From positions 1 to 50,858 of the forward strand of contig JAWCJE010000013.1 in assembly GCA_038853715.1 (NCBI GenBank): a stretch of 50,858 nucleotides of DNA, written 5' to 3'. Position numbers and translations under genes: made by a program. Each line of letters opens with the position of its first letter. The first letter of the stretch is position 1. The stretch comes from Candidatus Nezhaarchaeales archaeon. GTDB taxonomy: Archaea; Thermoproteota; Methanomethylicia; Nezhaarchaeales; JAWCJE01. Below, piece by piece: positions 1 through 50,858 of this stretch. The notes beneath the pieces were generated by a model that saw only the letters and a program-made list of their open reading frames with translations, was not told the DNA's origin and ran no database searches.

Positions 1-1
1 A

Positions 2-145
2 GCCTTAGGGTTAACCGCCGCATTAGCTTACGCCTTCTACACCGTGTTCGGGAAGTTCCTCCTCGAAAAACGAAGGTTAAACGTTGAATCGCTTACCCTA
101 TACTCCATCGTATACGCCGGGTTAAGCAACCGTCAATACCTTTAA
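2..145 (+). CDS. C-terminal end of a DMT/EamA-type membrane transporter (partial)
   Basis: Only the last 47 residues are in the window; the gene runs in from the left edge and stops with TAA at 143-145. The visible peptide begins with a hydrophobic helix (ALGLTAALAYAFYTVFGKFL) followed by a basic/polar turn and a second hydrophobic stretch ending in LYSIVYAGLSN. A helix carrying AYAFYTVFGK-like sequence is typical of the repeated helices of EamA (drug/metabolite transporter) proteins, so a 10-helix permease is the likeliest call. Substrate cannot be guessed. The assignment rests on a short fragment and could be another multi-helix protein. Confidence 0.45.
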   Translation, partial: ALGLTAALAYAFYTVFGKFLLEKRRLNVESLTLYSIVYAGLSNRQYL

Positions 146-162
146 TTAGAACGCGCTATTAA

Positions 163-240
163 TGGCGCCCCGGCCGGGATTTGAACCCGGGTCAACGGCT
201 CGACAGGCCGCTATACTCAACCGGGCTATACTACCGGGGC
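163..240 (-). tRNA. tRNA-Asp (GTC)
   Basis: On the minus strand the acceptor stem GCCCCGG (240-234) pairs with CCGGGGC (173-167), followed by discriminator G and an encoded CCA (165-163). The T arm is CCGGG-TTCAAAT-CCCGG. The anticodon arm is GCGGC-CTGTCGA-GCCGT, giving anticodon GTC. The D stem pairs through two G-U wobbles. No intron is visible. Confidence 0.93.
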
Positions 241-430
241 CTGCCTTAAAAGTAGGTCAGGGGCAATATAAAATTTTAATAAAATCTTGAATGTATCCAT
301 AGAGATTGGGGTAGAATTACGTAAACCTTTTTAATGTTCAAGCATTCATTCCGTAGTTATCACACGGTTGAGGAGCTACTGATGGGCATTAAAGCCTATA
401 AGTTCCCAAAAGTCATTTTTCACGTAAAAA

Positions 431-571
431 GCGGGGGTACCCAAGCCAGTCGTCTAGATGGGCTAAGTTTAAGGGGGCGGTTGATTCTAGATCGGACAGC
501 TTAAACTCAAGAACACATGGGGTATCCGCTGGCGTAGGCCTCCGTGGGTTCAAATCCCACCCCCCGCACCA
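431..571 (+). tRNA. tRNA-Leu (CAA) with probably three introns
   Basis: The ends are clear: acceptor GCGGGGG (431-437) pairs with CCCCCGC (561-567), discriminator A568 and encoded CCA 569-571, with a T arm GTGGG-TTCAAAT-CCCAC and a Leu-type long variable arm (GGCGTAGGCC). At about 138 nt before CCA the gene is far longer than a mature tRNA-Leu (about 85 nt). A canonical anticodon arm GCGG-A-CTCAAG-A-TCCGC appears only if 481-504 (24 nt, within the 5' anticodon stem, before A505) and 512-523 (12 nt, after G37) are removed, giving anticodon CAA at 508-510. A normal D loop also needs roughly 452-470 removed. Exact splice sites are inferred; bulge-helix-bulge folding was not computed. Segments around 466-473 and 500-507 are complementary (AGTTTAAG/CTTAAACT) and may help form splice helices. 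Confidence 0.8.
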
Positions 572-708
572 AAAATAGAGCCTTATACGGGCTTATTTTG
601 GTTAATAAAACAAACCACATTAAAAAAGATAATGGTTTTCCGTTATAGGTTAATTACTCTCAAAGCCTTTTACATACTGCTATCAATTCTATTTAAGCTC
701 TGTCTTTT

Positions 709-1320
709 TCACCAGTATTTAATGACTTTCGCGTTTGCCTCACTAAACCTATTGGTTACAACCGTCCAGTCGATGGCTTTGAAAAATGCCTCTATATAGT
801 CTGCCCGCCTCAGTCCATAATCAATCATGTACGCGTGTTCAAAGACGTCCATGACCAGAATGGGATTTGCTCCAGAAAGATGACCTACATCGTGCTCATT
901 TATCCAAGAATTAAAGAGCCGCCCAGCTACTGGATCATAATATAGAATTACCCATCCAATGCCACGCATTGTTCCAACAGCCTTAAAGTCCTTCGCCCAG
1001 TTTTCGTACGTTCCGAAATCATCTAAAATTTTCTTAAAGAGTTTTGAATTTCTGTCAAGTTCAACGCCATTCTTCGTCATATTTCCGAAGTAGTATTCGT
1101 GAAGCCTCATACCGTTGAATTCCCATCCCCATCTACGCTTTAATTCTGCATACTCAGGTGTCCCTATCCTTCCTTCTTTTAGAAGGGATGCAAGCAAATC
1201 GGCTATTTTATTTGTGTTTGTAACATAGCCTTGATATAATGCAAAATGATTTTTTAGAAGTTGATCGCTAAACCCTTTCGTCCCTAGTAAACGCTCAAAG
1301 TTTAACGGCTCATAAACCAT
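709..1320 (-). CDS. sod: Superoxide dismutase, Fe/Mn family
   Basis: Detoxifies superoxide to peroxide and oxygen in the cytoplasm. Counting from the chosen start (203 residues), the four metal ligands of the family are visible: H25 (KNHF), H74 (RLHEYYFG), D158 and H162 (MDVFEHAY), and the length is typical. The reading frame extends five codons further up to 1335, but that extension encodes the purine-rich GGGAGGGGG Shine-Dalgarno-like stretch itself, ending about 4 nt before the ATG at 1320, so the inner ATG is chosen. The metal (Fe or Mn or either) cannot be told by eye. Just upstream lies a broken rubrerythrin gene on the same strand, so an oxidative-stress pair may once have stood here. 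Confidence 0.95.
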   Translation of the reverse strand: MVYEPLNFERLLGTKGFSDQLLKNHFALYQGYVTNTNKIADLLASLLKEGRIGTPEYAELKRRWGWEFNGMRLHEYYFGNMTKNGVELDRNSKLFKKILDDFGTYENWAKDFKAVGTMRGIGWVILYYDPVAGRLFNSWINEHDVGHLSGANPILVMDVFEHAYMIDYGLRRADYIEAFFKAIDWTVVTNRFSEANAKVIKYW

Positions 1321-1384
1321 TTTACCCCCTCCCATTTTTAATCTAGTTTATCCCTTCTCATATTTGTTGTTTCCGCAGTTTTCC

Positions 1385-1695
1385 TTAGAATTTACTAAAC
1401 TTCTCCTTTGATGCTCCACATAGTGGACATCTACTCGGCGCTTCGCCCTCTACCGTGTATCCGCATACGTCGCAGACGTAGATTGACCGAGTTTAACGTC
1501 TTTACCCTCATCAACTGCCTGTTTGGCTTTTCGATACATGTCTACATGCACTTTTTCTGCTTAAAGCGCCCAATCAGTCGTCCTCTGAGTTCCCTTTTCC
1601 TCTTGAAGTTTAGCTATAGCATTATACGCTGGATAGATTTCATTAACTTCATAGGTTTCACCATCTATGGCAACCCCGAAAAATTAAAATCTGGC
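1385..1695 (-). pseudogene. Rubrerythrin remnant (C-terminal half, broken)
   Basis: Reading the minus strand downward from about 1690 gives GVAIDGETYEVNEIYPAYNAI, then EEKGTQRTTDWAL, an in-frame TAA, AEKVHVDMYRKAKQAVDEGKD, and after a frame change SIYVCDVCGYTVEGEAP, SRCPLCGASKEKFSKF and a stop at 1385-1387. This matches the second half of the ferritin-like diiron domain followed by the C-terminal rubredoxin-like iron site (two CxxC pairs) of rubrerythrin. The first half is missing: going upstream, an in-frame stop precedes the homologous part and the tRNA-Tyr gene begins about 20 bases beyond. One stop plus one frameshift plus truncation argue for a pseudogene rather than a sequencing error. 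The plus-strand open frame in the same place is its antisense shadow. Confidence 0.8.
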
Positions 1696-1715
1696 TTTGT
1701 CAGGTCACATTATGA

Positions 1716-1853
1716 CCCCCGGTAGCTCAGCCTGGTAGAGCTTCCGGCTGTAGGCTAAAGCCCCACGGGTTAGAGCGCAACGCGTACAATGAACCCGTGG
1801 CGGCCCACCAGGCATAAACCGGAGCGTCGGGTGTTCAAATCACCCCCGGGGGA
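1716..1853 (+). tRNA. tRNA-Tyr (GTA) with a 64-nt intron
   Basis: Acceptor CCCCCGG (1716-1722) pairs with CCGGGGG (1846-1852), discriminator A1853, no encoded CCA. The T arm is GGGTG-TTCAAAT-CACCC. The anticodon stem TCCGG (1743-1747) pairs with CCGGA starting at 1819, and the loop CTGTAG/A gives anticodon GTA. The intron lies at the standard site after position 37, about 1754-1817, and contains a perfect 9-bp hairpin CCACGGGTT (1763-1771) / AACCCGTGG (1792-1800). Splice points are inferred from the mature loop. Confidence 0.92.
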
Positions 1854-1859
1854 CTTATT

Positions 1860-2222
1860 TCACTGAAAACTTTAAAGCCTAGAAATGTTAATCCCCCCTA
1901 GCTTCTTCGTATCCAGCGTTTTCCCAGCGAATCGTATTCTAGTCTAACGCTGAATTTATCGTAAAACTTTACCGCATAATCAACTGGTTATGCGTTTCAA
2001 CCTTTCAATCTTCGTATAAACGATAGCTAGGAAATGGTAAAAACAATAACCTTCTTTTCCAGAGGGGGCTCGACCTCAATGCCTTTCAGTCATCGCGTAA
2101 GCTCTTCTTAACTCTGAGCGTCTCATCGCCTACCTAATACCTCCTAAACCTCCTTTTATATCCATTTCGTAAGCATAGTTAAACTTCCCCTTCAAAAGAG
2201 GATGCTTTACGTAACGTAAAAT
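1860..2222. other. Gene-free stretch before adk
   Basis: No complete reading frame or RNA gene is recognised. On the minus strand a short coding-like scrap (around 1900-2000, reading YAVKFYDKFSVRLEYDSLGK) is flanked by stops and matches no family I know; it may be debris of a lost gene. The last part holds the adk promoter. Confidence 0.4.
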
Positions 2223-2230
2223 CTTTATAT
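2223..2230 (+). promoter_or_regulatory. TATA box for adk
   Basis: CTTTATAT at 2223-2230 is preceded by an A-rich stretch suitable as BRE. It sits about 36 bases before the adk ATG, which predicts a transcript start near 2250-2255 and a short leader carrying GGTGG as ribosome site. Confidence 0.55.
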
Positions 2231-2265
2231 TCCAACATTACGTTTTAAGCGGTGGTTGATGCCTA

Positions 2266-2898
2266 ATGAGGATAATCCTTCTCGGTTGTCCAGGTAGCGG
2301 GAAGGGTACGCAAGCCGCTAAGCTTTCTAAGGAGCTTAACGTCCCACATATTTCGACCGGTGATATCCTTAGAGAAGCCGTAAAACTTGGAACCGAGCTT
2401 GGAAGGTTTGCAAAGTCCTATATGAATCGAGGCCTACTCGTACCTGACGACGTAATCGTTGGTATCATCAAGGAAAGGTTAAAGCAACCAGATACGAATA
2501 AGGGCTTCATACTCGACGGCTTCCCAAGGACATTAGCGCAAGCTGAAGCCCTTAACAGTCTATCAATACAGATAGACGCGGTCATTGATATCCAAGTTGA
2601 TGATGAAGAAGTAATTAGGAGGCTTTCAAACAGAAGAACCTGTAAAAATTGCGGAGCGGTTTACCACTTAATATTTAACCCATCTAAAAAACCGGGTGTA
2701 TGTGATAAATGCGGTGGCCCCCTATACCAAAGGGATGACGATAAAGAGGAAACCATTAGAAATAGGCTTAGCGTCTATAAGAGACAAACAAAGCCGCTTC
2801 TCAACTACTATCAAAGTAAAGGTTTACTAAAGAGGGTGAACGGCAACCTAACCATAGATGAGGTATACAATAACATAAAGAAGGCATTAGGCGTTTAA
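2266..2898 (+). CDS. adk: Adenylate kinase
   Basis: Catalyses ATP + AMP to 2 ADP, balancing adenine nucleotides in the cytoplasm. The 210-residue protein has the P-loop GCPGSGKGT near residues 7-15, the AMP-binding stretch HISTGDILRE, the DGFPRTLAQAE motif, and a lid with four cysteines (CKNCG and CDKCG, about residues 125-152) that bind a structural zinc. This is the bacterial-type long adenylate kinase with zinc lid, which many TACK archaea also carry, rather than the short archaeal type. A GGTGG stretch lies about 10 bases before the ATG. Its promoter is the TATA box at 2223; it seems monocistronic, with tRNA-Arg pointing toward it from downstream. Confidence 0.96.
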   Translation: MRIILLGCPGSGKGTQAAKLSKELNVPHISTGDILREAVKLGTELGRFAKSYMNRGLLVPDDVIVGIIKERLKQPDTNKGFILDGFPRTLAQAEALNSLSIQIDAVIDIQVDDEEVIRRLSNRRTCKNCGAVYHLIFNPSKKPGVCDKCGGPLYQRDDDKEETIRNRLSVYKRQTKPLLNYYQSKGLLKRVNGNLTIDEVYNNIKKALGV

Positions 2899-3030
2899 AC
2901 CCCTATAAAGGGTTAAAGCCCTCTAAGCTCGGTCGAACGGCTTAATTACGTTACATGTAAATCAAAGCCCTCGCCCTCTTTCCAATATTGATCCTTTAAC
3001 ACCATTAAAGATTTCACTTTAAAAATTAAG

Positions 3031-3105
3031 CGGGCCCGGTGGGACTTGAACCCACGATCAACGGCTCCGGAGGCCGCCGTCCTATCCATACTAGACTACG
3101 GGCCC
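3031..3105 (-). tRNA. tRNA-Arg (CCG)
   Basis: Acceptor GGGCCCG (3105-3099) pairs with CGGGCCC (3038-3032), discriminator G at 3031, no encoded CCA. T arm GTGGG-TTCAAGT-CCCAC; anticodon arm GCGGC-CTCCGGA-GCCGT gives CCG. It is closely similar in body and 5' flank to the tRNA-Arg(GCG) at 8461-8538. Confidence 0.93.
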
Positions 3106-3124
3106 TATTCTTACTATTCGAGCT

Positions 3125-3142
3125 TTCATATATCAGTTTATC
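3125..3142 (-). promoter_or_regulatory. tRNA-Arg(CCG) promoter block
   Basis: The 18-base string ttcatatatcagtttatc (plus strand) lies 20-37 bases upstream of the tRNA 5' end and contains TATATGAA on the coding strand at TATA-box distance. The identical 18 bases occur at the same distance before tRNA-Arg(GCG) at 8557-8574. Confidence 0.6.
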
Positions 3143-3392
3143 TTCTGATGGATCATAGAATAACCTTTTTCTCTGTAAATGAATCTTAAATATGATTAAA
3201 ATCTATCTGGCTTAATTTTTAACGAACTTTAGAGCTTACACTTCATCTATCTGTTGCAAGTTACCTATGAGCCCGCTAAGCCTATACAAAGAAGGAGTTA
3301 TGGTTATTAGTTGAGATAATTCTTCATTAGAGAGTAACCAAAGCCTTTTAAGCTTTGTAAACCTCAAACTTTTGTTATGTTTTCCGGTGCTT

Positions 3393-4373
3393 ATTATGCT
3401 AAATGATGCAATACTGAAGGACCCGAACGCCCTTATGTTGCTTCGCTTTTTAGCGTTCTCTCAGCACGGGGAGATAAGAGAGGAGCGTACCGTTGATGTC
3501 AGGCTTCGCTACCCTGAGGTTGAAGAAACCTTAGCCTTAACCCCAGAAGCGGTTTTAAGTACTATCGAAAAGTTGGTTCATGCTGGGCTACTGGTAAAAA
3601 GGCCTTATAGTAACGAGCTTTGCTGTAGCCGTTGCGGCTCCATGAACATATACATGGAGCTTTTCTGTATTAAGTGCGGCTCCATGAACCTTGATAAAAA
3701 CCTATTGATAAGACATTACGAATGCGGCTACATAGGTGCTGAGCATGAATTTAATAGGGGCGATAAGTACGTTTGCCCTAAGTGCTTAAAGCCCTTAAAA
3801 CAGATAGGGGTTGACTATTGCAAGGAGGGCATAGCCTATGAATGCAGTGATTGCGGTGAAAAATTTTTAGAACCGATAGAGAAATGGTATTGCCAAGACT
3901 GTAAGTATACCTTTGAAACGAAAGAGGCTCTCCTTAAAAATCTATTTACATACAAACTCCCTAGCAGCGTTAAGGTTAAGGTATCTGCTATACTGTTTGA
4001 TATGTCACCTCTCGTTGAGCGCTTTAAGCAAGCTGGCTTTAATGTTGAGGCCCCAGCAACTATTAGGGGAATTTCAGGGCTAACCCATTACCTTGACGTA
4101 CTAGCGGTTAAAAAGTTAGATAAAGGCGTTAAAACGGTAGGCGTACGACTTATAACATCAGAGAGTGAGGTATCAATACATGACGTATATTCCTTTTACT
4201 CCGAGGCTCGTGATTCAAAACTAAGTGAAGCAGTAGTATTGGCGCTTCCAAAGGCTAGTAAGGAAGTTAGAGTGTTTACTGAAGCTTATGGGTTAAAGCT
4301 TATTGAAGTCAAGGATCAGAATGAGCTCATTAAGAAGCTCGATCAAGTATTAGAGCCTAAACACTTAAAGTGA
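3393..4373 (+). CDS. Zinc-rich protein with TackOD1-like domain and C-terminal nuclease-like domain
   Basis: About 326 residues. The N-terminus reads like a winged-helix (residues about 1-85), followed by a zinc ribbon (CSRCGS..CIKCGS), then a block RHYECGYIGAEHEF / CPKCLKPLKQIGVDYC / CSDCGEKF that fits the TackOD1 output domain described in TACK archaea, another C-x2-C pair (CQDC), and a C-terminal segment with GISGLTHYLDVLAVKK, VSIHDVYSFYSEAR and EAVVLALPKASKEVR patterns that looks like a restriction-endonuclease-type (Mrr-like) fold. Function is unknown; sensing or DNA-linked regulation is inference. The frame opens at 3372, but a TATA-like CTTTTAAG near 3345 and GGTG before the second ATG favour 3393. 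It stands alone between convergent or unrelated genes. Confidence 0.75.
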   Translation: MMLNDAILKDPNALMLLRFLAFSQHGEIREERTVDVRLRYPEVEETLALTPEAVLSTIEKLVHAGLLVKRPYSNELCCSRCGSMNIYMELFCIKCGSMNLDKNLLIRHYECGYIGAEHEFNRGDKYVCPKCLKPLKQIGVDYCKEGIAYECSDCGEKFLEPIEKWYCQDCKYTFETKEALLKNLFTYKLPSSVKVKVSAILFDMSPLVERFKQAGFNVEAPATIRGISGLTHYLDVLAVKKLDKGVKTVGVRLITSESEVSIHDVYSFYSEARDSKLSEAVVLALPKASKEVRVFTEAYGLKLIEVKDQNELIKKLDQVLEPKHLK

Positions 4374-4399
4374 CTATGATGTAGCAATAAACTATACTA

Positions 4400-4519
4400 A
4401 TGGTTAAGGCTAGGTTCAGACTTGGAAGGGACTTCGATCCATTCATTTAGGCTACTAAGAGAAATGATGAAGTAGTGATAGTGAGCTATGAAAACCACTC
4501 GTACGGTTTAGCTCCTTAG
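4400..4519 (+). pseudogene. Possible decayed small gene
   Basis: ATG at 4400 opens a frame MVKARFRLGRDFDPFI that meets TAG, then continues in the same frame as ATKRNDEVVIVSYENHSYG to a second stop at 4517-4519. The continuous protein-like quality across one stop suggests a small broken gene, but I recognise no family and it may be chance. Confidence 0.25.
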
Positions 4520-4580
4520 CCTCGTAGCCTCCCTGATTAAGAAGACGCGTAGCTCCTTAAGTAAGGCTAGGGCCTTAATG

Positions 4581-5801
4581 CTACCAACCAGTTTCCTTCC
4601 TTACTAGGGCCTCTAGGTATGCTTTAAGGCGCACTAAGCTATGAAGAGGTCTATAAAGTAATACCATTAGGGGGGCGTAGGCTAAACGCTTTAACCCTCT
4701 CCAACCCTCAATGTAGAGGAAGCAGGGAATAGTTACGATTAGCTCGTTAACCATGTAGAAGGTGACGATTAAAGCGAATACCATCAAAGACGTTAAGGAG
4801 AAGGAAATTAAGGAGAAGAAAAGGACTAGTACGATCCAAGCAATTCTAAGGAATAAGAGCACAACGTCCATGAATATCATATCTGGTACACCTACAGTAC
4901 CTACCCTTCCAAAGCGGGCCTTAAACAGTAGATTCCAATGCTTAGCCAACGTTATAATCTGCCCCTTAGCCCATCTAACCCTTTGCCTAACCCACCCTCG
5001 CCAAGTAGCTGGGACAACGGTCCAAGCTATTGCGTTAGGGGCGAAGCGTACAGCCTGCTTTACCTTATGGATCTTAATGGTTAAGTCAAAGTCCTCAGTA
5101 ATCGTATCAACATCGTACTCACCTACGCCTTCAACTATTCGCCTTCGGAAGGCCCCAAAGGCGCCCGGAACTATAAGAAGTAGGTTAGCCATGGATTGAA
5201 GGAGCCTTCCAACCTCCATGGCTAACATGTACTCATAAGATTGAAGCTTGGTTAAAAAGTTCTCCTTCTCGTTTAACACACGTATATTACCCGCAACCGC
5301 GCCAACTCCATCCTCTAAAAGAGGTTGAATAACTTCGGTTAAGGAGTCCTTACCTATTACGGTATCAGCATCTATAACAACTATAATATCACCACGTGTA
5401 AACTTTAACCCGTGGTTCACTGCTATGGCCTTCCTTCCACTAGTCTTCTCCCTTCTCACCAGTTTTATTAGCCCGCGTACAGCATACTTACTCGCTTTCT
5501 CGTACGTCTTATCTGTTGACCCGTCATCAACGACAATAATCTCAAGCCTCGGATAGTTAACGCTTATCAAAGCCTCTAGGCATCGTTCTATCAAGTCCTC
5601 CTCATTATGCGCTGGCACTATCACCGACAGAAAGGGGTAGCGTAATACTACCCCCTCCCTCCGCTTATGCCAGTTACGCTTTACATACGCTGCTAAGAGG
5701 GCTAAAGCCTTAAAGATGGATCGCGGCAAGTCTATGGTGAGCGGTACGATCATCACTAAAAGCACTTTAAGAAGAGGGAACGTCTGCTCTAAGTTAGACA
5801 A
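4581..5801 (-). CDS. Membrane glycosyltransferase, family GT2 (processive type)
   Basis: Transfers sugar from a nucleotide sugar, probably building a cell-surface polysaccharide or glycolipid at the membrane. Order in 406 residues: one N-terminal membrane helix (about 10-40), GT-A domain with VVDDGSTD, DADTVIG (metal/nucleotide-binding DxD), the acceptor motif TEDFDLT and QRVRWAKGQ (the QxxRW motif of processive GT2 enzymes such as cellulose, hyaluronan or poly-GlcNAc synthases), then two or three C-terminal membrane helices. There are no partner genes that would specify the sugar. The stop lies in a short gap after the upstream gene argS on the same strand (13 bases), so cotranscription with argS is likely. 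Confidence 0.88.
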   Translation of the reverse strand: MSNLEQTFPLLKVLLVMIVPLTIDLPRSIFKALALLAAYVKRNWHKRREGVVLRYPFLSVIVPAHNEEDLIERCLEALISVNYPRLEIIVVDDGSTDKTYEKASKYAVRGLIKLVRREKTSGRKAIAVNHGLKFTRGDIIVVIDADTVIGKDSLTEVIQPLLEDGVGAVAGNIRVLNEKENFLTKLQSYEYMLAMEVGRLLQSMANLLLIVPGAFGAFRRRIVEGVGEYDVDTITEDFDLTIKIHKVKQAVRFAPNAIAWTVVPATWRGWVRQRVRWAKGQIITLAKHWNLLFKARFGRVGTVGVPDMIFMDVVLLFLRIAWIVLVLFFSLISFSLTSLMVFALIVTFYMVNELIVTIPCFLYIEGWRGLKRLAYAPLMVLLYRPLHSLVRLKAYLEALVRKETGW

Positions 5802-5814
5802 GTACTTACACCGA

Positions 5815-7764
5815 TTACATAATCTCCGATAACTTAATCCCTATAGAGTTCATGGCTGCCTTAAGCACAACTTTAAAAGCACTTATGAGGGCCAGTCTAG
5901 CATTTCTTAACTCAGGGTCCTTTACATGTATTACATCAACTCTTTCATAGTATGAGTTAAAGAGCTCGCTAAGCTTATTGGCGTACTCCACTACTAACTC
6001 GGGTTTAAGCTCATCTGAGGCTGTCGTTATAATCCGCGGAAGCTTCGATAAGTATAATATCAACTGCTTTTCCTGGTGGTCAATAAGTAACTCGGTTTTT
6101 ACATCCTCTAAGTAGTAATCCTTCAAACCAGCCTTCCTTAAGATGCCTAACGCCCTTACGTACGCATAGTTTATGAAGGGGCCGCTATTACGCTCGAAGT
6201 TAACAACTTGATTCCAATCAAACACTATGGGTTTAGAGGCTGAAGTACTTATTAATGCGTACCTAACAGCTCCAACACTTATCGTGCGAGTTACGTCCTC
6301 TTTAACCTCCTCAGGAAGGTTAGGCCACCGTTTATCCACCTCTTCCCTAACCCTTCTACGCGCTTCACTTAATATTTGGTCTAGGGTTACGTAGTATCCT
6401 CGTCGACCCGACATTTTATAGCCGGGAAGTCTTACTAGCTCGTAGGCGTAATGTATATACCTATCCGCTAGCTCATGATGGCCCAGGGCGTAAAGCATAA
6501 TCTTAAGTTGTAGCTGGGCTAGGCTTTGTTCAGCACCTACTACGCTTATAACCATGTCAGCCGCTTTAAGCTTCCATAGGGCGTAGCAAACATCCCTCGT
6601 TGTGTATAAGGTCGTACCATCGGATCTTACCAAGGTTAACTTCGGAACCTGGTAGTCTTCACGCAGCTTCAACCTTTCCCTTAGCTTCAACATTTCAACA
6701 GCGGCGTTAGCATTAAATACTAAGGCTTTATTCTCAATACTTGTAAAACCAGTTTTCTCTAACCTCTTAATAACCTCGTCAACTGAACCACTCCAAACGG
6801 TTACTTCACTTTCCCAATCCCATGAATCTAAGCTTATATCTAGCTCTTTTAACGTTTGCTTAAATCCTTCAATGGTTAAATTACAAAGCTCACGTATCAG
6901 CTTTACGGCCTTCACGTCTCCTTCCTCGTAAAGCTTATTAAGCATCCTTACCTCCTCCTCAGGGTTTTCATCAAGCTTCTCGGTTAAAGCGTCAAAAAGC
7001 TCTTCATCCCTACCCCTTAACTCGTTGACTATACCAACCCATTCACTCAACCGATTTTCAAGCTCCCTCCATTCATCTCCAGCTAAACCTTTAACCCTTT
7101 CAATCCTCCTCTTCAACGATTTAATCTCAATTAACGCGTTTACCATCGAGTAAAGGAGGCCTACAATAGCATCGGGCTTAACTCTCCTCTCCTTAACTAA
7201 CTCCTTAACCTTGCTATACCCATAGGCTGCCATCGCTACTTGAAGCCCTACATCGTCAATGTAAAAATGCGTTAAAACTTTATGACCCCTAACTTTAAGA
7301 AGTCTTGCTATAGCATCGCCTAATACCGCGTTACGCCCCGTCCCCACGGTTAACGGATGAACGGGGTTACCGCTCGTATGCTCAACTATAACCGTTAACG
7401 GCTTAGCAGCTGGCGTATACCCATAACTGGTTCCCTTGCTTCTTAAAGCGTTAAAAAGTAGCTTAGCAAGCTCCACGTAATTCACGTAGAAGTTAACATA
7501 TCCACCTACAGCCTCCACCTTCTCGATGATCCGGGGAAGCGATAGGTTAGCTAAGGCATTAACTAGTTTAACCGCTAAATCCACTGGTTCAACGTTTAAC
7601 GTCCTTGCAAGCTCAAAGCAGGGTAATGCAAGCTCACCATACCTAGTATCTGGAGGTGTTTCAAATTTCAGCCTTTCAAGCTTAAGGCCTAACCTATTAA
7701 AGGTTTCTTTAACCACGTTAAAACAAGCCTCTCCAAACACCTGGAAGGGGTCCTCGACGATCAC
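5815..7764 (-). CDS. argS: Arginyl-tRNA synthetase
   Basis: Charges tRNA-Arg with arginine using ATP. The 649-residue protein has the N-terminal Add1-type domain (about 1-110), the class I signature HPLTVG inside HTSGNPVHPLTVGTGRNA (near residues 128-145), the KMSK-equivalent YKMSGRRG and the helical anticodon-binding domain with RNARLALI at the end. The start is GTG at 7764 (reading MIVEDPFQVF); a TATA-like CTTTTTAAT around 7797-7805 predicts a short leader. Two tRNA-Arg genes, CCG and GCG, are found nearby. The glycosyltransferase gene follows after 13 bases. Confidence 0.96.
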   Translation of the reverse strand: MIVEDPFQVFGEACFNVVKETFNRLGLKLERLKFETPPDTRYGELALPCFELARTLNVEPVDLAVKLVNALANLSLPRIIEKVEAVGGYVNFYVNYVELAKLLFNALRSKGTSYGYTPAAKPLTVIVEHTSGNPVHPLTVGTGRNAVLGDAIARLLKVRGHKVLTHFYIDDVGLQVAMAAYGYSKVKELVKERRVKPDAIVGLLYSMVNALIEIKSLKRRIERVKGLAGDEWRELENRLSEWVGIVNELRGRDEELFDALTEKLDENPEEEVRMLNKLYEEGDVKAVKLIRELCNLTIEGFKQTLKELDISLDSWDWESEVTVWSGSVDEVIKRLEKTGFTSIENKALVFNANAAVEMLKLRERLKLREDYQVPKLTLVRSDGTTLYTTRDVCYALWKLKAADMVISVVGAEQSLAQLQLKIMLYALGHHELADRYIHYAYELVRLPGYKMSGRRGYYVTLDQILSEARRRVREEVDKRWPNLPEEVKEDVTRTISVGAVRYALISTSASKPIVFDWNQVVNFERNSGPFINYAYVRALGILRKAGLKDYYLEDVKTELLIDHQEKQLILYLSKLPRIITTASDELKPELVVEYANKLSELFNSYYERVDVIHVKDPELRNARLALISAFKVVLKAAMNSIGIKLSEIM

Positions 7765-7802
7765 CTATACAACCCCTAAGAAGAAAAGGGTCCACTAATT
7801 AA

Positions 7803-7901
7803 AAAGGTTACAAGGATTATAGGGCTGCTGAAGACGCAATAACTACAAGCGAAATTGTTGAGATACATCAGAAACGATTAAAGGAGATTATTGAAGGTTA
7901 A
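7803..7901 (+). pseudogene. Unidentified C-terminal gene scrap
   Basis: After a stop at 7797-7799 the plus strand reads KGYKDYRAAEDAITTSEIVEIH and further charged helical residues to a TAA at 7899-7901. There is no start codon and no room for an N-terminal part before argS, so this looks like the tail of a lost gene. Small helical tails of this kind occur in antitoxins, and the neighbouring HEPN/MNT remnants would fit, but the identity is a guess. Confidence 0.3.
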
Positions 7902-7902
7902 G

Positions 7903-8324
7903 CTAAAGTCTTTTCTTTACGAATTCTTGAGCTTTTTCCAGAAATTCATCCGCGTTTTTAATAGTGTTTGTACTTCGTCTTCGGTGAATACTATGCCTAT
8001 CTCGTAATCGCTGCTCTCCCTCATTTCAAAAGCCCTTCTAAAATATTGTGCGAATTTTTTCTAATAGGTTTGTTTTATTATTCTTAATCCGAATTCTGAT
8101 ATTAAGCCTGAATGAGTTCTAACATCATATCCTATGGCGTTAAGCATGGCTTTGGCTGCGTGGAAAAACGTGTAGTACGCTCTATTTACGGCGTCTTCTA
8201 TCATGCCTTTTTCTAAGAGGAGTTTGGCTGCTTCTAATCTTCTTTTTGCAACTTCCAATTCTTCTTTTATCCGAATTTTAACGGCTTCCTCCATTGTATA
8301 CCACGATTCCCTTTTTGACCTCAT
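7903..8324 (-). pseudogene. HEPN-domain toxin-like gene, broken
   Basis: HEPN proteins are small helical RNases or partners of minimal nucleotidyltransferases in MNT/HEPN toxin-antitoxin pairs. The first 87 codons are intact (EELEVAKRRLEAAKLLLEKG, then EDAVNRAYYTFFHAAKAML, the usual HEPN helices). A TAG at 8061-8063 follows KQTY, but in the same frame the sequence continues as KKFAQYFRRAFEMRESSDYE and FTEDEVQ, and after a one-base frame change as TIKNADEFLEKAQEFVKKRL to a stop at 7903. Those pieces match the normal HEPN C-terminal part, so the gene carries one nonsense change and one frameshift. A truncated but still folded product cannot be excluded. Confidence 0.75.
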
Positions 8325-8459
8325 CTATGAGCGGGCTTTTCCCCTTTTAAGGTCTCCCTCGTTTATGAATTTGAGGGTTACAAGTTTTCCGTGCTCCACG
8401 AGTATTTTGTCAGCTATTGATGAGGCTAGCTTCACAAGGTTTTCGTCCGTTAAAAGGAG
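8325..8459 (-). pseudogene. Nucleotidyltransferase (MNT) C-terminal remnant
   Basis: Between the 3' end of tRNA-Arg(GCG) and the HEPN start the minus strand reads TDENLVKLASSIADKILVEHG, KLVTLKFINEGDLKRGKARS and a stop that overlaps the HEPN start region. This resembles the last third of minimal nucleotidyltransferases that normally precede HEPN genes. The catalytic GSxxRG/DxD half is absent because the tRNA gene begins immediately upstream. The apparent longer frame running through the tRNA is not a gene. Identity is moderate: it rests on position and a weak pattern. Confidence 0.5.
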
Positions 8460-8460
8460 T

Positions 8461-8538
8461 TGGCGGGCCCGGTGGGACTTGAACCCACGACCAGTGGCTC
8501 CGCAGGCCACCGTCCTATCCATACTAGACGACGGGCCC
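8461..8538 (-). tRNA. tRNA-Arg (GCG)
   Basis: Acceptor GGGCCCG (8538-8532) pairs with CGGGCCC (8471-8465), discriminator G at 8464 and encoded CCA at 8463-8461. T arm GTGGG-TTCAAGT-CCCAC; anticodon arm GGTGGC-CTGCGGA-GCCACT gives GCG. Differs from tRNA-Arg(CCG) mainly in the anticodon arm and in encoding CCA. Confidence 0.93.
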
Positions 8539-8539
8539 C

Positions 8540-8885
8540 TTTTTCCTATCTAAGCATTCATATATCAGTTTATCCTCTCCTTTAATGGATCTTAGAGAAG
8601 CCTAGGTTACTTAACCATTATTTCTACTGTAGTTACCGCTTAACGCATAGCTATGAAACTCTTAATGTGGAGGGCTTCGCGGTTATCCCCAAACAAACCC
8701 TTTAAGGTGAAAAAGGAAGGATGAAACCTATGAATTCCGCAATGGTTGATCCTTAAAGCTGCGGGGATCACCATTGAGGTACTGTAGTTCCAGTTGAAAG
8801 GTTTGCCTTGGAACCCGTTAAAAGAATTAAGAGAGGGAGGAAAAATTTCAAGTATATGGGTTGATAGTGTTCTTGGTGAGACACG
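8540..8885. other. Gene-free stretch with tRNA and peptidase promoters
   Basis: The left end holds the tRNA-Arg(GCG) promoter. The right end has a TATA-like AAGTATATGG near 8850 that would serve the peptidase gene at 8886. The middle, about 8600-8840, contains short interrupted frames but nothing I can assign. Confidence 0.4.
8557..8574 (-). promoter_or_regulatory. tRNA-Arg(GCG) promoter block
   Basis: The same 18 bases as before tRNA-Arg(CCG), ttcatatatcagtttatc, lie 19-36 bases upstream of this tRNA and include the TATA element. Further upstream both flanks share an ATGGATC.TAGA string, pointing to a duplication that included the promoter. Confidence 0.6.
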
Positions 8886-9716
8886 GTGATGCTTGGTTTA
8901 AACAGTTTATTTACTATTACCTCACTGTTTAAAGCTCTACTTCTAATGTTCTTCCTCGGTTTTTCTTCGTGGTCTGACTGGCGGACTAGAGAGGTCGATG
9001 ACCGGTTTTGGCTTATATGCGGCGTTCTATGCGGAGGGTTAACGGGCTATGAACTATACCTCCTCTACATAACTAGTTTTGAAGCATTTACTTCTATGGC
9101 TACACTTACCGCGGCTTCAACCGTTTTATGCTTCCTCTTCGGCCTCAGCTTCTTTTACGCTGGCCTTTTCGGAGGTGCAGACGCAAAGGCACTTTGGTGT
9201 CTTGGCGTATCGGTACCCGTCTACCCTTACGCCTTTTCAAACCTACTCCCACTTACAAGGGTTTTACTCCCAGTGTTCCCGTTAACGGTACTTCTTAACG
9301 CGTTAATAACCGTTATACCTGTATCGTTATACCTAGCGTTACGTAATACATGGCTACTGATTAAGGGTAAACCCCTTTTTAAGGGCCTTGAAAGTGAGAG
9401 CTGGCTCCGTAAGCTGGCCCTACTGTTTATAGGGTTAAAGGTTCCAGCCTCCTCAGTGAAAAGTATGAAGTACGTATTCCTTCTCGAGCGCCGATCACCT
9501 AACGGTGGTAAATCCTTAAAGATATTCACGAGTAGTAGTGAGAACACAGATTTTAATGAGGTAGGTAGGTTAGCGGAACAGCTAGGTGGGGACGTTTGGG
9601 TAACACCAGCTCTACCTTTAATCGTTAACATAACGATAGGCTACCTCCTAGCCTTAATCGTAGGCGATGTACCGCTACTCATCGTTTTAAGGGTCCTCCA
9701 ACTTCTTCGTCCCTAA
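8886..9716 (+). CDS. Prepilin/preflagellin peptidase, A24 family
   Basis: A membrane aspartyl protease that removes the class III signal peptide from archaeal pilins or archaellins. The 276-residue protein has an N-terminal membrane helix ending in the first catalytic aspartate region (WSDWRTREVDDRF, about residues 33-45) and the second, GGADAKAL (about 98-105), the GxGD-type motif here as GGAD. Several further hydrophobic helices follow, plus a soluble loop near residues 200-245 and a last helix. Two adjacent ATG codons open the frame; either may be used. No pilin or archaellum gene is in the window, so its substrates are unknown. Its last 30 bases overlap the end of the convergent GIY-YIG gene. 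Confidence 0.85.
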   Translation: MMLGLNSLFTITSLFKALLLMFFLGFSSWSDWRTREVDDRFWLICGVLCGGLTGYELYLLYITSFEAFTSMATLTAASTVLCFLFGLSFFYAGLFGGADAKALWCLGVSVPVYPYAFSNLLPLTRVLLPVFPLTVLLNALITVIPVSLYLALRNTWLLIKGKPLFKGLESESWLRKLALLFIGLKVPASSVKSMKYVFLLERRSPNGGKSLKIFTSSSENTDFNEVGRLAEQLGGDVWVTPALPLIVNITIGYLLALIVGDVPLLIVLRVLQLLRP

Positions 9717-10202
9717 TAGTTTAAGGGCTTCATCACCGTTAAGTAGCTCAGGCTTTAAACCTAGACCCCTATAAACGTTTAAAACCTCCTCCTTAACCCT
9801 CCTCAAGCCCTCGACTTTAAAATGGTGTAAATGGGTGTTACATTTACAATCCGTTGACCCAAACTTCTTAACTAACGCTTCCACGTAGGAAAGCTGTTGA
9901 AGGGCTCTAGCTACTAAACATTCAAGTTTTACCTCGTTTAAAGCGTAAACAATAGCAACGATCTTGGCGTAGGGGCTAGCTAAAAGATAGTCTATATGCC
10001 ACTTCAACCTTTTAGCTTCCCTCAAGTGGCGTGATAACCTATTAACTAGATTAAAGCCCTTTAATCCAAGAGCCGACCCGGTATACGCGTAAAATCCTTT
10101 TTTAAAGGTGTAATTGCCTAACTTACCAACAGTTATCGGCGTTTCGGTGTTAAGCTTTATTATTAGGGTATACGTACCCTTACAGTGCTTCAATCCTTTC
10201 AC
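9687..10202 (-). CDS. GIY-YIG family protein (DUF123)
   Basis: 171 residues with the GIY-YIG-like pattern KGTYTLIIKL ... KGFYAYTGSALG near the N-terminus, the RLSRHLR...KLKWHIDYLL block, and a late cysteine/histidine region STDCKCNTHLHHF that is characteristic of DUF123. In some archaea and bacteria this domain is fused to or encoded near endonuclease III (Nth); here it stands alone. Nuclease activity is plausible from family membership but not shown. It converges on and overlaps the peptidase gene by 30 bases. Start ATG at 10202. Confidence 0.85.
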   Translation of the reverse strand: MKGLKHCKGTYTLIIKLNTETPITVGKLGNYTFKKGFYAYTGSALGLKGFNLVNRLSRHLREAKRLKWHIDYLLASPYAKIVAIVYALNEVKLECLVARALQQLSYVEALVKKFGSTDCKCNTHLHHFKVEGLRRVKEEVLNVYRGLGLKPELLNGDEALKLLGTKKLEDP

Positions 10203-10419
10203 GCCTTAAAGGGGCTCAGGGTCAGCCTGTACATCACTAACATTAACGGTCAGAACCCGAGTTCCGCTTCATCGCCCACAGTTAAATAGCATCGCTTCCA
10301 AGTAAAGTTTTCGTTATAAGCGTTAACGTTATTAAGGCGAAGCACACTATAATAGGGGCGATGAGCTGGGGACATAGCGCGGATCATGGATGACGAAACC
10401 GCTACACGTAAGCCCCATA

Positions 10420-12030
10420 CTATTCGAGAATCCTAGTGACTACACCTATACCCCTCGTCCTTCCCTCCCTAAATATGAACCAGTCGTTAGGCCTTACGTA
10501 TTCAGGTTTATAGAGGAAGCTGAGCATCGCAGTAGCCGTATCACCTGCGCGTAGAGGCTCCTTTGATAGCTTCTCAAAGATTACGGCTTGCCTAATCGTC
10601 TGTAGATGTAAAACAGCGTTATAACCAACCTTTATGGTGGTCGGGTGGTATAGGAGGGTTATCCTAGCCTCGAAGGATTTCACAGCCCTTGAAGTTAAGC
10701 TCTTATCTAGGACGCACATACCCTTATCAACCTCGTCGTAGTCAACGTTAGTTACAGCTAAACAGACCTCCTGACCGGCAAAGCCCCTATTCACGTTAAC
10801 CCTATTCACCTGTATCGACTTTACCCTAACCAGCCTAAAGCTTCCATCCTTAAAGGGCCCTAGTAGTACGTGGTCATCGACAGCAACACTCCCCTGTAGA
10901 GGTATACCGCTAATAACGGTACCTACACCTTTAACGTTAAACTTATCGTCGACGTACATCGTGAACGGCTTATCCCACTGCTCACTCCACGGGATACGCG
11001 GTGGAAGAAGATTTAGGAACCTCCTTAACTGTTCAAGCCCTTGCCCCGTCTTATTGGATATTATAAAGATAGGCACTATCCTACCGCTCGGCATATTCCT
11101 AGCAGCTACAACCACGTCATCATCGTTCTTAACGGATACGGGGATCTTATTTAAGGCGGGCATTTTCAGCAGTTTTTCAATATCCTTTAAAACCCTAACT
11201 AGTAGCTCCCTAGGCACCATGTCAGCTTTCGTTACAACCGAGAAAACGGGGATTTTAAGCGACGTAGCAACCCCCAAATGCTCTTTAGTGGTCCCGATGA
11301 CGCCAGCGTTCGCCCCCACAATAAGCATGGCGTAATCCGGCGGATGCCCCATGATGCCTTTAAGCGTAGTCCTCAAGTAACGTTCATGTCCTCCTAAATC
11401 AACAAACGAAATTATCTTAGCGCTAGCTAGGAATACTTCAGCCTCGCTTAACGGTGATGATAGCTCGTAGTTAACAACATCCCCAGCCTCATCAAACCCG
11501 AGGAGGTGGGTTGAGATTGAAGAAGTCCTCCTCATCTTAATTTCATGGATGTAGCGAGCTATCCTCGCCATGGCCAGCCCGTTACCATCATCCAACTCAC
11601 CCGAACATAAAACGCTAATAGTCGTAGATTTACCACTATCCACATTACCCACTACAGGTATCGTAACCAGTACTGGAAGACCGCTTTCACGAGTACGTCT
11701 AACAAGTACCTCAGCAACAATCCTTCCCCGTACCTCGCCCTTCCTAACTACAGAGCAAGTAGCTCCAACCCTCTTAGCTACCTCCTCTAAATGCCTAAGC
11801 GATTCCTCGTACTCCTCAATGGTTAACCCTACAAGTTCACCCTTATCGGAAACTCCAAGTTCATAGATGGCTTCACCGCCACCTTCGTTTAAGCGGTACT
11901 TCATCTGAGATGCTAACTTCTCGAGGCGCTCCTCGTCCTTAGGCATCACTTTAAGCTTATACTCTACGTTACCCTCCTCAACCTCCTTAGCTAGCCGATG
12001 GCCCTCCAAGTTATCCACCAATACCTTCAC
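10420..12030 (-). CDS. GTPBP1-like translational GTPase
   Basis: A 536-residue GTPase related to elongation factor 1A/SelB and to GTPBP1 of eukaryotes and archaea. After an N-terminal domain of about 115 residues it has the P-loop GNVDSGKST (about 127-135), a switch II DLGGHER in place of the EF-Tu DxPGH, TKAD for guanine recognition, then two or three beta-barrel domains. The replacement of DTPGH by DLGGH is typical of GTPBP1-type proteins. The role is probably in RNA quality control or a specialised tRNA/ribosome step; this is inference. The small gene upstream on the same strand ends 47 bases before the start and may be cotranscribed. Confidence 0.88.
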   Translation of the reverse strand: MKVLVDNLEGHRLAKEVEEGNVEYKLKVMPKDEERLEKLASQMKYRLNEGGGEAIYELGVSDKGELVGLTIEEYEESLRHLEEVAKRVGATCSVVRKGEVRGRIVAEVLVRRTRESGLPVLVTIPVVGNVDSGKSTTISVLCSGELDDGNGLAMARIARYIHEIKMRRTSSISTHLLGFDEAGDVVNYELSSPLSEAEVFLASAKIISFVDLGGHERYLRTTLKGIMGHPPDYAMLIVGANAGVIGTTKEHLGVATSLKIPVFSVVTKADMVPRELLVRVLKDIEKLLKMPALNKIPVSVKNDDDVVVAARNMPSGRIVPIFIISNKTGQGLEQLRRFLNLLPPRIPWSEQWDKPFTMYVDDKFNVKGVGTVISGIPLQGSVAVDDHVLLGPFKDGSFRLVRVKSIQVNRVNVNRGFAGQEVCLAVTNVDYDEVDKGMCVLDKSLTSRAVKSFEARITLLYHPTTIKVGYNAVLHLQTIRQAVIFEKLSKEPLRAGDTATAMLSFLYKPEYVRPNDWFIFREGRTRGIGVVTRILE

Positions 12031-12076
12031 TCCAAATATGATAAAATGAAGTAAATAAGAATTACTCGAATACCAC

Positions 12077-12292
12077 CTAGTAGTATGCGCTCTTTACGTC
12101 AATGTTGAAGCCGCCCTCCCCAATCACGCTTAACGCTTTCAGTATTACGCCCGTAAAGTCTTTCTCGTACACTACGAGGCCGTTGACGGCCGCGTAAACG
12201 TGAAGTATTTTACGTCCAACATGTTTACTGTAGCTACATAACGATTCAAGAACCCCCTCATCATCTTCCAATATACATACTCGTAGAGCCAC
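12077..12292 (-). CDS. Small protein of unknown function
   Basis: 71 residues, MALRVCILEDDEGV at the start, then a hydrophobic strand-like middle (ILHVYAAVNGLVVYEKDFTG) and a helix ILKALSVIGEGGFNIDVKSAYY. No family is recognised. The alternating hydrophobic pattern and the position 47 bases before the GTPase gene on the same strand support a genuine gene and possible cotranscription. No obvious metal-binding or catalytic motif. Confidence 0.55.
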   Translation of the reverse strand: MALRVCILEDDEGVLESLCSYSKHVGRKILHVYAAVNGLVVYEKDFTGVILKALSVIGEGGFNIDVKSAYY

Positions 12293-12410
12293 GCTAACCG
12301 CATCACCGCCTTAAGGCCTCGTTAAACCTTTTAACTAAGCGGCTTAAACATAAATAAGTCATTTTGATCCTACCTCATCCGGATCTATTAACCCGCGTTG
12401 TTACGCTAAG

Positions 12411-12418
12411 TATAAAAG
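12411..12418 (+). promoter_or_regulatory. TATA box, leaderless transcript
   Basis: TATAAAAG at 12411-12418 is about 27 bases before the GTG at 12442, so the transcript probably begins at or within a few bases of the start codon. Confidence 0.6.
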
Positions 12419-12441
12419 CTCTTTACACTATACGTTGATCG

Positions 12442-12762
12442 GTGCTTAAAGTGGTTAAAGCATCAAGCATAATACTAGTCTCTGCTGACTGGGAGAAAAC
12501 TAGCTCCTTAGCTAGAAGAGTATGCGAAGAGGCCGCTAAAAACCTAGGACTACCCCTCGAGGAGAGGAAGGAGGATTGGACGTTTCTAGCTAAGTACGGA
12601 GCTAAGGATGAATACGGCGGGGTTGATATACCGCAGGTGTTCGTTAAATATGAGGATGGCACCGTGAAACAAGTGTTTAGCCGTATACCGTTGAATAAGG
12701 CTGGAAAGCCGGATCTAGTTGAAGCTATTAGACTTCTTAACGAAGCGGTAGGTAAAGGGTGA
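12442..12762 (+). CDS. Thioredoxin-fold protein lacking CxxC
   Basis: 106 residues that fit a thioredoxin-like fold: a first strand ASSIILVSADWEKTSS, a long helix ARRVCEEAAKNLG, then a cis-proline type stretch VDIPQVFVKYEDGTVKQV before the last strand and helix. In the position of the redox CxxC there is WEKT, so it is not expected to be a disulfide oxidoreductase; the lone cysteine sits in the helix. The GTG start at 12442 is chosen because of the TATA box at 12411. It overlaps nothing and precedes the next gene by 7 bases, so the two probably form an operon. Confidence 0.65.
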   Translation: MLKVVKASSIILVSADWEKTSSLARRVCEEAAKNLGLPLEERKEDWTFLAKYGAKDEYGGVDIPQVFVKYEDGTVKQVFSRIPLNKAGKPDLVEAIRLLNEAVGKG

Positions 12763-12769
12763 ACGTCAA

Positions 12770-13177
12770 TTGGGGAAGGTAATAGTGATGAAAGCTGAAA
12801 ACGGCGGCCTAATGGAGGTAAAGGTAGTTGAGGAGGAACTAGGAAAAGTGATTAAAACGGTGGTGAATACAGCCCTTACCCTTTGGGATTACGAGCGTTC
12901 CGACCTCGTAGTTATGAAGGATAAGTACCTTGTAGAGGTTAAGCTCCCGTTAACTAAGGAGCAACTCGACCTATACTCAAAGTTTGAGCTACGTAGGACT
13001 TCAAGTAGTACAGCTCAGTACCGCGTACCGGTATGGGTTGTATCGTATAATAATAAGTGGACGCGTAACGGCTACGTGGACTACGGCGTTTTTATAGTAG
13101 CCCCTTACGTGGATGAAGCGCAGTTTAACGAAATGAGGGAGATAGCCGTAAACGCTACCTCCGGAGAAGGAAAATAA
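12770..13177 (+). CDS. Conserved-looking protein of unknown function
   Basis: 135 residues beginning MGKVIVMKAENGG from a TTG, preceded by AAGGGTGA at a good Shine-Dalgarno distance. The sequence is rich in beta-strand patterns (LVVMKDKYLVEVKLPL, YRVPVWVVSYNNKW, YVDYGVFIVAPYVDE) and ends in a short acidic/polar tail. I do not recognise the family. It follows the thioredoxin-fold gene by 7 bases and converges with polB. Confidence 0.6.
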   Translation: MGKVIVMKAENGGLMEVKVVEEELGKVIKTVVNTALTLWDYERSDLVVMKDKYLVEVKLPLTKEQLDLYSKFELRRTSSSTAQYRVPVWVVSYNNKWTRNGYVDYGVFIVAPYVDEAQFNEMREIAVNATSGEGK

Positions 13178-13243
13178 GGGTCGGTTTAAAGGCTAGCATC
13201 TTAAAGAGGCACGTAACCACGTTGAAACCAGTCAACCTCTCAT

Positions 13244-15811
13244 CTAGAAGAAGGACTCTAACCGTTTAAGCCCTAATACCTCGTCGAAGCCTATCCCTAA
13301 GGCTTCAAGCACTTGTTCAAAGGTGGTTCTTAGGTGGCCGATATACTTATCCACATCCACCTCGTCTATCCTTGCTAGCGGGAGAGGTTTCACTCCGATC
13401 GGGCCTTTAACCTTTACGAAGGCTATAATATCCCCTGCCTCCACCCTCTTACCAATGTTCGCTAGCTGTTGAGCAGCTTTTACGTGTTGAGGGGTAGTTT
13501 TAACGTAATGCTTTGGGCTTTTTGAAAGCATAACCTTAAAGGCTAGGTCGTCAAGCGTATATTTCCTACCCTTAAGCCTTGAGTAGCAATCCCGAACAAT
13601 GGAACGTATTTTCTCCTTAGCCTGTACGAACTCGTCTTGGGAATGCACTGAGGCTAGAATGCCTATCAGCTCGGAGAAGGCTATTTTAAGGAACTCAGGC
13701 GTATTACGCTTCTTACCCACCATCCCCTTAATTTCAACGGACCCATCTTCCAATACGCCTAAATAGTTCTTCTTAAGCTTAGGGAAAGCAACATACCTAT
13801 ACTTCTTGTCCACGTCGAGGTCTACCCTTAACTCCTCCTCAACCCACGCCGCTAGCTTCTCAACGTCCTCCTCCCTAGGGTTAAGGACGAATATGCTATC
13901 GGTATCTCCATAGATAACCTCTAAGCCTAGCTCCTTCGCTTTATCTATCGTCCTCGAAATTATATACCTACCTACGGCGGTTACCGCTTCAGCTGCTGGC
14001 GGACAGTATAGGGGGAAGTTTTCATGGCCCATAACGCCGTAGCTAGCGTTCAAAATAACCTTTAAACTCCTCTCAACTACGCTATACCAGCTTCTAACCT
14101 CTTGGCTTAACGATTTATCCTTCGATTTAGGCTTAAACCAGTACGCTCTAAAGTCGCGTAGCATCCCTATTATGGTGGACGTTAACCCTCTACGCTTAAC
14201 GCAAACCCAGTGTGGTGTTCCAGCTATAATGTTAGATCTACACTCCTTATGAGGACAGTTTATAACCTCATAGGAGAGGTTACGGGTTTTAAGGATGCTG
14301 GGGTAAAGCGATGTGAAGTCCAAGACCGTAATGTTAAAGTAGGCGCCGGGTTTAGGCTCCAACACGATGGCGCCCATGTACTTCTTACCCTTAATTAAAG
14401 CCTTCGTAGCGGCGCCGCCCTTGGAGGTCAAGATATCTTCAGGCCTCGGTATTAGGTAATTACGTCTCCGATGCTCGAATTGAAGTAGGTTTTTAATCCA
14501 TCCCGATATACCCTGCCTAGTGACGTCCTCCATGGGTAGCTTGGAAATCCTCATAAACATTACTATGAGCTTTATCAGTAACGAGTTTTGAAACGTAGTT
14601 AAGTCTAAAACAAGCTTCGCATCCCTATAACAGTACGTAGCTAGCTCCTCGTAGGTAAGCTCCGAAACCAGTTTATCGATTGCTATCTTCTTATAGCCGA
14701 GTAACGCTTCAGATATGGAATCCAGCGTAACTTCACGATATTTACCGCCGAAAGCGTAGACTTGCACAGACTTATTATGGAAGAACTTGTATAGGTCTAC
14801 GTGGACACCTATTGGTAGGAGGGCCGTATCCTTCCCTAAAACTATGGGGATGCTGGCCTTCGGAAAGCCTAGCTTTTGCGCCCTATTCCTCAAGTACCTC
14901 AAATCAAAGTTATCCCCATTAAACGTCAATATTAGCGGGTAGTCATTAAGCACCTTAAACGTTTCCTCTATCAGTTTACGCTCGTCTTCTAAAAGCTCTA
15001 GCCTTACACCGTTCAACGCTTTCTCCTTAAGCTCTTCCTCCCCGCGCTTTAAAAGTAGCACCTTGTTTAAGCCGTCACTACTCGCTATAGCTACGCTTAT
15101 TATAGGGTATTCCGCTTCACTAGGGTTTGGCACCCTATCAATAGCCGGTGAAGCTACCTCAATATCTATAGCCGCCCTTCTTATATCAGGCGCTGGCTGT
15201 TGAAGCACCATAAACCATTCCTTTACCAGCTCGTCTTGAAGCTCACCTTTAATCGGGCTCGGCGTATCAATATTTAACCCCCAACCCTCAGGTACGAGCT
15301 TTCCATCCTTAACGCGGTAAGGCATACCTGGAATTAAGCCAGCATCGTAAATGTAGCAGTTATGATACTTTACGCGCGCCTCCCAAGCAGCCGGTAGTAG
15401 CTCCCTTATACCCCCCTTAGGCCCGCCACCTATAGCTAACGGGTTGTTAACTACGATCTTAGTCATCGTTACCTCTTCATCCTTTAGCGGATCGTACTTC
15501 TTAACCGCCTCAAGATGGTCGTAGCCTTCATAACCGATAATGGCCGGGTTTACCCTTAACTCATCAATTGAGGCATTGGTTAGGCAGTAAGGCTTATGGC
15601 CGGTATTATCATACCAGAAGTATATCTTACCCTTCTCCGGATCATAGAGCTTAATTAAAGCCTTTCCAACCCTACCGTTATAAGATACCGAGAGAAGATA
15701 ACAGGTACCAGTATTTTCCGGTTTTTCAGCCTCAAATACCGTCTCGGCTATTACCTCCTCTTCTACAGCCTCCTCCTCAGCCTCTTCAAGGTCCTCCTTA
15801 AAGGCGTCCAA
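13244..15811 (-). CDS. polB: DNA polymerase, family B
   Basis: Replicative or repair DNA polymerase with proofreading, 855 residues. Exonuclease motifs are intact: DIE near 213-215, NGDNFDLRY (Exo II) and YCYRDAKLVLDL (Exo III). The polymerase has DFTSLYPSI near 497 (motif A), a region KVILNASYGVMG (motif B) and YGDTDSIF near 639 (motif C) with both catalytic aspartates. A CPHKEC...WVC pattern lies between motifs A and B. The acidic N-terminal ~35 residues (EDLEEAEEEAVEEE) are unusual. The start is TTG at 15811; a TATA box (15845-15852) places the transcript start about 13 bases before it. The gene converges with the small-protein pair at 12442-13177. Confidence 0.95.
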   Translation of the reverse strand: MDAFKEDLEEAEEEAVEEEVIAETVFEAEKPENTGTCYLLSVSYNGRVGKALIKLYDPEKGKIYFWYDNTGHKPYCLTNASIDELRVNPAIIGYEGYDHLEAVKKYDPLKDEEVTMTKIVVNNPLAIGGGPKGGIRELLPAAWEARVKYHNCYIYDAGLIPGMPYRVKDGKLVPEGWGLNIDTPSPIKGELQDELVKEWFMVLQQPAPDIRRAAIDIEVASPAIDRVPNPSEAEYPIISVAIASSDGLNKVLLLKRGEEELKEKALNGVRLELLEDERKLIEETFKVLNDYPLILTFNGDNFDLRYLRNRAQKLGFPKASIPIVLGKDTALLPIGVHVDLYKFFHNKSVQVYAFGGKYREVTLDSISEALLGYKKIAIDKLVSELTYEELATYCYRDAKLVLDLTTFQNSLLIKLIVMFMRISKLPMEDVTRQGISGWIKNLLQFEHRRRNYLIPRPEDILTSKGGAATKALIKGKKYMGAIVLEPKPGAYFNITVLDFTSLYPSILKTRNLSYEVINCPHKECRSNIIAGTPHWVCVKRRGLTSTIIGMLRDFRAYWFKPKSKDKSLSQEVRSWYSVVERSLKVILNASYGVMGHENFPLYCPPAAEAVTAVGRYIISRTIDKAKELGLEVIYGDTDSIFVLNPREEDVEKLAAWVEEELRVDLDVDKKYRYVAFPKLKKNYLGVLEDGSVEIKGMVGKKRNTPEFLKIAFSELIGILASVHSQDEFVQAKEKIRSIVRDCYSRLKGRKYTLDDLAFKVMLSKSPKHYVKTTPQHVKAAQQLANIGKRVEAGDIIAFVKVKGPIGVKPLPLARIDEVDVDKYIGHLRTTFEQVLEALGIGFDEVLGLKRLESFF

Positions 15812-15844
15812 GCCGATGCCCTCAACGATAATCAGTTTATCCTC

Positions 15845-15852
15845 CTTTAAAT
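15845..15852 (-). promoter_or_regulatory. TATA box for polB
   Basis: On the minus strand ATTTAAAG lies about 37 bases upstream of the TTG start. The adjacent GGAGGA (15840-15845) looks like a ribosome site but falls between the TATA box and the predicted transcript start, so it is probably not in the mRNA. Confidence 0.45.
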
Positions 15853-15982
15853 ATTCTAGGCTTTAGCCACTAGCCCCAATATTCATAACGGCGGCCGGGG
15901 GTGGTCTTAATACTTGAATGCTAAGTTAGCCTAAAACTTCGAAGGCCAGCCTCATAGATACGTTTAAGGATATTTTACGGGG

Positions 15983-16201
15983 TTAAGGATACTGTTTAAT
16001 CCGCCAGAGCTCCACCTTCCTACTCTCTTTAACCTTCTTCTTATATTCCTTATAATGCTCCTTACAGACGTATATCCTCCTTCCTTCAGCCTTAAGCTTT
16101 TTAGCCTCGCTGAAAATGCTTATCGCGTCCTTCATGGGTAAGGATCGTACAGCCGGCTTTAAACAGAGGTTGCAAGACTGTCCCTTTCCAATCTTACCCA
16201 T
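15983..16201 (-). CDS. Small zinc-finger-like protein
   Basis: 72 residues. CNLCLKPAVRSLP near the N-terminus and VCKEHYKEYKKK near the C-terminus form a likely C-x2-C...C-x2-H zinc site, with a basic helical tail (KKKVKESRKVELWRIKQYP). Small basic zinc proteins of this type are common in archaea and often bind nucleic acid, but no function is known to me. An ATG start at 16201 is used. It is divergent from the even smaller zinc-ribbon gene at 16259, 57 bases away. Confidence 0.65.
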   Translation of the reverse strand: MGKIGKGQSCNLCLKPAVRSLPMKDAISIFSEAKKLKAEGRRIYVCKEHYKEYKKKVKESRKVELWRIKQYP

Positions 16202-16258
16202 GGCTACACCCCAAATAAATTCAAATAAAGGTTTACCTCTTTCTTAGAATGGATTAAG

Positions 16259-16423
16259 ATGCGCACTATTAAAGGTAGTGGCAGGCTACTCCGATGCCCA
16301 AAGTGCGGTTTTTCATTCGATTTAACCTACGCTAGGGCCTTTGCGTGTAGCACTTGCCCCTCATCAGTTAGCGGCTGCACAATGGTGAAATGCCCTAAAT
16401 GTGGCAATGAATTTCCCATTTAA
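16259..16423 (+). CDS. Very small zinc-ribbon protein (54 aa)
   Basis: ATG at 16259 opens a 54-codon frame with three cysteine pairs: CPKCGFSFD at residues 13-21, CSTCP at 30-34 followed by GC at 39-40, and VKCPKCGNEFPI at the end (43-54). The pattern C-x2-C-G-x-x-F-D ... C-x2-C-P ... G-C-x-M-V-K-C-P-x-C-G-x-E-F-P resembles small archaeal zinc ribbons found near iron-dependent regulators or FeoA/B genes, but no iron gene is adjacent here. Cysteine spacing makes chance unlikely. It is divergent from the 72-residue zinc protein and convergent toward the Nfo-like gene. Confidence 0.7.
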   Translation: MRTIKGSGRLLRCPKCGFSFDLTYARAFACSTCPSSVSGCTMVKCPKCGNEFPI

Positions 16424-16542
16424 AGCGTTACTTAAAACCTTAAGTAAACGTTTAGCGTCGTTACGGCCATCGACCTAGGCCCCTTCATAGTGGAAGTAGC
16501 CTTTCCGCTTAAACAGCCTACGTAGAGGCTGCCCTAGGCTCT

Positions 16543-17409
16543 TCATAGCCTACTCTTCTTCCGGCTTAAGTAGGCTTGAGTTAATACCTCCTTCATTTTT
16601 AAGCTATCCATTTCTAGCGCCGGCGTTTCACTTATAATAATTAGGCTTAACCCTTGCTCAGCTATTATTTGAGCTAGAGGTTCAAATGGGGGGCCGAACC
16701 CGGCTTCGCTCATCGTATGATGCTTTCTTTCACCGGTACTCCCGAATTCGACGGGTGTATAGTGGCAGTGAAGGTGTTTAAATGATCCAAGCCTTCGTTC
16801 CACCTCCGTAAGTACCTTCAGGTAGTCATCCTTGGAGTTTATGCCTCCCCGGCTACGAGCGTGGATATGAGCCCAGTCTATGGTTGGGCGAAGCATTTCT
16901 ACCTCTTCACACATGGTTAATACCTCTTCTAAATCGCCAACCTGGCTTAGCTTCCCCGTGGTTTCTGGTCCTAGGAAAACGTCTTTAACTCCTTCACTCT
17001 TAACCGTTTGAACAACCTCCTTTAAGGCCTGAATGCAAAGCTTAAGAGCCTCCCTCCTATCTAGCCTACCGTAGTAGCCGGGGTGGAAAACTACTTGATG
17101 CGCCTTCATGTAGCTAGCCGCCTTTAAACTTAGAACTAGCCGTTGCTTACTCCCCTCCAATACCTTCGGATCCTCCGAGCTTAAGTTAACGGCGTAAGGA
17201 GCGTGGAGGCTTAACCAAACGTTATACTTATCGGCCTCCACTCCAAGCTTAGTTTGAGCCTCCATATTCACCTGAATTCTTCTTACCGCTTGATACTCGA
17301 AAGCGTTTAAGCCTATACTAGCTAAGAAGCGCGGTATTTCAAGCGTATCCCCTTTAAACGTAATCGGCGTCCCCGCCGGGCCGAACCTACAGAGGTTGGA
17401 GCGGTCCAT
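16543..17409 (-). CDS. Endonuclease IV / AP endonuclease family 2 (TIM barrel)
   Basis: 288 residues of the Nfo/xylose-isomerase TIM-barrel superfamily. Metal-ligand patterns are seen in order: LSLHAPYAVNLSS, VVFHPGYYG, FLGPETTGK, PTIDWAHIHARS, LHCHYTPVEFG and ISETPALEMDS, giving the H, H, E, D, H, H, E-type set of endonuclease IV enzymes that cut at abasic sites with three zinc ions. The last base of its start codon region touches the stop of nurA (both at 17409), so the two are co-translated as one operon. The partnership with NurA points to DNA repair. Substrate specificity could differ from classical Nfo. Confidence 0.85.
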   Translation of the reverse strand: MDRSNLCRFGPAGTPITFKGDTLEIPRFLASIGLNAFEYQAVRRIQVNMEAQTKLGVEADKYNVWLSLHAPYAVNLSSEDPKVLEGSKQRLVLSLKAASYMKAHQVVFHPGYYGRLDRREALKLCIQALKEVVQTVKSEGVKDVFLGPETTGKLSQVGDLEEVLTMCEEVEMLRPTIDWAHIHARSRGGINSKDDYLKVLTEVERRLGSFKHLHCHYTPVEFGSTGERKHHTMSEAGFGPPFEPLAQIIAEQGLSLIIISETPALEMDSLKMKEVLTQAYLSRKKSRL

Positions 17410-18392
17410 TACAATCCTACCTCAGACCCAATGTCGCGTAGGAGCTTCATTAACCCTAGCTTCGCCCCCTCACTACGTAGTTGCTGTACGAGTAACCGTT
17501 TAACTTCATCGGTAATACAGCAACCTTTATGCGCTAAAACGATCGGGTAGGGAACACCATGTCCAAACCCGTAGCTAAAAGCGTAAATCGCTGAAGCTAT
17601 ATCGTCAACCTCGTTAAAGCAGAAGCTAGGTACGTCGATCCTTAACGGGACGGTAAGCCTCGGATCCTCCGTAGCCATGTAAAATGAGCCTAGCTGATAG
17701 CCAACGTCCATGGTCCTACTCACCATCCCGCTAGGGCTAATTAAATCAGTCCGTTGTCCTCGCTTAATCCTTTCAGAAACTATTAACGCGTCCGAGGTTA
17801 AAGGGCTTAACCCTGAAGGTAGCTCCAACCTCTTAACTATGTTCGCGGCTTTAGGCATTTTAACGATACCGGCGACAGCTATACCGTGATCCTCGCAATA
17901 CTTCAATAGATCCCTAATGGATTGCTTAAACGAGTCCCGCTCCTCCTTTTTAACACCTGCAACCCTACTTATAGGTATAGCCAATGGACCATCAACCAAG
18001 GTTAGATCCGTGTTCACCTTAGTGAGTAATTTGACTAAAAGGTTAAACATAGCCTTCTCCCGGTACGCGTAAATAAGGCTACCCCTATTCCTAGTCTTAG
18101 TGACGTTAATGTAGCCTACCTTAACCTCCCTCTCCCAAGATGAAAACTTTATAGCTATAGCCGAGTAAAGGGCGAAATCCATGAAGCAGGTGGAGATCCT
18201 ACGCGAACTCGCATCCCCAGCCACTACCTCCTTAAACCTACCCGGGTCCGGTTTAACTTGGTGAAAACCGATATGCTTATCGAGATTTTCGATGGCTACC
18301 TGAGCCCCCTTAAGAGCCTCCCTAGCCTCGCTTACAATGGCGGGGATAACGTTAGCCGCAGCCTCCTTAATAACTTCGGGTTGAATACTCAA
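17409..18392 (-). CDS. nurA: NurA 5'-3' nuclease
   Basis: NurA with HerA resects DNA ends to give 3' single strands for RadA. The 327-residue protein has VVAGDASSRRIS (the DxS-type acidic motif of the RNase H-like NurA core, about residues 56-67), LTLVDGPLAIP (the DGP motif near 140), and the late SFCFNEVD/YPIVLAHKGCCIT segment typical of the family. The start is on the minus strand 135 bases from the herA start, so the two genes diverge from one control region instead of lying in the same operon as in many archaea. Its stop overlaps the Nfo-like start by one base. Confidence 0.9.
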   Translation of the reverse strand: MSIQPEVIKEAAANVIPAIVSEAREALKGAQVAIENLDKHIGFHQVKPDPGRFKEVVAGDASSRRISTCFMDFALYSAIAIKFSSWEREVKVGYINVTKTRNRGSLIYAYREKAMFNLLVKLLTKVNTDLTLVDGPLAIPISRVAGVKKEERDSFKQSIRDLLKYCEDHGIAVAGIVKMPKAANIVKRLELPSGLSPLTSDALIVSERIKRGQRTDLISPSGMVSRTMDVGYQLGSFYMATEDPRLTVPLRIDVPSFCFNEVDDIASAIYAFSYGFGHGVPYPIVLAHKGCCITDEVKRLLVQQLRSEGAKLGLMKLLRDIGSEVGL

Positions 18393-18527
18393 TTAAAGAC
18401 GCCTCCGAAAGTAGGAAATACTCCTTTAACGCCTCCCGGTTTTAATACGTATCTTAGCACAGGACCAGCTAAGTTCTTATCGGTCCTCCGAGCATTAAAC
18501 TTAGTATCCACCCTTTAGAGGGAGCCT

Positions 18528-20189
18528 ATGAGTTCACGTTTGCCGATAGGGAACGTCGTCGGAGAAGCGGAGCCCCACGGCTTCACTTTTACGGTCGACG
18601 TAGACAGAGTGCCACCACTCCTCGAGTACGTATGTATCGATATTCAGGAGGAGGTAAACGGCTCTAAAGTTAAGGTTCCAGTACTAGCTCAGGTTGAGGA
18701 GATAGTTCAAAGCAGCCCTATGCTTAAAGAGACGCTTCCAAGTGACGCGGTTAGGGTCATGGTTGAATCGGTAAACCTACCTAGACACGTAATAGCTAAA
18801 GCTAGGATACTCGGCTTCATGGTTAACGGTAAGGTTTACACGCCGCGTTATACCCCGACCCCGGGTTCACCGGTCTACCTAGCCCCCGACGAACTACTTA
18901 ACCAGTTCTACGCAGTTGATCCTGATCGCGCCATAACCATAGGTAGTCTAATAAACCGTAGCTCCGTCCACGTTCAATTAGACCTCTCAGGCTTTAGTAG
19001 GCACATAGCTATACTAGCTGCCACTGGAGCTGGTAAGAGCTTTACCGCCGGCCTCCTAATGGAGGAGCTTCTAGCTAAGGGCGCCACCATAGTGGCTATA
19101 GATCCGCATGGTGACTACTCCGAAATGGACCTCAACGTTAATGGGAGGAGGCATAGCCTCTCAGATAGGATCGTTGTTTTATCGTTAGGCCCGTACGTTA
19201 AGGCTGCTAAAAGGTACTATGTAAAAGTGGGCGACCTAAGCGATGATGAAATAGCCTACATAGCCGGGATACCGTTAAAGGCCGTAAACATTAGGAGCGC
19301 GTTATCGTTAGCTTTAAGGATGGTACGTAAAGAACACGAGAAGGAGGGGGACTTCAGCCTCGATGATGTATGCGATAAACTTGAAGAATGGTCCTCCCTT
19401 AACGAGGATGAGCTTCGAGAAAAACTTAAAAGAAAGGTAAAGCGTGAGGACATCCTAAACGCATTAAAATACCTTGAAAAGCTTAAAAAACTCGGCGTTT
19501 TCGCATCCTCATCGGTCCCACTAAGGGAGATACTTAAACCTATGCATTTAACAGTTCTAAACCTTTCGGGAGTAAGCTTTGAAGCTCAAGATATAGCGGT
19601 TCACGACCTCTTATCGAGGATCTACGAAGCCCGCGTTAGCTACGTAACTAAATCCCACCATTCAGAGGGCTTCCCTTACCCGGTGTTCATATTTCTGGAG
19701 GAGGCCCATAGGTTTATCCCGCCGCCTCAAAGCGGTTTTCAAACTAAGTCCTCCGACATACTTAGAACGATAGCCAGTGAAGGTAGGAAGTTCGGGGTCT
19801 TCATGGTCATCATATCTCAACGCCCATCAAAAGTGCACCCCGATATACTATCACAAGCTCAAAGCCAGATCGTGCTACGCATAGTTAACCCTAGGGATCA
19901 GCAAGCAATAGCTGACGCTTCCGAAGCTTTTTCACAACCGCTCCTTAACGATCTCCCAGGGCTTAACGTGGGTGAGGCCATTATAGTTGGGCCTATCACG
20001 AAAACTCCGGTAATGGTTAAAGTTGGAGGGCGTAGGTTCAAACATGGGGGTACGGACCTCCCCATCCCCGAGTTGCTTAAGGAGGCTAAGCATGAAGCGT
20101 TAAGGCATAAAGCCTTAGAACATGAAGAGGAAGCCTCCCTACGTAGGATTAGCGAAACCTACAGGGAGATAGCTGGAGTAGACGCTTAA
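18528..20189 (+). CDS. herA: HerA DNA translocase
   Basis: Hexameric FtsK-like ATPase that pumps DNA into NurA during end resection. 553 residues: an N-terminal HAS beta-barrel domain (about 1-125), Walker A ATGAGKS at 165-171, Walker B VFIFLEEAHRF near 387, the sensor-type SQRPSKVHP and the arginine-finger type region RIVNPRDQQAI, and a C-terminal lid rich in charged residues. A charged linker (EKEGDFSLDDVCDKL onwards, about 265-320) is inserted between the Walkers. First gene of a herA-mre11-rad50 operon, with gaps of 15 and 11 bases. ATG start at 18528. Confidence 0.95.
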   Translation: MSSRLPIGNVVGEAEPHGFTFTVDVDRVPPLLEYVCIDIQEEVNGSKVKVPVLAQVEEIVQSSPMLKETLPSDAVRVMVESVNLPRHVIAKARILGFMVNGKVYTPRYTPTPGSPVYLAPDELLNQFYAVDPDRAITIGSLINRSSVHVQLDLSGFSRHIAILAATGAGKSFTAGLLMEELLAKGATIVAIDPHGDYSEMDLNVNGRRHSLSDRIVVLSLGPYVKAAKRYYVKVGDLSDDEIAYIAGIPLKAVNIRSALSLALRMVRKEHEKEGDFSLDDVCDKLEEWSSLNEDELREKLKRKVKREDILNALKYLEKLKKLGVFASSSVPLREILKPMHLTVLNLSGVSFEAQDIAVHDLLSRIYEARVSYVTKSHHSEGFPYPVFIFLEEAHRFIPPPQSGFQTKSSDILRTIASEGRKFGVFMVIISQRPSKVHPDILSQAQSQIVLRIVNPRDQQAIADASEAFSQPLLNDLPGLNVGEAIIVGPITKTPVMVKVGGRRFKHGGTDLPIPELLKEAKHEALRHKALEHEEEASLRRISETYREIAGVDA

Positions 20190-20204
20190 GGAGTGTAGCT
20201 AGCT

Positions 20205-21479
20205 TTGCGAGTAAGATTCATACACATGGGGGATACACACCTATGTAGAACCTATCCGCAGCCAATAGCCCATGAAAGGGTTGCGGCCTTTAACGCGGCC
20301 TTTAAACACGTAGTTGAAAGGGCTATAGAGGAAAAGGTGGATTTCATCATTCACGCGGGCGACCTCTTCGATAAGATCCATCCTTGGCCTAGTGTAGTAG
20401 GGTTCGTTAAAAGGCAGGTTAAAAAGTTGAATGATGCGAGGATACCGATATACGTGGTACGCGGAAACCACGACGGCTCCTTCGACAGCGAAGGCATAAT
20501 AAGAGGGTCAAGCATAGACCTCGCTAATTACCCCGAGCTTAAAAACTTCCACTTCATAGACCCCCTCTTCGATAGAGTACGGTTTACACCCCTCGGTACC
20601 GTGGGGTTTAGGGATTTCCAAGGTAAACTGCGAATAATAGGGGTAGGGTATAGCGGCCACTACGTGGATAGTTACCTAGATAGGTACGTAGCGCCAGTCC
20701 TATCCTCCTCCATGAGGAACCTGCTAATACTACATACCTTCATCGAGGGCTACACGTCGCTCCCGCCAGGTGAACCCTACCTACCTTTAAATAGACTTGA
20801 AGGCCTAAGGGTAGACTACGTAGCGGTGGGGCATGACCATGACCATCGTAAGCCTAAAACGCTTTCAAACGGCGCTGTTATCGTCTGCTCAGGTAGTACG
20901 GCTAAATGGGATTTTCAAGAGTCCGATGAAAAAGGTTTCTACCTAGTTGAGCTATCCAATGGAGACGTAAAGGCTGACTTCATCCCCATACCGAGCGAGC
21001 ACCAGATGTCAATGTTAACCGTGAAGCCTGAAACACCTCAACCCCCCTCCTGGTTCTTGGAGGAAGCTATTAAGGAGCTTAAGAGGCTCGCCTCATCAAC
21101 TAGTAAAAAACTGATAGTTAGGATTGTTATGCGAGGTCAGCTATCTAAGGGGTCACCGCTCGACATCTCGAAGGCTAAAATCGACGAAGTTACGAACGAA
21201 CTTAGGAAGTCCGGGCGCCTACTATACTACGATGTAGCCCCCCCGGACGTAAACGTGGCTATGGAGACGGTGAAGCTGACGGCTGAAGGCTTCGACGTAC
21301 AAGGCTTTCTGAATAAGGCCTTAAACGAGCAACGCTTATCCAGTATAGCTTTCTTAATATATCAGGAAGTTAAAAGCGCCTTCTCGGACGATGAAAACCT
21401 TACGAGGGAAGGAAACCTGAAGGAAGAGGTCTTAGAGCGTATTAAAAGGAGAATTAAAGACTCCTTCGAGCTCGATTGA
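20205..21479 (+). CDS. mre11: Mre11 nuclease
   Basis: Manganese-dependent nuclease that, with Rad50, opens and trims broken DNA ends. 424 residues with the full phosphoesterase motif set: GDTHL, HAGDLFD, VRGNHDG, LLILHTFIEG and VGHDHDHR. The C-terminal ~130 residues form the capping and Rad50-binding part. The TTG at 20205 is taken as start because AAGGAGTG lies at a suitable distance and the first strand (MRVRFIHMGDTHL) begins immediately. Eleven bases separate it from rad50. Confidence 0.95.
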   Translation: MRVRFIHMGDTHLCRTYPQPIAHERVAAFNAAFKHVVERAIEEKVDFIIHAGDLFDKIHPWPSVVGFVKRQVKKLNDARIPIYVVRGNHDGSFDSEGIIRGSSIDLANYPELKNFHFIDPLFDRVRFTPLGTVGFRDFQGKLRIIGVGYSGHYVDSYLDRYVAPVLSSSMRNLLILHTFIEGYTSLPPGEPYLPLNRLEGLRVDYVAVGHDHDHRKPKTLSNGAVIVCSGSTAKWDFQESDEKGFYLVELSNGDVKADFIPIPSEHQMSMLTVKPETPQPPSWFLEEAIKELKRLASSTSKKLIVRIVMRGQLSKGSPLDISKAKIDEVTNELRKSGRLLYYDVAPPDVNVAMETVKLTAEGFDVQGFLNKALNEQRLSSIAFLIYQEVKSAFSDDENLTREGNLKEEVLERIKRRIKDSFELD

Positions 21480-21490
21480 GGAGGTAAGTA

Positions 21491-23614
21491 ATGATAACGA
21501 GGCTACTACTTAAAAACTTTAGGCAGTATAGAGGGACGCATGAAGTAGTATTTCAACCAGGCCTTAACCTAATCCAAGGCTCAAACGATGCCGGTAAAAG
21601 CACTCTTTTCCATGCAATATGCTTCGCCCTCTTCAACTATACGCCAGTTTTAGGTGCCGCTACGCAACCATTAATAACGCAGGGAGAATTATTCACTGAG
21701 GTAATCGTCGAGTTCACGGCCTTAGCAACAGGGGAGCTTTACAGGTTAACTAGGAGGAGGGAAGGCGGTAGGAGAGGCTCTACTCAATTCTCCTTAGAGA
21801 AACGGGTAGGAGACCACTGGGAAACCGTAGTATCTACAGCTAAGGGTAGTAAGGAGATAGATCTTAGACGCGAACTGCTCGGGATACTAAAGTTCGATAA
21901 ACGCGCCTTCCTTAACGCTGTTTACTCACAGCAAAAGGAGTTTGTTAGGCTAGTTAGAGGTGGCGTTGAAGTTAAAAAGGAGATAGATGCCTTACTTGGC
22001 ATGACCATCGCCTCCAACGCGGCCCTCTGCTTCAAGGAGCTATCTAAGGAGGTCGACGAGAAAATAGCTAAGGAGGAAAGCCTAAGAAAGCTCCTAGATG
22101 AGCAGGTTAAAACTCGTAACACGTACATAGATTCGATAAGGAGGCAAGCCCAAGAGATAATGGAGGTAAGGTCGAAGCTAGCGGAAGCAGGGTTAAAACT
22201 AGCCAGCGTTAAGAAGGTTCACGACGAGATCCTAACCGTTAAAAGGTCCATTGACGGGTTAAAGGCCGCTATAACCCAGATGGAAAAAGCCTTCTTAAGG
22301 CTTCAGCAAGCTAAGGAGGGGTTGGAGGGGTTCATCGAGGAGTACGGATCCAAGGAATCCCTACTTACTCTGCTTAAAAGCGAGCAGGATCGTTTCCACA
22401 CTACCGAGGAAGAGCTTAAAAGGGTTGAAGGCGAAATTTCCAGGCTAAGAAGCGCTTTAGATGGGTTTAGAAAAAGCCTTGGATACGTGGAGCAAACCTT
22501 GAAGGAGCGCCTCGATGTATCTAGTAAAACCACGTGTCCGAAATGCGGTCAACCCGTAGACCCCTTAATAGTAAGGGCCGAGGTTGAAAAGCTTGAGAAA
22601 CAGTGGAAGGATCTTAAAAACGAGCTTGACAAGGGGCTTGAAGAGGAACGTAAGCTCGAAGCTAAAAGGCGAAGCCTAGTTGAAGCGAAGCAAGCCATAA
22701 GTGAAAGGTTATCAAGCCTCCGAAGGGACGTAGAAAACATAGAGAAGCTTGAAGGCGAAGTAAAACGCTACCAAGTTGAGTTTGAAGCTCTTAAGGCCGG
22801 CCTCGAGGATAGAGTTAAGGAAGTTGAGGAAGTTAGGGCGAAGGCCTCGTTTAAACTGATGAACTACAAGCCGCAGATAGCCAGCCCCCTCCTCAAGGCA
22901 CCGCCAAGGGACGTTGACCTCCTCGAATCAGCGTATAAAAGGATTGAAGAGGAGGTTATTAGAGAGAAAGGGGTTTGGGAAGAGAGGTTGAACTCTTCAA
23001 GGAGGAGCTTAGAAAGTAAGCTTAATGAACAACGCTCCAACATAAAGCTTCTAAAGGATCTACTGGGAAGGATTAAGGAGACGCAAGCCGAGCTCGCTAA
23101 AATAGGTAGGTATAAGGTAGCTAAAGAGGGCTTCATGAGGATACAGTTAGCTTACCGCGAGCTTGAGGAGGCTTTAAAAAGCCAGCTACTTAACCTATTA
23201 GCCATTAAAACATACTTCTGGTATACACGCTTAGTCGGTGAAGCTAAATACGTAGGGCTACGGATAAACCCTGAAAGCTACGAGTTAGAGGTGCAGCCGT
23301 TAGGCTTCCCCGAACCACAACCCGTTAAATCCTTTAGCGGTGGCGGTATTGAAACCGTGTTCGCATTAGCTATGCGTTTCGCTCTAGCGGAGATACTAGG
23401 GCTTCGTGACTTCCTACTCTTCGATGAGCCAACGGACGCCGCCGACACTAAAAACAGGGACGCCATAGTAAACGTTATGCACGAAGCATCCCAATTCTTC
23501 AACCAAATACTACTAATAACGCATCATGGTGTCGGCGTCGAGGTAGCCGCCCACGTAATAAACGTATCATATGATTCAGCTCGTAAATCCAGCTTAATAG
23601 AGGTTGAAGCGTAA
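21491..23614 (+). CDS. rad50: Rad50 ATPase, short divergent form
   Basis: SMC-like partner of Mre11. Walker A GSNDAGKST at 30-38, a coiled coil of about 170-540 with a zinc-hook CPKCGQP at about 348, then the C-terminal ATPase lobe. At 707 residues it is shorter than the roughly 850-900 common in archaea, so the coiled coil is short. The signature motif reads FSGGGIET where LSGGE/LSGGQ is usual, and the Walker B/D-loop reads FLLFDEPTDAADTKNR with A in place of the usual L of the D-loop. A late TTHHG (H-loop) is present as LLITHHGVG. GGAGGT lies 6 bases before the ATG. Last gene of the operon. Confidence 0.93.
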   Translation: MITRLLLKNFRQYRGTHEVVFQPGLNLIQGSNDAGKSTLFHAICFALFNYTPVLGAATQPLITQGELFTEVIVEFTALATGELYRLTRRREGGRRGSTQFSLEKRVGDHWETVVSTAKGSKEIDLRRELLGILKFDKRAFLNAVYSQQKEFVRLVRGGVEVKKEIDALLGMTIASNAALCFKELSKEVDEKIAKEESLRKLLDEQVKTRNTYIDSIRRQAQEIMEVRSKLAEAGLKLASVKKVHDEILTVKRSIDGLKAAITQMEKAFLRLQQAKEGLEGFIEEYGSKESLLTLLKSEQDRFHTTEEELKRVEGEISRLRSALDGFRKSLGYVEQTLKERLDVSSKTTCPKCGQPVDPLIVRAEVEKLEKQWKDLKNELDKGLEEERKLEAKRRSLVEAKQAISERLSSLRRDVENIEKLEGEVKRYQVEFEALKAGLEDRVKEVEEVRAKASFKLMNYKPQIASPLLKAPPRDVDLLESAYKRIEEEVIREKGVWEERLNSSRRSLESKLNEQRSNIKLLKDLLGRIKETQAELAKIGRYKVAKEGFMRIQLAYRELEEALKSQLLNLLAIKTYFWYTRLVGEAKYVGLRINPESYELEVQPLGFPEPQPVKSFSGGGIETVFALAMRFALAEILGLRDFLLFDEPTDAADTKNRDAIVNVMHEASQFFNQILLITHHGVGVEVAAHVINVSYDSARKSSLIEVEA

Positions 23615-23857
23615 TAGTTCTAAACCTAGCCAAATGACCCTCATTCCCGCTGGAAATCCCCAGTAGGAACAAAGTTTTTTGAGGCATTCTTTCAACCTAT
23701 ATTTCTACCGGAGTTTTCCTTCAGTTAAACGCTTCCTAAGCCTTCAACAAAGCCTTGAAGGCCCCCTAAAGTAGCAAAGCCTACTTGGATCAGCGTTAAA
23801 CCACCATAGCCTACCTCCTCGCCTACGTTAACAGTAAGTATAAGGCTAACCGCGACC

Positions 23858-23934
23858 CGTACAGATACTGTCAAGTTTTCATCTTGGTTTGTCTAGTCAA
23901 ACAAGAATCAAAACTTGACAGTATCACCTGTACG
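23858..23934. repeat. Long imperfect palindrome, 77 bp
   Basis: Inner arms GATACTGTCAAGTTTT (about 23864-23879) and AAAACTTGACAGTATC (23910-23925) are perfect complements; pairing continues inward (ATTCTTG.TTTGA-like) to a loop around TCTAG, and outward CGTACAG pairs with CTGTACG with a three-base offset. Such a structure fits a palindromic transposon remnant (two terminal inverted repeats left back to back) or a regulatory or terminator structure; no T-run or transposase supports a choice. Confidence 0.7.
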
Positions 23935-23946
23935 TAGGCTAAAACG

Positions 23947-23980
23947 TTTATATCTCACTTCCCCATCGGGGAGCCGATGG
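23947..23980 (+). promoter_or_regulatory. TATA-like element followed by a perfect hairpin
   Basis: GTTTATAT at about 23947-23954 is followed by CCATCGG-GGAG-CCGATGG (23963-23980), a perfect 7-bp stem. There is no downstream gene on this strand (the next gene ends here on the other strand), so it may be a small RNA promoter, or a transcription end for the minus-strand operon. Confidence 0.3.
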
Positions 23981-24020
23981 AGAAGCTAGACCGTTAACTT
24001 CATAGCCGTTAATGGATGGT

Positions 24021-24596
24021 TTAATGTAGCCTCCATGCCTCATCCTTAACCCCGGCTTTTTTATTAAGGTACCTAGCCAATACAAAGAAGAGGTCGGATA
24101 ACCTATTCACGTACTGGTAAACGTACTTATTGATTGGCTGCTCTAACGCCAACCTAGCTAATGCTCGCTCTACCCTTCTACAGACCGTCCTGCAAACGTG
24201 TAGAATTGAAGCCTCTAAGCAGCCGGAGGGGTATATGAAGCTTTTTAAGGGTTCTAACTGTTGCTCGTAGAGCTTTAACTCATCCTCTATGAAGCGTACG
24301 TTATCCTCCCCGATAAGCTTTAGTTCCTTCCTCCTCTCCGAGCTTAAGGGTAACTGTACATCGGTACATAGAACGAATATGTCGCTTTGAACCTTGTGTA
24401 GAATATTTTTAACCTCAACGTCGTTAATCAACGATGAAGCCAACCCTATGAAAGAATTCAACTCGTCAGCCTCACCGAGGACCTCTACAAGCTGATCGGT
24501 TTTCCTGATGCCTCCTCTACCAATAATTTCCGTCCTTCCACTATTACCCTCATGCCCCCTCTTCAACGATAAAAACCTCTGAATCCGACAGAGCAC
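24021..24596 (-). CDS. Cob(I)alamin adenosyltransferase, PduO type
   Basis: Adds the 5'-deoxyadenosyl group of ATP to cobalamin to make coenzyme B12. The 191-residue frame holds the PduO core: DELNSFIGLASS, FIYPSGCLEASILHVCRTVCRRVERALARL and YVNRLSDLFFVLARYLN. The usual N-terminal ATP motif TRTGDxGxT is altered to HEGNSGRTEIIGRGG, keeping G-x2-G-x-T order. The frame opens with GTG at 24596, but a TTG 30 bases on (reading MKRGHEGN) also fits and starts nearer the family norm, so the start is uncertain. The CDP-alcohol transferase upstream ends 38 bases before. Confidence 0.88.
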   Translation of the reverse strand: MLCRIQRFLSLKRGHEGNSGRTEIIGRGGIRKTDQLVEVLGEADELNSFIGLASSLINDVEVKNILHKVQSDIFVLCTDVQLPLSSERRKELKLIGEDNVRFIEDELKLYEQQLEPLKSFIYPSGCLEASILHVCRTVCRRVERALARLALEQPINKYVYQYVNRLSDLFFVLARYLNKKAGVKDEAWRLH

Positions 24597-24634
24597 TATT
24601 GCGGCTAAGTATTTTTAACTTTCTGCTTAAGACG

Positions 24635-25213
24635 TTAAAGCCCTCCCTTCGATCTAACATATATTAGGCGCTGTACGACCGTTACCTGCGATAAAACTCC
24701 GATCACGATAGCTATATAGTTTAACGCGTCGTGATAAGTGGTAGTAACCACGGCGCCTATAGCTAAAAGTATTAACCTCTCTTGTCTCTCCACTATGCCG
24801 ACGCCGCGCCACTTTAACCCGAATCCCTCAGCTTTGGCCCTAACGTAGCTCACCATCACCATGCCGAAGAAGGCGAAAAAACCTAGGAAGGCATCTATAA
24901 ACCCGCCTAGCACTAACCCAGCCAGTATTAAGTACTCCGTATACCTATCTAGTACGGAGTCCAGTACCGAGCCAAACCTAGTAACCTTGCCGCTAGCCCT
25001 AGCTACCGCTCCATCAAAGGCGTCAATAGCGCCTACTACCATTATTAGTAGGGCGCCTAGGGCTAAAAGCCTCGTATAAAAGGTGTAAGCGCAGGCTACA
25101 CTTAAAACAAGCCCAAGCAACGTAATAGCGTTAGGGCTTACTCCTAGCTTAGCCGCTTTAACGCTTAATGGTGTAACTAGCTGCTCGTAACGCTCCCTTA
25201 ACTTGCTTAACAA
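24635..25213 (-). CDS. CDP-alcohol phosphatidyltransferase
   Basis: Integral membrane enzyme joining a CDP-activated archaeal lipid to an alcohol; in archaea likely archaetidylinositol phosphate or archaetidylserine/glycerol synthesis. 192 residues with the signature D-x2-D-G-x2-A-R-x8-G-x3-D-x3-D seen in DAFDGAVARASG and GSVLDSVLDR near residues 62-90, and five or six hydrophobic helices. The particular head group is not determinable here. It overlaps the upstream 61-residue frame by 56 bases. Lipid genes elsewhere in the window (geranylgeranyl reductases, prenyl synthase) fit an archaeal ether-lipid pathway. Confidence 0.9.
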   Translation of the reverse strand: MLSKLRERYEQLVTPLSVKAAKLGVSPNAITLLGLVLSVACAYTFYTRLLALGALLIMVVGAIDAFDGAVARASGKVTRFGSVLDSVLDRYTEYLILAGLVLGGFIDAFLGFFAFFGMVMVSYVRAKAEGFGLKWRGVGIVERQERLILLAIGAVVTTTYHDALNYIAIVIGVLSQVTVVQRLIYVRSKGGL

Positions 25214-25343
25214 ACGCTATACACCTCCTCTCGTCCAGCTTCACGAGGTTTACGTCGCCAAGTAGGATACCAATACCTAGGGTTTCAGGCTTAAAGCAAG
25301 CCTTAATACGCTCTTCTACCTTCTTAAACCCCTCACCACACAT
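25158..25343 (-). CDS. Small protein overlapping the CDP-alcohol transferase
   Basis: 61 residues, with FKPETLGIGILLGDVNLVKLDERRCIAF in the middle, which reads like a folded strand-turn-strand core rather than chance. It overlaps the next gene by 56 bases in a different frame, so either its end or the transferase start may be misjudged (a later transferase start would remove part of the overlap). Function unknown. Confidence 0.5.
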   Translation of the reverse strand: MCGEGFKKVEERIKACFKPETLGIGILLGDVNLVKLDERRCIAFVKQVKGALRAASYTIKR

Positions 25344-25408
25344 TTACACTTCGCCATACCCGCCAGCGTTGTTATTCTATCGCGCGTTTAAATATCGAGT
25401 TTCTCCGA

Positions 25409-26356
25409 TCACTTAATGGCCTTTAGGTATGCAAAGGCTGCTAACGCCGCTTTAGCGCCTTCACCGACGCTTACCGAAACCTGGAAACCTCCACAGGTAC
25501 AATCTCCAGCCGCGTAGACACCTTCAATATTGGTCCGCATCCTAGAATCGACCTTTATACAGCCTTTATCATCTGTTTGAAGGCCGCTCTTAGCCAATAT
25601 CTTGGTTAACGGTACCTTGGGCGAGGCTATAAACACCGCTTCAACCTCCAACTTATACTTATTTCCGCCCGGATCCACTACGGTTAAACCTTCAACCATG
25701 GTTAAACCTTCTATTGCTTGAACCCTTAACCCCCTTAGGACTTTAACGCCGCGATCTTCAACTTCTTTTAGACGTTGAGGATCAACGTTGAAGCTACCCG
25801 TAGGCGAGGCTAAATAGGTTTGGGAGGCGATAGAACTCATCGTTAATGCATCCCTTACAGCCTCAAGTTCATCGCCTACCACAGCCACCTTTCTACCTCG
25901 AAAGAGGGGGCCGTCACAGAGCACGCAGTAGGAAACTCCTACTCCAAGTAATCTATCCTCACCGGGTATTCCAGCCTTCGCGTGCTGAATTCCAGTAGCT
26001 ATAATTACGGCTTCAGCCGTGAAGCTAGCTTCATGCGTAGTTATAGTTTTAACGCGACCAATTAAGTTAGCAGCTACTACGTCACCCTTCCTGATTTCAG
26101 CGCCGAACTTTAATGCCTGCTCCCTAAACCTTCTCAGTAATTCAGCCCCCGAAATACCTTCAGGAAAACCTGGATAGTTATTTATTGTAGGCGCTAATTG
26201 AAGACGGGAAGGGTTTCGACCCTCCAATACGAGGGTTTTAAGTTTAAGGCTGGCAGCATACATAGCCGCCGTAAGCCCTGCGGCTCCTGCACCTATAACT
26301 ATTACGTCGTATTGGGCTTTAGGTAACCCTAAAACGAGGACCATAAGGTTAGCCAC
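25409..26356 (-). CDS. trxB: Thioredoxin reductase-like flavoprotein
   Basis: FAD/NAD(P)H pyridine nucleotide disulfide reductase of the thioredoxin reductase family, 315 residues. FAD motif DVIVIGAGAAGLTAA (about 17-31), ATG at 120-122, redox pair C144-V-L-C147 (SYCVLCDGPLF), a second Rossmann motif RKVAVVGDELEAV that has GDELEA instead of the usual GxGxxA for NADPH, and the C-terminal GVYAAGDCTCGGFQV. The altered dinucleotide motif suggests a different or weak nicotinamide preference, as seen in some archaeal TrxR-like proteins. It follows the PDO gene after 8 bases, so it is probably the reductase of that protein. Confidence 0.9.
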   Translation of the reverse strand: MANLMVLVLGLPKAQYDVIVIGAGAAGLTAAMYAASLKLKTLVLEGRNPSRLQLAPTINNYPGFPEGISGAELLRRFREQALKFGAEIRKGDVVAANLIGRVKTITTHEASFTAEAVIIATGIQHAKAGIPGEDRLLGVGVSYCVLCDGPLFRGRKVAVVGDELEAVRDALTMSSIASQTYLASPTGSFNVDPQRLKEVEDRGVKVLRGLRVQAIEGLTMVEGLTVVDPGGNKYKLEVEAVFIASPKVPLTKILAKSGLQTDDKGCIKVDSRMRTNIEGVYAAGDCTCGGFQVSVSVGEGAKAALAAFAYLKAIK

Positions 26357-26364
26357 GTATCGCC

Positions 26365-27024
26365 TTATTTTTCCGAGACCTTTAACGCCTGTAGGACTTT
26401 ATCAGCAAATACGCGTTCAGGTAGTGCTCCTTCAAACTCGACGACGTCGTTTATAACAACCTTAGGAACCGCGTATACTCTATACTTCCTAGCTAAATCC
26501 GGAAACTCTAAGGATTCCACCGCATCAGCCATGATGTGCGTATTAACTATCGCGAATTTATGGGCGGTTCTAACAGCCGAAGGACAGTAGGGACAAGTAG
26601 GTGTAACGAAAACCTTGATGTGTACAGGTTTACTAATAGCTAATATAGCTGCTTTAACACTCTCTTCAAGTTCAACTTCACCCCTCGATACGTCAACAAT
26701 ATCCTCAACCAATGAGCCGAACTCGTAGCCTGAGGGTATTCCGAAATATCGAACCCAGTACTCCTTCTCGCCTCGAAGCACTATAGCAGGATGCCTATCA
26801 ACCTTATAGCTACGCGCTTCAGGCGAGGATACTTCGCATTCACACTTTTCAACCCTAATAAGCTCCGGAGATATACTAGCTAGTTTCTCCACGATCTCAA
26901 CAGTTTCATTACAGTATAGACAATGCCCCCTAGTAACGAACACCACAATCCTAACTGGATTCCTTAAAGCCCTGAAAAAGCCTTTAACCATCCTCAACGT
27001 GGCCTCATCAATTACAACAACCAA
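26365..27024 (-). CDS. Protein disulfide oxidoreductase (PDO), double thioredoxin fold
   Basis: 219 residues forming two thioredoxin folds, each with a CxxC: C35-L-Y-C38 (HCLYCNE) and C144-P-Y-C147 (TCPYCPS). Such PDO proteins are common in thermophiles and drive disulfide formation inside the cytoplasm, with an adjacent TrxR-like enzyme as partner. The cis-proline stretches HPAIVLRG and VPKVVINDV follow each fold. The start is TTG at 27024 with GAGGT before it. First gene of a two-gene operon with the flavoprotein. Confidence 0.92.
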   Translation of the reverse strand: MVVVIDEATLRMVKGFFRALRNPVRIVVFVTRGHCLYCNETVEIVEKLASISPELIRVEKCECEVSSPEARSYKVDRHPAIVLRGEKEYWVRYFGIPSGYEFGSLVEDIVDVSRGEVELEESVKAAILAISKPVHIKVFVTPTCPYCPSAVRTAHKFAIVNTHIMADAVESLEFPDLARKYRVYAVPKVVINDVVEFEGALPERVFADKVLQALKVSEK

Positions 27025-27280
27025 GCTAAATACCTCGTAACATCTTAGCTTGATGAGAAGAATAAAAGTTTTACTAGCACATTAATATTCACAAAACGCT
27101 CTACTACTTTAACTATACGTTCATGTAGATTATTGTTTTCATTCCAACCCCACATATGCTACGCGCTATCCATTAAACCTTTAATACAGGTTCATAGGAT
27201 CGTTTACGTACTCATCTATAATTAAGCCTCACTCACCATCACTAGGATCACGAAGCCCCGCGAAGAAAACTTAAATAAAC

Positions 27281-27288
27281 TTAAATAA
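27281..27288 (+). promoter_or_regulatory. TATA box upstream of htrA
   Basis: TTAAATAA at 27281-27288, with a second copy of the AACTTAAATAA string 10 bases upstream. It predicts a transcript start around 27310, next to the ATG of the 21-codon upstream ORF. Confidence 0.5.
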
Positions 27289-27312
27289 TTCCTACGATGA
27301 ATTCATTTGAGT

Positions 27313-27378
27313 ATGATGTTAGAGGACGGATTTGAACTCGCGCGGCGTAGGCACGTCACAGGTTTAGCGGTTGGGTGA
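27313..27378 (+). CDS. Short upstream ORF coupled to htrA (21 aa)
   Basis: ATG at 27313 opens a 21-codon frame ending in TGA at 27376-27378. Its stop overlaps the GTG start of the protease (GTGA), the classic arrangement of translational coupling. The encoded peptide MMLEDGFELARRRHVTGLAVG has no recognisable fold. Because the TATA box predicts a leaderless message beginning here, ribosomes would load on this ORF first and reach htrA by reinitiation. It may be regulatory or the remains of a longer N-terminus. Confidence 0.4.
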   Translation: MMLEDGFELARRRHVTGLAVG

Positions 27379-28322
27379 CGTTAGTAGTGATACCCGTTAA
27401 TGAGGATAAGATCATTGAGGCCGTTGATAAGGTTAGTCGTAGCGTCGTGAACGTAAGCACCGTTAAACTAATACACGACTACTTTTACCGCGTAATGCCG
27501 ATTAAAGGTATGGGTAGCGGCGTTATAGTGGATGAGGCCGGCTTTATAATTACCAATAACCATGTGGTACGGGACTCCGAAGCTATAGGTGTTACGCTGC
27601 CTGATGGATCTATGCTTAAGGGCCGAGTTGTAGGAGTTTGCGCTAGCATTGATATAGCGGTCGTTAAGGTTAACGCTCAGAAACTACCAGCTGCTGAGCT
27701 CGGCGATTCTGATAAGTTAAGGGTGGGCCAAATAGTTTTAGCGATAGGAAACCCGTTCGGGCTCGCTGGAGGCCCAACGGTTACCGCTGGCGTTATTAGT
27801 GCTTTAAACCGTACTATACCTACTGAAAGCGGAATACTTGAAGGTTTAATACAAACTGACGCAGCTATAAACCCGGGTAATAGCGGGGGGCCGCTTGTCG
27901 ATATAAATGGTAGGGTTATAGGCATTAACACGGCCATCATCCCCTACGCGCAAGGTATAGGGTTTGCCATCCCTATCAACTCGGTCAAGAGTTGCTTAAC
28001 TGATATAGTTAAGTACGGGAGAACGCTTAAGCCATGGCTCGGTGTTACAGGTATTACGGTAACGGAGCGTATAGCCGACTACTACGAGTTAGCTACTAAT
28101 AGAGGCGTATTAGTAGTTAAAGTGGCATCGGGTAGCCCAGCTTATCGAGCCGGGTTAGAAGTTGGCGATATAATAGTTTCGGTAAATGGTGAACCTGTAG
28201 GTAGTATTGAGGAATTAACAACGCTCCTAGCTAAAATAGGGGTTGGAGGCGTAGCTAAGCTTGAAGTAGTTAGAGGACGTATAAGCTACCCGGTTAAAGT
28301 GGTACTTGAAGGCACACCTTAA
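27375..28322 (+). CDS. HtrA/DegP-type serine protease with one PDZ domain
   Basis: A stress protease. The 315-residue protein has the complete chymotrypsin-like triad H63 (NNHVV), D93 (SIDIAVVK) and S170 (PGNSGGP), then one PDZ domain (about 220-310, SPAYRAGLEVGDIIVSVNGEPV). There is no signal peptide or membrane anchor visible, which suggests a cytoplasmic location. The start is GTG at 27375; a later GTG five codons on is possible. The preceding short ORF overlaps it by the GTGA arrangement. Confidence 0.92.
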   Translation: MTLVVIPVNEDKIIEAVDKVSRSVVNVSTVKLIHDYFYRVMPIKGMGSGVIVDEAGFIITNNHVVRDSEAIGVTLPDGSMLKGRVVGVCASIDIAVVKVNAQKLPAAELGDSDKLRVGQIVLAIGNPFGLAGGPTVTAGVISALNRTIPTESGILEGLIQTDAAINPGNSGGPLVDINGRVIGINTAIIPYAQGIGFAIPINSVKSCLTDIVKYGRTLKPWLGVTGITVTERIADYYELATNRGVLVVKVASGSPAYRAGLEVGDIIVSVNGEPVGSIEELTTLLAKIGVGGVAKLEVVRGRISYPVKVVLEGTP

Positions 28323-28549
28323 ACCGTTCCAACTACTGTTAACCCGCCAATCCTTTAAACGCTTTAATAATCCTAAAAACAAGTAGTAACTGATCTCAGA
28401 CCTTTCAAAGGTTAAAACGGCTCTAGCAACATATTAAGTGAAGCCGCCTTAAAACCCCTCATATACTCCTTAACTATTGTGGTGAAAGCCCCAAATACTC
28501 TAGCTATAGAGATGAAGGGGAATGAAAGTCTATGAACCCAATAACGGTA

Positions 28550-28828
28550 TTAGTAGCTCTGCCTTCGCTCCGCCTTCGCCCTTACCTTTCGAACTCCTTG
28601 GTAAACGGCACAACTAACGCATAGCGTTTTCGTCACGGTTGCTGAATATATAATTGCCCCCTGCTTCTGTAGCTCCCTTCTAAGCTGAGGATCTATGAAG
28701 CTAACAGGCCTAGTAACCCTAATCGCTTTACCTCTAGGTATAGGTCTTCCACACGCATCACAATACACCATGGAGTCTTTCCCCTTAGAGCCTTTACTCC
28801 TACCACGACTCTTCCTCTTCTTCGGCAC
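28550..28828 (-). CDS. rps26e: 30S ribosomal protein S26e
   Basis: 92 residues: basic N-terminus (KKRKSRGRSKGSKGKD), then YCDACGRPIPRGKAI with the first zinc cysteine pair, RPVSFIDPQLRREL, and KTLCVSCAVYQGVRKVR with the second pair. S26e sits near the mRNA exit channel in eukaryotes and TACK/Asgard archaea and is absent from most euryarchaea, so it is a useful lineage marker. The gene stands alone on the minus strand, divergent from the kinase gene. Confidence 0.93.
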   Translation of the reverse strand: MPKKRKSRGRSKGSKGKDSMVYCDACGRPIPRGKAIRVTRPVSFIDPQLRRELQKQGAIIYSATVTKTLCVSCAVYQGVRKVRAKAERRQSY

Positions 28829-28924
28829 TAGTCCTCGCCATCCTTAACAAGGTGCTCAACCTATTTATTCCTTTGGGACATCAACCCTAAAAGATAAAGG
28901 TTTTCACCTGATCCTTAACCTTAG

Positions 28925-29884
28925 ATGGGCTTGAGTAAAAGCTATGATTTAGCTATAGTGGGCCATATAACACTAGACCTAATCAGTCGTAAAGGTAGCC
29001 GACACCCCTTCTTCGTTATTGGCGGACCCCCAGTTTACGGGGGGTTAGCCGCTCGAAGACTTGGAGCCACCGTAATCCTAATCTCTAAGGTGGGCCCCGA
29101 CTTCGGCGATGAGAGGATGTTATGGCTTTCACGCGCTGGGCTCGATACTTCACTTATTAAACTCTCAAAAACCCCTACAACTAGGTTTGACATATCCTAT
29201 AAAGATGGAAACCGATATTTACGCCTCCTCCATCGTTGTAGCCCCATAACTTCAAAGGATATACCTAGGAACCTTAAGCCTAAAGCCCTTCACGTAGGCG
29301 CGGTAGCCGGTGAGGTTTCTAAAAGTGCCTTTAAACTATTAAAGAAGCTAGTATGCATTAAGTCCATCGATCTACAAGGTGTGCTTAGAGCCTTCACCGA
29401 TAACGGTTACATTACATTACGAGGAAGTAAGCTCACAGAAAGGGTTCTATCCATGTTTGACGTCGTCTGCGGCTCACTAGAGGAGCACCAAGCCCTCCTA
29501 GGCCCTCCTTTAGATCTCTACTCGCTTTTAAAGCGCTTAGGAAATAGGATAGTAATTATTACGGTTGGATCTAAAGGGTCCTTCGTTAAGGCTGAAGGCT
29601 ACGTCTACTCGATCCCCGCCTACGAGGACGTTAAAATCGTAGATCCAACCGGTGCTGGCGATACCTACCTCGCATCCTTCCTATATACTTACTCGTTAGG
29701 TGAGGAGGTGGCTTGGTCAGCATCCATAGCTACGGCCGCGGCATCCTTCGTGGTTGAAGGTGTAGGCCCCTCCTGCTTCGGCACCTTATCCATGGTTGAA
29801 GAGCGCGCGCGTAAAATCTACGAACGCGTGGAACGCCGGAAGATTACTAAGCCTCATGAACGTAGTTGCGAAAGCTTATTATAA
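28925..29884 (+). CDS. PfkB-family sugar or nucleoside kinase
   Basis: 319 residues of the ribokinase/PfkB fold: GGPPVYGGLAARRLGA at 33-48 as the N-terminal glycine-rich substrate segment, and the C-terminal VDPTGAGDTYLASFL (anion hole and catalytic Asp) near 240. The middle (VDLQG-like, here CIKSIDLQGVLR) is typical of archaeal members that phosphorylate sugars, inosine/cytidine or related. Substrate cannot be named. The E1-like gene starts about 29 bases after its stop, so an operon is likely. Confidence 0.88.
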   Translation: MGLSKSYDLAIVGHITLDLISRKGSRHPFFVIGGPPVYGGLAARRLGATVILISKVGPDFGDERMLWLSRAGLDTSLIKLSKTPTTRFDISYKDGNRYLRLLHRCSPITSKDIPRNLKPKALHVGAVAGEVSKSAFKLLKKLVCIKSIDLQGVLRAFTDNGYITLRGSKLTERVLSMFDVVCGSLEEHQALLGPPLDLYSLLKRLGNRIVIITVGSKGSFVKAEGYVYSIPAYEDVKIVDPTGAGDTYLASFLYTYSLGEEVAWSASIATAAASFVVEGVGPSCFGTLSMVEERARKIYERVERRKITKPHERSCESLL

Positions 29885-29912
29885 CCGCGTTAACTCAACT
29901 TTCAAGGTAGCC

Positions 29913-30944
29913 GTGAACACACACTTCGATCCTTGGGAGTTCTATAAGAGACAGGTGGCTTTAGCGGAACTTAAGCGTGAGGGACAGGAAAAGCTTAGAT
30001 CCTCTAAGGTAGCCATAGTCGGAATAGGCGGATTAGGTAGTGTAGCAGCGTTATACCTCGCGTTGGCGGGTGTTGGCTATCTACGCCTCATAGATCAGGA
30101 TACTGTTGAACTTCACAACCTCCATAGGCAGATCCTATACTCAATGAGCGATTTACGCTACCCTAAGGTTGAAGCTGCTATGCGCAGGATTAACAGCGTA
30201 AACCCCGAGCCTAAAGTGGAGCCTATCCCGGAGAGTGTTCGGGAGTCGAACGTTGAGGAGCTGGTTGAAGGTGTTAACTGCGTCGTGGATGGTTTAGATA
30301 ACATGCAAACCAGATACTTAGTTAACAGGGCCTGCATAAAGCATGGAATCCCATACGTTTTCGGAGGGGCAATAGGCTTAGAAGGGAACCTCTCCGTTTT
30401 CATGCCTCCGGAGACTCCATGTTTAGAATGCGTATTCCCAGGTTTAGATGACGCCCTCCTTCCAACCTGCGAGACTAGAGGTATTTTGGGGGCCACGGCC
30501 GGGGTCATCGGGGCCTTGGAAGCCGTAGAAGCCGTTAAACTGTTAGCCGGAGTAGGAGGCGTGCTTAAGGGGAAGCTACTAATATGCGACCTTAAATCAG
30601 TTGACTTCAGCGTAATCGACGTGTATAAATCGCCATCCTGTAAGGCTTGCCAGCTAAAAGTTGAAACGCCAGTGAAGTATAAGCCCACCTGGCTATGCGG
30701 AAGCAACACGGTTAACGTTAACCCGCCTAAACCGCTACAAGTAGACCTTCAAGACGCTTTCCACGTATTAAGTAAAACCTACAAAATACTAGTTAAGTCA
30801 TCATTGGTGCTAGTTTTCAACTACGACGGAGAGGTTGAAGTTAGCCTATTTAAGAATGGGAGGATGTTAATTAAGAACGTAAGCGATGAATGCAAGGCTT
30901 TAAAGATATACGAGGGGATCGCGAGTAGGCTAGGACTTAAATAA
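29913..30944 (+). CDS. E1-like activating enzyme (ThiF/MoeB/HesA family)
   Basis: Adenylates the C-terminus of a ubiquitin-like sulfur carrier (MoaD, ThiS, SAMP or similar). Start GTG at 29913 gives 343 residues; the open frame runs higher but would overlap the kinase gene. Motifs: GIGGLGSVAALYLALAGVG (nucleotide binding), RLIDQDTVELHNLHRQ with the Asp and Arg used in adenylation, zinc pairs PCLEC and SCKAC, and PTCETRGILGATAGVIGA around the active-site cysteine. A further ~75-residue C-terminal domain of unknown kind follows the second zinc pair. No ubiquitin-like partner gene lies in the window. Confidence 0.87.
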   Translation: MNTHFDPWEFYKRQVALAELKREGQEKLRSSKVAIVGIGGLGSVAALYLALAGVGYLRLIDQDTVELHNLHRQILYSMSDLRYPKVEAAMRRINSVNPEPKVEPIPESVRESNVEELVEGVNCVVDGLDNMQTRYLVNRACIKHGIPYVFGGAIGLEGNLSVFMPPETPCLECVFPGLDDALLPTCETRGILGATAGVIGALEAVEAVKLLAGVGGVLKGKLLICDLKSVDFSVIDVYKSPSCKACQLKVETPVKYKPTWLCGSNTVNVNPPKPLQVDLQDAFHVLSKTYKILVKSSLVLVFNYDGEVEVSLFKNGRMLIKNVSDECKALKIYEGIASRLGLK

Positions 30945-31017
30945 CCTAGTGGATTCCGCCCTTAATCATGGAGCCAAGCCCTTATCGATACACGCGGGTA
31001 AACCTACATCTTCACGT

Positions 31018-31602
31018 TTAAGGTTTAGTAGCGGACCAGAACATCCCTCTATATTGATTTATAACGGGGCAACCTGTGCACCTACCATCAATGAAGCTTG
31101 CGCACTCTTTACATTCAATAGTAGCACCGCAAGGTTGAGTATGAGCTCTACCAAAGGCCCTTAAGGGCGCGATTATACTATAGGTTGAACCTATAACTAT
31201 GTTAAAATCCACGTTTTGCACCTCCTTAAGAGCTCTAAGGTGGTTATCTACTATTGCCTCCAAGGTGGCTATATCCTCAGCCATGAAGAATAGGCAGAGG
31301 TTACTTCTACCCGACGTTATCAAGCCGTTTAAGAAGTAAGGGCACCCCTCAAACATTTTAAGCACCTTAGTTGTAGCAGTAGTCGTTATATCGACTTTAG
31401 CTAAGTGAAGCCCCGCCTTAAATAAATCCAGCCCCACCTTCTTCACTAGAAGCCCCATCGCTTTAAGCCTACGTAGCCTAACCGCTATTGATGGCTGTGA
31501 AACCCCTAACGCCTTCGCCACTTCCTCCTGAGGAATATCGGGGTTTCGGCTATACAACTTCAGAATCTCTAAATCCTTCTTATCAATCCTGGAAAGCATC
31601 AA
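31018..31602 (-). CDS. Lrp/AsnC-type regulator with cysteine-rich C-terminal tail
   Basis: 194 residues. Helix-turn-helix at about 20-50 (IPQEEVAKALGVSQPSIAVRLRRLKAMG), then an Lrp-type RAM-like domain, and a C-terminal tail with five cysteines C158, C164, C167, C175 and C178 in QPCGATIECKEC/CTGCPV. The tail is not part of typical Lrp proteins and could bind an iron-sulfur cluster or zinc, making the regulator redox- or metal-responsive. It diverges from the ferredoxin cluster with 104 bases between starts, and palindromes at 31646-31677 lie in that gap. Redox control of the cluster is inference. Confidence 0.85.
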   Translation of the reverse strand: MMLSRIDKKDLEILKLYSRNPDIPQEEVAKALGVSQPSIAVRLRRLKAMGLLVKKVGLDLFKAGLHLAKVDITTTATTKVLKMFEGCPYFLNGLITSGRSNLCLFFMAEDIATLEAIVDNHLRALKEVQNVDFNIVIGSTYSIIAPLRAFGRAHTQPCGATIECKECASFIDGRCTGCPVINQYRGMFWSATKP

Positions 31603-31645
31603 CCAACACTAAAGCTATATTCTATAAATGCTTTTCCGTGAGACA

Positions 31646-31677
31646 CTTATAAAAGTTTATAAGAAAATTTATAAATT
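31646..31677. promoter_or_regulatory. Two AT-rich palindromes, likely operator and promoter
   Basis: CTTATAAA-AG-TTTATAAG (31646-31663) has perfect 8-bp arms with a 2-base gap, and AATTTATAAATT (31666-31677) is a perfect 12-bp palindrome. The second contains TTATAAAT, a good TATA box about 30 bases before the TTG start of the ferredoxin gene at 31707. Repeated arms at the divergent Lrp promoter are where an Lrp-type repressor would be expected to bind. Confidence 0.6.
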
Positions 31678-31706
31678 CCTAAATAGGGATGATAAGGGGG
31701 TGGACC

Positions 31707-32363
31707 TTGGTCTTAAGGAAGATAGTGAAGATCGATGAATCCAAATGCGATGGCTGCGGTCTTTGCATCCCAGCGTGTCCTGAAGGAGCTTTACGGGTGA
31801 TTAACGGTAAGGTAAGACTTGTTAATGAGAAGTACTGCGATGGGTTAGGAGCTTGCATTAAGGAATGCCCTAAGGGTGCACTTACCATTGAGATACGAGA
31901 GGCTGAAGAATTCGGTGAGGGTGCCGTCAGGAGGAACCTTGAAGTTGTTAGCTGCACCCATGAAGCTAGCAGTGAGCCTTTATCATTAGGTGGTAAATCG
32001 CTACTTTCACATTGGCCCGTTAAAATAGTTTTAATTAATCCTAAAGCCCCCTTCCTAGAGGGAGCAAGTATACTAATAGCCGCTGACTGCGTCCCCTTCG
32101 CTTACGCTAACTTCCACAGGGACTTCCTTAAGGATAGGGTAGTTTTAGCTGGTTGCCCCAAGTTCGGAGACGTCTGGGCCTACCGAGATAAACTAGCTCA
32201 GATATTTAATGGCTTTAACGTAAAGGATGTAGAAGTGGTACGTATGGAGGTACCCTGCTGTTCAGGGCTACGCCTTATAACCGAGGAGGCGTTAAAACTA
32301 GCTGGCAAGAAAATGGACATTAAGGAGGCGGTTATAAGCGTTAAAGGCGGGATTATAAGTTAA
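31707..32363 (+). CDS. Ferredoxin-type protein with two 4Fe-4S motifs and C-terminal domain
   Basis: Start TTG at 31707 (MVLRKIVKI), since AAGGGGGTG lies 4-5 bases before it; the frame extends to 31689 but that would place the ribosome site inside the gene. 218 residues: cluster 1 CDGCGLCIPACPEG is a full 4Fe-4S motif; cluster 2 CDGLGACIKECPKG lacks the second cysteine, a known feature of this family. The C-terminal ~150 residues have C-x-P-F-A-Y-A-N-F-H and VVLAGCPKF and PCCSGL, suggesting further cysteine-based chemistry. Probably an electron-transfer protein for an unidentified redox partner. Followed after 22 bases by the zinc-ribbon gene. Confidence 0.88.
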   Translation: MVLRKIVKIDESKCDGCGLCIPACPEGALRVINGKVRLVNEKYCDGLGACIKECPKGALTIEIREAEEFGEGAVRRNLEVVSCTHEASSEPLSLGGKSLLSHWPVKIVLINPKAPFLEGASILIAADCVPFAYANFHRDFLKDRVVLAGCPKFGDVWAYRDKLAQIFNGFNVKDVEVVRMEVPCCSGLRLITEEALKLAGKKMDIKEAVISVKGGIIS

Positions 32364-32385
32364 GTTTAGGAGGTGCTAAAGCTTG

Positions 32386-32652
32386 ATGAAGTACTGTCCA
32401 GGTGTTAAAGATATTGTTCAACCCCAGCTTATAATTAGAACATGTCCAGCCTGCGGCGAAGAAGTGGAATTCTTCGAGTACGAAACCGAGAGGAAATGCC
32501 CAAACTGCGGTAAAATGCTTTACAGGGAGGCCTCGGCTTCATGTATAACTTGGTGTCAGTACGCTGATAAATGTATAGCCGACCTTGAAAGTAGAAGGCT
32601 AATACCGAAGGAAAGGGCTGAACAACTTAGAAGCTTAGCGAGGAAACGATAA
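32386..32652 (+). CDS. Zinc-ribbon protein in the ferredoxin cluster
   Basis: 88 residues with CPACGEEVEFFEYETERKCP and CPNCGK forming a zinc ribbon, then ASCITWCQYADKC, which adds three cysteines, and a basic helical tail. The C-x-C-like tail motif CITWCQYADKC is found in archaeal proteins near ferredoxins and HD hydrolases. AGGAGGTG (32368-32375) is well placed for the ATG at 32386 (a TTG three bases earlier is an alternative). Function unknown; its place between two ferredoxin genes suggests a joint redox role. Confidence 0.8.
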   Translation: MKYCPGVKDIVQPQLIIRTCPACGEEVEFFEYETERKCPNCGKMLYREASASCITWCQYADKCIADLESRRLIPKERAEQLRSLARKR

Positions 32653-32672
32653 CCATACTTTAAGGGGTATAG

Positions 32673-32867
32673 TTGTTGAAGGTACCAGTAGTTAATAGGG
32701 ATCTTTGTATTGGTTGTGGAGCTTGTCAAGCTATATGTCCAGATACTTTTAAACTTGATGAATCAGGGAAGGCGCAAGTGATAACCGGTAGAAGCTGTGA
32801 CGGTTGCAATTGTGAAGCCGTAGTTACAAGTTGCCCAGTAAGCGCAATAAGCCTTTTAGATGCTTAG
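32673..32867 (+). CDS. Small ferredoxin, single 4Fe-4S
   Basis: 64 residues from TTG at 32673, preceded by AAGGGG. VNRDLCIGCGACQAICPDTF provides three or four cluster ligands, and CDGCNCEAVVTSCP near the C-terminus contributes the final cysteine plus two extra. The length and single-cluster arrangement resemble small archaeal ferredoxins. Third gene of the cluster running 31707-32867; a cysteine synthase converges from the right. Confidence 0.92.
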   Translation: MLKVPVVNRDLCIGCGACQAICPDTFKLDESGKAQVITGRSCDGCNCEAVVTSCPVSAISLLDA

Positions 32868-32897
32868 TTTACTTTAAGCTTAACTTCTCCTTTTACG

Positions 32898-33908
32898 TTA
32901 AGGAGATGAGACTGCTTCCATGGAGGGCGCCACCTTCTCAATAGGCCTTCCATCTATGTAAGTACACTTAATAGCATACTTTCTCGCGCATTCAAGGCAG
33001 TTTTCAGGGCTACATAAGGGTGTTGAAAGATACCTTTCACCGCCATCGGGGGCCATCACTACCATAACCCCCCGGTCAAGCTCCTCCGCCTTCTTTAGGG
33101 CTACGTACATGTTAGCCCCTGAACTTGGACCAACGAAAAGTCCCTCCTTAAGGGCTAATAACCTTGCCGTTTCCTCGGCTTTATCGTAGGTTACAAGCTG
33201 TATTTCATCTACGTACTGAGGCTTCCAGATGGCGGGCGTATAGCTAACCTCAGGAAAGTTCTTAAGCCCAGGTATTGGTGTTTTAGGGTGCGGCATAGCG
33301 GCGATAACCTTCAAGTTGGGGTTATAACATTCCTTAATCTTCTTCGAAACGCCTACGGCGGTCCCCGTCGTACCTAAACCGCATACGAAATGGGTTATCC
33401 TCCCACCCGTATCCCTCCATATTTCTTCAGCGGTAGTTTCGTAGTGGGCTAGAACGTTAGCTTCGTTTGAGAACTGGTTCGGCATGAAGAACTTATCGGG
33501 ATACTTTGAAGCTAGGTACCTAGCGTGATCCTCAGCGCCATTCATACCCTTCGATGCATCAGTTAATATAATTTTAGCTCCCAGAGCTATGAGAATTTGC
33601 TTACGCTCCGAGCTTACATTTTCAGGCATTACAGCTATAAAGTCATAACCCTTAACCCTAGATATAAGGGCTAAACCAATGCCCGTATTACCGCTCGTAG
33701 GCTCAATAATGATCATCCCATTCTTAAGCCTCCCCTCCTTCTCAGCTTTTTCGATCATGTACTTAGCTATCCTATCCTTAACGGACCCACCGGGGTTAAA
33801 CTTCTCAAGCTTAACGTAGATCTCAACATCCTTCTTAGGGTTTAGGTTCTGCACTCTCACCATCGGAGTATTACCTATCAGGTCTAATACGCTATTGTAT
33901 ATCGGCAC
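32898..33908 (-). CDS. Cysteine synthase-like PLP enzyme with cysteine tail
   Basis: Joins sulfide to O-acetylserine or O-phosphoserine to make cysteine. Start GTG at 33908 (VPIYNSVLDLIGNTPMV), because a TATA box at 33949-33956 lies inside the longer open frame. 336 residues: DLIGNTPMVRV, FNPGGSVKDRIA with the PLP lysine, EPTSGNTGIGLALI, and GTTGTAVG. The C-terminal ~25 residues carry CSPENCLECARKYAIKC, a C-x4-C-x2-C-x6-C set absent from ordinary CysK. The substrate (O-acetylserine, O-phosphoserine or cystathionine-type) cannot be decided by eye. Confidence 0.88.
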   Translation of the reverse strand: MPIYNSVLDLIGNTPMVRVQNLNPKKDVEIYVKLEKFNPGGSVKDRIAKYMIEKAEKEGRLKNGMIIIEPTSGNTGIGLALISRVKGYDFIAVMPENVSSERKQILIALGAKIILTDASKGMNGAEDHARYLASKYPDKFFMPNQFSNEANVLAHYETTAEEIWRDTGGRITHFVCGLGTTGTAVGVSKKIKECYNPNLKVIAAMPHPKTPIPGLKNFPEVSYTPAIWKPQYVDEIQLVTYDKAEETARLLALKEGLFVGPSSGANMYVALKKAEELDRGVMVVMAPDGGERYLSTPLCSPENCLECARKYAIKCTYIDGRPIEKVAPSMEAVSSP

Positions 33909-33948
33909 GATCTCTTCGCCCCGCAATAACGGCGTTATACCGCCGTCT

Positions 33949-33956
33949 TTTATAAA
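33949..33956 (-). promoter_or_regulatory. TATA box for the cysteine synthase gene
   Basis: TTTATAAA at 33949-33956, about 41 bases before the GTG start, predicts a transcript start near 33927 and a leader containing the short hairpin GGCGGTATAACGCCG. Confidence 0.5.
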
Positions 33957-33987
33957 CCTTTCGTTAGACGATCTAGGACGTAGCAAC

Positions 33988-34440
33988 TTAAGGCTTACCT
34001 CTTGAATCGTTGTAGTAGTATGTGAACTTTTTTTGCAGAATAGGTTCCAGTATTCTACAGCCCTTTTCCATCTTAAGGCTGCGTTTCATGTTGACTGTTA
34101 TTTTGTTAAAGAAGGTTTTTACGCGTTGTTTGAATAATGAAAATGTTAATTCTATAAGGCTTCTTAGCCCGCGAGTCTGATGGTGGTAGGCTAATTAAAG
34201 CGTTATTAGGGCGTCCTTTAGCCGTGGAGCGCCATCAACTATGAATTCATGTTTACCCTCATAATGTTTTAAAACGCCTTTGAAGAAGGATTCTGAGGTT
34301 AAGAAGTTCCCCGTCGGGTAAACCCTCATGGATATTAGCTCGTTTCTATCAACGTCTAAGGTTGAATACACCTAGTACCGTCCACCATTAACATTTAAGC
34401 CTCTTTACTCCCTCCTCAACCGGGAAAAATAAAACGCGTT
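33988..34440 (-). mobile_element. IS6-like DDE transposase relic
   Basis: The minus strand reads STLDVDRNELISMRVYPTGN, then SFFKGVLKHYEGKHEFIVDG, APRLKDALITL, a stop, LAYHHQTRGLRSLIELTFSL and FKQRVKTFFNKITVNMKR, a series that fits the DDE integrase domain of IS6-type transposases (D..D...E with the LDVD and VDG segments). There are several in-frame stops (for example before VYSTLDVD and after DALITL) and a frame change upstream near GVKRLKC, so the gene is dead. No terminal inverted repeats were recognised by eye around it. It abuts the 5' side of the cysteine synthase gene. Confidence 0.75.
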
Positions 34441-34500
34441 CTACTTTTACTACTACGTTCAAAGTATCATAACCTGCTGACTTGGGGTTCAGAAAAGGTT

Positions 34501-34656
34501 CTAATTATACTTTCCCGTTTCTTGTATTCTTACTCTTCGTAAACTCATTAACGTCACAATAGTTATTATCAACGTAGGAATATAGTATATAAGGATAGCA
34601 AGCATAAGATGCGGAGGATCATCGGTTAGCTCTGTACTGCCCAAAGCGTAGGTCAT
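34501..34656 (-). CDS. Small membrane protein or remnant (51 aa)
   Basis: ATG at 34656 opens a 51-codon frame: MTYALGSTELTDDPPHLM, then a hydrophobic span LAILIYYIPTLIITIVTLMS and a basic end RRVRIQETGKYN. One membrane helix with positive-inside tail is plausible. Upstream of the ATG the frame reads DLAKHLAF sensibly to a stop, so this could also be the remains of a longer protein. Unknown function; low certainty. It shares the gap with a transposase relic. Confidence 0.4.
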   Translation of the reverse strand: MTYALGSTELTDDPPHLMLAILIYYIPTLIITIVTLMSLRRVRIQETGKYN

Positions 34657-34676
34657 AAAAGCAAGATGCTTCGCTA

Positions 34677-34700
34677 AATCCTTTTTCTATTAAAAGGATT
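34677..34700. other. Hairpin between 34.5 and 34.8 kb
   Basis: AATCCTTTT (34677-34685) and AAAAGGATT (34692-34700) form a perfect 9-bp stem with a 6-base loop. It could terminate transcription on either side, but no T-run beyond the stem settles direction. Confidence 0.3.
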
Positions 34701-34743
34701 AGTTTTGTAGCCGTCGAAGCTGATGACTTAATGATGGATAAGG

Positions 34744-34751
34744 TTATAAAT
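34744..34751 (+). promoter_or_regulatory. TATA box, leaderless HTH gene
   Basis: TTATAAAT at 34744-34751 is about 27 bases before the GTG at 34775, so the message probably begins at or next to the start codon. Confidence 0.6.
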
Positions 34752-34774
34752 CTATAACTCCGTTATTCGCTATA

Positions 34775-35104
34775 GTGACAAGGTTGAAGCCTCCCTGTGA
34801 AGTTATTAGCCGCTATTTCCTACCAGCTTTCCGATCCCTAGTGGCTAAACGATTAATCAAAGATTATGCTTTCACTCAAGTAGCTGCAGCTAAAAAGCTC
34901 GGAATTACACAAGCAGCCATAAGCCAATATCTATATTCGAAACGTGGGGCTGAAAAATTAAACCAGCTTGAAAAAATCCCTGAGGTTAAAGAGGTAGTTA
35001 CAGCTCTAGCTAAAGAAATAGCTGAGGGTAACGTTTCAGGGGAAGAAGTGGTTCTAAGGCTATGTGAGGCCTGTAAAGCATTAAAGGGTCAGCTTAAACC
35101 TTAA
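34775..35104 (+). CDS. Helix-turn-helix transcriptional regulator (XRE-like)
   Basis: 109 residues from a leaderless-type GTG. The helix-turn-helix FTQVAAAKKLGITQAAISQYLYSKRG lies at about 32-57, in a small archaeal family of predicted regulators in which the first half reads CEVISRYFLPAFRSLVAKRL and the end carries a cysteine (LRLCEACKALKG). Three cysteines are visible (about 8 and 94 and 97), so metal or redox sensing is possible but not shown. No co-directional neighbour follows; the MscS gene converges. Confidence 0.78.
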   Translation: MTRLKPPCEVISRYFLPAFRSLVAKRLIKDYAFTQVAAAKKLGITQAAISQYLYSKRGAEKLNQLEKIPEVKEVVTALAKEIAEGNVSGEEVVLRLCEACKALKGQLKP

Positions 35105-35260
35105 GCCTCATACTTACCGTTAAACCTACATAGACATTCCTACATTGTTAAAATTTAACTATTTACACGTTTAGCGTACATCTTCGATCTTCAAAGAAAA
35201 CCCTTTATTTAACGAGCCCCTCTTTAAAGGTAGGAAGTATGATAAAAATTATCGAAGGAC

Positions 35261-35899
35261 CTAATTTTTGCTTCTCGGCTTTAGGTGGATTTTACCTCCT
35301 ACAATCGAGTTATTTGGTATTAACACCTTCGTGTTATCGGCTTTTACAATGACCGTGAATAGCGTGGCAACATCCTCGACAATCCCTTCCTCTCCGGCTA
35401 AAACAACTGCATCACCAATTTTATATGGCCTTGCTATTAGTAAGAATAATCCTGCGATTGCTTGTCCTAGTACTTGCTGGGAAGCAAAACCTATAACTAC
35501 ACCCATGAAGCCCCCTAAGGAAACACCTGCAGCACCACCAGCTACAGCACCAGATATGGCTGCAACCATAGCTCCGACGCCTACAATCTTCACGATGTTC
35601 TTAATCGAAGCCGCCGTAGCATGATCGTATTTTTGCCTCATAGACCAATAGAAGAACGTCGCAATACTACTGACAATTAAATACCCAAAGGCTATAGCGA
35701 GCAACGTCTGCGCATACATTACGTAGTTAGCAATATCCACTCCATACCGCGGTAGAAAGCTTGTGAAGAACCATTGGACAACCGCCGTTATAACGACGTA
35801 AAGCACTACGTAAAGGGCCGTCTTTACCATCGCTGCCGTTGTCCGCTTTACAATCTCAGATCTACTTAACTGTTGCGTTAATTGAGCCACACCTATCAC
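35261..35899 (-). CDS. MscS-family mechanosensitive channel, short form
   Basis: 212 residues. Three N-terminal hydrophobic helices (about 28-90, 110-140 and the pore helix), the glycine/alanine-rich pore segment GAVAGGAAGVSLGGFMGVVIGFASQQVLGQ (described here only by position, about 118-147), then the beta domain starting IARPYKIGDAVVLAGEEGIVED and LIPNNSIVGGKI. The protein ends soon after the beta domain and lacks the cytoplasmic alpha/beta cage C-terminus of typical MscS, a recognised minimal form. It would open under membrane tension. Confidence 0.88.
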   Translation of the reverse strand: MIGVAQLTQQLSRSEIVKRTTAAMVKTALYVVLYVVITAVVQWFFTSFLPRYGVDIANYVMYAQTLLAIAFGYLIVSSIATFFYWSMRQKYDHATAASIKNIVKIVGVGAMVAAISGAVAGGAAGVSLGGFMGVVIGFASQQVLGQAIAGLFLLIARPYKIGDAVVLAGEEGIVEDVATLFTVIVKADNTKVLIPNNSIVGGKIHLKPRSKN

Positions 35900-36088
35900 C
35901 TATACCATACGTTTAACACTATAGCGTTGCTGCTTTATATTTAAACCTGTAGCAAAAATCTTAACGAATGCTTAACCAGTCAACTTAAGTGATGGAGTTT
36001 TGCAACGGCCTCTTTTAAAAAACCATAAAGCTAAAATGCTTAGTATGGATCTTGGTTGAAGATGGAGTTGAACCGTTGGTGTTAAATT

Positions 36089-37468
36089 TTGCTTAATACT
36101 CAGAAAGGATCGCTTAAAACGGTTGTTCTCTTTACTACTACATTGGGCTCTTTTCTTATACCGTTCATGGGCTCCGCCGTCAATCTTGCGCTACCATCCA
36201 TAAGCATTGAGTTCGCTGTTGACGCTGTAACATTAAGCTGGATCAATACGTCTTACTTGCTAGCAGCCGCCGTATTCCTTGTTCCACTTGGAAGATTAGC
36301 GGATCTCCATGGGAGGAGAAGGGTTTTCGTATATGGCTTAATAATCTTTACGGTCTCATGCCTCCTTTCAGCGTTATCCTTCTCAGCATTCCTTTTGATA
36401 TTCTCCAGGATCCTTCAAGGAATAGGCGGAGCAATGATATTTAGTACGGGAACCGCGATCTTAACCTCGGTCTTTCCAGTGGATACTAGAGGAAGGGCTT
36501 TAGGTATAAATGTTGCATCAGTCTATTCAGCCCTCTCCTTAGGCCCCATTTTAGGGGGCTTTTTAACTCAGCATTTCGGGTGGAGAAGTATTTTTCTAAT
36601 CGTAATCGTCTTAGGCCTGATAACTATTGCCGTTACAATACGGAAACTAAGTGGAGAATGGATCGAGGCCGTGAGTGAAAAATTTGATTATGTAGGCTCA
36701 ATAATTTACGGTTTAACCCTTACGCTGTTAATCTACGGGTTTTCTACCCTACCTCATGTTTCCGGTGTAATCCTCGTTTTAATGGGTATTTTAGCTCTTC
36801 TCACGTTTTTTATATGGGAGTCGCGCACTAGTAATCCGGTTTTAAACTTAAGCCTGTTTAAAGAGAATGTAACATTTACTTTTTCAAACCTAGCAGCCTT
36901 AATCAATTATAGTGCGACGTTTGCCATAAGCTTTCTTTTAAGCCTCTACTTACAGTACATCAAGGGTTTTAGTCCTCAGAACGCCGGCTTAATTTTAGTA
37001 TGCCAACCAGCTGTACAGGCAATCCTCTCCCCATTTGCCGGAAGGCTTTCGGATAAGGTTGAACCGAGGATCGTTGCTTCAACAGGGATGCTTATAATAA
37101 CCATTGGACTCATCCTACTCACCTTTATAAGGGAGTATACAAGCCTAAATTTCATCGTTTTAACGCTTCTCCTTCTAGGTTTTGGTTTCGCCCTCTTCTC
37201 CTCTCCAAATACAAACGCCATTATGAGCTCCGTGGATAAAAGGTTTTATGGTGTAGCATCAGCTATGCTAGCGTCGATGAGGTTAATAGGGCAAACGCTC
37301 AGCATGGGCATAGTTGCACTCATATTCGCATTATACATCGGCAGGACCCAAATAACCCCAAAGTATTACCCAGTATTTCTAGAAAGTATGGAGGCAACCT
37401 TAACGATATTCTCCATCCTTTGCTTCATCGGGATTTTCGCTTCACTCGCAAGGGGGAAGATCCGATAA
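36089..37468 (+). CDS. MFS drug/solute efflux transporter (DHA2-like)
   Basis: 459 residues with about 12-14 hydrophobic helices. Seen motifs: motif A GRLADLHGRRRV in the loop after helix 2 (about residue 67-80), and motif C-like LGPILGGFLTQHFGWRS in helix 5. Sequence such as SWINTSYLLAAAVFLVPLG at the start is typical of the 14-helix EmrB/QacA group. It would export small molecules by proton antiport; substrate unknown. The TTG at 36089 is the frame start, with no clear ribosome site, so it could be a little further in. It stands alone. Confidence 0.87.
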   Translation: MLNTQKGSLKTVVLFTTTLGSFLIPFMGSAVNLALPSISIEFAVDAVTLSWINTSYLLAAAVFLVPLGRLADLHGRRRVFVYGLIIFTVSCLLSALSFSAFLLIFSRILQGIGGAMIFSTGTAILTSVFPVDTRGRALGINVASVYSALSLGPILGGFLTQHFGWRSIFLIVIVLGLITIAVTIRKLSGEWIEAVSEKFDYVGSIIYGLTLTLLIYGFSTLPHVSGVILVLMGILALLTFFIWESRTSNPVLNLSLFKENVTFTFSNLAALINYSATFAISFLLSLYLQYIKGFSPQNAGLILVCQPAVQAILSPFAGRLSDKVEPRIVASTGMLIITIGLILLTFIREYTSLNFIVLTLLLLGFGFALFSSPNTNAIMSSVDKRFYGVASAMLASMRLIGQTLSMGIVALIFALYIGRTQITPKYYPVFLESMEATLTIFSILCFIGIFASLARGKIR

Positions 37469-37803
37469 GTTACCCACCTAAGGGTTACTCTAACTACGTT
37501 AATTTCACGTAACTTGCGGTGGGCTGTTTACAATAATTGTTAGGTTTAAAGCGTTAAGGGCTCCGATTTAAGCGTTTTAAACACGAATATCCCTCAATCA
37601 ATACAAGGGTTTATTAGGCTTAAGTATTTTGACGAGAAACCCTAGAACTTTAGCTTTAGGACGGGTTATCGGTAGGCTTAAGTGGTGGAGAATATCAACC
37701 TTGAACTCTAAGGCCATCCCTTAACTTACAACCATACCTCCATCTATAACACCAAAACCCTCATACCAGCCTCTATAGACGCGACGCCTAATGCTCTAGC
37801 TAG
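37469..37803. other. Gene-free stretch before the Fe-S operon
   Basis: No gene seen. On the minus strand near 37750-37800 a short coding-like scrap reads LARALGVASIEAGMRVLVL before a stop, possibly gene debris. The right end carries the promoter of the Fe-S operon. Confidence 0.35.
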
Positions 37804-37811
37804 GCTTAAAA
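37804..37811 (+). promoter_or_regulatory. TATA box for the Fe-S assembly operon
   Basis: CTTAAAAG at 37804-37811 predicts a transcript start near 37835, which is after the farthest upstream ATG (37814) and before the ATG at 37859, so the latter start is preferred. Confidence 0.5.
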
Positions 37812-37858
37812 GTATGTACACCTTAAAAGCTCTATTAATAAAGCCGAAGGCGTTACTA

Positions 37859-39067
37859 ATGCTTAACGTAGAAAGGGTAAGGGAAGACTTCCCGATACTA
37901 AAAAAAGGCATCATCTACCTAGATAGTACCGCGAGTAGCCTAACCCCTAAGGTAGTGATTAATAAAATGCTTGAATACTACCTCGAGTACCGAGCGAACA
38001 TAGAGCGAGGAGTCTACGAGCTTTCCCAAAGGGCTAGTTCCGAGTACGAAGAGGCAAGACGTGACGTAGCTAGGTTTATAAACGCTAAGTCCGAGTCCGA
38101 GATCGTTATGACTAAGAACGCTACTGAAGGCATAAACATGGTCGCGCATAGCATAAACTGGGGGAAAAACGAGAACATCGTAACCACGCTTTTAGAACAC
38201 CATTCAAACCTTCTCCCATGGCTCCGTTGCGAGGAGCGTTACGGGGTTAAGGTTAAACTAGTTAAACCGAACCCGCAAGGCCTAATAGACCCGGCGGACG
38301 TTGAAAGGCTCGTCGATGATAATACGAGGCTCATCGCCATAACCCACGTATCCAATGTTCTAGGCGTAATTACACCGGTTAGGGAAATAGCTAAAGTAGC
38401 CAAGGAGCATGGAGCCCTTCTACTAGTCGATGGAGCTCAGTCGGTTCCACATATGAAGGTGGACGTTAGAAAGCTTAACTGCGACTTCCTAGCTTTCTCC
38501 GGTCATAAGATGTGTGCTCCAACAGGGTCAGGCGTGCTCTATATCCGTGAAGAACTACTCGACGAGCTTAACCCGCTATACGTAGGTGGCGGCGTCGTGG
38601 AAACCGTGGAAGTCAACAGCTTTAAGCTGGTTAAAGGGCCGGCGAAGTTTGAAGCTGGCACCCCTCCCATAGGGGAGGTAATAGGGTTAAAGGCCGCCGT
38701 AAACTACCTAACATCGATAGGCTTAGACAACATAGAGGCCCACGAGAAGCTACTAACTAAGAAGCTATACGAAGGATTAACGCAGATACCTAAAGTAGAA
38801 GTATACGGACCCGAACCGAGGTTTAAGACTAGCATAACCTCGTTCAATGTGGGCGACCTAAACCCTCACGACGTAGCCTTAATACTTGATTCAACGGCAA
38901 AAATAGCCGTAAGATCCGGGATGCACTGCGCACAGCCTTTAATTAAACACGTACTAGGGAAAATGCAGGGAACAGTTCGCGTATCCACCTACCTATACAA
39001 TACGGAGGCCGAAGTTGAAAAGTTCTTAGCCATTATCGAGGAAGTTGCGAAAAGCTTAGCCAGTTAA
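37859..39067 (+). CDS. sufS: Cysteine desulfurase, SufS/CsdA type
   Basis: Takes sulfur from cysteine as a persulfide for Fe-S cluster building. 402 residues from the ATG at 37859 (MLNVERVREDFPIL). PLP-binding lysine in FSGHKMCAPTGSGVLY, the stacking histidine in LEHHSNLLPW, DGAQSVPHM, and the catalytic cysteine in SGMHCAQPLI near the C-terminus; all match group II desulfurases. First gene of a four-gene run with the second desulfurase-like protein, IscU and a small protein; gaps 62, 6 and 59 bases. No SufBCD or sulfur acceptor SufE is in the window. Confidence 0.93.
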   Translation: MLNVERVREDFPILKKGIIYLDSTASSLTPKVVINKMLEYYLEYRANIERGVYELSQRASSEYEEARRDVARFINAKSESEIVMTKNATEGINMVAHSINWGKNENIVTTLLEHHSNLLPWLRCEERYGVKVKLVKPNPQGLIDPADVERLVDDNTRLIAITHVSNVLGVITPVREIAKVAKEHGALLLVDGAQSVPHMKVDVRKLNCDFLAFSGHKMCAPTGSGVLYIREELLDELNPLYVGGGVVETVEVNSFKLVKGPAKFEAGTPPIGEVIGLKAAVNYLTSIGLDNIEAHEKLLTKKLYEGLTQIPKVEVYGPEPRFKTSITSFNVGDLNPHDVALILDSTAKIAVRSGMHCAQPLIKHVLGKMQGTVRVSTYLYNTEAEVEKFLAIIEEVAKSLAS

Positions 39068-39129
39068 GTTGAAGCCACCGTTTAACATTTAAAACAGGAG
39101 AAATAAGAATACTCCATGAGGCCATTTTG

Positions 39130-40347
39130 ATGGTAGGGGACGTCGAGGAGCTGATTAAAGCCCATGGACCCGTAGAACGGGAAGTATACTTAGATTTAGA
39201 GAATTCCGCTCCGGTCCTCCCCGAGGTTGTTGAAGCAATACTTCCATACTTCTACGAGAAGGCCTATGGAAACCCTACTTTAACCCATAAACCGGGCTGG
39301 GAAGCCTATGAAGCGGTAATGAAGGCCTCAAAAAGTATAGCTGAATACATAGGTGCCGCTTCACCCGAGGAGATAAACTTTACTAATAGTGAAACGGAGG
39401 CAAATAACCTAGCGGTAATAGGTGGGGCCTTAGCCAATAGGGATAAGGGTAGAAAAATCGTAATTTCAAACGCGGAACCCTTAAGCATCAACTTCCCGGT
39501 TGAACAGCTTAGTAAAAGCGGTTTCCAAGTGGTTAAGGTTCCAGTTGATAGGGAGGGTTTCGTAATCCTCGATGAACTCTCTAAAGCCGTAGATAAGGAA
39601 ACAGTCCTAACGAGTATAGCGGCGGTGAACCATGAAATAGGAACGGTACAGCCAATCAAGGAGGTGGTGGAGGTTATTAGAAGCAGAAATCCTCAAGTCC
39701 TAGTCCATACTGATGCTTCAGACGCTTATGGTAAAATCCCCTTTAACGTTAAGGAGATCGGCGTAGATATGGCCACCTTAAGTAGCTATAAAATTCAGGG
39801 GCCGAGGGGCGTTGGAGCCCTATACGTTAAGGAGGGGGTTAAAGTAAACCGTATAATTGAAGGGCAACTTGGAACCCAATCCCTATGGCCGGGGGTAGAA
39901 AACGTTCCAGCTATAGTCGGCTTCCTAAAGGCGTCGGAGCTCGCCTTTAAGAGCTTCGATGAGGACGTTAAACGTATTAGGCGGTTAAGGGATAAGCTAA
40001 TCGACGGCATACTTGAAACGGTACCTGACACCCTATTAAACGGGCCTCGCGGGGATAAACGCGCCCCCGACAACGTTAATATTAGCTTCCTACGTTGCGA
40101 GGGGGAAGCCTTAACCATAGAGTTAAGCCTTAAAGGTGTATACGTTTCAAGCGGAAGCGCATGTACTAGGAGGATACTACAGCCAAGCCATGTTCTAATA
40201 GCTATCGGAAGGGAGTACGAGGAAGCCCATGGAAGCATACTAATGAAAATCGGTAGAAGGCATACCGAAGAAGATATTAACTACGTTTTAAAAGTACTAC
40301 CAACAGCCGTTGAAAGACTACGCTCCATAAGCCCTCTTCGAGGCTGA
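39130..40347 (+). CDS. Cysteine desulfurase-like PLP protein, NifS/IscS type, atypical
   Basis: 405 residues of the class V aminotransferase fold. Preserved: PLP lysine in LSSYKIQGPRGVG and the loop cysteine in SGSACTRRILQPSHVL. Changed relative to IscS: the stacking histidine (EHKAVL) is replaced in SNAEPLSINF, the Gln of DAxQ is Asp in HTDASDAYGK, VNNEIG reads VNHEIG, FTSGGTEANN reads FTNSETEANN, and the Arg of RxGTENV is lost in LWPGVENV. It may therefore not be a normal cysteine desulfurase but a partner, sulfur carrier or enzyme with another substrate. ATG at 39130 is preceded by a TTG; it lies between sufS and the IscU gene. Confidence 0.88.
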   Translation: MVGDVEELIKAHGPVEREVYLDLENSAPVLPEVVEAILPYFYEKAYGNPTLTHKPGWEAYEAVMKASKSIAEYIGAASPEEINFTNSETEANNLAVIGGALANRDKGRKIVISNAEPLSINFPVEQLSKSGFQVVKVPVDREGFVILDELSKAVDKETVLTSIAAVNHEIGTVQPIKEVVEVIRSRNPQVLVHTDASDAYGKIPFNVKEIGVDMATLSSYKIQGPRGVGALYVKEGVKVNRIIEGQLGTQSLWPGVENVPAIVGFLKASELAFKSFDEDVKRIRRLRDKLIDGILETVPDTLLNGPRGDKRAPDNVNISFLRCEGEALTIELSLKGVYVSSGSACTRRILQPSHVLIAIGREYEEAHGSILMKIGRRHTEEDINYVLKVLPTAVERLRSISPLRG

Positions 40348-40353
40348 TCATAG

Positions 40354-40842
40354 GTGTCGAGAGTCCCACTACCATACAGCTCTAAGATTCTCGAACTCTT
40401 TAGGAACCCTAAAAACCTAGGCAGAATGGAGGATGCTACAGTTACCGCGGTAGCCGGTAGTCCCGCCTGCGGCGACATGATAGCCCTCTACCTAAAGGTA
40501 AACGATGAGGAGGTTGTGGAGAAAATAACGTTTGAAAGTTACGGCTGCGCCGCCAACATCGCTACAGCCAGTATCCTAACTGAAATGGTTAAAGGTAAAA
40601 GGTTGGCTGAAGCTTGGAGGATAAGCTGGAAGGACGTAGCTAAAGAGGTTGGAGGGCTTCCATCAGTAAAATTCCACTGCGGAATATTAGCCACTGGAGC
40701 TTTAAAGAGGGCGATTAGGGCGTACTACGCGAAGAAGGGGTTAACGCCGGATTGGTTACCTAAAGAGTTAAGCTTTGAAGAGAAGCAAGCACTTGAAGAG
40801 GAGGAGCTAGCCAAGGTCCTTTCGAAGAGGTTAAAGCTTTAA
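40354..40842 (+). CDS. iscU: IscU/SufU-type Fe-S cluster scaffold
   Basis: Builds new Fe-S clusters from sulfur of the desulfurases. 162 residues from GTG at 40354: the three ligand cysteines C39 (GSPACGD, with D41), C65 (YGCAANIA) and C109 (FHCGIL) and the helical C-terminus with extra acidic tail of about 30 residues. It follows the second desulfurase-like gene by 6 bases, so coupled expression is likely. The combination of desulfurase and scaffold indicates a housekeeping ISC-type assembly. Confidence 0.93.
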   Translation: MSRVPLPYSSKILELFRNPKNLGRMEDATVTAVAGSPACGDMIALYLKVNDEEVVEKITFESYGCAANIATASILTEMVKGKRLAEAWRISWKDVAKEVGGLPSVKFHCGILATGALKRAIRAYYAKKGLTPDWLPKELSFEEKQALEEEELAKVLSKRLKL

Positions 40843-40901
40843 AAGCATTTAACATGAAGGAGTAAACGTTTTTAGCCTGAGGCCCCTCCTTGATGTAGGT
40901 T

Positions 40902-41180
40902 ATGGACCCCCTACTACAAAAGTACGTTAAGGATATTAATGAGGTCTGCGGAAACGTAAAGGAGTACGTGGTTACGTTAAAGTACGATAAACGCGACGAA
41001 GCACTCCAAAGGTTAATGGGTAAAAGCGAGCTAATTAGTACCCCTTCAAGGCTACTAGTTAAGGCTAGGTATAAGGGTAAGGAGATGAGCATCGTACCCG
41101 GCGGAAGGATCGTGTTTAGGAATGTGCATGACGTTAACGAGCTTAAAAACGTATTAATGGAGTTATTAGGAAGCCCGTAA
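40902..41180 (+). CDS. Small protein of unknown function in the Fe-S operon
   Basis: 92 residues: MDPLLQKYVKDINEVCGNVKEYVVTLKYDKRDEALQ in outline, then LISTPSRLLVKARYKGKEMSIVPGGRIVFRNVHDVNELKN. Alternating hydrophobic strands and a single cysteine at about 16 suggest a small alpha-beta domain. No family is recognised. It lies 59 bases after the scaffold on the same strand, so it may be expressed with the Fe-S genes. It converges with proS. Confidence 0.55.
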   Translation: MDPLLQKYVKDINEVCGNVKEYVVTLKYDKRDEALQRLMGKSELISTPSRLLVKARYKGKEMSIVPGGRIVFRNVHDVNELKNVLMELLGSP

Positions 41181-41194
41181 GCAACCTATACCAT

Positions 41195-42634
41195 TTAGAA
41201 GGTCCTATAGGCGAGCCTCAAAGAGCTCTTCGCCTCCTTATTACAGATTACACAATTTCCAACATCGTCTTCGCCTCCACCTTTTAACGGGGAGCCTAGT
41301 ACCTTTAAACCGGCTGAATCAACCTTCAACGCGCACTCTAAGGAGCCACACCATGGAACTACGACTATGCCCAGCCCCTCCTTCAACGTTTTAAGCGCTT
41401 CATTAAGCGTGTTTATCCTACGTATTCGCTCTTTAAACCGTTTCCATGCTCGCTCCTTCAAGTTTTTCATCACTTCGCTTAAAAGCTCCCCTACGTAGTT
41501 AGCTAGCTTATCTAGGCTACACGTACTCCTTTCAAAGGTATCTCTACGGGCTAACGTTACCATTTTCTTCTCCACATCAATAGGGCCTACCTCAGCCCTA
41601 AGTGGAACCCCCTTCCTCTCCCAATAGTAAAACTTCCCCCCCGGAGTTACATCTTGTCTATCGTCGATCGTTACCCTATAACCGGACCCCTTAAGGGTTT
41701 CAAGGACCTCTCGAGAGTATAGCTCTACCTCCTTCTCCTTGCCCTTGTAGGGTATTGGTACTACTACTACCTGTATTGGGGCTACGTTAGGAGGGAGGAC
41801 TACACCTCGCTCATCGCCATGTAGCGATATTAACGCGGCTATAACCCTCTCAGAAACACCGTAGCTCGTAGTGTAAACGTACTCATGGCTCCCATCCGGT
41901 TTCAGGTAGGTTACATCGAAGGCTTTAGAGAAGTTTTGCCCTAAATGGTGAACGGTGCCTATCTGCAAGGTCCTTCCATCGGGCGTTATAGTCTCAAACG
42001 ATACGCTGTAAAGCGCTCCAGCGAACTTATCCCATTCAGGGCGTCGCGATATTACATAGGGTATTCCAAGCTCGTCGAAAAAGGCCTTATAAATTCGAAT
42101 ACCCTCCTCAACCTGTTTTTCGGCCTCCTCATACGTTGCATGCGCTGTATGTGCCTCCTTAAACGAGGTTACTTCGCGTACCCTTATCATTGGATGCGTA
42201 GCCTTAGTCTCATACCTAAACGTATTAACTATCTGATACACCTTCTTAGGCAGGTCGGTGTAATCGTGAATCCAAAACTTAAACATCTGCATTACTACGG
42301 TTTCACTCGTAGGTCTAAGCGCTAATTTCTCATCTAGCTCCGTGGTACCTCCATGCGTAACCCAGAAAACCTCACTCTCAAAACCTTTAATGTGTACCTT
42401 CTCCTTATCCAGTAGACTTTTAGGGATAAGCAGGGGGAAAAGGCACTCCTCATGCCCAGCTTCGTCAAGCAACCTTCTAAGGATATTTAACACGTTCTGC
42501 CTAAGCTTAAAGCCGTAAGGAGGCCAGACACCGCAGCCCTTCACAGTGTACCTATAATCGTAAATGCCGGCGGTCAATGTTGCTTCGTGGAACCACTCCA
42601 TAAAGCTACGCTCCCTATCGCCTTTCACGGTCAA
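41195..42634 (-). CDS. proS: Prolyl-tRNA synthetase, archaeal type
   Basis: Charges tRNA-Pro. 479 residues of class II architecture: motif 2-type [20 protein letters not shown], motif 3 region with [22 protein letters not shown] (the last part is the start of the anticodon domain), then the C-terminal zinc-like domain WCGSLECA and [13 protein letters not shown] ending in YRTF. It lacks the bacterial editing insertion, as expected for archaea and eukaryotes. Start ATG at 42634 gives [15 protein letters not shown]. No operon partner; upstream is a long decayed stretch. Confidence 0.95.
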
Positions 42635-42649
42635 AGCCTTGTCACACCT

Positions 42650-43254
42650 CGCTTAAGCGCCTTTAGCTTTAAGCCGTAGAGCCTTAAAAACGTAATTAGC
42701 ATCGAGAGGCTCTTAAGCATCCTACTTGGACATTGAAACTGAACGTGCAAATCCACGCTAATAAGGCTATAACCATAGATCAACCCCTATTTAACCGCTT
42801 CAGCAAGGCCACTACCATGCTTGTAACGGTTCATCGCTTCCTGATCATCGAGCTCATTATGTTTAGTATTGTTGTAGATTATTTTTACCCGGTTTAATGT
42901 TATTTGTTTTATGCCCCCGTGTTTAAAGCCGTGGAACCTCTTTAGCCTATGCTCCAACCTACTACCTTAGGTTAAAATCCAAAGTAGCCCTAGGTGAACT
43001 TAGTTGTATGATGTTTCAACAAGTAGTAGATGTTGAACTCGTCCAAAAACTCCTTATTCGTTCTTAGGGCTTCAGTAGGAGATCTAATCAACTAAGTATC
43101 AAGGTTTTCGGGCGGGCTCGGTACATACTTCCTGTACGCGTTAGGCGTAGTAGTTTTCATGGTTATCTACGCCCATAAGGTTACGCGTCCGAAGGGCGGT
43201 AGATACGGAAAAGCTGAAAACTGGTTTTCCATCCTAGCGCTAATTTTTTAACGT
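42650..43254. pseudogene. Decayed coding scraps on both strands
   Basis: The minus strand (about 42960 down to 42650) reads LEHRLKRFHGFKHGGIKQIT, RVKIIYNNTKHNELDDQEAM, a stop after AEAVK, then GLIYGYSLISVDLHVQF in the same frame, which looks like a broken gene, possibly the C-terminal part of a transposase. On the plus strand 43100-43251 reads RFSGGLGTYFLYALGVVVFM, VIYAHKVTRPKGGRYGKAEN, WFSILALIF and stop: a membrane-helix fragment without a start. Neither is assigned to a family. Confidence 0.45.
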
Positions 43255-43337
43255 TACCATTCCTTCCCCTTAGTTAACGACTTCCGAGGAAATCGAAGTG
43301 TTGGATGGATCGAGCGGCTTCAAGATGGGTGTTAGTT

Positions 43338-44648
43338 ATGGTGCCTAAGTTCGACGTAGCGATCGTAGGAGCCGGGGTAGCTGGTTGCTTAATGGCCGCG
43401 GGATTAGCTAAGAAGGGTTTAAGCGTATGTTTAATTGAGCGTAAACCTATCTCCAAGATCGGCGTTAAAGTTTGCGGTGACGCCTTAATAGCGGATTCAA
43501 AGCTTAAAGAAATAGGTTTTCAACCGCCTAAAGGGTACGTTGAACGTGAGTTATACGGCTTTAAAGTCTACGTTCCGGGCCTTGACGTTATAACCCTTAA
43601 AGCTAAGGTACTACTACTCGATAGAGAAGGCTTCGGCCGTTGGCTTTTTGAACGAGCCCTCGATCAAGGCGTAACCCCTTTTGAATCCACAATAGCCATT
43701 AACCCTATAATCAGCGATGGCTGGGTTAAAGGGGTAAAGGTTAAACGGCTTAACGAACCACCCTTAACTATCAACAGCGGGTTAACGGTTGACGCCAGCG
43801 GTGTAGCGTCATTTCTCAGGCGTAAGCTACCGAGGGAATGGTGGGTTTCAGAAGAGGTAACACGGTACGATCTAGCTTTATGCTACAGGGAGATAAGGCT
43901 GGCTGAAGGCTTCGACGACGACTATTGCTCGATTTACTACGATCAAGCTATTAGCCCGATGGGCTACTTATGGATCTTCCCCAAGTCAAAGGGGAAGGTT
44001 AACGTTGGCGTAGGCTTAAGGATGAACGTTAAAGCCCCCCTAAGAGAGGTGCTTCACCATCACCTAGCCTGCGATCCAAGGTTTAACTCTTCAAGAATTC
44101 TTCACGCCGGCTGGGGCGTAGTACCTGCTCGGCATCCGTTAAAGTGTTTTACGTCTAACGGCTTCATGGTTATAGGCGACGCAGCATATCAAGCTACCTG
44201 CGGCTTAGGGGAAGGATTAAGGCCATCCATAGTATCCGCCTACTTAGCGGCTCAAGAAGCGGCGGAAGCAGCATACTACGGATTAGAGGATCTATGGGGC
44301 TATAACGTTAAATACCTTAAAACACTGGGGTTAGCACAGGTGCAATCGGCGGCCTTCACCTATTACTTTGAAAGGCTAAGCGATGAAAGACGTAACAAAC
44401 TCCTATCCAACTTCGCCGAGGGATCCTTCAACCTAGAGGCCTTTCTAAACTTTAAGATAGACGCGAAAATCCTAGCTCATTCAGCTAAACTGGGTTTACA
44501 ACAGTTTAAGGAATTAATCGGTGAATGGCGCCTCGTTAGAGAGGTTAAAAGTATCTATACGGCTTATCCGGAGGCGTCTAAAAACTATCCTGAATGGAGC
44601 CTTAGAGCGGATAACTTCTGGTCTAAAATTAAAGCCTCCACGTATTAA
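43338..44648 (+). CDS. Geranylgeranyl reductase family flavoprotein
   Basis: Saturates the geranylgeranyl chains of archaeal ether lipids. From the ATG at 43338 (MVPKFDVAIVGAGVAGCLMAAG) it has about 436 residues: FAD motif GAGVAG near 10-15, VCGDALI, a Trp/Tyr-rich substrate region (YLWIFPKSKGKVNVGVG), and GDAAYQATCGLGEGLRPSI near 285, the typical second FAD segment. The frame opens at 43305, but GGGTG lies properly before the 43338 start. AmrS follows after 57 bases and the two may be cotranscribed. A second partial reductase lies at the right edge. Confidence 0.87.
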   Translation: MVPKFDVAIVGAGVAGCLMAAGLAKKGLSVCLIERKPISKIGVKVCGDALIADSKLKEIGFQPPKGYVERELYGFKVYVPGLDVITLKAKVLLLDREGFGRWLFERALDQGVTPFESTIAINPIISDGWVKGVKVKRLNEPPLTINSGLTVDASGVASFLRRKLPREWWVSEEVTRYDLALCYREIRLAEGFDDDYCSIYYDQAISPMGYLWIFPKSKGKVNVGVGLRMNVKAPLREVLHHHLACDPRFNSSRILHAGWGVVPARHPLKCFTSNGFMVIGDAAYQATCGLGEGLRPSIVSAYLAAQEAAEAAYYGLEDLWGYNVKYLKTLGLAQVQSAAFTYYFERLSDERRNKLLSNFAEGSFNLEAFLNFKIDAKILAHSAKLGLQQFKELIGEWRLVREVKSIYTAYPEASKNYPEWSLRADNFWSKIKASTY

Positions 44649-44705
44649 AGCATCGACGTACAAAAGCCTTTTCTTTAAGCCCCTCTACTTTCATAGTGAA
44701 TCGCC

Positions 44706-45770
44706 ATGAAGCTAGCTATGAAAGAAGCCTACCTATACGAGCAGCTATCAGATAATAAGGTTCAATGCCATGTTTGCGCCCGTAGATGCGTAATTCCTAG
44801 CCAAGCTTACGGCTTCTGCTTCGTAAGGAAGAACGTGGATGGAAGGCTATACGCTTTAAACTACTCAAAGCTCTGCGCGATTAACGTAGACCCCATAGGG
44901 AAGAAGCCCTTAATGCACTTCAACCCCGGTTCCTCCGTTCTATCCATCGCTACCGTTTCATGCAACTTTAGATGCCGCTACTGTGATAACTGGGCTATAT
45001 CCCAAGAGCGTGAAATAATCGGGCGTAACGTCCCGCCTGAAAAGATAGTAGAGATGGCAAAGGAGAATGAATGTCAAGGCATAACGTACACGTATACGGA
45101 ACCTACAATATTCGTGGAGATCTGTCACGATGCTGGAAGACTCGCCTACGAAAATGGTTTATTTAACACCTGGGTTACAAACGGTTACGCAACCCCTGAA
45201 ACAATCCGCTTCATGGCTGAGGCGCACGCTCTTCAAGCAGCCACGGTAGACTTTAAAGGAGGCGGTAACCCCGAGTTCTATAAACGGCTTGCAGCCGTCC
45301 CCTCGGTTGAACCTATCTACGAGTGCCTAAGGTCGATGAAAAAGCAGGGGATTTACGTCGAAGTCACGAACCTAGTGGTTCCGAAGTATGGTGATTCACT
45401 AGATGATATAGCTAACTTAGCCCGCTGGATTAAGGATAATCTAGGAAGGGAAACCGTTTTCCACCTCCTCCGTTTCCATCCAGACTACGAGCTCATAGAC
45501 GTTCCCTCCACTCCCATCGAAACGCTTGAAAAGGCAAGGGAGGTAGCCATGGAGTACTTAGACTACGTATTACTTGGAAACGTTCCGGGGCATTCCGGAG
45601 AGCATACGTACTGCCCGAGCTGTAAGCAGGCCGTCATCGAACGCTTCAGCTTCAGCGTCATAAAATGGAACCTAACCCAAGATAATAGATGCATGAACTG
45701 CGGTTATAAAATCCCGATCCAAGGACGGTACTACCCAGGTGGTTTAAGCTATCCAAGGACGATACTATAG
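44706..45770 (+). CDS. amrS: AmrS-type radical SAM enzyme (AMMECR1/Memo-associated)
   Basis: 354 residues. N-terminal cysteines C21, C24, C28, C38 (CHVCARRC and FCFV), radical SAM cluster C86-x3-C90-x2-C93 in CNFRCRYCDNW, a TYTYTEPTIF segment, NLVVPKYGDSL, and a C-terminal zinc-like pair set CPSC/CMNCG. This order matches the AmmeMemoRadiSam enzyme family. The reaction is not established from sequence; the partner AMMECR1 and Memo genes are not in the window. It follows the geranylgeranyl reductase by 57 bases. Confidence 0.9.
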   Translation: MKLAMKEAYLYEQLSDNKVQCHVCARRCVIPSQAYGFCFVRKNVDGRLYALNYSKLCAINVDPIGKKPLMHFNPGSSVLSIATVSCNFRCRYCDNWAISQEREIIGRNVPPEKIVEMAKENECQGITYTYTEPTIFVEICHDAGRLAYENGLFNTWVTNGYATPETIRFMAEAHALQAATVDFKGGGNPEFYKRLAAVPSVEPIYECLRSMKKQGIYVEVTNLVVPKYGDSLDDIANLARWIKDNLGRETVFHLLRFHPDYELIDVPSTPIETLEKAREVAMEYLDYVLLGNVPGHSGEHTYCPSCKQAVIERFSFSVIKWNLTQDNRCMNCGYKIPIQGRYYPGGLSYPRTIL

Positions 45771-45881
45771 CTTAAACAATCCTTTGTGAGCTTTTATCAT
45801 TTCAAGCTCGACTCACGCATCCAGCCGTTAAACGATGGTAAAAAGACGAATGAACTAGTTAAATCATCCCGTTAACAACCC

Positions 45882-45967
45882 TTACTGAACCAGCCCAGCC
45901 GTAAGCTTCTTAATAGCGTCGTAAACCATCTTCTCGTTAACCGTACCAGTATAATAAACATCCACTT
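45882..45967 (-). pseudogene. C-terminal gene fragment next to the MITE-like element
   Basis: On the minus strand the segment reads DVYYTGTVNEKMVYDAI and KKLTAGLVQ to a stop at 45882-45884. The frame is cut at its upstream side by the inverted-repeat element at 45968-46068; across the element the sequence continues but soon meets stops. The family is not recognised. Confidence 0.45.
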
Positions 45968-46076
45968 AGCTTTGTGGCTTAATTATGTACTCCTCATTAA
46001 TCCTACATTAAACACCTCACGTTAACCCATGTAAAGTTAATGTAGGGCTAGGAATTAAGCCACAAAGCATCCACTT
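45960..46076. mobile_element. MITE-like element with 16-bp inverted repeats and 8-bp target duplication
   Basis: Terminal arms GCTTTGTGGCTTAATT (45969-45984) and AATTAAGCCACAAAGC (46053-46068) are perfect complements. An inner pair TTAATGTAGG/CCTACATTAA also matches. The 8 bases atccactt flank the element at 45960-45967 and 46069-46076, the direct duplication expected from transposition. The ~100-bp interior has no gene, so it is non-autonomous. No transposase with these ends is present in the window. Confidence 0.8.
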
Positions 46077-46184
46077 GTAAATGGGAAGGACGAGGTTAAA
46101 GTTTTGTAGTAAGCCCGCCTAAAATCCTTCTATAGGAGAGATCAGTCTTAGTAAACGTTTTTAACCTGTAGCCTCCCCCTTAAC

Positions 46185-46370
46185 GTAGGTTATGCATACG
46201 ATGTACGAGACGAAACAATAAGCGAAGCAATAAGAAAAATGAGAACCACAAAAATAGAACACCTACCAGTAATAAACGAAGAAAACAAACCACTAGGAAT
46301 AATATCAATACACCACATATACGGAATACTCATAAACATACTCGAACAACTACTCGGATACAAAACATAA
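46185..46370 (+). pseudogene. CBS-domain fragment of different base composition
   Basis: The plus strand reads YDVRDETISEAIRKMRTTKI, EHLPVINEENKPLGIISIHH and IYGILINILEQLLGYKT, ending in TAA at 46368. This is the second half of a CBS domain (HLPVxxxxxxPLGIIS). No start codon precedes it in frame. The codons are strongly A-rich (ATA, AAA, ACA, GAA) unlike all neighbours, suggesting a segment brought in from a different genome. A separate broken frame begins about 35 bases further. Confidence 0.65.
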
Positions 46371-46404
46371 AACCAACACAAACCTCCCACAACCAAATAA
46401 AAAA

Positions 46405-46476
46405 GTGGAAACATGAAAAACCATTAAGACAGCCTGCGCACTATGCTACCTCGGCTGCGGCATAAACGTTTATTAT
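46405..46476 (+). pseudogene. N-terminal scrap of a molybdopterin oxidoreductase
   Basis: After GTG at 46405 and one stop (TGA at 46414) the frame reads KTIKTACALCYLGCGINVYY, with the C-x2-C-x3-C motif (CALCYLGC) that holds the 4Fe-4S cluster at the N-terminus of Mo/W bis-MGD oxidoreductases such as formate dehydrogenases. It stops being protein-like after about 24 residues, where the base composition also returns to that of the neighbours. Only a scrap; identity is likely but not certain. Confidence 0.5.
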
Positions 46477-46497
46477 GGCCTCAAAGCGAGTACGTTC

Positions 46498-46695
46498 CTA
46501 CCGCTTAACGAAGACGTTGGCTCCACCTACCTTAACTTTCTCAGCTAAGACCTTAAGCCTTTGATGAAGGCTAGCGTCCCCTAACACTTGCTTCAAGAAG
46601 GTTCCCTGGAACCAGGTAATAAGCTCCTCGTTAACAACGCGCCGATACGTAAATCGAAAGGGGGAGGCTAAAGGATTAAATACTACTAGGGGCTT
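46498..46695 (-). pseudogene. Unidentified 65-codon C-terminal fragment
   Basis: An open minus-strand frame with no start reads KPLVVFNPLASPFRFTYRRV, VNEELITWFQGTFLKQVLGD and ASLHQRLKVLAEKVKVGGAN VFVKR to TAG at 46498-46500. It follows a TGA and sits just downstream of the acs stop on the same strand. The steady amphipathic pattern suggests the tail of a real protein, but no family is recognised. Confidence 0.45.
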
Positions 46696-46722
46696 TCAGA
46701 GCGGGTTAAGCGTTAGTTTATA

Positions 46723-48699
46723 TTAACCTTCAATCTGCTTCTTTAGCTCCTCGTAAGCCCTTTTAACCTCATCAACGGAGGCTTCATCTTCTAAGGTGCT
46801 TAAGTCCCCTATAGGCTGGTTTAACACTAATGCTTTAAGCACCCTCCTCATAATTTTCCCGCTCCTAGTTTTAGGCAGCTTTGAAACCATAAGTACCTGT
46901 TGAGGAGTCGCAACAGGCCCTATCACCCTCCTTAAGTGTTCAACTAACTCCTCTCCAAGTTTGGATGTCGGCTGGTAACCGTGCCTAAGTATTACAAAAA
47001 CCACTATAGCTTCACCTTTAATAGGGTCGGGTTTACCTATGACTGCGGCCTCAGCCACTGCAGGATGTGATATTAAGGCGCTTTCAACCTCGGCTGTCCC
47101 TATCCTATGACCAGCAACCTTAAGCACTTCATCAGCCCTACCGAGGATCCAGAAATAGTTATCCTCATCCCTTATAGCGTAGTCTCCAGTATAATAAACG
47201 CCTGGAAACCTTGACCAATAGGTACTCTTATACCTTTCCGGGTCCTTATAAATAGTCATCAGCATGCCGGGCCAAGGCTTCCTTATAACCAAGTAGCCCT
47301 TAACCTTAGGCGGTACGCTTCTACCTTCCTCATCCACTACGTCAGCATCTACACCCGGTAGTGGCATGGTGGCTGAGCCCGGCTTTAACGGTATAAGCTC
47401 TATCCCTGGAGCCGCTGAGATCATAATGCCCCCGGTTTCCGTTTGCCACCACGTATCAACGATAGGACACCTACCACCCCCGATATTTTTGAAGTACCAA
47501 AGCCAAGCTTCGGGGTTTATAGGTTCGCCGACACTTCCAAGGATCCTTAAGCTTGACAGATCGTAGCCCTTTAACCACTCCTCGCCGTACCTCATAAACA
47601 TCCTAATGGCCGTAGGCGAAGTATAAAACGTTGTCACTTTATACTTATCGATGATACTCCACCATCGACTAGGCGTCGGATAATCCGGCGCCCCTTCATA
47701 GAGCACTATGGTGGCCCCATGGCTTAATGGCGCGTAAACTATGGAGCTATGACCGGTCACCCAGCCAACATCAGCAGTACACCAGTAAACGCAATCCTCC
47801 TCTATATCAAATACCCATTTATATACCGAATGGTTAAAGACCATGTAGCCGCCGGTACTATGCACAATGCCCTTGGGCTTACCCGTCGTCCCCGAAGTGT
47901 ATAGGATGTATAAGGGGTGGTTTGATTCCACCGGCTCGGGTTTAACGTAGTCTTCAGCATCCTTTAATAGGTCGTGGAGCCATAGGTCCCTACCAGCCTT
48001 CATGTCAACCTCGATACTAGCCCTTTTAACCACTATGACCTTTTCCACGGTTGAAGCTTTCTCCAAGGCCTCATCAGCTACTTTCTTCAGATTTAAAACC
48101 TTACCACGTCTAAAGGAGCCATCAGCCGTTACCAGTACCTTAGCCTCAACGTCATTAACCCTATCGGCTAAAGCTCCAGCACTAAAACCTGAAAATACTA
48201 CGGTATGAGGGGCTCCCAGCCTAGCGCAAGCCAGCATAAAATACGGCAACTCAAGTATCATAGGTAGATAGATGGCCACCTTATCGCCCTTCTTAACCCC
48301 TAGGTTTTTTAAAACCGACGCGCACCTATTGACTTCACGGTAGAGCTCAGCGTAGCTTATCGTTCTACTATCCCCAGGCTCCCCCTCCCAGTACATAGCC
48401 ACCTTATTCCTCCTCCAGCCCTTCATGTGATGATCAACGCATAAGTAAGACGCGTTTAAAACACCTCCAACAAACCATTTAGCAAAGGGAGGATCCCACT
48501 CTAAGACCTTATCCCAAGTTCTAAACCATTCAAGTTTACGGGCTTCAGCATCCCAGAATTTTTCCGGATCCCTTATCGACGCCTCATAAACCTCCATATA
48601 CCGTTTAACCGGCCAAACCGTAGATCCCGTTGGCAGCGTTATGGTGGACACGCCTATACGCCAACCATGTTTCTTTTCTACGGAAGGCCAAACGGTCAT
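46723..48699 (-). CDS. acs: Acetyl-CoA synthetase (AMP-forming)
   Basis: Converts acetate, ATP and CoA to acetyl-CoA. 658 residues with the adenylate-forming motifs YTSGTTGKPKGIVH, WWQTETGG, TGDYAIRDEDNYFWILGRADEVLKV and the C-terminal catalytic lysine in KTRSGKIMRR, in usual order and of normal length. The start at 48699 reads MTVWPSVEKKHGWRIGVSTI, slightly longer than some homologues; a later Met (MEVYEASIRDPEKFW) is the family-conserved first motif. Propionate or other short acids may also be used. Upstream 230 bases contain no gene; the ATP-cone gene diverges. Confidence 0.94.
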   Translation of the reverse strand: MTVWPSVEKKHGWRIGVSTITLPTGSTVWPVKRYMEVYEASIRDPEKFWDAEARKLEWFRTWDKVLEWDPPFAKWFVGGVLNASYLCVDHHMKGWRRNKVAMYWEGEPGDSRTISYAELYREVNRCASVLKNLGVKKGDKVAIYLPMILELPYFMLACARLGAPHTVVFSGFSAGALADRVNDVEAKVLVTADGSFRRGKVLNLKKVADEALEKASTVEKVIVVKRASIEVDMKAGRDLWLHDLLKDAEDYVKPEPVESNHPLYILYTSGTTGKPKGIVHSTGGYMVFNHSVYKWVFDIEEDCVYWCTADVGWVTGHSSIVYAPLSHGATIVLYEGAPDYPTPSRWWSIIDKYKVTTFYTSPTAIRMFMRYGEEWLKGYDLSSLRILGSVGEPINPEAWLWYFKNIGGGRCPIVDTWWQTETGGIMISAAPGIELIPLKPGSATMPLPGVDADVVDEEGRSVPPKVKGYLVIRKPWPGMLMTIYKDPERYKSTYWSRFPGVYYTGDYAIRDEDNYFWILGRADEVLKVAGHRIGTAEVESALISHPAVAEAAVIGKPDPIKGEAIVVFVILRHGYQPTSKLGEELVEHLRRVIGPVATPQQVLMVSKLPKTRSGKIMRRVLKALVLNQPIGDLSTLEDEASVDEVKRAYEELKKQIEG

Positions 48700-48937
48700 T
48701 AAATATTTAAAGCTTACTAAAGCGTAAAATCCTCCTTCTACAATCGAATACGCAAACGGCTCTAAAACCTTAAGTCGTCACGCTCCTTCAGAGGCTAAGT
48801 AATCGGTATCGGTTAGATGTACGTGAAGATTGTTGGTAAACCGTTAATAACGCGGTACGCTCCCTAATTAATCCGTGGATTAGGGCGTTCCTCAAAAATC
48901 TTAAAGGCAACCCTTACCCTAAACGTTAGGGGTTTGC

Positions 48938-49603
48938 TTGGAGTTAAGGAAGGAACGGGTAAAGAGTAACGTAGTTAACGTCCCCCTAGAGATAATATTG
49001 CTGGCCGCCGTGGACGTATTAGGTGAAAACGTTGAAGAGAAAAGGGAGAACGACGAAATAATCCTAACGGCTAAATCAAGCATCTGTCCACCGCTCATTA
49101 AGATAAGGCGGGTCGGCGAGGATACCTATGAGGTTATAACAACTAGCCGCTGCGACATTAAGGATTGTACCTACTGGGAGCGTTGCGCTAGGCTTGATGG
49201 TGAGCGCCAATCCCTCCTCGTAAAAACAATCAACGAACTCGCTGAACGTACGGCGGCTACGTTTAAGCTCCTACGATGGACACCCGAACGGGTCGACGAA
49301 ATAAGCTTAGCGAAGGTTATAGATAGGATAACGAGTAGAGGGGAATTACTACCAACGGTAGTCAAGAGGGATAAAAGCGTTGAGGAATTCATGACCGAGA
49401 AGATCACGATAAGCTGCCTAAAAGCCGGCGCCCCTCTAACAGTAGCAAGGGAAATAGCACATATCGTAGCAGCCGCTGTAAAGGGTAAAAGCAGGGTTTC
49501 AAGCGGGGAAATACGTGAAATAGTAGTAAGCGAGTTAAGGAAGCGTAACCCTAAATGGGAGGAAAACTGGATCAAATTTGAGAAAACCGTTAAGAAGGTT
49601 TAA
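48938..49603 (+). CDS. Protein with N-terminal cysteine domain and C-terminal ATP-cone
   Basis: 221 residues from TTG at 48938. The first ~130 residues have CPPLIKIRRV, TTSRCDIKDCTYWERCARLDG (four cysteines, possibly a zinc or Fe-S site) and are not recognised. The last ~85 residues (VVKRDKSVEEFMTEKITISC ... AREIAHIVAAAVKGKSRVSSGEIREIVVSEL, described by its parts) match the ATP-cone, the nucleotide-binding domain found in NrdR and ribonucleotide reductases. A regulator that reads dATP/ATP, or a nucleotide sensor for another process, is inference. It is 28 bases before the prenyl synthase gene. Confidence 0.75.
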   Translation: MELRKERVKSNVVNVPLEIILLAAVDVLGENVEEKRENDEIILTAKSSICPPLIKIRRVGEDTYEVITTSRCDIKDCTYWERCARLDGERQSLLVKTINELAERTAATFKLLRWTPERVDEISLAKVIDRITSRGELLPTVVKRDKSVEEFMTEKITISCLKAGAPLTVAREIAHIVAAAVKGKSRVSSGEIREIVVSELRKRNPKWEENWIKFEKTVKKV

Positions 49604-49631
49604 GCCCTTTAACCAGTAAAGGCGCATCGTA

Positions 49632-50495
49632 ATGTTAGAGGAAGCTAGCGCGAAGCTAGTGGAGGAACTTGGAGATGAGCTTAAAGGCTACGTAGAACGT
49701 ATAAATGAAGCCCTAGTTAACGAAGCCCTTAAATATCGAGGCTCCAGCTTTTATAAGCCACTCCTCTACGCCTTAGAGAAGGGTAAACGCCTCCGCCCAT
49801 TAATACTACTCTTAGCCTTTGAAGCCGTAGGCGGGAAGGGTGAAAACCCTCTACCAGCCGCGGTTGCCGTAGAACTTCTACATACTGAGTCTTTAATCCA
49901 CGACGACATTATAGATGGCGAGGTTAATAGACGTGGAAGGCTAGCCTTCTACTTAAAGTGGGGGTATAACGCCGCAATCTTAAGCGCCGACTTCATGCTC
50001 GGAATGGTGTTACGAATAGTGTCTACGTATAGAGATAGCAGGGTGGCCGATGAACTGGCCGAGGCGGTAATGCGGATGTGTGAAGGCGAATTACTAGAGT
50101 TATTACTAATCGGTGAAAATAAACCCATAAGCATGGATACCTACATAAACGTAGCGGCCTTAAAGACCGCCTCCTTATTTAAAGCCTCGACTAAAATAGG
50201 CGCTATAATCGGTGGAGGTAACGAGGGGGAGGTGGAAGCCCTCTCAAGGTATGGCTACGCGCTCGGCTTAGCCTATCAAGCTAGGGATGACGCGCTCGAT
50301 ATCGATAGGAAGGAGGAGGAATTAGTAGGCCTCTTAGCATCATCCATAGGCGGACGGGAAGCATTAACCCTCCTAAGGAAAATAGCCCTCTCCTACTCCG
50401 AATCCGCTAAGAAGGCCCTAGTCAGCCTAAACGATTATAAAGCTAAAAGCTACCTCATCAAGATGGCCGATCTAGCGGTTGAACGCTCAATGTAA
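49632..50495 (+). CDS. Trans-prenyltransferase (geranylgeranyl/farnesyl diphosphate synthase)
   Basis: Chain elongation of isoprenyl diphosphates for archaeal ether lipids. 287 residues with the first aspartate-rich motif HDDIIDGE, and the second QARDDALDIDRKEEE (DDxxD). The start ATG at 49632 and the KRLRPLILLLAFEAVGG lead-in are typical. Chain length cannot be told from these motifs. It follows the ATP-cone gene by 28 bases and is followed after 44 bases by an FAD reductase, so the three may form an operon. Confidence 0.92.
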   Translation: MLEEASAKLVEELGDELKGYVERINEALVNEALKYRGSSFYKPLLYALEKGKRLRPLILLLAFEAVGGKGENPLPAAVAVELLHTESLIHDDIIDGEVNRRGRLAFYLKWGYNAAILSADFMLGMVLRIVSTYRDSRVADELAEAVMRMCEGELLELLLIGENKPISMDTYINVAALKTASLFKASTKIGAIIGGGNEGEVEALSRYGYALGLAYQARDDALDIDRKEEELVGLLASSIGGREALTLLRKIALSYSESAKKALVSLNDYKAKSYLIKMADLAVERSM

Positions 50496-50539
50496 GCCCC
50501 TAGGACATGAAAGGTATAGGTTAATGCGTGGTTTAAGCG

Positions 50540-50858
50540 GTGGCTGAGTACGACGTAGCTATAGCCGGTGTAGGATTAGCAGGGTCCTACGCATCCCTCT
50601 ACGCTTGTAGGTATGGGTTAAACGTTTTAGCTTTAGATGGAAAAGCGGCTCCAGGAGGACGGGTTAGATGCGGCGAGTTTATCCCTTCGCTAGTAGAAGC
50701 TAAACGCTTCCTACCGAGCGTTACATCTATAGATGAACTGTACTCACTAATTCCTAAGGAGGCCATCGTTAATAGAACCCGAACCATAAGGTTTTTATCC
50801 CCCGATAATCGACGATACGAATTCGCCTTCGACGGCTTAGTCCTCGATCGATCCCTCT
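50540..50858 (+). CDS. FAD-dependent reductase, geranylgeranyl reductase-like (5' part)
   Basis: GTG at 50540 opens a frame that leaves the window at 50858 (106 codons visible). It begins MAEYDVAIAGVGLAGSYASL with the dinucleotide motif GVGLAG, and RVRCGEFIPS follows at about 44. Position after a prenyl synthase supports a lipid-chain reductase, but other FAD oxidoreductases share the N-terminus. The gene is incomplete. Confidence 0.75.
   Translation, partial: MAEYDVAIAGVGLAGSYASLYACRYGLNVLALDGKAAPGGRVRCGEFIPSLVEAKRFLPSVTSIDELYSLIPKEAIVNRTRTIRFLSPDNRRYEFAFDGLVLDRSL

Follow-up and report, generated by a model that had tools for sequence, protein, structure and literature searches.

The locus at positions 431-571 of the window (the whole stretch of DNA that was analysed, 50,858 nt) raises the question of whether a sequence that standard tRNA finders pass over is a functional tRNA gene and, if so, how many introns would have to leave its transcript before a mature tRNA could form. 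The gene starts at window position 431 with GCGGGGGTACCCAAGCCAG, and its 3' end has a complete T arm followed by the 3' acceptor strand, with CCA encoded in the gene. In unspliced form it draws no ARAGORN or Rfam call in the window, where both programs find three other tRNAs, and a whole-genome Rfam scan likewise lacks this tRNA-Leu gene. The preliminary description had read it as a tRNA-Leu(CAA) with introns in the D loop, in the 5' anticodon stem and at the canonical 37/38 site; its coordinates, with the encoded CCA included, were correct. We put at roughly 95% the probability that this is a functional tRNA-Leu(CAA) gene of a Thermoproteota-like archaeon, from whose transcript three bulge-helix-bulge (BHB) introns are spliced out.

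Exon and intron layout of the tRNA-Leu(CAA) gene

A blind spliced alignment, whose templates were 80 mature tRNAs only and gave no guidance on introns, placed exactly three introns at 93% identity. Their lengths are 17, 24 and 12 nt, where 17-19, 24 and 12 nt had been proposed, and the intronless genes of relatives, the BHB geometry and the spliced alignment agree on the three sites. The resulting layout and its surroundings are as follows.

395..404, plus strand: TATA-like element GCCTATAAGT, ~28-36 nt upstream of the mature 5' end, read directly from the sequence as a putative promoter
431..449, plus strand: exon 1, with the 5' acceptor strand GCGGGGG, positions 8-9, D-stem CCC and the D loop through G18 (from the match to class relatives' intronless Leu(CAA) genes and the spliced alignment)
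450..466, plus strand: intron 1, 17 nt, D loop 18/19, interrupting G18-G19, TCGTCTAGATGGGCTAA (BHB central helix AGCC/GGCU, 4/4, and an inner helix)
467..480, plus strand: exon 2, G19 through position 30, GTTTAAGGGGGCGG (relatives' genes and spliced alignment)
481..504, plus strand: intron 2, 24 nt, 5' anticodon stem 30/31, TTGATTCTAGATCGGACAGCTTAA (BHB central helix GGGC/GCUU, 4/4; in L166, a gene of the same order, this site also holds an intron of 24 nt)
505..511, plus strand: exon 3, A31, C32, U33, anticodon CAA and G37
512..523, plus strand: intron 3, 12 nt, canonical 37/38 site, AACACATGGGGT (central helix CUCA/UGGG, 4/4, with bulges AG^A and GU^A)
524..571, plus strand: exon 4, A38, 3' anticodon stem, long variable arm, T arm, 3' acceptor strand, discriminator A and CCA
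578..602, plus strand: weak hairpin followed by a T-rich stretch downstream of the gene, a possible terminator (in a consensus scan no better than chance)
163..240, divergent: neighbouring tRNA-Asp(GTC)
709..1335, minus strand: Fe/Mn superoxide dismutase, downstream of the tRNA-Leu
3031..3105: neighbouring tRNA-Arg(CCG)
8464..8538: neighbouring tRNA-Arg(GCG)

The spliced product is 88 nt long, that is 85 nt plus the encoded CCA, as the proposed product of about 85 nt had anticipated, and ARAGORN calls it tRNA-Leu(caa). It has the long variable arm, the CAA anticodon and the intact acceptor and T arms of a type II tRNA-Leu. Exon 3, ACTCAAG, is present within the Leu(CAA) pattern of 23 class relatives, and exon 4 reaches up to 98% identity with the 3' halves of Leu tRNAs from across the phylum. 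TTTATAT boxes similar to the TATA-like element precede many other tRNA genes in the genome. Elsewhere in the window, an adenylate kinase gene (2266-2898) has its best relatives in Archaeoglobi and bacteria, and was probably therefore acquired horizontally.

That standard finders miss the gene is in keeping with a pseudogene, a decayed Leu tRNA in which the extra bases are random insertions and processing has been lost. Against this, every exon base fits the family, the acceptor, T and variable arms are intact, all inserts have an in-register BHB, and a TATA-like box lies upstream; moreover, a pattern search of the genome, which is 95% complete, found this as its only Leu(CAA) gene. A decayed gene is, on this evidence, very unlikely.

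Bulge-helix-bulge geometry and alternative parses

A junction was scored as a BHB when two 3-nt bulges flank a 4-bp helix and the cut falls after the second bulge nucleotide. In this strict register the central helix is paired at four of four positions at each of the three junctions, a result obtained in 0 of 100,000 shuffled genes, with a single 4/4 junction arising by chance at about 2%. The motifs differ in how far they approach the strict hBHBh' form, in which both inner and outer helices are present: intron 1 has an inner helix and a weak outer one; intron 2 forms a relaxed BHB, in which two of the central pairs are G-U and the inner helix is weak; and the outer helix of intron 3 is complete once intron 2 is removed, with only a short loop inside. 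Among D-loop removals of 15-19 nt, only that of 450-466 (17 nt) retains G18-G19 together with a 4/4 BHB. In the anticodon arm, 15 combinations of cuts yield a 5-bp stem with Y32-U33-R37, and just one of these has a 4/4 central helix at both introns; its anticodon is CAA. When anticodon regions were shuffled (n=2000), a BHB-supported parse appeared in 0.05%, and a Leu anticodon in none.

These parses also bear on a reading with fewer introns, in which the long D loop is retained or the anticodon region holds one large intron and a different anticodon. Removal of the D-loop intron alone does lead ARAGORN to call a tRNA-Thr(ggt) that has a single intron, at 37/38, but this call disrupts Leu exons that are conserved in all relatives, and every parse that puts just one intron in the anticodon arm lacks BHB support. 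ARAGORN detects no tRNA as long as the D-loop insert stays in place, and the AGCC/GGCU helix recurs at the 18/19 intron of a relative's Leu gene, making it highly improbable that fewer than three introns are removed. An assembly error that added the extra bases is a negligible concern: the genome is a draft in 30 contigs, but misassembly would not be expected to yield three exact inserts, each able to form a BHB, at sites that relatives and other tRNAs of the same genome also use.

Predicted splicing order and endonuclease

With three BHB introns in a tRNA-Leu(CAA) as the preferred reading, we infer that the gene is transcribed and that its product is cleaved in a set order and ligated. The precursor would fold into BHB motifs at the three exon/intron boundaries. 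In each bulge, cleavage by a two-subunit tRNA-splicing endonuclease would follow the second nucleotide, and a ligase, assumed to be of the RtcB type, would then join the exons into the 85-nt tRNA plus CCA.

The genome has two EndA-family genes, on contigs C7 and C2, whose products are 188 and 185 aa long. The 188-aa protein (gene on contig C7) aligns over its full length to PDB 3p1z_B and 3ajv_B, which we take to be the Aeropyrum pernix alpha subunit, and contains the segment GPGIDHAP. In the alignment to 3p1z_B its KPK stands in place of K44-P45-R46, the residues of the A. pernix Crenarchaea-specific loop (PMC12397907). Enzymes of the (alpha beta)2 type with this loop cleave relaxed BHBs (PMC6379350), and the two genes point to a predicted splicing endonuclease of that type in this archaeon.

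The predicted order of removal rests on folding. While intron 2 is present, the outer helix of the 37/38 junction amounts to one pair beside the bulge; once intron 2 is gone, all five stem pairs are available. The minimum free energy (MFE) fold of the precursor lacking intron 2 is a cloverleaf in which the D-arm and anticodon-arm hairpins carry the remaining two introns in BHB-like form. As the 37/38 BHB needs the anticodon stem, which exists only after removal of intron 2, the 24-nt 30/31 intron would have to leave first, and the 12-nt 37/38 intron would then form its full BHB on the restored stem. The 17-nt D-loop intron could be removed at any time, since its BHB is local, and its hairpin is already formed in the fold of the full precursor. 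Ordered removal is known in archaeal multi-intron tRNAs, where some introns exit before the BHB of another can form (PMC8450103).

In the MFE fold of the full precursor, GUUUAAG of the D loop pairs with CUUAAAC (the end of intron 2 and exon 3), burying the 3' splice site of the 30/31 intron. This helix may be a competing fold; a functional role for it was set aside because it is not conserved in the same-order genome G003.

Intron history and comparison with known systems

The same gene occurs with zero, one, two or three introns across relatives, and is therefore a good series for the study of intron gain. Leu(CAA) is intronless in seven class relatives (G009, G012, G014, G016, G018, G020 and G022; L148-L154), one of these genes reading GCGGGGGTTGCCGAGCCAGGTTAAAGGCGGCGGACTCAAGATCCGCTGGCG..., and has the 37/38 intron only in many others. 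In G003, the Leu(CAA) gene (L166) has a 24-nt 30/31 intron and a 14-nt 37/38 intron in the same BHB registers as the window gene, but lacks the D-loop intron; another Leu gene of that genome (L277) has an 18/19 intron whose AGCC/GGCU helix is identical to that of the window gene. Leu(CAA) genes with 30/31 and 37/38 introns were found in three further genomes of the phylum (G239, G279 and G350). Among the 398 genomes sampled, the window's own gene alone shows both patterns, 18/19 and 30/31 plus 37/38, at one locus; the lack of the three-site combination in Leu(CAA) of the 397 other phylum genomes is a weak statement, as the patterns searched were strict.

As they are shared with the same-order relative, the 30/31 and 37/38 introns are probably the older ones, and the 18/19 intron is probably a recent addition in this gene. 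TCTAGAT, GG, GC and TAA occur in the same order in introns 1 and 2, and a gapped comparison finds counterparts in intron 2 for 16 of the 17 bases of intron 1 (shuffle p ~0.001 global, ~0.01 local). It is conceivable, though on balance doubtful, that the 30/31 intron of this same gene gave rise to the 18/19 intron by transposition; with sequences this short and pairing constraints shared, the resemblance serves only as a lead. Large-scale transposition of tRNA introns has been proposed for Thermoproteales (Fujishima 2010, as cited in PMC4033280 and PMC4090602). If true here, an intragenic intron move would have been caught inside one tRNA gene.

The gene was also described as an uncommon multi-intron tRNA; multi-intron it is, but the implied rarity is overstated, given how common D-arm and anticodon-stem introns are in this genome, a second three-intron tRNA (Leu-UAG) and archaeal precedents (PMC8450103, PMC4390854). 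By spliced alignment, in which boundaries outside the Leu genes are rough, more than half of the tRNA genes examined have introns, many of them two. Introns are present in all four of the remaining Leu tRNAs: in three the site is 30/31, with a 4/4 BHB (GAG, L003 on C8; CAG, L004 on C3; UAG, L005 on C2, all of G000), and those for UAG and UAA are interrupted in the acceptor stem, near 6/7. The tRNA-Leu(UAG) gene (C2, ~83570-83714) combines introns at ~6/7, 30/31 and 37/38, and three introns were the most found when the genome's long tRNA genes were parsed by hand. The 30/31 introns of the CAG and UAG genes are alike in sequence (p ~0.002); the similarity of the CAA 30/31 intron to the others in the genome is not significant.

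Two other loci of the genome were noted in passing. A hand parse of L018 ~2650-2790 (C6 ~9000) gives a tRNA-Trp(CCA) with two introns, one in the anticodon stem and a long one at 37/38; the latter resembles the box C/D guide intron known from other archaea. At L193 ~1480-1525 (C4:75341), a good T arm and the 3' acceptor strand CCGGAGC have no matching 5' half upstream, and a search for that half returned two matches, neither of them tRNA-like; the element could be the 3' half of a split tRNA, part of a long-intron gene or a remnant.

Three introns at canonical and noncanonical positions, as placed by the blind alignment, match the multi-intron pattern of Thermoproteota. Archaeal tRNA genes with up to three introns are known from Thermoproteales (PMC8450103), including the three-intron pre-tRNAs for Pyrobaculum calidifontis tRNA-Glu(UUC) and P. 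islandicum tRNA-Pro(UGG) (PMC4390854); four-intron archaeal tRNAs were not found in our literature search. These precursors resemble the window gene in having up to three short BHB introns at canonical and noncanonical sites, and differ in isotype. The 30/31 site is on a published list of intron positions (PMC4090602), and BHBs in the D loop and acceptor stem are documented (PMC6379350); position 18/19 is not named explicitly in the literature searched, which did not extend to the primary survey (Sugahara 2008). Cleavage by Sulfolobus tokodaii EndA at predicted BHB-like structures was demonstrated experimentally for the anticodon-stem intron of tRNA-Leu and the D-arm introns of tRNA-Glu (PMC4307357), the same kinds of site as here, although each of those genes has one intron and the window gene three. 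The tRNA-Ile(UAU) of the red alga Cyanidioschyzon merolae has introns in its D, anticodon and T arms (PMC9602550). It shares with the window gene three BHB introns, including D-arm and 37/38 introns, and an ordered removal with the anticodon intron last, as proposed here; unlike the window gene, it is eukaryotic, its D intron lies at 12/13 and its third intron sits in the T arm, not in the anticodon stem. As multi-intron tRNAs, D-arm introns and 30/31 introns are already known in related archaea, the window gene is a clean new instance of a familiar kind, and extends the record of three-intron tRNA genes to one more archaeal lineage.
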